Of a DNA stretch of 35,241 nt, positions 1 through 35,241 are shown piece after piece (position 1 is the first letter of the stretch; each line of letters opens with the position of its first letter). The DNA is from Flavobacteriales bacterium (GTDB taxonomy: Bacteria > Bacteroidota > Bacteroidia > DT-38): the NCBI GenBank assembly GCA_013214205.1, contig JABSPQ010000007.1, positions 1-35,241 on the forward strand. The letters run 5' to 3'. The translations under genes were made by a program, and so were the position numbers. A model generated the notes under the pieces. The model was not told the DNA's origin. It searched no databases and saw only the letters and a list, made by a program, of their open reading frames with translations.

Positions 1-1
1 A

Positions 2-256
2 AGATGGAAAGTAGAAGAGTATCATAAGTCGATCAAATCCAATACGTGCTTTGCAAAATCACCATCAAGAACCACCACTACACAAAAAAGCCATTTTATA
101 GCTTCTATCGGAGCTTTCAATCGGTTTGAATTGATTAAAATGAGGAAGGGTGAAAATAATTTTTGCCTAAAACGCTACATAAATATTATGGCAATGAAAA
201 AAGCAACAACCGAAGTGCAACAGTTATTAACACCCAATTTAGCAAAAGTGGCTTAA
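2..256 (+). CDS. DDE transposase, C-terminal fragment (cut by window edge)
   Basis: The reading frame is open from base 2 to the TAA at 254-256 and gives 84 residues. It opens with RWKVEEYHKSIKSN, followed by KSPSRTTTTQKSHFIASIGAF. This W-x-[IV]-E-x-[FY]-H-K pattern, with a later Q-x-x-H-x-x-x-x-x-x-A-F stretch, is the end of the catalytic domain of IS4/IS701-like DDE transposases; the E of VEEYH would be the third catalytic acid. Only the C-terminus is in the window, so intactness cannot be judged. The exact IS family is uncertain because only the last 84 residues are visible. The gene points toward the convergent maf gene with about 60 bp between their stop codons. Confidence 0.7.
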   Translation, partial: RWKVEEYHKSIKSNTCFAKSPSRTTTTQKSHFIASIGAFNRFELIKMRKGENNFCLKRYINIMAMKKATTEVQQLLTPNLAKVA

Positions 257-262
257 CGATGC

Positions 263-276
263 GTAACATGAGTTAC
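263..276. repeat. Small inverted repeat after the transposase, possible IS end
   Basis: GTAAC-ATGA-GTTAC lies seven bases past the transposase stop. Its position fits a terminal repeat or a weak hairpin of the insertion sequence. The other end of the element is outside the window, so this cannot be confirmed. Confidence 0.25.
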
Positions 277-303
277 TAAGCCAATTTCGGAAGGTCGTTT
301 GAG

Positions 304-327
304 AGAGATTTTGTATTAAAAATCTCT
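304..327. terminator. 9-bp perfect hairpin at the 3' end of maf
   Basis: AGAGATTTT (304-312), a six-base loop, then AAAATCTCT (319-327). The hairpin overlaps the last codons and stop of maf and sits between the two convergent genes. It has no clear U-tract outside the stem on either strand, so it is a weak or bidirectional terminator candidate or a 3'-end stabilising hairpin. Confidence 0.35.
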
Positions 328-882
328 AAGGGCATCATAAACCTCTACTAAAGGAAATCCGACAACGTTGGTATAACTGCCTTCCAAATAGTCTATTCCA
401 ATGTGTCCAATCCATTCCTGCACACCATATGCGCCAGCTTTATCTAAAGGTTGGTATTTAGCAACGTAATATTCTATTTGATCTTTGGTTAATTCTTTAA
501 AATGAATTTTGGTGCTCACACTAAAAGCTATTGTTTTCTCATTAGATTTTAAAACCACACCTGTAATAACTCGATGCTGGTTTCCCGAAAGCTGCTTGAG
601 CATGCCTTTAGCATCGGCTTCATCTTGAGGCTTTCCTAAAATTTGTTCGTTTAATATAACCACGGTGTCGGCGGTAATAACAACGGTATTGTCGGCAAGT
701 ATATCCGAAAAAGCATTCGCCTTTAACTGTGCAATGTACAAGGCGGTTTCTTCAGGTGGTAAATCGTCGGGAAAGTTTTCTTCAACTTCTCTAATTTCTA
801 CAGTAAAATCAAGGTCTAAACTGGCTAGTAGCTCTTTTCTCCTCGGTGATTTTGAGGCTAGTATTATTTTATGCTGAATCAA
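316..882 (-). CDS. maf: Maf-family nucleotide pyrophosphatase
   Basis: The product has 188 residues, the usual Maf length. The family hydrolyses non-canonical or excess nucleoside triphosphates (dTTP/UTP in the YhdE subgroup) to monophosphates and is cytoplasmic. The N-terminal ILASKSPRRKELL (residues 7-19) is the Maf substrate loop. ADTVV (catalytic Asp about residue 72) and GKP (83-85) follow. The C-terminal half has DKAGAYGVQEW and GSYTNVVGFPL, typical of the dTTP/UTP-specific YhdE group, an assignment made by motif only. It is the last gene of a minus-strand cluster: the prenyltransferase stop lies 9 bp upstream of its start, so co-transcription is likely. This Maf / UbiA / KdsC / DUF2520 grouping is common in Bacteroidota. 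Confidence 0.93.
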   Translation of the reverse strand: MIQHKIILASKSPRRKELLASLDLDFTVEIREVEENFPDDLPPEETALYIAQLKANAFSDILADNTVVITADTVVILNEQILGKPQDEADAKGMLKQLSGNQHRVITGVVLKSNEKTIAFSVSTKIHFKELTKDQIEYYVAKYQPLDKAGAYGVQEWIGHIGIDYLEGSYTNVVGFPLVEVYDALRDF

Positions 883-891
883 AGTGTTGTT

Positions 892-1827
892 TTAAATAAG
901 ATACATCGAAAATATCCCGGTAATAATTATTCCTTTTAGCAACCAACTAATGTTTGTATACTGTTTTTTGCTGTCGGCTTTTACTAAAAGTACGCACATA
1001 ATGGCGAGCGGAATCTCTACAAGACCAATAAAATAGAAGAAGGGGGCGAGGCGTCCACCATCGAATTCTAAATATGAAATATATCCTATCAACCCCATTA
1101 ATATTGAAATAATACCGAAGAGTACCCATTTTGTGTTTTGCATTCCAAGGACAATGGGAAGTGTACTGCTTCCAAATTGCATGTCGCCAATGTAGTCTTC
1201 CATGTCTTTAATTATTTCTCTAATCAATGTGGTTAGTCCAGCGAAAGCGGCGTACCAGCCAATAAGAATAAACAAGCCATTAAAATAGACAACTTCCTTT
1301 ACAACCATTTTCCAGTAGATGGCATTGAGTATTGAAATATCGTATAGTGATGCTACCAGTGGAACAGAGGCCGCCATAATCGCGATTATGACATTGCCAA
1401 TTAAGAATTGCTTCTTAAAATGGGTGGAGTAAAACCAAAGACCAGATGCAATAATTACATGAATCATAACTAATGCCTTAATGCCCACTATGTTGGTTGC
1501 CAAATACCAAGCTATGGCAATGGCAATAGCGTTAATAATGAAATGCGCTCCCATGGCCACTCTTCTCTTAATTGTTTTGCCTACAATTAGGGATTCTGGT
1601 TTGTTTACTCTATCAATTTTAATATCGAAATAATCGTTGATGATGTATCCAGCTGCGGCAATCATAACGGTAGAAAGACTGAGTAAAAAGAAATGCATGT
1701 CGGCCATCTGAAGTTCTAGTCCGTTGTAGCCAATGTATCTTTCAATAATTGCATACCTCACCAAATATTGGGTAAGTGCAATAATTAACAAATTAGGAAG
1801 TCGAATAAGCTTTATAAAGCTAATCAT
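892..1827 (-). CDS. UbiA-family prenyltransferase (geranylgeranylglycerol-phosphate type)
   Basis: This is a 311-residue integral membrane protein with about eight or nine hydrophobic segments. The first Asp-rich motif, NDYFDIKIDRVNKPE (residues 64-78), binds the Mg-diphosphate of the prenyl donor. The second, with DMEDYIGDMQFGSSTLP at about residues 210-226, matches the D-x-x-D-x-x-x-D-x-x-x-G-x-x-TLP pattern of MenA/DGGGP-synthase-like UbiA enzymes. Bacteroidota homologues are usually annotated as geranylgeranylglycerol-phosphate geranylgeranyltransferase, an archaeal-type ether-lipid step; the true substrate in this organism is not shown by the sequence. No quinone-pathway genes are adjacent. 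The gene is packed between the DUF2520-KdsC fusion (8 bp gap) and maf (9 bp gap). Confidence 0.85.
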   Translation of the reverse strand: MISFIKLIRLPNLLIIALTQYLVRYAIIERYIGYNGLELQMADMHFFLLSLSTVMIAAAGYIINDYFDIKIDRVNKPESLIVGKTIKRRVAMGAHFIINAIAIAIAWYLATNIVGIKALVMIHVIIASGLWFYSTHFKKQFLIGNVIIAIMAASVPLVASLYDISILNAIYWKMVVKEVVYFNGLFILIGWYAAFAGLTTLIREIIKDMEDYIGDMQFGSSTLPIVLGMQNTKWVLFGIISILMGLIGYISYLEFDGGRLAPFFYFIGLVEIPLAIMCVLLVKADSKKQYTNISWLLKGIIITGIFSMYLI

Positions 1828-1835
1828 ATTGTGGC

Positions 1836-3134
1836 TTAGTAAATTCCGTCAAGTGGCCAATTGCCATGTAATCTCATTGCCTGTTCAATAACATCTCTTA
1901 CGCAGCCTGCGCCACCATTTATGTCGGAAATGTAATCACACAACGCTTTAATGTCAACTGCTGCATCTGCTGGGCACGTTTTAACACCTGCAACTTGAAT
2001 GGCTCGAAAGTCGGGGAGGTCGTCGCCCATATAGAGTACCTCGTCTGTGGATAGGCGGTTCTCTTCCATAAAAGTTTTTAGCACCATTACCTTATCACGA
2101 ACAGCAATGTGAATATCTGTAATGCCTAATTTTTCCATTCTGCCAATAATTGCGTCGGATGAACCAGCTGTAATAATGCAAACGTGGTAGCCTTTTTTCT
2201 TGGCTAGCATCATTGCAAATCCATCTCTGGTAGACATTGTGCGAGCTTGTTCGCCCGTGCTGAGTAGCAGTACATCTCCGTTGGTTAATACGCCATCTAC
2301 ATCGAAAACGAATGCTTTAACCTTGTTTAATTGTTGTTTGAATATTTGTTGCGCCATGCTTATTTTTTTATGCTGTATACTTTCAGTTAGCAATTTATAA
2401 ATATTTTGATAATCCTCATTTCCTTTAAGCGCTTCCATGTGCTTTTTTAATACGTTTTGATCGTTGCGAATTGCAGGGCCAGTTTGTGCTTCCGCTGGTG
2501 TTAATTCGTCTAATTTATTAGTTGTTTCTTTTATTAACGGTACCACTAAATCGAATGGTAAGCCTTCTGCTTCCATTAGTTCGCTCGCTATGTGGTTCAT
2601 GTGATTGGTGAAATTGCAGACAAAAACGGCTGCCAAATGCAATGTTTTTCGCTTTTCGAAATTGATTTCTTGCACGTTATCTGATAAACTTTCGGCCAAA
2701 ACTTTGATTTGTTTTAAGGTTGAGGCAGAGTAGCTTTCAATGCAAATTGGAATTGAACAAAAATCTACTTGCTTAGTTTTACTAAAAGTTTGGAGCGGGT
2801 AGAGGATGCCGTAATTGGGCGAAGCGTTTTGTAATACTTCCATAGGAATGCTTCCGGCTGTGTGAACAAGAATTTTGTCTGCAATATTCAGCTTTATTGC
2901 CAGCGACTCGATCGCATCGTCTTTTACAGCAATAATGTAAATATCGGCGTTTGAATCAATTTGATCTATGTTGTTGGTGAAATCTGCATCGATTTGATTG
3001 GCTAAGGTTTTTGCAGCAGATTCATTTCTACTAAAAACCTGAACGATATTATGCTTTGCATTGTGAAGTGCAAGCCCCAGTTGAGTACCAACATTACCAC
3101 TACCAAGTAGAACTATTTTGAAAGATTTGATCAC
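1836..3134 (-). CDS. DUF2520 Rossmann protein fused to a KdsC-like HAD phosphatase
   Basis: The product has 432 residues and two complete modules. Residues 1 to about 258 are a Rossmann-like/DUF2520 protein: GSGNVGTQLGLAL near the N-terminus is a dinucleotide-binding loop, and the conserved AAVFVCNFTNHM helix follows later. Residues 260-432 are a KdsC-type HAD phosphatase: FDVDGVLTNG carries the nucleophile and acid Asp (D278, D280), TAGSS supplies the motif-II residue, and GDDLPD is motif III. KdsC dephosphorylates Kdo-8-phosphate in LPS synthesis. The two modules are normally separate neighbouring genes. Here the junction is cat-aaaaaaa-t-aagc-atg, read through a run of seven A (2363-2369 on the plus strand). 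With six A the first gene would stop at TAA, two bases before the ATG at 2357 that starts a normal 173-residue KdsC. The fusion may be real, produced by slippage, or a homopolymer error. Confidence 0.85.
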   Translation of the reverse strand: MIKSFKIVLLGSGNVGTQLGLALHNAKHNIVQVFSRNESAAKTLANQIDADFTNNIDQIDSNADIYIIAVKDDAIESLAIKLNIADKILVHTAGSIPMEVLQNASPNYGILYPLQTFSKTKQVDFCSIPICIESYSASTLKQIKVLAESLSDNVQEINFEKRKTLHLAAVFVCNFTNHMNHIASELMEAEGLPFDLVVPLIKETTNKLDELTPAEAQTGPAIRNDQNVLKKHMEALKGNEDYQNIYKLLTESIQHKKISMAQQIFKQQLNKVKAFVFDVDGVLTNGDVLLLSTGEQARTMSTRDGFAMMLAKKKGYHVCIITAGSSDAIIGRMEKLGITDIHIAVRDKVMVLKTFMEENRLSTDEVLYMGDDLPDFRAIQVAGVKTCPADAAVDIKALCDYISDINGGAGCVRDVIEQAMRLHGNWPLDGIY

Positions 3135-3141
3135 GCGAATT

Positions 3142-3759
3142 TTAAAAAAAGACTACACTTCTAAAGTAACTCCTGCCAATCTTTTGCTGAAAATGATCGA
3201 AGATATCTTTGTAATCTTCATGACTAGGGTCAAGTAAGTCGTTTCCTTTAGCTTCATAGAAAGAAAAAGTGACGCAATGATCTAAACCGTTGCAGAAATC
3301 ATCATTCATCTCTAATACCAGGTTTTTATCGCTCCATTCCAAATATTTTACTTTCGACCAAATATGTTTGGAGTTAACTTCGAAATCTCCTTTGGGAGAG
3401 CTTTTGGGATCACCAAATTCAATTGCTAAATTTCTGATAAACCTTTCGCTCGAAATGTGTGTTTGGAAATAGAAGACGTTTCGCTTGTTCTGTCCTTTAT
3501 CCATGGTTTTAGAAAGGAATAGTCTGTAGTATTCTACATTGGGATCAGATTCGTCTTCTGGGTGCGGTTCGTCTTGTGAAAACGCGGATAAATTGAAAGA
3601 ACATGCCAAAAGTGACAATATAACTAGCTTGTTCCCTGCATTTCGCAAGAAAGAAAGCGAAGTAATATTTTGTTTAATCTTCTTCAAACTATTGATAGTT
3701 AAGAGTCTTAGTCTCTTTAATACCGTCTTTAAAGGTACTAAGCAAATGTGATACCCCAA
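3142..3759 (-). CDS. Secreted protein of unknown function
   Basis: The product has 205 residues and no family I recognise. Near residues 44-61 a hydrophobic stretch (KLVILSLLACSFNLSAFSQ) looks like the core and cleavage site of a signal peptide, but it is preceded by about 43 residues, too many for a normal signal peptide. An in-frame TTG at 3687 would begin LKKIKQNITS (read Met-Lys-Lys) and give a standard signal peptide, so the annotated ATG at 3759 is doubtful. The mature part is acidic at first (DEPHPEDESDPN), then a mixed alpha/beta domain with a C-terminal IGRSYFRSVVFF. It ends 7 bp before the DUF2520-KdsC start, so it may lead that operon. A role cannot be inferred. Confidence 0.65.
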   Translation of the reverse strand: MGYHICLVPLKTVLKRLRLLTINSLKKIKQNITSLSFLRNAGNKLVILSLLACSFNLSAFSQDEPHPEDESDPNVEYYRLFLSKTMDKGQNKRNVFYFQTHISSERFIRNLAIEFGDPKSSPKGDFEVNSKHIWSKVKYLEWSDKNLVLEMNDDFCNGLDHCVTFSFYEAKGNDLLDPSHEDYKDIFDHFQQKIGRSYFRSVVFF

Positions 3760-3862
3760 TAAAATTGCCCTATTGTTTTTAATAAATCACATAATGATAC
3801 CTGATTTATTACCTCGCAGAGATCATGCCGTTCTATAGCGCTTCAAATTGAAAACAAATTAA

Positions 3863-3881
3863 TCAGCAACGTTTCTGCTGA
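3863..3881. other. 6-bp hairpin in the divergent intergenic region
   Basis: TCAGCA (3863-3868), a 7-base loop, and TGCTGA (3876-3881) lie between the divergently transcribed secreted protein and bshB1. It could be an operator or a weak hairpin. No regulator is known for it. Confidence 0.25.
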
Positions 3882-3923
3882 ATAATGAGGGAATAAGTAA
3901 CTTTATGACCTTATATATTTGTT

Positions 3924-4619
3924 ATGGACATATTGTTTTTTGGGGCTCATCCCGATGATGTAGAGATTGCTTGCTCTGGTACTATTTTAAAGTACGTTAG
4001 CATGGGCAAACAGATTGGAATAGTAGATTTAACCCAAGGAGAGATGGGTACTAGAGGAAATGCCGACTTAAGAGCAGAGGAATCGGCAGCGGCAAATAAA
4101 GTGTTGGGCATAACTGCCAGAGAAAACCTCAATTTACCTGATGGATTTGTTGAAAATAGTCGGGAGTTTCAAATGGAAATTGTCAATGTGCTTCGCAAGT
4201 ACCGCCCACAAGTTGTAATAGCAACAGCTGTTAGAGATCGACACCCAGATCATGGTAATGCGGCTAAGTTGATTTCTGAATCTTGCTTTAAATCGGGTTT
4301 GGCTAAATTAGAAACAGAGACTGAAGCATGGCGACCGAAAGCGGTATACAATTATACACAAGACAGGTATATTGAACCTGATTTTGTAGTTGATATAACA
4401 GATTTTATGGATCAAAAATTGGAAGCCATCGGTTGTTATAAATCACAGTTTTTTGATCCCGAATCTAAAGAGCCTGAAACACCTATTTCTGGAGAACATT
4501 TTCGAGATTATATAAAGATGCGAGCCATGCATTTAGGCCGACCTATTAACGTGAAGTATGCAGAAGGTTATACGGTTGAAAGGCCAATGGGAGTGGAGGA
4601 CTTGACTACTCTGTTATAG
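3924..4619 (+). CDS. bshB1: Bacillithiol biosynthesis deacetylase BshB1
   Basis: The 231-residue product belongs to the LmbE/PIG-L zinc deacetylases. BshB1 removes the acetyl group from GlcNAc-malate to give GlcN-malate, the middle step of bacillithiol synthesis. The N-terminal GAHPDD (residues 7-12) supplies the zinc ligands His9 and Asp12 and the catalytic Asp11. The second motif RHPDHG (residues 106-111) supplies the third zinc ligand, His110. The QGEMGTRG loop and the C-terminal H-x-x-x-Y-x-K...GRPINVKYAEGY stretch are typical of BshB1 rather than of other LmbE proteins. The bshA and bshC partners are not in the window, and in Bacteroidota they are often unlinked. A TATATTTG box (3914-3921) ends only two bases before the ATG. 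The 3' end overlaps the convergent methyltransferase by 14 bp. Confidence 0.93.
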   Translation: MDILFFGAHPDDVEIACSGTILKYVSMGKQIGIVDLTQGEMGTRGNADLRAEESAAANKVLGITARENLNLPDGFVENSREFQMEIVNVLRKYRPQVVIATAVRDRHPDHGNAAKLISESCFKSGLAKLETETEAWRPKAVYNYTQDRYIEPDFVVDITDFMDQKLEAIGCYKSQFFDPESKEPETPISGEHFRDYIKMRAMHLGRPINVKYAEGYTVERPMGVEDLTTLL

Positions 4620-5418
4620 CAGTTGCTTTAATATTTACCTCGAAGGATTTATTTGGCTCAGCGAAAAAATTCATTTCGTGACTAGGGTACTTGTGATTGT
4701 TGTACATCGCGAAAAGCGTATTGGAAATATGGGTTAGCTTATTTCTTTTGGGTTCCGGCGTTCCTTCTATTATTCCTCTGAAAACTTCCCATCTAACAGA
4801 TGCCGAATTGTTAAGGTAATCGTGCCAAATAATAATCGAATTTTCGTCTTTTAAAAGTTCAAATGCGTTGATACTATCCGATTTTACATCTTCGTAATGA
4901 TGGCTTCCATCCACAAAAATTAAATCGAATTTCTGATTAAGAGAAGAGAAGTCCAACTTGGTTGAATCAGCATCAACAATTTTAATCTTTGGGTTGTTTT
5001 TAGAGAAAAAATGATGATTCTCGATGTAGTCTTTGTTTAAACCCATTGCAATCATATCTGCCTTTGGTAAATTAACCACAACGCAGTTGGCGCCAGTATC
5101 GGCAACGTTTACAACGCTTTCGCCTCGCCAAGATCCAATCTCTAAATAATCGCAGTTTTCTATTTTGGCGGCAATACTTTTTAAAACTGCTAAATCGATT
5201 ACTTGAGATGTACCATCTAAAAATGTAAATGGGTTTATTGAATCCTCAAACGAAGGAAACATATGGAGCAAGTCTACCACAGGCAAGCCATTGCCTAGAT
5301 TGTGCTCGTTTATTATAATTTCCTTATTGACTTCAGAATCTTCTAAAACATTGTTTAACAGATATGGATTGCTAATAATCAATCCGATTGCTTTAAAGAA
5401 CTTACCGACTTTACCCAT
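4606..5418 (-). CDS. Class I SAM-dependent methyltransferase
   Basis: The product has 270 residues. YLEIGSWRGESVV (residues 91-103) is the glycine-rich SAM-binding motif I. FDLIFVDGSHHYEDVKSD (164-181), followed by IIIWHDY, is the pattern of the Methyltransf_24-type family, often found with sugar or cell-surface substrates. The preceding gene on the same strand is a polysaccharide flippase whose stop is 3 bp upstream, so the pair is probably translated from one transcript. That suggests a role in modifying an exported glycan, which is inferred from context only. There is no signal peptide, so it acts in the cytoplasm. The C-terminal 14 bp overlap the end of bshB1 on the other strand. Confidence 0.8.
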   Translation of the reverse strand: MGKVGKFFKAIGLIISNPYLLNNVLEDSEVNKEIIINEHNLGNGLPVVDLLHMFPSFEDSINPFTFLDGTSQVIDLAVLKSIAAKIENCDYLEIGSWRGESVVNVADTGANCVVVNLPKADMIAMGLNKDYIENHHFFSKNNPKIKIVDADSTKLDFSSLNQKFDLIFVDGSHHYEDVKSDSINAFELLKDENSIIIWHDYLNNSASVRWEVFRGIIEGTPEPKRNKLTHISNTLFAMYNNHKYPSHEMNFFAEPNKSFEVNIKATAITE

Positions 5419-5421
5419 GCC

Positions 5422-6687
5422 TTATTTTGATATGAATTTGTTGAACTCTTCTTTTAATGCTTTAAAATCTTCCAATCTAGGAATAAACGCCAATGGGCCA
5501 ATGCCACTTTCCTTTTTGAAGAAATAAAGTGTTACACCTGCAAATACCAAGAATGATATGCTCATGGAAGAAGCGGCGCCTACCATGCCATACGTTGGAA
5601 CCAAAAGATACATAGCAGCAACGGTTGTTATAAGCGCAGCTCCGTTGGCGTATACGTTGATGACGAATTGACCTGTTCCAGAAAAATAATGGCCTGCCAA
5701 TAAGGATACGTTGTGCAACGCAATACCTGGAAGTAAAAATAATGTGATGTATTTAACTCCGCTAAAATCTTTACCAAAAATCATTTGATAAACGGAAGGA
5801 GGGATGATGAGAAATACAATTACACCTAGCATTGTGGCTGCTACGGCGAACTTGGTAACATTAACCGTTAGTAGTTGAGAAGCTTTATTATCATCAGTAT
5901 TAGAGATTCTAGCATACTGAACAGTGGCGATACTTTTGCCTAACATCCAAAGTGCTTCGGTTACCATTACAGCTGTTGCAAACACGCCTACGTGAGAATC
6001 GTCGTAGTAGCTCTCTATAATAAAGTGACCGAGTAGGTGGCTTATTACGTGCATGGTGTACGAAATCTGATTAACGAAGCCATACTTAACGGTTGCGTTT
6101 AATACCTTTTTAAAGCCATCGAAGCTGAATTGATCGAAGTATTTTCTAATATAAATGAGACTTACCACAAACATGCCTATTTGCGCTATGTAAAGCGAAT
6201 AGATGTACGACATTAAGTTTTTCTCGTCGAGTGCAAAAAATATAAATGCAAAGCTGGAAAAGAGAATAACGGCAGTTAATATTTTAAAAATATTGAACGC
6301 ATTAATGTTGTCGCGCCCCAACATTATGTTCATGTTAATTTGTGTGAACGAGAAAAAGACAGTGAGTAAACTAACGTGAAAAATAAATTCTGACGCTACC
6401 GGCTGGAGATAATCAATTACGAAATAGGAGATAAATGCGATAACTAAAGTCCAGAGATAAGATGATACAATGAGCTTCGTAATAGAATATCTAGATGCTA
6501 AATAAATAATTGAAGCTCCACCAATAATTTGGCAGGCAAGCAATATGAATTCTATCGTGCTTAAAATCAGTGTTTGCTGTCCTTTTCCGCTGTCGCCCAG
6601 ATATTGCGTGATCATAATCACAGTGAAAAGCACAAGAAGCCTTTCAGCAAGTTGTGCTGCAGAAGTCGTAAAAATCTTTTGGAACAT
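5422..6687 (-). CDS. Polysaccharide flippase (Wzx/MOP superfamily)
   Basis: This is a 421-residue membrane protein with about twelve hydrophobic segments. The N-terminus FTTSAAQLAERLLVLFTVIMITQYLG and the later LFLLPGIALHNVSLLAGHYFSGTG stretch are typical of Wzx-like polysaccharide-repeat-unit or O-antigen flippases of the MOP superfamily. They move undecaprenyl-linked glycans across the inner membrane. I start at 6687 (MFQKIF) rather than at the longer ATG at 6723, because the extra 12 residues (MAFRIGKIYLCA) are not family-like and a TATCTTTG -7 box lies inside that extension (6692-6699). The adjacent methyltransferase is the only visible partner; no large polysaccharide cluster surrounds it. 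Confidence 0.85.
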   Translation of the reverse strand: MFQKIFTTSAAQLAERLLVLFTVIMITQYLGDSGKGQQTLILSTIEFILLACQIIGGASIIYLASRYSITKLIVSSYLWTLVIAFISYFVIDYLQPVASEFIFHVSLLTVFFSFTQINMNIMLGRDNINAFNIFKILTAVILFSSFAFIFFALDEKNLMSYIYSLYIAQIGMFVVSLIYIRKYFDQFSFDGFKKVLNATVKYGFVNQISYTMHVISHLLGHFIIESYYDDSHVGVFATAVMVTEALWMLGKSIATVQYARISNTDDNKASQLLTVNVTKFAVAATMLGVIVFLIIPPSVYQMIFGKDFSGVKYITLFLLPGIALHNVSLLAGHYFSGTGQFVINVYANGAALITTVAAMYLLVPTYGMVGAASSMSISFLVFAGVTLYFFKKESGIGPLAFIPRLEDFKALKEEFNKFISK

Positions 6688-6691
6688 AGCG

Positions 6692-6699
6692 CAAAGATA
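6692..6699 (-). promoter_or_regulatory. Bacteroidota-type -7 box of the flippase gene
   Basis: TATCTTTG on the minus strand matches TAnnTTTG and ends four bases before the ATG at 6687. A TTG lies 21 bp upstream, slightly longer than the usual spacing. If used, the mRNA would be leaderless or nearly so. Confidence 0.4.
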
Positions 6700-6780
6700 A
6701 ATTTTCCCTATTCTAAATGCCAATAATTTGCCATAACGATTAATGTTTCAGACAATTGTTTTTAGTTTGAAAAATATTGG

Positions 6781-6809
6781 TTGAGAATATAAATTTTATC
6801 TTATTTTTG
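6781..6809 (+). promoter_or_regulatory. Promoter of tRNA-His
   Basis: TTG (6781-6783), an 18-bp spacer, then TATTTTTG (6802-6809) match the Bacteroidota -33/-7 consensus. The -7 box ends 12 bp before the mature tRNA, the same distance as in the tRNA-Ser gene of this window. Confidence 0.6.
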
Positions 6810-6821
6810 TCGCCTGAATAC

Positions 6822-6896
6822 GGTGGATGTAGCTCAGTTGGTTAGAGTATCGGTTTGTGGTACCGAGGGTCGTGGGTTCGAGCCCCATCTTCCACC
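6822..6896 (+). tRNA. tRNA-His (GTG)
   Basis: A full cloverleaf is readable. Anticodon GTG (6857-6859) sits in the loop TTGTGGT, closed by TCGGT/ACCGA. The T-arm is GTGGG-TTCGAGC-CCCAT. The 5' end has the extra G(-1) facing C73, the histidine identity pair. CCA is not encoded. Position 6:67 of the acceptor stem is a T:T mismatch. A rho-independent terminator follows within 15 bp, so this is a single-tRNA transcript. Confidence 0.95.
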
Positions 6897-6910
6897 CAAA
6901 ACAGTTTAAA

Positions 6911-6944
6911 GTGTGAGTTTCGATAAAGAGACTCACGCTTTTTT
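6911..6944 (+). terminator. Rho-independent terminator after tRNA-His
   Basis: An 11-bp stem (GTGTGAGTTTC with GAGACTCACGC, two G:T pairs), a six-base loop (GATAAA) and a run of six T follow the tRNA by 14 bp. Confidence 0.88.
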
Positions 6945-6970
6945 GTTTTAAAGGTTTCAGCAACATTGCT

Positions 6971-7369
6971 TTAGTTCAAAACGAACATGTAGCTGATTGA
7001 TCCTTTTTGATATTCTTGGGCTGTTGAATCTGGTGTGAATTTAGCTTTATAAGCAGCTTACTCTGCTTTCTTATTTAGTTTTAAATCTGTAATAGTTGTG
7101 CCTATTGCACCTGATTTGGCCCATGTCACGTCTCCTTTTCTATTCACTTTTATGTTCACTATAATTATTCCTTCTTCTTGAAGAGTACTCGGTGGAGTAG
7201 GAAGGTTAACCAAACTTCTGTTGTTAACATCCGCATGGTTCGTAAAATTTGATTTTCGACTGTCATCGGTTGTATTCGATGAATCACTAATGGATTGGGC
7301 ATTCGAATTTATTGAAGACACTCCGATAAAGAGGAATGTTACAATGATAAATTTTCTCAGGATACTCAA
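6971..7369 (-). pseudogene. TonB C-terminal-domain periplasmic protein, interrupted by a TAA
   Basis: The first open part (7058-7369, 103 residues) has a signal peptide (FIIVTFLFIGVSSINSNAQ) and then RSLVNLPTPPSTLQEEGIII, the start of a TonB_C fold as in Bacteroidota energy-transducer proteins. It stops at TAA (7058-7060) inside the domain. Reading past that stop in the same frame gives AAYKAKFTPDSTAQEYQKGS then ISYMFVLN and a second TAA at 6971-6973. This is exactly the missing second half of the domain (family pattern A-x-x-A-x-F...Y-x-x-G-x-I-x-Y-x-F). One nonsense mutation is therefore the only visible lesion. There is no N-terminal membrane anchor or proline-rich spacer, so it was probably a free periplasmic protein and not a classical TonB. 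It lies 26 bp after the peptide-binding lipoprotein gene. Confidence 0.8.
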
Positions 7370-7395
7370 TCTGAAGGTACTGTTTGTAATGCTAT

Positions 7396-9150
7396 TTATT
7401 TTTTTTCTTCAACCACTGGCGTCGCAAAATATACATTATGCAAATTTTTCTCCTCAAGAGAATTACTCACATAGTTCATCACATTATTTTGAAGCAAGCG
7501 CGTTACCTCACCATAATATAACGGAATAATTGCTACTTCATCAATCGAAACTTGATCGGCTTGTAGGTAGAGCGCATATCTTTTTTCCTGATCGGTGGTT
7601 CTGGATGCTTCTTCTAAGAGCGAATCAAAAACTAGATCTTGAAATCCCGATCTGTTAGATAAAGAAGGGGAATCGGAGTTGGCAGCTGTGTGTTTGCCGT
7701 ACAGTAAGTTCAAAAACGATTGAGGACTGTTGTAGTTGGCGCTCCACGTATTGAGGAAAACATCGAAGTCGCCAGATTTTTCTATTTCTATAGAAGTACT
7801 GTATGGAACAATATCTAAATCGATGTCTACATTAAGGGTTTCTTTTAACATGTCCTGAATTGCAAGACCAATGTGAACGAAGTCTGAATTTTCTCCAGCT
7901 ACCGTTAATGAAACCGGTGGAAACTTTTTGCCATTGCCATAACCAGCTTTTTTGAAGAATTCGATTGCCCTCTGTGGATCGTGAGAAAAACCAACTAAAC
8001 TGTCGAATTTGTAGCCGATAACACTAGGCGGTACCAACCCTTTATTTGCGTGCTCGCCTTTGGTTTCTATGGTAGCATTAACCAAAGCCCTTTGATTGAT
8101 GGCCAAACGGAAGGCCATTCTTACATTTTTATCCTTAAAGGTGTTTTTGTCGCTTTGGTGATTAAACGAAATGTAAGAAGTATTTAATCCCGGTTGAACT
8201 TGAACTATGAATTTATCTCTGGTGTTGTTTTCATCGGTAATTGCTCCATAAAATTCGTTGATGTAATCAACTCTTAAATCGGAAACCATGTCTAAATTTC
8301 CTTTTTTAAACTCAATTAGTTCAACTCTTTTATCTGCAATAAAACTTATTACAATCCCATCTAAATAGGGGAGTTGGTTGTCGAACTTGTCTTTTTTCCA
8401 ATAGTTTTCATTTTTGGTCAAATTCACATTGCGGCCTTTATCTATGCTTTTTATGTAAAACGGGCCAGTACCAACAGCGATGTTTTCCATTTTTTCGCCA
8501 TACATCTGGTAGGCTTCCTTCGGGAAAATCCAGCAGAACGACATGGTAAGGATGTTGAGGAAATCTGAATCAAACTGATTCAATTCTATTTTTAATCCGA
8601 AATCGTCGAGCACAGTGATGCCATCTACTCCACTAGGTTTAAAGTTTTGGAGGGCGCTCTCTTTGTAATATGCATTGGCTCCTTTTACCTTATCGGCAAA
8701 AGTGTACGAAAACCCAATGTTATCTGGTCGGGCTTCGCAAAGTTTGTCGAAGCAAAACTTGATATCGTGTGCTGTTAATTCACGTCCCTTTCCGCCTGTA
8801 AAACAAGAGTCGTCAATAAAAAAGACACCCTTTCTTATTTTAAATACATACGAATTGTCCGCTTCGTTATACGCCCAACTTTCTGCTAGTTCAGGAATTA
8901 TTTCTAATGTATTAGGATCTGCTTCAACTAGGCCCTCGTACACCTGTTCGTTGATAAACCAAGACGATGATTCGATAATTGAATGTGGGAAAAGGCTTTT
9001 GTAATCGTTCTTGAGATTGAAGCGAAATACCCCTCCATAATTTGCGCCGCCTTTAAGCGGAATTAATTTGTTACTCTGTTTTTTGTCTTGATTGATACAC
9101 CCTGTAAGAATGAAAATTACAGAAATGATAATAAAAAATGATCCCTTCAT
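7396..9150 (-). CDS. Peptide/oligopeptide ABC transporter substrate-binding lipoprotein (SBP family 5)
   Basis: The product has 584 residues. It starts MKGSFFIIISVIFILTGC, a lipoprotein signal with the lipobox Cys at residue 18. The body follows the DppA/OppA fold: EGLVEADPNTLEIIPELAESW, the FKIRKGVFF strand, TAHDIKFCFDKL, VGTGPFYIKS and the later AFRLAINQRALVNATIETKGEHANKGLVPP. It should bind peptides or similar ligands outside the cytoplasm and deliver them to an inner-membrane ABC importer. No permease or ATPase gene is nearby, so it is an orphan component in this window. In Bacteroidota such stand-alone family-5 proteins are frequent and the ligand is usually unknown. Confidence 0.88.
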   Translation of the reverse strand: MKGSFFIIISVIFILTGCINQDKKQSNKLIPLKGGANYGGVFRFNLKNDYKSLFPHSIIESSSWFINEQVYEGLVEADPNTLEIIPELAESWAYNEADNSYVFKIRKGVFFIDDSCFTGGKGRELTAHDIKFCFDKLCEARPDNIGFSYTFADKVKGANAYYKESALQNFKPSGVDGITVLDDFGLKIELNQFDSDFLNILTMSFCWIFPKEAYQMYGEKMENIAVGTGPFYIKSIDKGRNVNLTKNENYWKKDKFDNQLPYLDGIVISFIADKRVELIEFKKGNLDMVSDLRVDYINEFYGAITDENNTRDKFIVQVQPGLNTSYISFNHQSDKNTFKDKNVRMAFRLAINQRALVNATIETKGEHANKGLVPPSVIGYKFDSLVGFSHDPQRAIEFFKKAGYGNGKKFPPVSLTVAGENSDFVHIGLAIQDMLKETLNVDIDLDIVPYSTSIEIEKSGDFDVFLNTWSANYNSPQSFLNLLYGKHTAANSDSPSLSNRSGFQDLVFDSLLEEASRTTDQEKRYALYLQADQVSIDEVAIIPLYYGEVTRLLQNNVMNYVSNSLEEKNLHNVYFATPVVEEKK

Positions 9151-9296
9151 GCATTTGGTTAGTTATTGCTTTAAAAAGTAAAGGTCGTAATAATATGTTT
9201 TTAAGTGAAATGGCTTGTTATGATGGTGTTTTACGAGTAAATTCAAAATTGGTTAAAAATTCTGGGAAATTAATTTTCATTTTCTGGTTTTGAAAT

Positions 9297-9304
9297 TATA
9301 TTTG
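9297..9304 (+). promoter_or_regulatory. -7 box upstream of pyc
   Basis: TATATTTG matches TAnnTTTG. The -33 side is weak (TTTTC about 18 bp upstream). It would give a leader of about 135 bases before pyc. Confidence 0.45.
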
Positions 9305-9332
9305 CAGGCTTTTTCAACGATAAAGAAAAGTG

Positions 9333-9371
9333 ATGAGAACACACACCTGTACTTACCTGTGTAGCGTTTGA
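9333..9371 (+). other. 12-codon upstream ORF in the pyc leader
   Basis: ATG at 9333 to TGA at 9369-9371 encodes MRTHTCTYLCSV. It sits about 25 bp after the -7 box and 73 bp before the pyc start. The segment also contains ACACA...TGTGT, able to form a short hairpin. It may be a leader peptide or chance; no attenuator is evident. Confidence 0.25.
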
Positions 9372-9429
9372 ACGATTTTGAATTGGAAAAGCACCATTTG
9401 TTATTTTATATAATGATTTAAATCTCCTA

Positions 9430-9447
9430 AGGAGGATGGAACGAATG
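9430..9447 (+). promoter_or_regulatory. Strong Shine-Dalgarno deciding the pyc start
   Basis: AAGGAGG (9429-9435) lies 9 bases before the ATG at 9445, ideal spacing, but directly abuts the earlier ATG at 9436. The start is therefore 9445. Such a full anti-SD match is uncommon in Bacteroidota. CTCC just upstream (9424-9427) can pair with GGAG in a small hairpin. Confidence 0.65.
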
Positions 9448-12400
9448 AAAATTAAGAGTGTATTAGTTGCTAATAGAGGCGAGATTGCGATAAGAGTTTT
9501 TCGCGCGTGTGTAGAGATTAATGTTAGAACGATTGGCGTTTATACCCATGAGGATCGATATTCGATGCACAGGTATAAGTGTGATGAATCGTACCAAATA
9601 GGAGAGGATGATGCACCTCTTAAACCTTATTTAGATATAGACGAACTTATTCGTGTTGCTAAGCAAGTAAAGGCAGATGCCATTCATCCTGGATATGGCT
9701 TTTTATCTGAGAACAGCGAATTTGCTAGAAAGTGTGCTGAAAACGGAATCATTTTCATAGGGCCTTCTCCTGAGGTAATTGATGCGTTAGGCGATAAAAT
9801 TAACGCCAAGGAAACTGCTATTAAAAACAATGTTCCTGTCATTCAAAGTAACGAGATTAGCTTAACTACCAGTGATATTGCATTAACTGAGTCCGAAAAA
9901 ATAGGGTTCCCAGTTATGTTAAAAGCTGCTTCTGGTGGCGGAGGTAGAGGTATGCGAGTTATTCGCAAAGCCGAGGAGATTAAGAATTATTTTGATGAGG
10001 CCAGGAGAGAGGCCAAAAATGCTTTTGGAGATGATACCATGTTTCTTGAGAAATATGTTGAGAATCCAAAGCACATTGAAATTCAGATAGTAGCTGACCA
10101 GCATGGAAACACAGTTCATTTATTTGAAAGAGATTGCTCTGTTCAGCGTCGTTTTCAAAAGGTGGTGGAAGTTGCTCCTTCTTTTGGATTGAGCGAAGAT
10201 GTAAAAGAACAACTGTATGTGCATGCTGTTAATATATGTACGGCTGTTGGGTACAACAACGTTGGTACGGTTGAGTTTTTAGTTGATGCAAACGATGGAG
10301 TTTATTTTATTGAGGTAAATCCTCGGATTCAGGTTGAGCATACCGTTACAGAAATGGTAACAGGTATAGATTTGATTAAGACTCAAATTTTTATCGCCGC
10401 AGGTTTCGAACTTTCTAGTGAGCAAATTAAAATACCAAATCAGGAATCTGTTTCTTTAGATGGTTATGCGCTTCAATGTAGAATTACAACGGAAGATCCT
10501 CGCGACAATTTTAAACCTGACTACGGCACCATTATTACCTATAGAAGTGCTGGTGGATTCGGAATTAGATTAGATATGGGAAGTCTTTACGCTGGCGTAA
10601 AAATTAGCCCGTTCTTCGATTCTATGTTGGTGAAAGTTTCTGCTCAATCAAGAACCTTGGATGGGGCTTGTAGAAAAATGGAGCGAGCGCTTAAAGAATT
10701 TCAAATTAGAGGCGTTAACCATAATATTCAGTTCCTTCAAAATATTGTAAGTCACGAAACTTTTAGAAATGGCCAAGCAACTGTTGGGTTTATCGATCAA
10801 GCAAAAGAATTATTCAAATTTAATTACAAGCTAGATAGAGCTACTAAAATTGTAAGGTATTTGGGCGATATTGTTGTTAATGGTAACCCTGATGTGAAAT
10901 TTATCGATACGGAGAAGAAATTTATCACACCGGTAATTCCAGATTTCGATAAGTATGCGGCTTATCCAAAAGGGACCAAAGACTTATTAACTGAACTTGG
11001 ACCAGAGAAGTTTGCTGAGAAAATTAAGAACGACAAACAGATTCATTACACCGATACTACATTTAGAGATGCACACCAGTCGTTGTTGGCTACCAGAATG
11101 CGATCGTATGATTTAAATGCAGTTGCTGAAGCATTTGCTAAGAATCATCCCGATGTGTTTAGTATGGAAGTGTGGGGTGGAGCTACGTTTGATGTTTGTC
11201 TGCGTTTCTTACACGAAAATCCTTGGAAAAGATTGGCAGAATTGAGAGAAAGAATGCCTAACGTTCTTTTGCAAATGTTGATTAGAGGATCTAACGGCGT
11301 TGGCTATTCTGCATACCCGGATAACTTGGTGGAAAGGTTTGTTGAAGAATCATGGAACTCTGGTGTAGATGTTTTCCGAGTTTTTGATTCGTTGAACTGG
11401 ATGGAAAACATGGAGCCATGCATCAAGTTTGTTCGAGAAAAAACTCAAGGTATTGCTGAGGGCACATTGTGTTACACCGGTAATATTTTAGATGGCAAGA
11501 AAACTAAATACGACATTAAGTATTACCAAACTTTAGCGAAGCAGTTGGAGGACGCAGGTTCGCACATTCTTTGTATTAAGGATATGGCAGGTTTGCTTAA
11601 GCCGCTTGCTGCTACAGAATTGATCCATGCGTTAAAAGACACTGTAAATATTCCTATTCATTTACATACGCACGATACATCGTCATTACAAACTACCACG
11701 TACCTTAAAGCCATTGATGCGGGTGTAGATATCATTGATGTTGCTTTAGGTGGTTTATCTGGATTAACTTCTCAACCTAACTTTAATGCGGTTGTAGAAA
11801 TGATGGAAGGTCACGAAAGACACCGTGAGTTTGATCTCCCATCGTTGAATCAACATTCCAATTATTGGGAAAGCATAAGAGAATATTATTATCCGTTTGA
11901 ATCTGGTTTAAAGGCCAGTACGGCTGAAGTGTTTAATCACGAAATTCCTGGTGGACAATATTCAAACCTTAGACCGCAATCTATTGCACTTGGTTTAAGT
12001 GATAAATTCGACAGAGTTAAAGAGGCTTATGCTGAGGTTAACGAGATGTTTGGCGATGTTGTAAAGGTAACACCAAGCTCTAAAGTTGTTGGGGATATGG
12101 CCATTTACATGACGGCTAACAACCTTACTAAGGAAGATATTTTTGAAAGAGGCGATACATTGTCTTTTCCAGAATCTGTAATAGAATTTTTTAGAGGAGA
12201 CCTCGGACAGCCTGTTGGTGGATTCCCTAAAGAATTACAAAAGATTATTCTTAGAGATATAAAACCATACACAACTCGGCCAAATGCTAATTTAACACCT
12301 GTAGATTTTGATGGTGAGTTTGAAACTTTCTTGAAAGAATTTCAACCAAAGTTCGACAGAGAGTTATTAATTACCGACTTCCTTTCTTACAAACTGTATC

Positions 12401-12897
12401 CAAAAGTTTACAAGGATGCGTGGGAGAAACATCAGTTGTATGGTGATATTTCTAGAATTCCTACTAAGAATTTCTTCTATGGAATGGAGCCAAATGAAGA
12501 GGTGATTATTGAGATAGCTGAAGGAAAAAAGATTATCGTAAAACTATTATCAATAGGACCAGCCGATGAGGATGGGATTAGAACTTGTTTCTTTAAGATC
12601 AATGGTCAAACACGAAATATAGATACCTTAGATCGTTCGATGAGTGTTATCAAAGTAGAAAACATGAAAGCTGATCCTGAGAATGAGCAGCACATAGGTT
12701 CTCCGCTTCAAGGCTTGTTATCTAAAATCTTGGTAAAGAAAGGTGATGTTCTGAAAAAGAACGATCCGCTATTTGTTATTGAAGCCATGAAAATGGAAAG
12801 TACAATAGCTGCTCCAGCAGATGGTTCTATTAAGGCGACAATATTGAAAGAGGGCACCATGGTAGATACCGATGATCTTGTGGTAACAATAGAATAG
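9445..12897 (+). CDS. pyc: Pyruvate carboxylase
   Basis: The 1150-residue single-chain enzyme has all domains in order. Biotin carboxylase occupies about residues 1-460 (VLVANRGEIAIRVFRAC, the GGGGRGMRV glycine loop, EVNPRIQVEHTVTE). The carboxyltransferase occupies about 530-800 (TDTTFRDAHQSLLATRMR from about 535, the carbamylated Lys712 in CIKDMAG, and metal ligands in HLHTHD at 739-744). The C-terminal biotinyl domain has EAMKMES with biotin-Lys1116. It converts pyruvate, bicarbonate and ATP to oxaloacetate, the anaplerotic entry to the TCA cycle, and needs biotin ligase. The length is normal and no key residue is missing. The start is 9445 rather than 9436, from the Shine-Dalgarno. SlyD follows 45 bp downstream in the same direction and may share the transcript. 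Confidence 0.97.
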   Translation: MKIKSVLVANRGEIAIRVFRACVEINVRTIGVYTHEDRYSMHRYKCDESYQIGEDDAPLKPYLDIDELIRVAKQVKADAIHPGYGFLSENSEFARKCAENGIIFIGPSPEVIDALGDKINAKETAIKNNVPVIQSNEISLTTSDIALTESEKIGFPVMLKAASGGGGRGMRVIRKAEEIKNYFDEARREAKNAFGDDTMFLEKYVENPKHIEIQIVADQHGNTVHLFERDCSVQRRFQKVVEVAPSFGLSEDVKEQLYVHAVNICTAVGYNNVGTVEFLVDANDGVYFIEVNPRIQVEHTVTEMVTGIDLIKTQIFIAAGFELSSEQIKIPNQESVSLDGYALQCRITTEDPRDNFKPDYGTIITYRSAGGFGIRLDMGSLYAGVKISPFFDSMLVKVSAQSRTLDGACRKMERALKEFQIRGVNHNIQFLQNIVSHETFRNGQATVGFIDQAKELFKFNYKLDRATKIVRYLGDIVVNGNPDVKFIDTEKKFITPVIPDFDKYAAYPKGTKDLLTELGPEKFAEKIKNDKQIHYTDTTFRDAHQSLLATRMRSYDLNAVAEAFAKNHPDVFSMEVWGGATFDVCLRFLHENPWKRLAELRERMPNVLLQMLIRGSNGVGYSAYPDNLVERFVEESWNSGVDVFRVFDSLNWMENMEPCIKFVREKTQGIAEGTLCYTGNILDGKKTKYDIKYYQTLAKQLEDAGSHILCIKDMAGLLKPLAATELIHALKDTVNIPIHLHTHDTSSLQTTTYLKAIDAGVDIIDVALGGLSGLTSQPNFNAVVEMMEGHERHREFDLPSLNQHSNYWESIREYYYPFESGLKASTAEVFNHEIPGGQYSNLRPQSIALGLSDKFDRVKEAYAEVNEMFGDVVKVTPSSKVVGDMAIYMTANNLTKEDIFERGDTLSFPESVIEFFRGDLGQPVGGFPKELQKIILRDIKPYTTRPNANLTPVDFDGEFETFLKEFQPKFDRELLITDFLSYKLYPKVYKDAWEKHQLYGDISRIPTKNFFYGMEPNEEVIIEIAEGKKIIVKLLSIGPADEDGIRTCFFKINGQTRNIDTLDRSMSVIKVENMKADPENEQHIGSPLQGLLSKILVKKGDVLKKNDPLFVIEAMKMESTIAAPADGSIKATILKEGTMVDTDDLVVTIE

Positions 12898-12942
12898 CCA
12901 ATAAATAATTGTTATTATTGTAAGGAATTAAAAAATCAACTG

Positions 12943-13443
12943 ATGCGAAAAGTAACTGATAAGGACGTAGTAAAATTGAAGTATAAACTTACTGTACATG
13001 ATGGTACGGTGGTGGAAGACTCTGGAGATGATGCAGTGGATATGATAATGGGGAAAGGTTTAATTATCCCCGGATTTGAAAAGTTGATTTTAGGCACAGA
13101 GGTTGGCTACAAAGTTGAAGGAGGAAAAATCAATAAGCTTGATGCGTTTGGTGAGTGGGATAAAAGCATGGAACAAGTTGTTGAATTAAAAGAGATTCCG
13201 AGAGAAGTTGAGATTGAAGAAGGCGGCATAATGCATGTAGGCAGTGAAGGCGGCCAAGGCAGAATGGCTACCGTTAAAGAGATTTACGACGACTTTATTA
13301 TTTTAGATTTCAATCATCCTTTGGTTGGAAAAAACTTATTAATTGATTTTGAGATTTTGGATATTTACACATTCGATCCCGAAAATCCACCAGCACCACC
13401 TAAATTAAAAGAGCCGGAACCAAAAGAAGAAGAAAAGGCTTAA
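12943..13443 (+). CDS. slyD: FKBP-type peptidyl-prolyl isomerase, SlyD-like
   Basis: The product has 166 residues. The FKBP part is split by the IF chaperone insertion as in SlyD: DGTVVEDSG, then MGKGLIIPGFEKLILGTEVG, then the insertion at about residues 70-120, then ILDFNHPLVGKNLLIDFEILDI, a version of the SlyD signature D-x-NHPLAGK-x-L-x-F. It should be a cytosolic prolyl isomerase and chaperone. The C-terminal tail is rich in Pro, Glu and Lys (PENPPAPPKLKEPEPKEEE) and lacks the His/Cys-rich metal-binding tail of the E. coli protein, so nickel handling is not implied. It lies downstream of pyc. Its TAA overlaps the stop codon of the convergent CDF gene. Confidence 0.87.
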   Translation: MRKVTDKDVVKLKYKLTVHDGTVVEDSGDDAVDMIMGKGLIIPGFEKLILGTEVGYKVEGGKINKLDAFGEWDKSMEQVVELKEIPREVEIEEGGIMHVGSEGGQGRMATVKEIYDDFIILDFNHPLVGKNLLIDFEILDIYTFDPENPPAPPKLKEPEPKEEEKA

Positions 13444-14351
13444 CAATTTTGGAAACCGCAGTCTTCATCTGCGGTTTCTATTTCTATAGTTGCGTGATCA
13501 ATTCCTAAATCACCCAGTTTTTTTCTAGCATCTGATTTAATTTTCTTGATTTCCTCAGGCGTACCAAATTCGTTAACCACTAAATGCATGGTTAATATGT
13601 TGTATTGGCCGTCTAACGACCATACATGGATGTCGTGAATACTTGAGATGCCACTTAACTCTTTCTTCATCTCCTCTCTTATTTTTTCTACGTCTAAGTT
13701 TGCTGGCACTCCTTGTAGCAAAACTTGAAAGCTGTGCTTAAAACCCTTGTAAACGTTAAATAAAATGTAGAGCGTTATTAGCAACGACATAATAGAATCG
13801 ATGATTGGAAAATCCCAAAAAAGCAATGTGATGCTTCCAATCAATACAGCTACCCAGCCCAAAACGTCTTCCATTAAATGCAATGAAACCACTTTTGCAT
13901 TGATAGAACTTCCTTTCTTTAATTTGAGAACTGCAGCTCCGTTAACAAGAATTCCCAATATTGCAAAAGCAATCATTCCCTTGGCGTTAACAGGCTCTGG
14001 CTCTAATAGCCTTGGTATGGTTTCGTACAAAACGAAAATAGAACCAATTACTAGTACAATAGAATTTACAATGGCACCTAATAAAGAAAATCTACCGTAT
14101 CCAAAAGAGAATTTGACGTCTCGTTTTTTCGAGGAAAGTTTTTGGAAGTACCATGCTAGTCCTAACGATAGAGAATCTCCAAGATCGTGCAATGCGTCCG
14201 ACATAATGGCTACACTATTGGTGTAAAACGCACCAGCAATTTCTAAAAGAGTAAAAAAGAAATTGAGAAAAAAAGCCACTTTAATGTTCTCTAAATCATC
14301 ATCGTGGTGATGATGGTGGTGTCCGTGGTGGTGGTGATGGTCGTGTCCCAT
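13440..14351 (-). CDS. Cation diffusion facilitator (zinc-type) with His-rich N-terminus
   Basis: The product has 303 residues. It begins MGHDHHHHHGHHHHHHDDD, a metal-binding His tail. About six membrane segments follow, and then a cytoplasmic C-terminal domain (from about residue 215) with HDIHVWSLDG, the metal-sensing fold of CDF proteins. The transport-site residues are present: HDLGD in segment 2 and HLMED in segment 5, the His/Asp pattern of Zn-transporting CzcD-like members. It probably exports Zn2+ (perhaps also Co2+ or Cd2+) from the cytoplasm in exchange for protons. The upstream lipoprotein esterase gene ends with TAA directly abutting this ATG, so the two are likely translated together. 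No metal-responsive regulator gene is next to it. Confidence 0.92.
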   Translation of the reverse strand: MGHDHHHHHGHHHHHHDDDLENIKVAFFLNFFFTLLEIAGAFYTNSVAIMSDALHDLGDSLSLGLAWYFQKLSSKKRDVKFSFGYGRFSLLGAIVNSIVLVIGSIFVLYETIPRLLEPEPVNAKGMIAFAILGILVNGAAVLKLKKGSSINAKVVSLHLMEDVLGWVAVLIGSITLLFWDFPIIDSIMSLLITLYILFNVYKGFKHSFQVLLQGVPANLDVEKIREEMKKELSGISSIHDIHVWSLDGQYNILTMHLVVNEFGTPEEIKKIKSDARKKLGDLGIDHATIEIETADEDCGFQNC

Positions 14352-15158
14352 TTAATTAATGCTTTTTAATTCGTTCTCAAACCAATCTTTTAAATCAGAT
14401 AACAATTGTTGGTTTAGGGTATGCCCAATTGGGTATTCAGTGTATGTCAATTTTGATGGAAACTGTTCTAAAATGCTTTTTGTTTTTCGGCCTTCTTCAA
14501 TGTCGATAATACTGTCTTCCGTTCCGTGCGTTAGAAATATAGCATGCTTCTGAAGATCGGATTTAGCTGCAAATTGTTCGGTGAAGATGTCGCAAGACCT
14601 GCCGCTTAAAATGGCTGCCCCTTTAAAAATATCGGGGTATTGCATTGTGAGGTTTAATGCCATCATTGCTCCTTGACTAAAGCCAACCAGATAAATTGGA
14701 TTGTTGTTGGTGTTGTAATCTCTATTGACTTCAGACACGAATTTTAACATATTGTTGTGTGCTTCGGCCTCTTCTTGTTCGTTGTGTGCAATTACTTTTC
14801 CGTTGTCCCACGTTAAACCGTACCAAGAAAAGGCCCCTTCTCGTAAAACGTGAGGGGCTCGGACTGTTATAATGTTGAAGTTTTGGGTTAATAAAGGTCC
14901 AAATGTGTTTCCGAACGAATTTGCATTACTTCCGTATCCATGCATGAGAATAACAAATGGTGCATTTTCTGGATTTTGTTTTGCCGACAAGAAAATATGG
15001 TATAGGCTTAATGGTTCTTTTTGTTGACTTGTTTGGTTGGTAATTTTATTTGCCTGTAAGTCGTTGGTTATCTCGCTAGAAGGAGCAGGAGGAGCGCTGC
15101 AACCGATCACCCAAAATAGGAAAGAAATGAATAAAAAAGATGTCGTTTTGGATGGCAT
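14352..15158 (-). CDS. Alpha/beta hydrolase lipoprotein (carboxylesterase/phospholipase family)
   Basis: The product has 268 residues from the ATG at 15158. I prefer this start over 15215 because it gives a clean lipoprotein signal, MPSKTTSFLFISFLFWVIGC, with the lipobox Cys at residue 20; the longer form puts 19 unrelated residues in front. The fold is that of the Abhydrolase_2 group: ILMHGYGSNANSFG (oxyanion loop), GFSQGAMMAL (nucleophile Ser), HGTEDSIID (acid) and IGHTL (His). The enzyme should cleave short esters or lysolipids at the cell envelope. Its physiological substrate is unknown. It is the first gene of a pair with the CDF transporter and is divergent from ilvE. Confidence 0.85.
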   Translation of the reverse strand: MPSKTTSFLFISFLFWVIGCSAPPAPSSEITNDLQANKITNQTSQQKEPLSLYHIFLSAKQNPENAPFVILMHGYGSNANSFGNTFGPLLTQNFNIITVRAPHVLREGAFSWYGLTWDNGKVIAHNEQEEAEAHNNMLKFVSEVNRDYNTNNNPIYLVGFSQGAMMALNLTMQYPDIFKGAAILSGRSCDIFTEQFAAKSDLQKHAIFLTHGTEDSIIDIEEGRKTKSILEQFPSKLTYTEYPIGHTLNQQLLSDLKDWFENELKSIN

Positions 15159-15261
15159 ATCGGCTGTTGTGGAAGTAAAAATACTAATTAGATGAAGAAG
15201 TGTTCCGCTATGCACATAATAATAAAGATACTTTGTAATTTAGCCCTCAATTTTTTTCATC

Positions 15262-16326
15262 ATGACAGATACGAATAACATATCAATTAAGCGGGTAGAG
15301 AAGTCTCGACTTGAGAATTTAGATTTTGAGAACCTTTCTTTTGGGAGAGATTTTGCAGATCATTTATTCGTCTGTAAATATTCAAATGGAAAATGGGGAG
15401 AGTCGAGAATAGAGCCTTACGCTAATATTTCGATGGCACCATCTATTGCAGTTCTGCATTATGGACAAACCATTTTTGAAGGGATGAAAGCTCAGAAAAA
15501 TGATGACGGCGACATTTTTATTTTCCGACCTGAAAAGAATGTAGAGCGAATGAATAAATCTGCTGTAAGATTGGGCATGCCCGAAATTTCTGAGGAGATT
15601 TTTGTTGAGGGCTTAAAAGAATTATTGAAGATAGATAGAGAATGGGTTCCTAATAAAACAGGAAGCTCGTTGTATATCCGTCCGTTTATGTTTGCAATAG
15701 ACGAGTACATTGGTGTTCGTTCTTCGGATGAATATATCTTTATGATCATTACATCGCCTGTAGGAAGTTATTATTCTGAACCTCTTAGAGTAAAAGTAGA
15801 AACTGAATACATAAGAGCTGCGGAAGGTGGAGTAGGGTTTGCTAAAGCTGCCGGTAATTACGCTGGTTCTTTGTTGCCTGCAAAAAAAGCTATGGACGAA
15901 GGTTATCATCAAATTATTTGGACGGATGCTAAGGAGCATAAGTACATCGAGGAATCGGGTACTATGAATTTAATGTTCATTATTGATGGTATTATCATAA
16001 CACCACCAGCAGGAAACACCATTTTGGATGGGGTAACTAGAGATAGCGCACTTACTATTGCTAAAGATTTAGGCTATAAGGTTGAGGAACGTCGTATTTC
16101 TATTGATGAGGTGATTGAAGCACATGGTAACGGTACTTTAGAAGATGCTTTTGGAACTGGAACGGCTGTAACGATTACACACATCAAAACCATTGGTTTT
16201 AATGGCACCGATTACGAACTGCCTGCTATCGACACTAGAGAGAAGTCTCTTAAAATGTTGAGCCAGCTAGAAGCAATTAAATTGGGTAAAGGTGAAGATC
16301 CTCACAACTGGGTTGTAAAAATCTAA
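15262..16326 (+). CDS. ilvE: Branched-chain amino acid aminotransferase
   Basis: The product is a 354-residue fold-type IV PLP enzyme. The group-II (eukaryote-like) BCAT signatures are present: HYGQTIFEGMKA, YIRPFMFA, FAKAAGNYAGSLLP with the PLP-lysine Lys195, EESGTMNLMFI and the TILDGVTRDS loop. It transfers the amino group between Leu, Ile or Val and 2-oxoglutarate, the last step of synthesis and the first of degradation. The length is normal. It stands alone on this strand with a divergent lipoprotein esterase upstream. No other ilv or leu gene is in the window. Its stop codon overlaps that of the convergent hydroxylase-family gene (CTAA at 16323-16326). Confidence 0.95.
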   Translation: MTDTNNISIKRVEKSRLENLDFENLSFGRDFADHLFVCKYSNGKWGESRIEPYANISMAPSIAVLHYGQTIFEGMKAQKNDDGDIFIFRPEKNVERMNKSAVRLGMPEISEEIFVEGLKELLKIDREWVPNKTGSSLYIRPFMFAIDEYIGVRSSDEYIFMIITSPVGSYYSEPLRVKVETEYIRAAEGGVGFAKAAGNYAGSLLPAKKAMDEGYHQIIWTDAKEHKYIEESGTMNLMFIIDGIIITPPAGNTILDGVTRDSALTIAKDLGYKVEERRISIDEVIEAHGNGTLEDAFGTGTAVTITHIKTIGFNGTDYELPAIDTREKSLKMLSQLEAIKLGKGEDPHNWVVKI

Positions 16327-17144
16327 TTCGTTCGTTTAATCTTCTTAGAAATTTCTGATTCCATCTTATTCCAAACCTCTTTTGGCAACATGGGTTCCAT
16401 TAATTGGCCTACATAGTTTTGTGGCACTTTTTCCTTGATTCCTACTTGGTCTGGTTCTTCATCAGGACAAACATATGTTCCAAACATTAAATCCATTAAA
16501 GGTGAAATGTTGGCATAGTTTCCTGCATCCTTTTCTAAGTGGTGATGCCAGTGGTGGAGTGCAGGGCCCCCAATAATCATCTTAAGCGGACCAATGTTTA
16601 ATCTAACATTAGAATGAAGATAAATGGCCCAGATGCCTCTAAATGCGATTGCCCCTGCAATTGTTTCGAGCGGAAAGCCCATTATTGCTGCAGGCAGATT
16701 GATTAAGCCAATTGTGTAAATAGAATCTAGGGGATGTTCTCTATGCGCGGCTAGCCAATCGAGGTGTTGGGCGCTGTGGTGTACTTTGTGAAACCTCCAA
16801 AGGAAATCTACATTGTGTTGAAGCCTGTGTCCCCAATAAATTAAAAGGTCGCTGAAAAACAATACTTCAAAAACTTGGAGTGCCCAAGGTTGCGATTGTA
16901 CGGTTTGCTGAAAAGCGATTGGAATAATTTTGATTAAATAAATGCTGAAAAAATCTAGTGCCCAAATAACCAAACTGCTCCACAATAAATATTGACCTAG
17001 TAGAAAGCAGAGGTCTAACATCCAATGAGGTCGAAAGAAGCGCTGACCTTTTTTAGCAGGAAACACTTTTTCCATCGGCACAAAAATCAGCATCAAAAAA
17101 GCTATGCTTAATCCGGTTGCTTCCCAAAGATTTAAATCGTGCAT
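16323..17144 (-). CDS. Sterol desaturase / fatty acid hydroxylase family membrane protein
   Basis: The 273-residue protein has about four or five hydrophobic segments. It carries the histidine clusters that hold the di-iron centre: HRLQHN, HKVHHSAQH, then later HSN and HHWHHHLEKDAGNYAN. This is the FA_hydroxylase superfamily pattern (H-x3-H, H-x2-HH, H-x-x-HH). Members hydroxylate or desaturate lipids at the membrane using O2. In Bacteroidota most are uncharacterised, and the substrate (fatty acid, sphingolipid or carotenoid) cannot be told from sequence. The small anchored protein gene upstream ends 15 bp before its start, so the two may be co-transcribed. Confidence 0.85.
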   Translation of the reverse strand: MHDLNLWEATGLSIAFLMLIFVPMEKVFPAKKGQRFFRPHWMLDLCFLLGQYLLWSSLVIWALDFFSIYLIKIIPIAFQQTVQSQPWALQVFEVLFFSDLLIYWGHRLQHNVDFLWRFHKVHHSAQHLDWLAAHREHPLDSIYTIGLINLPAAIMGFPLETIAGAIAFRGIWAIYLHSNVRLNIGPLKMIIGGPALHHWHHHLEKDAGNYANISPLMDLMFGTYVCPDEEPDQVGIKEKVPQNYVGQLMEPMLPKEVWNKMESEISKKIKRTN

Positions 17145-17159
17145 CTATTTATTTTTGAT

Positions 17160-17702
17160 TTACTTATAGACGATTTTGATATTGGATACCTCCCACCTTT
17201 TGTAGTAATATAATTTTCCCTCTACATTGAGCGAATCTAATTTTGTGTATTCGGGTGGAACTAATTTTTCGTTGGGGTAAATGAGACGCATAGATTTAGA
17301 GCTGCGCATGTGGCTTTTGTAAAATTGGTTTTTCTCTGTAATTTCTTGGAGTAATTTATAGTAATCACTTGGCGCACTTTCGTTAAACACAGCCACAGAT
17401 GAGTCTTCGTAATGTTCTTCGACTATTGAAATATAGTTGTCGTAATCTTTTTTCGATTGGTTTTTTTCGTTTTCTAACCTTGTATTTATTATTTCGTCTG
17501 TCAAAATAAGTACTTTGGAAGAGGCAATACGGGTTTGGTGCACAGCAGAATCTGACGAGGTTTGGTTTAAAGCACTTCCGTTTGGACTCATTGGAAACGA
17601 GAAGCCATTGGCACCCCAATATCCGGCTCTGTAAGCAACAAAGCCAGTAATTAAACTAAAGAACAGGGCAAGGGTTAAGCCTTTTACAATGATGTTTCTC
17701 AT
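17160..17702 (-). CDS. Small membrane-anchored protein of unknown function
   Basis: The product has 180 residues. A hydrophobic N-terminal segment (GLTLALFFSLITGFVAYRAGYW) looks like a signal anchor or uncleaved signal peptide, followed by a Ser/Asn-rich linker (NGSALNQTSSDSAV). The remainder is charged and probably helical (residues about 70-130), then ends in a short beta-rich stretch (KLYYYKRWEVSNIKIVYK). I recognise no family. It sits between ClpB (downstream neighbour of its start by about 70 bp) and the hydroxylase-family gene (15 bp), on the same strand as both. Confidence 0.7.
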   Translation of the reverse strand: MRNIIVKGLTLALFFSLITGFVAYRAGYWGANGFSFPMSPNGSALNQTSSDSAVHQTRIASSKVLILTDEIINTRLENEKNQSKKDYDNYISIVEEHYEDSSVAVFNESAPSDYYKLLQEITEKNQFYKSHMRSSKSMRLIYPNEKLVPPEYTKLDSLNVEGKLYYYKRWEVSNIKIVYK

Positions 17703-17774
17703 AGGGGTAGCAATTATAGCTAAACCCTAAATTAAGGTTACTTATTGTAATGGACAGAAATATATCGCATGAAT

Positions 17775-20399
17775 TTAATTCAGTTGCGCTTCTTCCGTTT
17801 TGTTGATGGGCTTTCTAAACACGAATTGTTCGTCGAATACATCTAGTATAAGGTTCGCACCGTCGTCAACATTTCCTTTTAAGATTTCTTTAGACAGTTC
17901 GTTGAGTACTTTTTTCTGAATCAATCTTTTTATGGGGCGTGCTCCAAATTGTGGATCGTAGCCTTTTTCTACTAAATAATCGATTACCTCGTCGCTTGCC
18001 TTAATCGTGATTTTCTTATTCTCTAAGATCTTAGAAAGGTGCTCGATTTGAAGCATTACAATTTCCTTGATTTCGGCTTTGCCCAAGCGGTTAAAGATAA
18101 TTATGTCGTCAATTCTATTGATAAATTCGGGGCGCATGGTTTGCTTCATCAATAAATTAATGTCCTCTTTAATCTTCTCTAGCAATATGCTTTCATTGGC
18201 CACGTCCATTTGATCGTGTGCTGCTTCAATAATATCGGCGCCTAAGTTAGACGTCATGATAATAATGGTATTCTTAAAATCGGCAAGTCGGCCTTTGCTA
18301 TCGGTTAATCTGCCATCTTCTAAAACTTGCAACAGAATATTTAAAACAGCCGGATGCGCTTTTTCAATTTCATCTAACAAAATAATAGAGTAGGGGCGTC
18401 TTCTAATTGCTTCTGTAAGCTGTCCACCTTCATCGTAGCCGATATAGCCAGGAGGTGCACCAATTAATTTAGAAACGGAGTGCTGTTCTTGAAACTCGGT
18501 CATGTCGATGCGGGTAATTGCCTTTTCGTCGCTGAAAAGTAATTCTGCTAACGCTTTTGCTAATTCTGTTTTGCCGACGCCTGTAGTGCCCATAAAAACA
18601 AATGACCCAACAGGCCGTTTCCCGTCTTGCAAGCCCGCACGGCTAATTCTGATGGCATTAGAAACAGATTCTACTGCTTGATTTTGTCCGACTATTCTGT
18701 TTTTTAATTCATCTTCTAAATGAAGCAACTTCTCTTTTTCGGTTTCTATCAATTTAGTAACAGGAATTCCAGTCCATTTGGCAACAATGTCGGCAATGTC
18801 CTCGCTGTCTACTTCCTCCTTTAGCAATTGAGAATCTTGCTCTTGCAGCACCTTTACTTTGTCCTCGTGGTTTTTAAGCTCAGCTTCTTTTTCGATGATG
18901 GTACCATATCTTATCTCAGCTACTTTCGCTAAGTCGCCATCCCGTTCGGCTTGGTCTGCTTCGAATTTTAAGTTTTCTATTTCTTCTTTAAAAAACTGAA
19001 TGCCTTCGATGATGTCTTTTTCGTTTTGCCATTTGCTTTTCATGGCATCGCGTTCTTCTTGTAAATTGGCAATTGTTTCGTTGAGGGATTTGAGTTTCTT
19101 TTGATCCTTCTCCCTCTTAATTGCCTCTCTTTCGATTTCTAATTGTTTAATCTTCCTTTCAATCTCATCTAATTCCTCTGGCATCGAGTTGATGTCCATT
19201 CTTAACTTAGCTCCAGCTTCGTCAATTAAATCAATTGCTTTGTCGGGGAGTTGTCGCTCGGAAATGTAGCGCTGCGAAAGCTCTACTGCCGCAATAATGG
19301 CTTCGTCCTTAATTCTTACTTTGTGGTGCGACTCGTACTTCTCTTTAAGTCCTCTTAAAATAGAAATGGCATCTAGTGTATTGGGTTCTTCAATTAAAAC
19401 CTTCTGGAACCTTCTTTCTAGCGCTTTGTCTTTTTCGAAATACTTTTGATACTCATTTAAAGTAGTTGCACCAATAGCACGTAATTCGCCACGAGCTAAG
19501 GCAGGCTTTAAAATGTTTGCTGCATCCATAGCACCTTCGCCACCACCAGCACCAACCAGTGTGTGAATTTCGTCGATGAACAAAACGATTTCTCCGTTGG
19601 CGTCAACTACTTCTTTAATAACCGATTTAAGTCGCTCCTCGAACTCGCCTTTGTACTTGGCACCTGCAATTAAAGCACCCATATCGAGCGAGAAAAGTTG
19701 TTTTGACTTTAAATTATCGGGTACATCTTTGTTGATGATTCGGTGTGCAATTCCTTCGGCAATTGCGGTTTTGCCAACGCCGGGTTCTCCAATTAAAATA
19801 GGATTGTTTTTGGTTCGTCTAGAGATAATTCTGAGTACTCTTCTAATCTCTTCATCTCTTCCAATTACTGGATCGAGTTTGCCGCTTAACGCCAATTCGT
19901 TTAAGTTGATGGCGAATTTATTTAACGCATTGTACGTTTGTTCTGCATTGTTACTGTTCACTGTTGCTCCTTTTCGTAATTCTTTAATGGCTATTTTAAG
20001 GTCTTTTTCGTTAATTCCTGCATCTTTTAGCAGGTTTCCTGTATCGTCGGTTGCTTTTGTAAGTGCTAGCAATAAAATTTCTATCGATACAAATTCGTCT
20101 TGATGCTCTTTTGCAAAACTGTTGGCATTTAATAAGGTGTTGTTTGCGTTTGGCGAAAGGTATTGTTCTGGTGTATCCACCTTGGGCAACGATTCAATAA
20201 TTTTATCGAGTGCTGCAGTTACAATACTGGTTTTGGCACTTACTTTTTTTAGCAGAAAAGGAACAGCATTGTCGTCGACCGTAATAATCGCTTTTAATAT
20301 GTGCGCGTTTTCAATTGCTTGATTTTTGTTTTCAAGTGCAAGTTGTTGTGCTCTCTGAATCGCTTCTTGAGATTTGATGGTAAAGTTGTTCAAGTTCAT
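17775..20399 (-). CDS. clpB: ATP-dependent disaggregase ClpB
   Basis: The product has 874 residues. The order is: N-terminal Clp repeat domain (1 to about 145), AAA1 with Walker A GEPGVGKT (204-211) and Walker [10 protein letters not shown], the long coiled-coil M-domain (about 410-530: [20 protein letters not shown] and following heptads), AAA2 with Walker [10 protein letters not shown] near residue 610 and Walker [12 protein letters not shown], and the C-terminal small domain with [16 protein letters not shown]. The M-domain and the lack of a ClpP-binding IGF/L loop mark it as ClpB and not ClpA/ClpC. It works with DnaK to rescue aggregated proteins after heat stress. The 113-bp gap before it holds a CGACA-ATA-TGTCG dyad but no recognisable CIRCE element. 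Confidence 0.97.
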
Positions 20400-20465
20400 A
20401 AAAAGGTATTTCGGTTCTTTTCATAAGGTCAAACAGTTTGCCACGAATAAATGTGTGGAATAAAA

Positions 20466-20478
20466 CGACAATATGTCG
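20466..20478. other. CGACA-ATA-TGTCG dyad between the NlpC/P60 gene and clpB
   Basis: Perfect 5-bp arms. On the minus strand it is followed by TTTT, so it could be a weak terminator for the NlpC/P60 transcript. It could equally be an operator for clpB. It is too short to be sure. Confidence 0.3.
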
Positions 20479-20512
20479 CTTGGAACCAATGTTTAATGCC
20501 AGTATGGCTGAT

Positions 20513-21286
20513 TCATGCGAGTCTTCGGATACTATGAAGTGTGTGGGTGTAATCCTTAAGGTCTTCGCTTTTGATGCCTTTTTTGTCCATCTTGTTGATT
20601 TTAACAACGCCCGAAGCATGCAAGATCTCCTTGTTTTTGAGAATGATTCCAACATGAGTGATTTTGTCTTCCTCATTATTAAAGAAAGCTAAATCACCAG
20701 GTTCCGATTCGTCGAGTGTGTTGATTTTAGTGCCTTCTAAAACTTGTTCCTTTGCATCACGACTAATCTTAATGTTACAGATTTTATATACCATCTGGGT
20801 TAAGCCAGAGCAATCAATCCCAAATAACGATTTGCCTCCCCATAAATATGGTGCTCCAAGATACATACGTGCTACTTCCGTAATTTTGGTTTTGTCAAAA
20901 GTGTTTTCTTCGTTGTAGCTGGTTCTTAATGCATACTTTTCTTCAGATACAACGCATTGCATTCCATCGAAAAAAGGTAAAGTGCTTCCTAAAGGAATTG
21001 GGAAGTTAGCATTGTCTTTGGTCATCCACCAAATTAAATGGTAGGCAACCGGATGTTGTTTGTTGTCTAAATCAATGTAATCGAACTTAGTAATAGAAGT
21101 AACTTGCTTGGTATCTATCCAGCCTATATAACCGTCGTATCCTAATTTGATTTTGGTCCAACCATTTTCAGCTTCAAGAATGGCATAATGATCTCCGAAA
21201 AGCAACTGAGTAATCATTTCTTTTGTATCTCCCTGTTCGCTTCGAACCGGTATCATACTTAACGCTGCAATTCCGTATTCCATCAT
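20513..21286 (-). CDS. NlpC/P60 cysteine peptidase (YkfC-like, SH3 domains)
   Basis: The product has 257 residues. The N-terminal half has two SH3b-like segments (GWTKIKLGYDGYIGWIDTKQV at about 42-62). The C-terminal half is the NlpC/P60 domain: YLWGGKSLFGIDCSGLTQ with nucleophile Cys159, HVGIIL with His211 and ILHASG with His223. This arrangement matches dipeptidyl-peptidase VI / YkfC, which cleaves D-Glu-diamino acid bonds in released murein peptides. There is no signal peptide, which fits cytoplasmic recycling of peptidoglycan fragments. The thiolase stop lies 6 bp upstream of its start, so the two are probably one transcript. MMEY offers two adjacent ATG starts, which differ by one residue. 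Confidence 0.88.
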   Translation of the reverse strand: MMEYGIAALSMIPVRSEQGDTKEMITQLLFGDHYAILEAENGWTKIKLGYDGYIGWIDTKQVTSITKFDYIDLDNKQHPVAYHLIWWMTKDNANFPIPLGSTLPFFDGMQCVVSEEKYALRTSYNEENTFDKTKITEVARMYLGAPYLWGGKSLFGIDCSGLTQMVYKICNIKISRDAKEQVLEGTKINTLDESEPGDLAFFNNEEDKITHVGIILKNKEILHASGVVKINKMDKKGIKSEDLKDYTHTLHSIRRLA

Positions 21287-21292
21287 TGAGTA

Positions 21293-22471
21293 TTATATTA
21301 TCTCTATTACCATAGCCGAGGCGCCACCGCCTCCATTACAAATTCCGGCAACTCCAATTTTGCCATTGTTCTGATTTAGAACGTTGATCAAAGTAACAAT
21401 AATTCTAGCTCCCGAACAACCCAACGGATGTCCTAAAGAAACGGCTCCACCGTTAACGTTAACGGTCGATGAATCAATCTTGAGTATCTGATTGTTAGCT
21501 AGTGATACTACTGAGAAGGCTTCGTTGATTTCAAAGTAATCTACGTCGTCGATTGTGATATTTGCCTTCTTTAAAGCAATCGGAATCGCTTTTGAAGGTG
21601 CAGTTGTAAACCTAACAGGTTCTTGAGCAGCATCTGCATACGATTTTATTTTCGCAATTGGCGTAAGACCAAGGGATTCAGCCTTCTCTTTGCTCATCAT
21701 AACAACCGCTGCAGCGCCATCGCTTAATGTAGATGCATTTGCTGCTGTAACAGTTCCGTCTTTTTTAAATACAGCTCTTAGCGTTGGAATTTTTTCGAGT
21801 TTAATGTTCGTAAACTCTTCGTCTGTATCAACAATAATTGGATCACCTCTTCTTTGAGGTACTTCAACCGGAATAATTTCATCTTTAAATTTACCTGCAT
21901 CCCAAGCTTCTGCCGATCTTTTGTAAGATTCTGTCGCAAATTTATCTTGATCTTCTCTTGTAATGTTGCATTCTTCTGCACACAACTCGGCTGCCAAACC
22001 CATGTGGTTTTTATCGTAAGCATCGGTGAGGCCATCGTTTACTAAACCGTCGATAATGCTTCCGTTGCCCAATCTATACCCGTTTCTAGCTTTATCAAGG
22101 TAATAAGGAACGGCCGACATATTCTCCATGCCACCTGCAATTACTACATCGTTATCGCCAGCTAAAATAGATTGTGCTCCAATGGCTATTGATTTCATAC
22201 CCGATGCGCAAACTTTATTTATTGTTGTACATGGAACAGATTCGCTGAGGCCAGCTTTAATTGCAGCTTGCCTTGCAGGAGCCTGACCAACATTTGCTTG
22301 CAACACATTTCCCATAAAAACTTCGTCAACTTCTTTAGCGTCCATTCCGGCTTTTTCAATTGCGCCTTTAATCGCAATTGCACCTAAACCTGGTGCCGAC
22401 ACACTAGAAAGTTTTCCACCAAAACTACCCATTGGGGTTCTAACTGCTGATATTAGGAAAATCTCTTTCAT
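21293..22471 (-). CDS. Acetyl-CoA C-acyltransferase (thiolase)
   Basis: The product has 392 residues, the normal length of a degradative/biosynthetic thiolase. Catalytic residues are visible: Cys88 in NKVCASGMKS (acyl carrier), NEAFSVVSL near residue 310 (substrate Asn and following), and GHPLGCSGARI near 345-355 with the catalytic His. The final Cys of the family is in GICNGGGGAS. Reactions are acetoacetyl-CoA formation or cleavage, or beta-ketoacyl-CoA thiolysis; acetyl-CoA acetyltransferase is the usual annotation for this length and motif set. It is followed after 6 bp by the NlpC/P60 gene, with no obvious shared function. A TACCTTTG -7 box lies about 46 bp upstream. Confidence 0.93.
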   Translation of the reverse strand: MKEIFLISAVRTPMGSFGGKLSSVSAPGLGAIAIKGAIEKAGMDAKEVDEVFMGNVLQANVGQAPARQAAIKAGLSESVPCTTINKVCASGMKSIAIGAQSILAGDNDVVIAGGMENMSAVPYYLDKARNGYRLGNGSIIDGLVNDGLTDAYDKNHMGLAAELCAEECNITREDQDKFATESYKRSAEAWDAGKFKDEIIPVEVPQRRGDPIIVDTDEEFTNIKLEKIPTLRAVFKKDGTVTAANASTLSDGAAAVVMMSKEKAESLGLTPIAKIKSYADAAQEPVRFTTAPSKAIPIALKKANITIDDVDYFEINEAFSVVSLANNQILKIDSSTVNVNGGAVSLGHPLGCSGARIIVTLINVLNQNNGKIGVAGICNGGGGASAMVIEII

Positions 22472-22517
22472 GATTAATTCGTTGTAAATGTTTGTAAATA
22501 AATGGCAACCTTCGTTT

Positions 22518-22525
22518 CAAAGGTA
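22518..22525 (-). promoter_or_regulatory. -7 box of the thiolase gene
   Basis: TACCTTTG on the minus strand matches TAnnTTTG, 46 bp before the ATG. No clear TTTG is found 18-20 bp further upstream, so support is partial. Confidence 0.45.
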
Positions 22526-22617
22526 TAATAATAAAGCTATTTTGCACACGACGATTATGCGTTGTTAAGCCATTTTAAATACGGTTAGATTGCATATTTT
22601 CGTAGAATAATCGATTT

Positions 22618-24732
22618 ATGAAAAAAATATTCTCTTTTATATCAGAAAGGCATGAAAGTATTTTCAAAATAGCCCTTTTTGTATTCACAATAACTTTTAT
22701 TGTTTTTTTATTCCCTAAGGAAGGAAAATTCAAATTTGAGTATCAAAAAGGCTTGCCTTGGTCTCACGCCGACCTAATTGCTCCTTTTCCGTTTGCAATT
22801 AATAAGGCATCCGACGAAATTATTGTTGAGCAAAGTAACATACGGCTCAGTGCAACGGATCACTTTAGGAGAGATGCATCTGCTTACAACAAGGCGCTGG
22901 AAAAGTTTAAAGATGAGTTAAGCAGAAAAATTTACGGAAATAATGGGGGCAACGAGAACAATGCTCCCAAGCGAAGACAAGTAGATAAATTTAATGCTGA
23001 TTACTTGGTAGGTGCCGATTTGTTAAGAAAGCTATATGAAACAGGGATTGTACAGGTAAGCGGAAAAACGGAGAATATGCATCCGGCAACCCCGATAATA
23101 ATACTTACCAATAGTTTAGCAGAGGATGTGCTTTTTGGTGACTTATATACTGTTACACAGGCGCAAGAGTTTATTGTAGATAGCCTTAACAGACTCAGAA
23201 ATAGCAGAGTTTTGAAAACGAGGGTGTCGCAATGTTTGGAAAGTTCGATTGTTCAGAATGTAAAATACGATGAGGAAATCACTATAAAGATTCTGGAGAA
23301 AGCAATAGATAAAGTTTCTCTTAGCAGAGGAATGGTGAAGAAAGGGGAGTTAATTATCTCTAAAGGCGAGGTGGTTGATGAAGAGAAGTTTTTGGTACTC
23401 GAATCTATTCGAACAGAAATTGAAGACGAATTAGGAAGTGCCGAAAGCTACAGGTACATCTTGCTGGGGCAGATAATTTTGGTTTCGTTGGCAATGAGTA
23501 TTCTTGGGCTTTATCTTGTTATTTATAGAAAAGACATTACACGAGACACCAGTAAGGTTGTTTTCTTGCTTTTACTTATTGTACTTATCGTTTTGGCAAC
23601 TGCAATGCTTTCTAAACTCGAATTGGTTTTTGATTCTATCAGTATTTATGTGGTCCCATTTTGCTTGGTACCCATTATTACAAGGGCTTTCTTCGACTCT
23701 GTACTGGCATTTTTCTTATACATAGTAACCATTATGATTACTGGTTTCCTTGCACCAAATGGATTCGAGTTTGTATTTGTTCAGCTAGTTACGGGGATGA
23801 TTGCCATTTTTAGCATTGTTCACTTAAGAGCCAGATCGCAGTTGTTTATCGCATCGGGGCTTATTATTGTTGTTTATTCGTTGGTTTATTTCGGAATTAA
23901 TGTAATACAAGAAGGCAGCGTTAAAAGTATCTCATGGATCAACTTTGTTTGGTTTGCAGGCAGCGGGTTACTTTCCTTATTAGCAACGCCATTTATTTAT
24001 TTGTTCGAAAAGATCTTCGGATTTATGTCGGATGTTACCCTGATGGAACTGAGTGATACCAACAACAAACTATTAAGGCGGTTGGCGGAGCAAGCACCTG
24101 GAACGTTTCAACATTCGATGCAAGTAGCAAATTTAGCAGAGCCAGCCGTGCATGAAATAGGAGGATCAACCTTATTGGTAAGGGCAGGGGCTTATTACCA
24201 CGATATTGGTAAAATTATGAATCCGATGTACTTTATAGAGAATCAAACATCAGATGTAAATCCGCACGACGAACTAACAAGTGAGGAAAGTTCGAAAATT
24301 ATTATTGATCACGTAATTGATGGGATTGAATTGGCAAGAAAGGCTAATCTGCCCGATCAAATAATTGATTTTATAAGAACGCATCACGGAACAACAACTA
24401 CAGAATATTTTTATAGAAAGTATAAACAAGACCATCCAGAGGAAGAAGTTGACGCAGATATGTTCAGATATCATGGTCCAAAACCATATTCTAAGGAAAC
24501 TTCGGTGTTAATGATGGCAGATTCTGTTGAAGCCGCATCAAAAAGTTTATCAAATCATTCGGAAGAATCTATTGCAAATTTAGTTGATGGAATTATTGAA
24601 AATCATATTTCTGATGAGCAATTTTCTAACGCAGACATTACATTTCAGGACATTACAATAATTAAAAAGATGTTTAAGAAAAAGCTAATGAGCATTTATC
24701 ATGTCCGAATTAGTTACCCCGACAAAAATTAG
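22618..24732 (+). CDS. pgpH: 7TM-HD phosphohydrolase, PgpH-type c-di-AMP phosphodiesterase
   Basis: The product has 704 residues. A first membrane segment (about 14-32) is followed by an extracytoplasmic 7TMR-HDED domain to about residue 275, containing SRGMVKKGELIISKGEVVDEE, typical of the family. About seven membrane helices (about 280-460) come next, then a cytoplasmic HD domain: FQHSMQVANLAEPAV with His499, AYYHDIGKI with His528/Asp529, RTHHGTTTT with the next His pair, and MMADSVEAASKSL with the final Asp. This is the PgpH/YqfF architecture, which hydrolyses c-di-AMP to pApA and is linked to osmotic and envelope control. All metal ligands are present. It stands alone on the plus strand, divergent from the thiolase, with no diadenylate cyclase gene nearby. 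Confidence 0.92.
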   Translation: MKKIFSFISERHESIFKIALFVFTITFIVFLFPKEGKFKFEYQKGLPWSHADLIAPFPFAINKASDEIIVEQSNIRLSATDHFRRDASAYNKALEKFKDELSRKIYGNNGGNENNAPKRRQVDKFNADYLVGADLLRKLYETGIVQVSGKTENMHPATPIIILTNSLAEDVLFGDLYTVTQAQEFIVDSLNRLRNSRVLKTRVSQCLESSIVQNVKYDEEITIKILEKAIDKVSLSRGMVKKGELIISKGEVVDEEKFLVLESIRTEIEDELGSAESYRYILLGQIILVSLAMSILGLYLVIYRKDITRDTSKVVFLLLLIVLIVLATAMLSKLELVFDSISIYVVPFCLVPIITRAFFDSVLAFFLYIVTIMITGFLAPNGFEFVFVQLVTGMIAIFSIVHLRARSQLFIASGLIIVVYSLVYFGINVIQEGSVKSISWINFVWFAGSGLLSLLATPFIYLFEKIFGFMSDVTLMELSDTNNKLLRRLAEQAPGTFQHSMQVANLAEPAVHEIGGSTLLVRAGAYYHDIGKIMNPMYFIENQTSDVNPHDELTSEESSKIIIDHVIDGIELARKANLPDQIIDFIRTHHGTTTTEYFYRKYKQDHPEEEVDADMFRYHGPKPYSKETSVLMMADSVEAASKSLSNHSEESIANLVDGIIENHISDEQFSNADITFQDITIIKKMFKKKLMSIYHVRISYPDKN

Positions 24733-24809
24733 TTGTTTATACTGGTAACCACAATCATTAAAGTATCGTAAAAATCTTACCTCACGCTATTAGAATTGGA
24801 ATGTTTTTA

Positions 24810-24817
24810 TACATTTG
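24810..24817 (+). promoter_or_regulatory. -7 box of tRNA-Ser
   Basis: TACATTTG ends 12 bp before the mature tRNA, exactly as in the tRNA-His gene. A good -33 element is not evident at 18-20 bp upstream. Confidence 0.55.
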
Positions 24818-24829
24818 CAGGGATTTTTA

Positions 24830-24918
<89 letters not shown>

Positions 24919-24955
24919 AAAGTATGTGAGAAAGATTAATAAATTAAAAAATATT

Positions 24956-25810
24956 ATGAATTTGAATACCGTTAAAAAATTAATTCACCTCGCTATCGTA
25001 GGTAGCGCAATTGTTATTGCTACTGGTTGTGGTGGTGAAGAGCATGTTGAAGAAATAGAAGAGATTAATTATGACAGAGATTCTGTATTAGCCGCAGGCT
25101 ATGAAGAAGAGCTGGTTAACATTAGATCTAGTATCCAAGAGTCTTCGCATTTGTACCAAATGATTTCGGAAGCTGGTTTTAGCTACGATAATAGCTTGTT
25201 GAATTCTGAAAGTAAGGCATCTGGTTACTCTACCAACAAACAAAAAGCTTTAGGGTTAGGTGTTTATTGTTCGGATGTAAGTTATTCTACAGTTTACGGA
25301 CAATCTCAAGATGCTTTAAATGGATTGAAATCTGTTTTTATTCTTGCTAAAGGATTGGGTTTAGATGGTACTTTCGATGAGAAATTACTTTCTGAATTGG
25401 CTGAAAGTGGCAGTGACAGCACTGTTAATAAAGCAAATGTTTTAACTAAAACCTACGCCAAGGCAGAACGTCAAATGCACTCTAACGATAGAGCGCGGTT
25501 AGCTACTATTATGGTAGTAGGCGGTTGGGTTGAAGGATTGTTTTTATCTACATCGGCTTTAAAAAGCGGTGGTGGAGAAAGTAACCCTACTATGAGATTG
25601 AGTTTGTGGAACCATGCATTTAGCTACAAAAGCGTGATACAGATGTTAAACATTTTTAAGGACAACGCAGATTGCCAAGCTTTAAAAGTGGAATTGGAAA
25701 AAGTAAAGGTTCCTGTTTATGCAATGATAAATACGCAAGGGAAGTATAACCCAGAGCATTTAAGTGCATTGCACGAAGCTGTTAAAGAACTAAGAAAGAC
25801 GATATTGTAA
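24956..25810 (+). CDS. Lipoprotein of unknown function, Bacteroidota-type
   Basis: The product has 284 residues from the ATG at 24956. An upstream GTG (24926) is in frame but would start 8 bases after tRNA-Ser and add unrelated residues before the signal, so I reject it. The signal peptide runs through VKKLIHLAIVGSAIVIATGC, with the lipobox Cys, followed by an acidic stretch (GGEEHVEEIEE). The rest is mostly helical. It includes LGLGVYCSDVSYSTVYGQSQ and ALNGLKSVFILAKGLGLDG, segments resembling uncharacterised Bacteroidota lipoproteins, and a GGWVEGLFLS helix. No catalytic motif is seen. It may be co-transcribed with tRNA-Ser and is closed by a strong terminator. Confidence 0.8.
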   Translation: MNLNTVKKLIHLAIVGSAIVIATGCGGEEHVEEIEEINYDRDSVLAAGYEEELVNIRSSIQESSHLYQMISEAGFSYDNSLLNSESKASGYSTNKQKALGLGVYCSDVSYSTVYGQSQDALNGLKSVFILAKGLGLDGTFDEKLLSELAESGSDSTVNKANVLTKTYAKAERQMHSNDRARLATIMVVGGWVEGLFLSTSALKSGGGESNPTMRLSLWNHAFSYKSVIQMLNIFKDNADCQALKVELEKVKVPVYAMINTQGKYNPEHLSALHEAVKELRKTIL

Positions 25811-25831
25811 AAAGTATTGCTAAAGAAATAG

Positions 25832-25866
25832 AAAAGGTCGTTATCATTGATAACGACCTTTTTTTT
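25832..25866 (+). terminator. Rho-independent terminator after the lipoprotein gene
   Basis: GGTCGTTATC (25836-25845), a three-base loop (ATT) and GATAACGACC (25849-25858) form a perfect 10-bp stem. A-rich sequence precedes it and eight T follow. Confidence 0.92.
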
Positions 25867-25954
25867 GATCCTATAATCTCAAGATCTAATATCCTTGCAA
25901 TATCAAGAGATTGATGCATGTTCGTTTTAAGATTATATTATCTTCGCAACCCTT

Positions 25955-27820
25955 ATGAATTACCTATCAGTAGAAAATCTGTCGAAGTCTTATGGAATTA
26001 AGGAATTGTTCCAAAGCATCTCTTTTGGACTAAATAGAGGAGATAAAGTTGGTTTAATCGCAAAAAACGGAACGGGAAAGTCGACCTTGCTGCGAGTTTT
26101 AGCAGGAGAAGAAGAACCTGATTCGGGTAAAGTAATTTATCGGAACGATATTACCGTTGGCTTTTTATCGCAAAACGAAGAGTTTGATAAGACTAAAACG
26201 GTTGAAGAAGTAATTTACGATGGCGATAATCCAATATTTCAAGCCATAAAAAAATACAACCATTGTGTAGACAATAACATTGAAGGCAAGGAAATGGAGA
26301 TTGCCTTTGAAGCGATGTCGGATCATAACGCATGGGAAACAGAGCAGGGCTTAAGCCAAATTCTATCGGAACTAAAAGTTAATATCCCTGAGCAAAAGAT
26401 TAGCAGTTTATCTGGTGGGCAAATTAAACGGCTTTCATTAGCACGTGTATTGGTTGCTAACCCTGACATTATGATTTTGGATGAGCCTACCAATCATCTG
26501 GACTTAGACATGATTGAATGGCTGGAGGCATATCTTTCTAAGAATGCTTCTACTGTTTTAATGGTAACTCACGATAGATATTTCTTAGAAACGGTTTGTA
26601 ATAATATCGTAGAGCTCGATCAAGGTACGATGTTCAAGTATACTGGGAATTACAGTTACTATCTAGAGAAAAAATCCGATCGAGAGGAATTAGAACAAAC
26701 CAATATTACCAAGGCGAAGAATTTAATGCGTACCGAGCTAGAGTGGATGCGCAGGATGCCTAAGGCACGTACTACGAAGTCGAAATCGAGGCAAGGTGCA
26801 TTTTACGAATTAGAAGGGAGAGCTACCAAACGAATTAATAAAGACGAGCTTACCTTAGAGGTAAACATGGAACGATTGGGTTCTAAAACAGTGGAGTTTC
26901 ACAAAGCGAGTAAGTCGTTTGGAGACCTACAGGTGTTGGATAATTTTAGCTACAACTTTCAACGTTTAGAAAAACTTGGAATAGTTGGGAAAAACGGAAC
27001 TGGTAAGTCTACTTTTTTAAACATGCTAACCGCTGATTTAATGCCCGATAAAGGCAAAGTAACAGTTGGCGAAACTGTTAAGTTTGGTTATTACAAACAA
27101 GACGGCATGAAGCTAAAGGACGACAAGCGTGTAATTGAGGTAATCAAGGATATTTCTGAATCTATACCTATTGTTGGTGGAAGGCGTTTGAGCGCTAGTC
27201 AGTTTTTAGAACGGTTTCTATTCCCTACCAATATGCACTGGCAAATGGTGAGTACGCTGAGTGGAGGGGAAAAACGTCGACTTTATTTGTGTACGGTATT
27301 GATGGAGAATCCTAATTTCTTAATTCTAGATGAGCCTACTAATGACTTGGATATTTTTACAATGAATGTGTTGGAGGAATATCTAGAAAATTTCAAAGGT
27401 TGTCTTATTGTTGTTACTCACGATAGGTACTTTATGGACAAAATTGTTGGTCACCTCTTTGTTTTTCAGGAAGGTGGAAAAATAAAGGACATTCTGGGTA
27501 ATTACACCAAATGGAGAGAGAAAGAGAAAGAAGCTGAGCTGAATAAAGAAACGGTTGTTGCTAAAACAATCCAAGCTAAAACGATTGACAAGCCAGTTAA
27601 AGAAAAAACCAAATTGTCGTTTAAAGAAAAAGCAGAAATAGAGCAATTAGAAATTGACATGCCTTTTTTAGAGACGGAAAAAGCAAAACTTGAGGCAGAG
27701 TTAGCCATTGGCGCATTAGACACTCAGGGTGTAATGGGGGTATCTGGCAAACTTAGCGATGTGCTTTCTGCCCTTGAAACTAAAACGGATCGCTGGTTAG
27801 AGCTCTCCGAATATTCCTAA
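25955..27820 (+). CDS. uup: ABC-F family ATPase, Uup-like
   Basis: The product has 621 residues and two ABC cassettes with no membrane domain. Cassette 1 has Walker A AKNGTGKST (36-44), signature LSGGQIKRLSLAR and Walker B IMILDEPTNHLD. Cassette 2 has GKNGTGKSTF (about 343), LSGGEKRRLYL and LILDEPTNDLD. The first Walker A starts with Ala in place of Gly, which is common in Bacteroidota ABC-F proteins. A linker of Lys/Arg-rich helices lies between them (RTELEWMRRMPKARTTKSKS). The C-terminal ~90 residues form a coiled coil (KEKAEIEQLEIDMPFLETEK), the Uup-type tail that binds nucleic acid. ABC-F proteins act on the ribosome or on branched DNA. It stands alone, and its stop codon overlaps that of the metallophosphoesterase gene. 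Confidence 0.93.
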   Translation: MNYLSVENLSKSYGIKELFQSISFGLNRGDKVGLIAKNGTGKSTLLRVLAGEEEPDSGKVIYRNDITVGFLSQNEEFDKTKTVEEVIYDGDNPIFQAIKKYNHCVDNNIEGKEMEIAFEAMSDHNAWETEQGLSQILSELKVNIPEQKISSLSGGQIKRLSLARVLVANPDIMILDEPTNHLDLDMIEWLEAYLSKNASTVLMVTHDRYFLETVCNNIVELDQGTMFKYTGNYSYYLEKKSDREELEQTNITKAKNLMRTELEWMRRMPKARTTKSKSRQGAFYELEGRATKRINKDELTLEVNMERLGSKTVEFHKASKSFGDLQVLDNFSYNFQRLEKLGIVGKNGTGKSTFLNMLTADLMPDKGKVTVGETVKFGYYKQDGMKLKDDKRVIEVIKDISESIPIVGGRRLSASQFLERFLFPTNMHWQMVSTLSGGEKRRLYLCTVLMENPNFLILDEPTNDLDIFTMNVLEEYLENFKGCLIVVTHDRYFMDKIVGHLFVFQEGGKIKDILGNYTKWREKEKEAELNKETVVAKTIQAKTIDKPVKEKTKLSFKEKAEIEQLEIDMPFLETEKAKLEAELAIGALDTQGVMGVSGKLSDVLSALETKTDRWLELSEYS

Positions 27821-28980
27821 TTTGTTTTTTTAACTGCTGTTGTATCGAGCACAACGGTTTTTGAAGTATCGGTGCAATCTGTACCTAAATACGGATTTGC
27901 ATTTGCTGTTCGGGTAAGTGTTGTGCTGTCTCTAAGCGTAAATAGATTGTTAGGAACGCCTGCATAGTAGGGGTTTCCAATATCAAAGCCTTCCGAAATC
28001 AGCTTCACATCACCATTGCTTAAAATATGAATGGTAGAGTAACCGAAGAACGTTGCTTGTCCTTTAGAACCTCCGTTACCAGCAATAATTTGATAAGTTC
28101 CTTTGCCTCCTGGCTGCGATCTTAAATATTCGTGACGGTGAGCCGAAAGCATTGCTACAGCACCTGCTTTGTCGATTGCCGGCCAAAGCTTTGGTCCCTC
28201 AGGAAAGCCTGCATGACCTGTGAAGCCTTTACAGTTAATATAGTAAGGCTTATGTCCCATTACAAAAATATGATCTACGCCGGGCTGTGTAGAGTAATGT
28301 TGAACCTTTTTAATAATCCAATCGGTAGGGATTTGGCCTTCGAGACCCAATGGGTTTAGTTTAGTCCCTTCGTTGTAAGTGTCCGTATTCATCATAACAA
28401 ACGCGACGTTGTTTCTAACAAACGAGAATGTCATTTGATTAACAACACTGTCGGCACCGGTTACATGCTTTCTATCGTCTGGCATGTATTTACTCATGTG
28501 CTTAATCCAAGTTTCTGTGGCGCCTTTTAGAGGGTACTCACCATGGTTTTCGGTGTCGAAATATAGTATCTCGTGGTTTCCGGGTATAGCTACCATCTCA
28601 ATACCCGCCTTAGCCATTTTACTAAAAGCAGGATCGTTGTATTGCTCAACCCAAGCAATTAATTGTGTGTCTAAAGCAATGCTGTCGTTTTCCGCCATCA
28701 CCATGTCGCCCAAGAAAAAGAACAAATCTGGTTTGTGAGATTCTCCTCCAATCTTATTGAAAATTCTTTTAAGTGCAGTTACGTTAGCTGTTGTTGAGTT
28801 GGTTGCCGCAGGTAGTTTTTGGTCGCTATAAGAAACCCGATTACAACCCAAAAATGTGAATGTAAAGAGGGTGTCAATCTTTTCTGTTTCGGTAGTTGGT
28901 TCTGAATTTTCGCCTGAATGTGAACAGTTGCTTAACGAAAATGCTAAAACAATTAATAGGAGGTAGGTAGAGATTTTCAT
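27817..28980 (-). CDS. Metallophosphoesterase lipoprotein
   Basis: The product has 387 residues. The N-terminus MKISTYLLLIVLAFSLSNC is a lipoprotein signal with lipobox Cys. Calcineurin-like motifs follow: FTFLGCNRVS (in place of the usual D-x-H), FFLGDMV, AIPGNHE, VMGHKP and LSAHRHEY. The GNHE block is intact. The first motif lacks an obvious D-x-H, and the GHxH block reads SAHRHE, so one metal site may be altered. It is exported, so it probably removes phosphate from nucleotides or lipids at the envelope. Its partners are unknown. A 107-bp gap separates it from the EamA gene upstream. Confidence 0.85.
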   Translation of the reverse strand: MKISTYLLLIVLAFSLSNCSHSGENSEPTTETEKIDTLFTFTFLGCNRVSYSDQKLPAATNSTTANVTALKRIFNKIGGESHKPDLFFFLGDMVMAENDSIALDTQLIAWVEQYNDPAFSKMAKAGIEMVAIPGNHEILYFDTENHGEYPLKGATETWIKHMSKYMPDDRKHVTGADSVVNQMTFSFVRNNVAFVMMNTDTYNEGTKLNPLGLEGQIPTDWIIKKVQHYSTQPGVDHIFVMGHKPYYINCKGFTGHAGFPEGPKLWPAIDKAGAVAMLSAHRHEYLRSQPGGKGTYQIIAGNGGSKGQATFFGYSTIHILSNGDVKLISEGFDIGNPYYAGVPNNLFTLRDSTTLTRTANANPYLGTDCTDTSKTVVLDTTAVKKTN

Positions 28981-29087
28981 TGGGTTTGAATCGGTTAGAT
29001 TGTTTGCTTGTTTTTTCTGGCGTGAATTTAGAAAATCAATTCAGTGATTGTGTGATAATTGTAATTATTCCTAGGTAATGTTTACCG

Positions 29088-29948
29088 TTACTCCGATGCC
29101 TTGCTTTGTACAGATGCATAACCTGCCACAAGGATAATAATTACACCTCCCAAAATTGTTCTTAAACTGGGTACTTCGTTAATAAGAAAAACGGCGAACA
29201 GAATTCCATATACTGGCTCTAAACTAGCAATTATACTGGCTTTTTGAGCATCAATGTTGGCGAGGCCCTTAATGAAAAATGTATGAGCTAGAGCGGTAAA
29301 AACAATTCCGAGTAAAATCAAATACAGCATGTCGGATTGCTGAATACTTGGGTTTAATATGAACAGAAACGGAATGAGAACAACAGTCGCCCAGAAATCC
29401 TGATAAAAAGTAATGACTAAACTAGAATAACTTTTAGCATATTTTTTGTTCAAAAGCATGAGGATAGAAAAACTTAAACCCGATGATACACCCCATAATG
29501 CCCCTTGTGTTGTGTTGGAATCAATCTCGAAACTTGGAATAACTAATGCAACACCTAACATGGTAATAAAGGCCAGTATTACATTCGCCAGCTTTAATGT
29601 TTTCTTGAAAAAGATGGGTTCGAGAAATGTAGTGAACATTGGAAATATGGAATATGTTAAGATCCCAATAGTGACGGTAGACATTTGTATGGATTTAAAG
29701 AAGGTGATCCAATGCACTGCCAAAATTATTCCGCTTAGGGCTAAAATGAAATAATCCTTCTTTCGATTCAGCTTAATGCTCTCTTTAAAGATGGATAGGA
29801 GGGCTGCTAAGAAAATAGTCGCAAAACCAACCCTTCCTAAAACAATAATGATGGGGTTTAGATCGAGTAGTTTTCCAAATATGCCTGATAGCCCGAAAAG
29901 GAAAACGGAGACGTGAATGAGGATTAAACTCTTTGTTTTGTCATTCAT
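29088..29948 (-). CDS. EamA/DMT-family transporter
   Basis: The 286-residue protein has about ten membrane helices in two EamA repeats: the first with LFGLSGIFGKLLDLNP at the start, the second with ALWGVSSGLSFSILMLLNKK in the middle, and a C-terminal ASIIASLEPVYGILFAVFLINE that carries the usual EP motif. Drug/metabolite transporters of this type mostly export amino acids or other small metabolites by proton exchange. The substrate is unknown. Its ATG overlaps the end of the barrel-like protein gene by 8 bp, so translation is probably coupled. Confidence 0.9.
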   Translation of the reverse strand: MNDKTKSLILIHVSVFLFGLSGIFGKLLDLNPIIIVLGRVGFATIFLAALLSIFKESIKLNRKKDYFILALSGIILAVHWITFFKSIQMSTVTIGILTYSIFPMFTTFLEPIFFKKTLKLANVILAFITMLGVALVIPSFEIDSNTTQGALWGVSSGLSFSILMLLNKKYAKSYSSLVITFYQDFWATVVLIPFLFILNPSIQQSDMLYLILLGIVFTALAHTFFIKGLANIDAQKASIIASLEPVYGILFAVFLINEVPSLRTILGGVIIILVAGYASVQSKASE

Positions 29949-30615
29949 TTTTAATCATGTAAAACAAGTTTAGTTTAAGAAATGGCAGCACATACTGTTC
30001 TTTCACATCATACAATTTCTCATAAATTCCTGTATCGTAAACAATTTTATCATTTCGGTCGAATCTTTTGGCCATGTTAGCACTAAAGTCAATTCCGAAT
30101 GTTCGGTTTAAATTAAAATAACGTTTAACACCAATCCCTAAACCAAACTCCGTGAAGACGCCTTCGGCTGTAGAGTTAATGAAATCGAGATTTATTGAAC
30201 TCGTATCATTTTCATATTCGGTATACCACATTACATATTTACCTGTTCTGCAATACGAATTTAGGTACCAAGTATTTTCACTTTTTGTCTCAATTAGTTT
30301 TAGTTTGTAATCCACATATAAGTACGTTCTTTTCTCAATTTTATCATAAAGTTTGTAAGGATCTGGGTCGTCTGTTTGGGATCTCGACCTCCAAAAGCTA
30401 ATGTCGACACCTAAGCTGTGCTTGTTCTTGTAAAATACTTCTGTACCAATTGTGGCGGTTCTAAAAAAGTAATCTTCAATAAAGAAAAAGGCGAATGCTT
30501 TACCTCTAATGGAAATGGTAATATAACTTTTGGTACTGTCGTTTTGAGAAAAGCCTTGAAACGAACAAAGGAGCAATACAATAAATGTGAAAGCGTATTT
30601 TATTAAATGCTTCAT
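29941..30615 (-). CDS. Secreted protein, probable outer-membrane beta-barrel
   Basis: The product has 224 residues. A signal peptide (MKHLIKYAFTFIVLLLCSFQGFSQ) is followed by alternating hydrophobic/polar strands, with aromatic residues at strand ends (YITISIRGKAF, TIGTEVFYKNKHSLGVDISF, RTYLYVDYKLKL, AEGVFTEFGLGIGVKRYF, LPFLKLNLFYMI). This looks like an 8-strand barrel such as DUF3575-like proteins, but no specific family is certain. It ends with KNE and overlaps the EamA start by 8 bp. It begins 8 bp after the GT-C glycosyltransferase stop, so three genes are probably co-transcribed. Confidence 0.75.
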   Translation of the reverse strand: MKHLIKYAFTFIVLLLCSFQGFSQNDSTKSYITISIRGKAFAFFFIEDYFFRTATIGTEVFYKNKHSLGVDISFWRSRSQTDDPDPYKLYDKIEKRTYLYVDYKLKLIETKSENTWYLNSYCRTGKYVMWYTEYENDTSSINLDFINSTAEGVFTEFGLGIGVKRYFNLNRTFGIDFSANMAKRFDRNDKIVYDTGIYEKLYDVKEQYVLPFLKLNLFYMIKNE

Positions 30616-30623
30616 GAATTGAT

Positions 30624-32450
30624 TTAATCCATTAGAATTTCTCTCAATTCAATTTCACCGGACCCTAGCTCGAAAGAATGTTTTCTGAAAGACCAAACAT
30701 AAAATTTAAAGCTTTGGGTTTCTTTCGGAATGTGATGAATGTATGTGCTGTATTTGAAGTCGCCATCCCATTCTTTCTTGGTCCATGCTAAAGGGAAATA
30801 GGTATTCTGAATGGGTTTTTTATCAGCGTTAAGCATTTCAACAACGATGCGGCCTTTGTAGGGTTTGTATTTAGAATGAATCTTTAAATTGTAGTTGATT
30901 CTAATTGCTTTTTCCTTTAGCGAATCGGGTACATTAATGATATAGATTGGGTAAACCGATTTGAATACTTCTCCATTAGAAGGCTTAATAGGAATGGTAA
31001 CCCATTTTCTAGTACTCAGTTGTTGCTTTCTTTTGATTAAAGAATAATTGGTGATTTCGTCGTGGTCTATCACATCGTATTTATCTGTAAACAAACTACT
31101 CACAGTGGTATCCACAATTTGAAAATCAGCAATTTGACCGGGGTAATCCTTTGTGGAAATATAATTGAGGTGGCCACCTGCGCGATAATTGTAATAAGCG
31201 TATACAAAATGTCGCATGTGATAACCTGCTACCAGCGGACTATATTCGTTTTCGTTGGCATCATTCAGAATAGAATCGATGTACCTTGGCGGAATTCTTT
31301 GAGTTAAAAACACGCTATGCGTTTGGTAAGTTGTATTGATAAATGCCCAACCTCGTACAGGAATCAAAAGTAGAGACAACGATGCATATACAAGATATTT
31401 TTTGATTGATATAGACGAAACCTCGTCAACCGAAAAGCAAATACTCCCAACAAGAAAAGGGATTAAGAACATTACTGCCCTGTCTTCTGCATAATTTACA
31501 CCGAAGAGTTTATTGGATAATATAATGCCGATGATGTTTCCCCAAAGTAAATAGCTGTAAAGCCGAGTAGGCAGAATAAAGGAGATTAAAGCGTAATTCC
31601 TTTTTATTGAAAAGGCGATGGCAATTAAACTTACTACTGCCAAAAAGATAGCCAAGGCAGCCCATATCATGCTGTATTGTCCGTTAACACAATCGATGAG
31701 GGATGTAACGCAATACTTCCAAAAACCTTCTTGTCCGCCCATGTAAAACCTATCGCGATCTTTTAAATCGAATATGTATGCGACAACTCTTGACAAGAAA
31801 TAAAACGAGATGAAATAGATGAGTACATGAGCCAGGGGCTGGGTTCCTTTGGAGGTGATTGAGCCCTTTAAGGTCGACATCATCATAAAGCCGATTAAAA
31901 TTAAACCAGCGTGCAACAACGACATGTTGGCCGATATTGCCAATGAAATCATGATGATAGAAAGTCCTAAATCATAGGCATTGTTACGTTTGGTGAGTTG
32001 CATTGCGTAATAAATCGCTCCTGCTAAAAAGCACAGCGACATTCCATATCCTCTGGTATAGGCAAAATGTTCTACTAAATAGTGGGTGCAAAACATGCTG
32101 CCAACGTAGATCCACCGAAGCAAATTGTGCTTTAACTTTTCACCGATTTTAAAATGATAATAGAAGTAAATAGGGGCAATTAATAAGCTGGGAAGTCGGA
32201 GGGAAATTTCTGAATTTCCAAAGATACGGTCGCAAAAATAGCTGAGATAACTATTAAGCAAATGATTGTTGGCATCCCAAGGTGCGCCGTCGTATGGGTT
32301 TAAAGTACCTGCATGGATGTAATGAAAATACGTTGCTACTTCGTCGTGCGACAGTGGTACGAATATACCTCTAACCCATAGATAGATCCAAATTATCGCG
32401 AATAGAAACAGGGCAATTCGTTTTTCTGTGAACTTGAAATTGTTAATCAT
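30624..32450 (-). CDS. GT-C fold membrane glycosyltransferase (GT39-like)
   Basis: The product has 608 residues, starting MINNFKFTEKRIALFLF at 32450. About eleven membrane helices cover residues 10-400. The first loop contains FVPLSHDEVATYFHY, the acidic catalytic motif of GT-C enzymes of the GT39/ArnT type, which use polyprenyl-phosphate sugars. After the last helix (RGWAFINTTYQTHS) a soluble periplasmic region of about 200 residues follows, ending in a beta-rich domain (KAIRINYNLKIHS...GRIVVEML). The longer ATG at 32498 lies in the -7 box of a well-formed promoter (32496-32525), so it cannot be the start. The substrate is unknown. It heads a transcript with the barrel-like protein and the EamA transporter. 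Confidence 0.82.
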   Translation of the reverse strand: MINNFKFTEKRIALFLFAIIWIYLWVRGIFVPLSHDEVATYFHYIHAGTLNPYDGAPWDANNHLLNSYLSYFCDRIFGNSEISLRLPSLLIAPIYFYYHFKIGEKLKHNLLRWIYVGSMFCTHYLVEHFAYTRGYGMSLCFLAGAIYYAMQLTKRNNAYDLGLSIIMISLAISANMSLLHAGLILIGFMMMSTLKGSITSKGTQPLAHVLIYFISFYFLSRVVAYIFDLKDRDRFYMGGQEGFWKYCVTSLIDCVNGQYSMIWAALAIFLAVVSLIAIAFSIKRNYALISFILPTRLYSYLLWGNIIGIILSNKLFGVNYAEDRAVMFLIPFLVGSICFSVDEVSSISIKKYLVYASLSLLLIPVRGWAFINTTYQTHSVFLTQRIPPRYIDSILNDANENEYSPLVAGYHMRHFVYAYYNYRAGGHLNYISTKDYPGQIADFQIVDTTVSSLFTDKYDVIDHDEITNYSLIKRKQQLSTRKWVTIPIKPSNGEVFKSVYPIYIINVPDSLKEKAIRINYNLKIHSKYKPYKGRIVVEMLNADKKPIQNTYFPLAWTKKEWDGDFKYSTYIHHIPKETQSFKFYVWSFRKHSFELGSGEIELREILMD

Positions 32451-32495
32451 GGATCGGCTAAGTCTGGATATTCGAGTGCTTGTTAGGCAACAGAT

Positions 32496-32525
32496 CAAAG
32501 TTAATTAATTCTTTTTTGTTTCAAA
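32496..32525 (-). promoter_or_regulatory. Promoter of the GT-C glycosyltransferase operon
   Basis: On the minus strand TTTG (32525-32522), 18 bp, then TAACTTTG (32503-32496) match the Bacteroidota -33/-7 consensus. Transcription would begin near 32490, about 40 bp before the chosen ATG. Confidence 0.75.
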
Positions 32526-32580
32526 TTGAATGCAAATGAGCTTTTGTACATGACAGTATAAAATAGGAGCGTAGTTCACC

Positions 32581-33189
32581 TTAATTTGTAATTCCGTAAT
32601 CAATAACTTCTTGGTCTGTCATGTAATGAATGTCTTTCGGAGTGGCCGTATTTATTGTGAAAAAGTAAAACGACTTCGCATCTTGAGCAGAAAACCCACA
32701 TGCGATGTAGAAATCGATGTAGGGCTGCTGTTCTCTGTGGTCTGCTGCAAAATCCGCAGCCGACGTATTGCCTTCGCTCCAAGCATGCACACCAATTTTA
32801 CTCCCATCTTCTTTTGTTCTTTTTTTTCCAACGAGGTATAAATCTGTAGCTCCGGATTCTACGATACTGTTTTCTGAAAGATGTGTATTGATGTTGTGCT
32901 TAATTAGTAATACTCCGCACCTGTGTAGGGCTGCATCATCTCTCGAGCCCGGACAATCTCCGAAAGTCATTAAGCTAATGTTGGGATAGATTTTTAGTAG
33001 TTTCTCCAGTTGAAGATCTATCCGACTTCCCATATCGCCATTTAGAAATATTGTTGTGTCGTTTTTAATGTAAAATGGGCCGCTTCTGGCTTCAAAACCA
33101 TGTTTAGTACAGCTGGTGGTAAATACGATTAACCCAAGAATAAAGAATGTTAAAATTGAAAATCGGGGTTTTTGATTTGCTGAATTCAT
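32581..33189 (-). CDS. Lipoprotein with a possible ClpP-like (COG3904-type) fold
   Basis: The product has 202 residues from ATG 33189, giving a signal that ends FILGLIVFTTSC, a lipobox with Cys at residue 27. A longer frame to 33303 would overlap the upstream gene and is not needed. The body resembles exported ClpP/crotonase-like proteins: IFLNGDMGSRIDLQLEKLL, ISLMTFGDCPG, an ESGATDLYLVG stretch with a possible nucleophile Ser112, and KIGVHAWSEG with a possible catalytic His135. The C-terminal ends AKSFYFFTINTATPKDIHYM. I am not sure of the family, so the peptidase idea is tentative. It starts 5 bp after the stop of the small membrane-anchored protein, so the two are one transcript. Confidence 0.7.
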   Translation of the reverse strand: MNSANQKPRFSILTFFILGLIVFTTSCTKHGFEARSGPFYIKNDTTIFLNGDMGSRIDLQLEKLLKIYPNISLMTFGDCPGSRDDAALHRCGVLLIKHNINTHLSENSIVESGATDLYLVGKKRTKEDGSKIGVHAWSEGNTSAADFAADHREQQPYIDFYIACGFSAQDAKSFYFFTINTATPKDIHYMTDQEVIDYGITN

Positions 33190-33194
33190 TACAT

Positions 33195-33851
33195 CTATTG
33201 ACGACTTTTCCATAAGATGGAAGTCCTCCCCGACACACGGATTTTTCCTGCGCTCAATTTTCTTATGTAGATGTAGCATACTAGTAGGATAAGGAAAAGA
33301 CAACCAATAAAGATGGGCAATGTACTGTCGGCTTTATTCTCTTTTGGCTTTAAATATTCTGCCGCACTCAATTTTCCATCGCATAGCTTTGCGATAATAT
33401 TTAGAGCTGATCCTATCTTCTTATGGATCACACCATTTTTTGATAATGGAACTAGCTTTAATGCAATTTTATCCGAAACCTTAATTGGAATTTTTTCAAT
33501 CCAATTACTGCCCACCACAATGCTTGGAATTGAGAAATCATACTCTTCGTAGATAGAAATTGTAATGCTGTTGTTAGTTTCTGATTCGTCGATTGTTGGA
33601 TCACTAACTTGGAAAAGGTGAATTCTCGTATGATCATTAAGTTCGAACTGATTTGCTGTGATTAATCGAATGAGAAAATCATTTTCCTTGTTGTTCTTAA
33701 TTAAGATTTCGTTTAGCTTTTCATAGTCAGCTTCTAGTAATATTTCTAAAGAGTCGATGATGTAATTGGACGAGTTACTCGCTGAATCAACTCCCCAAGA
33801 GCATATTAAAAGCCAACTGAAAAAGATTGAAACGAAAAAGGTTTTACTCAT
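33195..33851 (-). CDS. Membrane-anchored exported protein of unknown function
   Basis: The product has 218 residues. An N-terminal signal peptide (MSKTFFVSIFFSWLLICSW) and a single C-terminal membrane helix (LPIFIGCLFLILLVCYIYI at about 178-196), then a short basic tail (RKLSAGKIRVSGRTS), make a type I topology with a periplasmic domain of about 150 residues. That domain is rich in Ile, Asn and Asp, with no motif I recognise. It directly precedes the lipoprotein gene, and they may act together at the inner membrane. The region upstream (33852-33989) shows no clear promoter before the IS982 relic begins. Confidence 0.72.
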   Translation of the reverse strand: MSKTFFVSIFFSWLLICSWGVDSASNSSNYIIDSLEILLEADYEKLNEILIKNNKENDFLIRLITANQFELNDHTRIHLFQVSDPTIDESETNNSITISIYEEYDFSIPSIVVGSNWIEKIPIKVSDKIALKLVPLSKNGVIHKKIGSALNIIAKLCDGKLSAAEYLKPKENKADSTLPIFIGCLFLILLVCYIYIRKLSAGKIRVSGRTSILWKSRQ

Positions 33852-33989
33852 GACTTATGTTTGGTTATTGATTTCATTTGATATTATCAAAGCGACATGT
33901 TTACTTGGTATTCAGCCAATCATTTAGGTTTTACATGACTTTATCATGAGGGATAGTGTTTCCGATTTTAATATGGCGAAGTTTATTAA

Positions 33990-34007
33990 TAACCTGAGTT
34001 CGATTCT
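33990..34007 (+). repeat. IS982 relic, left terminal inverted repeat
   Basis: TAACCTGAGTTCGATTCT. It overlaps the last codon and stop of the transposase remnant. It is the exact reverse complement of 34919-34936. Confidence 0.88.
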
Positions 34008-34803
34008 AAAAAACAGATAATTGTGTAGATTCTACAGGTTGATATTTAATTGCGGTTTTTTTAGGAAAAAACGAATATGCTATCAATGCAGAAATAGTAT
34101 TTGATATGAATCCTTAAAAGGATCTATGCCTTGAGTGCTCGGTCTGACATATGTTCTTTAATTCTTTGTTAATAGCATTAGTTACAGACTGTTAATGTAA
34201 TAATATTTATCCTTTAGCTCCATCAGAACATTCTTCATATTGTTTTTTATCGATGTGACTAAGTGTAATCCATCAAGGAATAAAATTTCGGTTAATTCTC
34301 TACCAACATAACCTTTGTCCGCATAAAGTTTGCCTTTTATTTTGTCTATAAATTTCTGATTTTTAAAGGGTTCCCGATCATCCACGTTGGCTTGAGTAAT
34401 CACAAAATTAAGCACCTATCCTTTATCATTTATAATCAAATGAAGTTTAAAACCAGAAACCCAAGCCATGATGGATTTTCCTGTGGTGGCAATCCCTGCA
34501 CACTTTATTGCATTTAATTCGTTTATTCTTACAGGCTCTGATGGGAGTGGAGTTTATAAATGAAATTCCTGTACAAGCACCCAAACAACATGTTTTGAGA
34601 AACAAAGTTATAGGCATGTTCACCTTTCTTAATCCACCCAGATGAAAAAAAATTAGAATAGTTATAACCTCACTATCGGTCATTTTGGGAGTTCTCTTTG
34701 GTTTATTCCCGATCAGATAGTGCTAAAAATTAATGGTAAATTTCTGACAAAATTCGTCAGTTAAATAGAATATCTCTGGAGTTTTATCTTTAGTGATTTG
34801 CAT
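34006..34803 (-). pseudogene. IS982-family transposase, wrecked by stops, a deletion and frameshifts
   Basis: The remnant begins at ATG 34803 (MQITKDKTPEIFYLTDEF) and meets TAG at codon 27 (34723-34725). It continues in frame through RTPKMTDSEVITILIFFHLGG, then loses about 30-40 residues before CTGISFINSTPIRACKNKRI. A frameshift near 34500 moves to AGIATTGKSIMAWVSGFKLH, then TAG (34416-34418), then VLNFVITQANVDDREPF and GKLYADKGYVGRE. A second frameshift near 34190 gives ELKNICQTEHSRHRSF, then TAA (34114-34116), then ALIAYSFFPKK, and an end at TAG 34006-34008. The DSTP, DDRE-like and HSRHRS blocks are the IS982 signatures. It cannot make an active enzyme. Confidence 0.88.
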
Positions 34804-34918
34804 GATAAGTAGTTGTATGTTGATGTATTAGGGGTTATTGAGATCGCTGTTTATCGGCAAATCTACTATTATAGATCACCTAAGTTTTCAACATAAACAC
34901 CTGAATATATTCTGATTA

Positions 34919-34936
34919 AGAATCGAACTCAGGTTA
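34919..34936 (-). repeat. IS982 relic, right terminal inverted repeat
   Basis: AGAATCGAACTCAGGTTA, the exact reverse complement of 33990-34007. It lies 116 bp upstream of the transposase start. Confidence 0.88.
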
Positions 34937-34956
34937 ATAATTTGACTGCATAATAA

Positions 34957-35032
34957 GAGCCGTATGAATTGAGAGGTTCACGTACAGTTCTGTGAGAGGT
35001 TTAGGGCTGAAATTCCCTTTTACCTACTCGAC
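34957..35032 (+). mobile_element. Group II intron 3' remnant (domains V and VI)
   Basis: Domain V is the standard 34 bases (34957-34990). The lower helix GAGCCGTA pairs with TACAGTTC (one C:A mismatch), a two-base bulge CG follows, the upper helix TGAATT pairs with GGTTCA, and the tetraloop is GAGA. The catalytic AGC triad is present. Domain VI follows: GAG pairs with CTC and AGGT with ACCT, leaving A35026 bulged as the likely branch point. The likely 3' end is GAC at 35030-35032. No domain I-IV and no reverse-transcriptase ORF are present. This is a 5'-truncated intron and cannot splice alone. Confidence 0.82.
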
Positions 35033-35076
35033 TAGGCAATGTTTATTCGGTTATTGATCGATTTTTATGTGAAAAT

Positions 35077-35107
35077 TTTGTTAATAATAGTAAAGCTATT
35101 ACATTTG
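35077..35107 (+). promoter_or_regulatory. Promoter of the TetR-family regulator
   Basis: TTTG (35077-35080), exactly 19 bp, then TACATTTG (35100-35107) form a perfect Bacteroidota promoter, 18 bp before the ATG at 35126. The spacing also supports that start codon. Confidence 0.8.
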
Positions 35108-35125
35108 CGTGTTTAATTTTTACTA

Positions 35126-35241
35126 ATGGAGGCATTACTTTCGAATATAGCAATAAGAGTTAACAATAGCATCTATCTAAAAGATCCTGAATCCAGTGAT
35201 TTAGGTAAGAATATTCTTGGAGGAGGGATAGATATGATAGA
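35126..35241 (+). CDS. TetR/AcrR-family regulator, N-terminal part (cut by window edge)
   Basis: The visible 38 residues begin MEALLSNIAIRVNNSIYLKD and continue with PESSDLGKNILGGGIDMI. This KDPESS-x-LG-x-x-I opening is a hallmark of a Bacteroidota group of TetR regulators, whose DNA-binding helix-turn-helix would follow immediately beyond the edge. Ligand and targets cannot be inferred. It is preceded by its own promoter and lies 93 bp after the intron remnant. Confidence 0.72.
   Translation, partial: MEALLSNIAIRVNNSIYLKDPESSDLGKNILGGGIDMI

Follow-up and report, generated by a model that had tools for sequence, protein, structure and literature searches.

A DUF2520–KdsC reading frame joined by one base of a seven-A run in a Flavobacteriales draft genome

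The window (i.e., the whole stretch of 35,241 nucleotides analysed here) encodes on its minus strand one open frame of 432 codons, which begins with GTG, has zero internal stops and joins a DUF2520 part to a KdsC-type HAD phosphatase part (Table 1). The DUF2520 part passed the gathering cut-off of Pfam PF10728 (E = 1.3e-37, 128.8 bits; cut-off 25), and its nearest solved structure in a PDB comparison was 3d1l (BF3122; E = 3e-69). For the second part the nearest solved structure was 4hgn, a 2-keto-3-deoxy-D-manno-octulosonate 8-phosphate phosphohydrolase (E = 1.2e-42). Its score against NCBIfam TIGR01670 was just under the curated cut-off (97.2 versus 106.95 bits), and we refer to it as KdsC-like, a name assigned as a close-relative call. 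Both domains are intact in the fused frame. Literature searches, judged by titles and abstracts, turned up nothing on the function of DUF2520 or on a KdsC fusion.

Table 1 Features of the fused locus in the window.
Feature	Position	Strand	Description	Basis
Fused ORF, 432 aa	1836..3134	minus	DUF2520 part then KdsC-type HAD phosphatase part	
DUF2520 / Rossmann NADP-oxidoreductase-like part, residues 1-255	2370..3134	minus		Pfam PF10728, PDB
A7 run at joint	2363..2369	minus (T7 on plus)	base count sets split vs fused	
KdsC-type HAD phosphatase part, 173 aa from own ATG	1836..2357	minus		TIGR01670, PDB

The genome that contains the window (G000) is a draft of 5.11 Mb in 464 contigs. A search of it for further copies or strain variants of the locus yielded this single copy only. 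In the same genome kdsA scored above its cut-off (contig C444) and a KdtA-type gene was detected (contig C237); kdsB was not found there (best score 46 bits) and is present in the sister genome G001. The absence of kdsB from the draft is probably a gap in the assembly, or a divergent replacement of the gene.

The joint reads CAT AAA AAA ATA AGC ATG GCG on the minus strand. Its run of seven A begins at codon position 1 of the fused frame, and the ATG of KdsC, at 2357, is residue 260 of that frame. The earlier note held that the two genes are read as one through a single base of this run, and that a six-A version would place TAA two bases ahead of the ATG of a 173-residue KdsC; the open reading frame and the joint sequence bear out the former, and re-reading the joint with six A bears out the latter, the first protein then ending in ...LLTESIQHKK at the stop codon. 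Given that the start codon lies at a two-base spacing, one extra base aligns the frames, and the coincidence of frames is therefore unremarkable, as a single-base length change at such a joint fuses the two frames roughly one time in three.

The fusion was not found in the closest relative. In the sister genome, the only other genome compared from the same genus, family or order, the proteins are encoded by separate open reading frames of 257 aa (DUF2520) and 173 aa (KdsC) with 2 bases between them, and the aligned joint (CAG AAG ACA AAA TAA TT ATG GCG CAG CAA) is one base shorter. The protein ends that meet at the joint align without a gap, i.e., QSIQKTK in the sister genome against ESIQHKK in the window for DUF2520 and MAQQIFKQQLNKVKAF in both for the KdsC start, so that the window differs from its relative by exactly one base at this place. 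Downstream of KdsC, a UbiA-family gene follows in both genomes. With a single close relative, at protein identities of 58% (DUF2520) and 80% (KdsC), the timing of the change is only loosely constrained. A relative with six A and TAA at the same place had been expected to expose the fusion as an error; TAA does stand two bases before the ATG in the sister genome, but four A precede it, not six. This split joint probably shows the ancestral state, and is not on its own proof of an error in the window.

To place the locus among more distant relatives, we compared 118 loci in which both genes were found on one strand. The genes were adjacent but split in 105, far apart in ten and fused in three, i.e., the window and two loci from related Bacteroidales-type MAGs (L008 and L009). 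Since resemblance to the fused query decided which loci were included, these counts should not be taken as a census of how often the genes adjoin. In a sample of 395 genomes of the class, every other match spanning both domains, among the matches listed, contained at least one in-frame stop. Four long "open frame" candidates (G036, G074, G208 and G250) were rejected as fusions, as a stop sits between the two genes in each. Among 103 distinct split joints, the downstream ATG lay no more than 10 nt from the stop in 45. The split state of the sister genome and of 105 of the 118 loci, together with the restriction of fusion to three loci, suggests that the split arrangement is ancestral and that the frame in the window was derived from it by a one-base length change.

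The two MAG loci (L008:2989-4320 and L009:3001-4332) each encode DUF2520 and KdsC in one open frame of 444 codons. They share 90.4% nucleotide identity over 1329 nt with zero gaps, and neither has a long A/T run at the joint, for which reasons the fusion in these MAGs is very probably real and unconnected with that in the window. It matches the window in domain content and domain order, with both domains in one open frame, and differs from it in the lack of a long A/T run at the joint and in being common to two distinct genomes. A DUF2520–KdsC fusion had been called unusual, and unusual it is, but not unique; it is tolerated elsewhere.

We consider it very likely that an ancestrally separate, tight gene pair was joined by a one-base lengthening of the A run, either in the genome or only in the assembly. 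In the ancestral pair kdsC would have followed the DUF2520 gene, its start codon two bases behind the stop of that gene, which is close enough that ribosomes may reinitiate or translation of the two genes may be coupled in the split form. A single base added to the A run at the 3' end of the DUF2520 gene would remove the stop and bring the frames into register. If the seventh A is real, ribosomes would read through to give the 432-aa fusion, and KdsC could still start at its own retained ATG behind a leader rich in A; should it be a consensus error, the products would simply be two proteins. Neither case would need a dedicated slippage device.

Whether the seventh A is a real base or an error is about an even question, a real insertion being slightly preferred. 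The error, a sequencing or assembly consensus error in a true genome with two genes, is a sub-case of the joined ancestral pair and falls a little short of an even chance. It would fit the split state of the sister genome and nearly all relatives, the fragmentation of the draft, and the fact that indel errors are likeliest in homopolymers; a few other genes in the genome are frameshifted as well, one of them (on contig C440) at an A6 run. Against it, few homopolymer-linked frameshifts turned up in the 377 kb of assembly that were sampled, and the 35-kb window, whose open reading frames hold about 12 further A/T runs 7 or 8 bases long, showed none elsewhere. It is the rarity of other homopolymer frameshifts in the sampled contigs that tips the balance slightly towards a real base.

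The observations on frameshifts come from a home-made, crude coding-frame scan. Of the 60 switches that it returned in the 377 kb, most reflected overlapping genes or weak signal on the antisense strand. In the window the scan gave no further convincing frameshift, and candidates near 33228, 29943 and 25788 were rejected as gene overlaps or gene ends. Clear broken genes, judged by eye among the switches, were on contigs C4, C20 and C440, a burden that looks normal, unlike that of an assembly full of homopolymer errors. The first is a hybrid histidine-kinase-like gene (L116, about 2.0-4.3 kb on C4) with several frameshifts, either a pseudogene or part of a poorly sequenced contig. The second, a DinB-like gene, changes frame twice (L130, about 14479 on C20), and the third is a gene with a terminal OmpA-like domain that is broken by a frame change beside the A6 run (L172, about 1216 on C440).

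It is improbable that the fusion is established and functional, with selection maintaining it because both proteins act together. The fused frames of the two MAGs, which lack a long A/T run, indicate that such a layout can persist, and the genes are neighbors in most of the surveyed loci; however, the sister genome is split, the fused frame has no linker past the former gene ends, and the ATG of KdsC is retained.

The possibility raised earlier that slippage at A7 lets the cell make split and fused products, by RNA polymerase slippage or by ribosomes slipping +1 (AAA-A-UAA) onto the stop, was not supported, and we give it very little credence. Loss of one base at the run would indeed set TAA directly behind Lys-Lys, and slippage is known at longer A runs, e.g., A9 in Thermus dnaX (PMC1088944). 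AT-rich bacteria are reported to avoid A runs in a length-dependent manner (PMC1088944), and the genome studied here agrees. Within 199 open reading frames with 150 or more codons (232 kb in all) from 377 kb of this genome, A7 runs were ordinary (71 observed versus 86 ± 8 expected from synonymous-codon shuffles), whereas A8 runs (18 versus 31 ± 5) and runs of A9 or longer (2 versus about 15) were depleted; no A9 run was observed against 10 expected, and two A10 runs against 4 ± 2. Accordingly, A7 is avoided only slightly, and avoidance becomes clear no earlier than A8–A9. An A/T run of at least 7 occurred near the stop in only 7 of the 103 distinct split joints. The frequency of A7 in intact frames and the lack of a conserved run at the joints of relatives argue against a programmed slippage switch; nothing seen at the joint points to special regulation, and these comparisons lend no support to a conserved slippage device. 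Very unlikely, too, is a reversible length switch, with strains or transcripts alternating between A6 (two proteins) and A7 (fusion), which, if true, would tune Kdo supply.

The joined ancestral pair has counterparts among known systems. The window shares with the tight, possibly translationally coupled DUF2520-kdsC pair of Bacteroidota the gene order, the domains and, as in the sister genome, the downstream UbiA-family gene, and differs in the extra base at the joint that gives one frame. In the GeneTack survey, single unclustered frame transitions were read as indel mutations or sequencing errors (PMC3711429). The window resembles such singletons in being a lone case, located at a stop/start junction next to seven A, except that the change fuses two intact genes rather than breaking one, and would be an ordinary case under that classification (PMC3711429). 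The locus is mainly a caution for annotation, as one homopolymer base in a draft can make conserved neighbors look like a fusion protein. Among the surveyed loci, what is very probably a genuine DUF2520–KdsC fusion came to light in the two related MAGs, and the frequent proximity of the two genes in the group hints mildly at a link between the uncharacterised DUF2520 protein and the metabolism of Kdo or the cell envelope.
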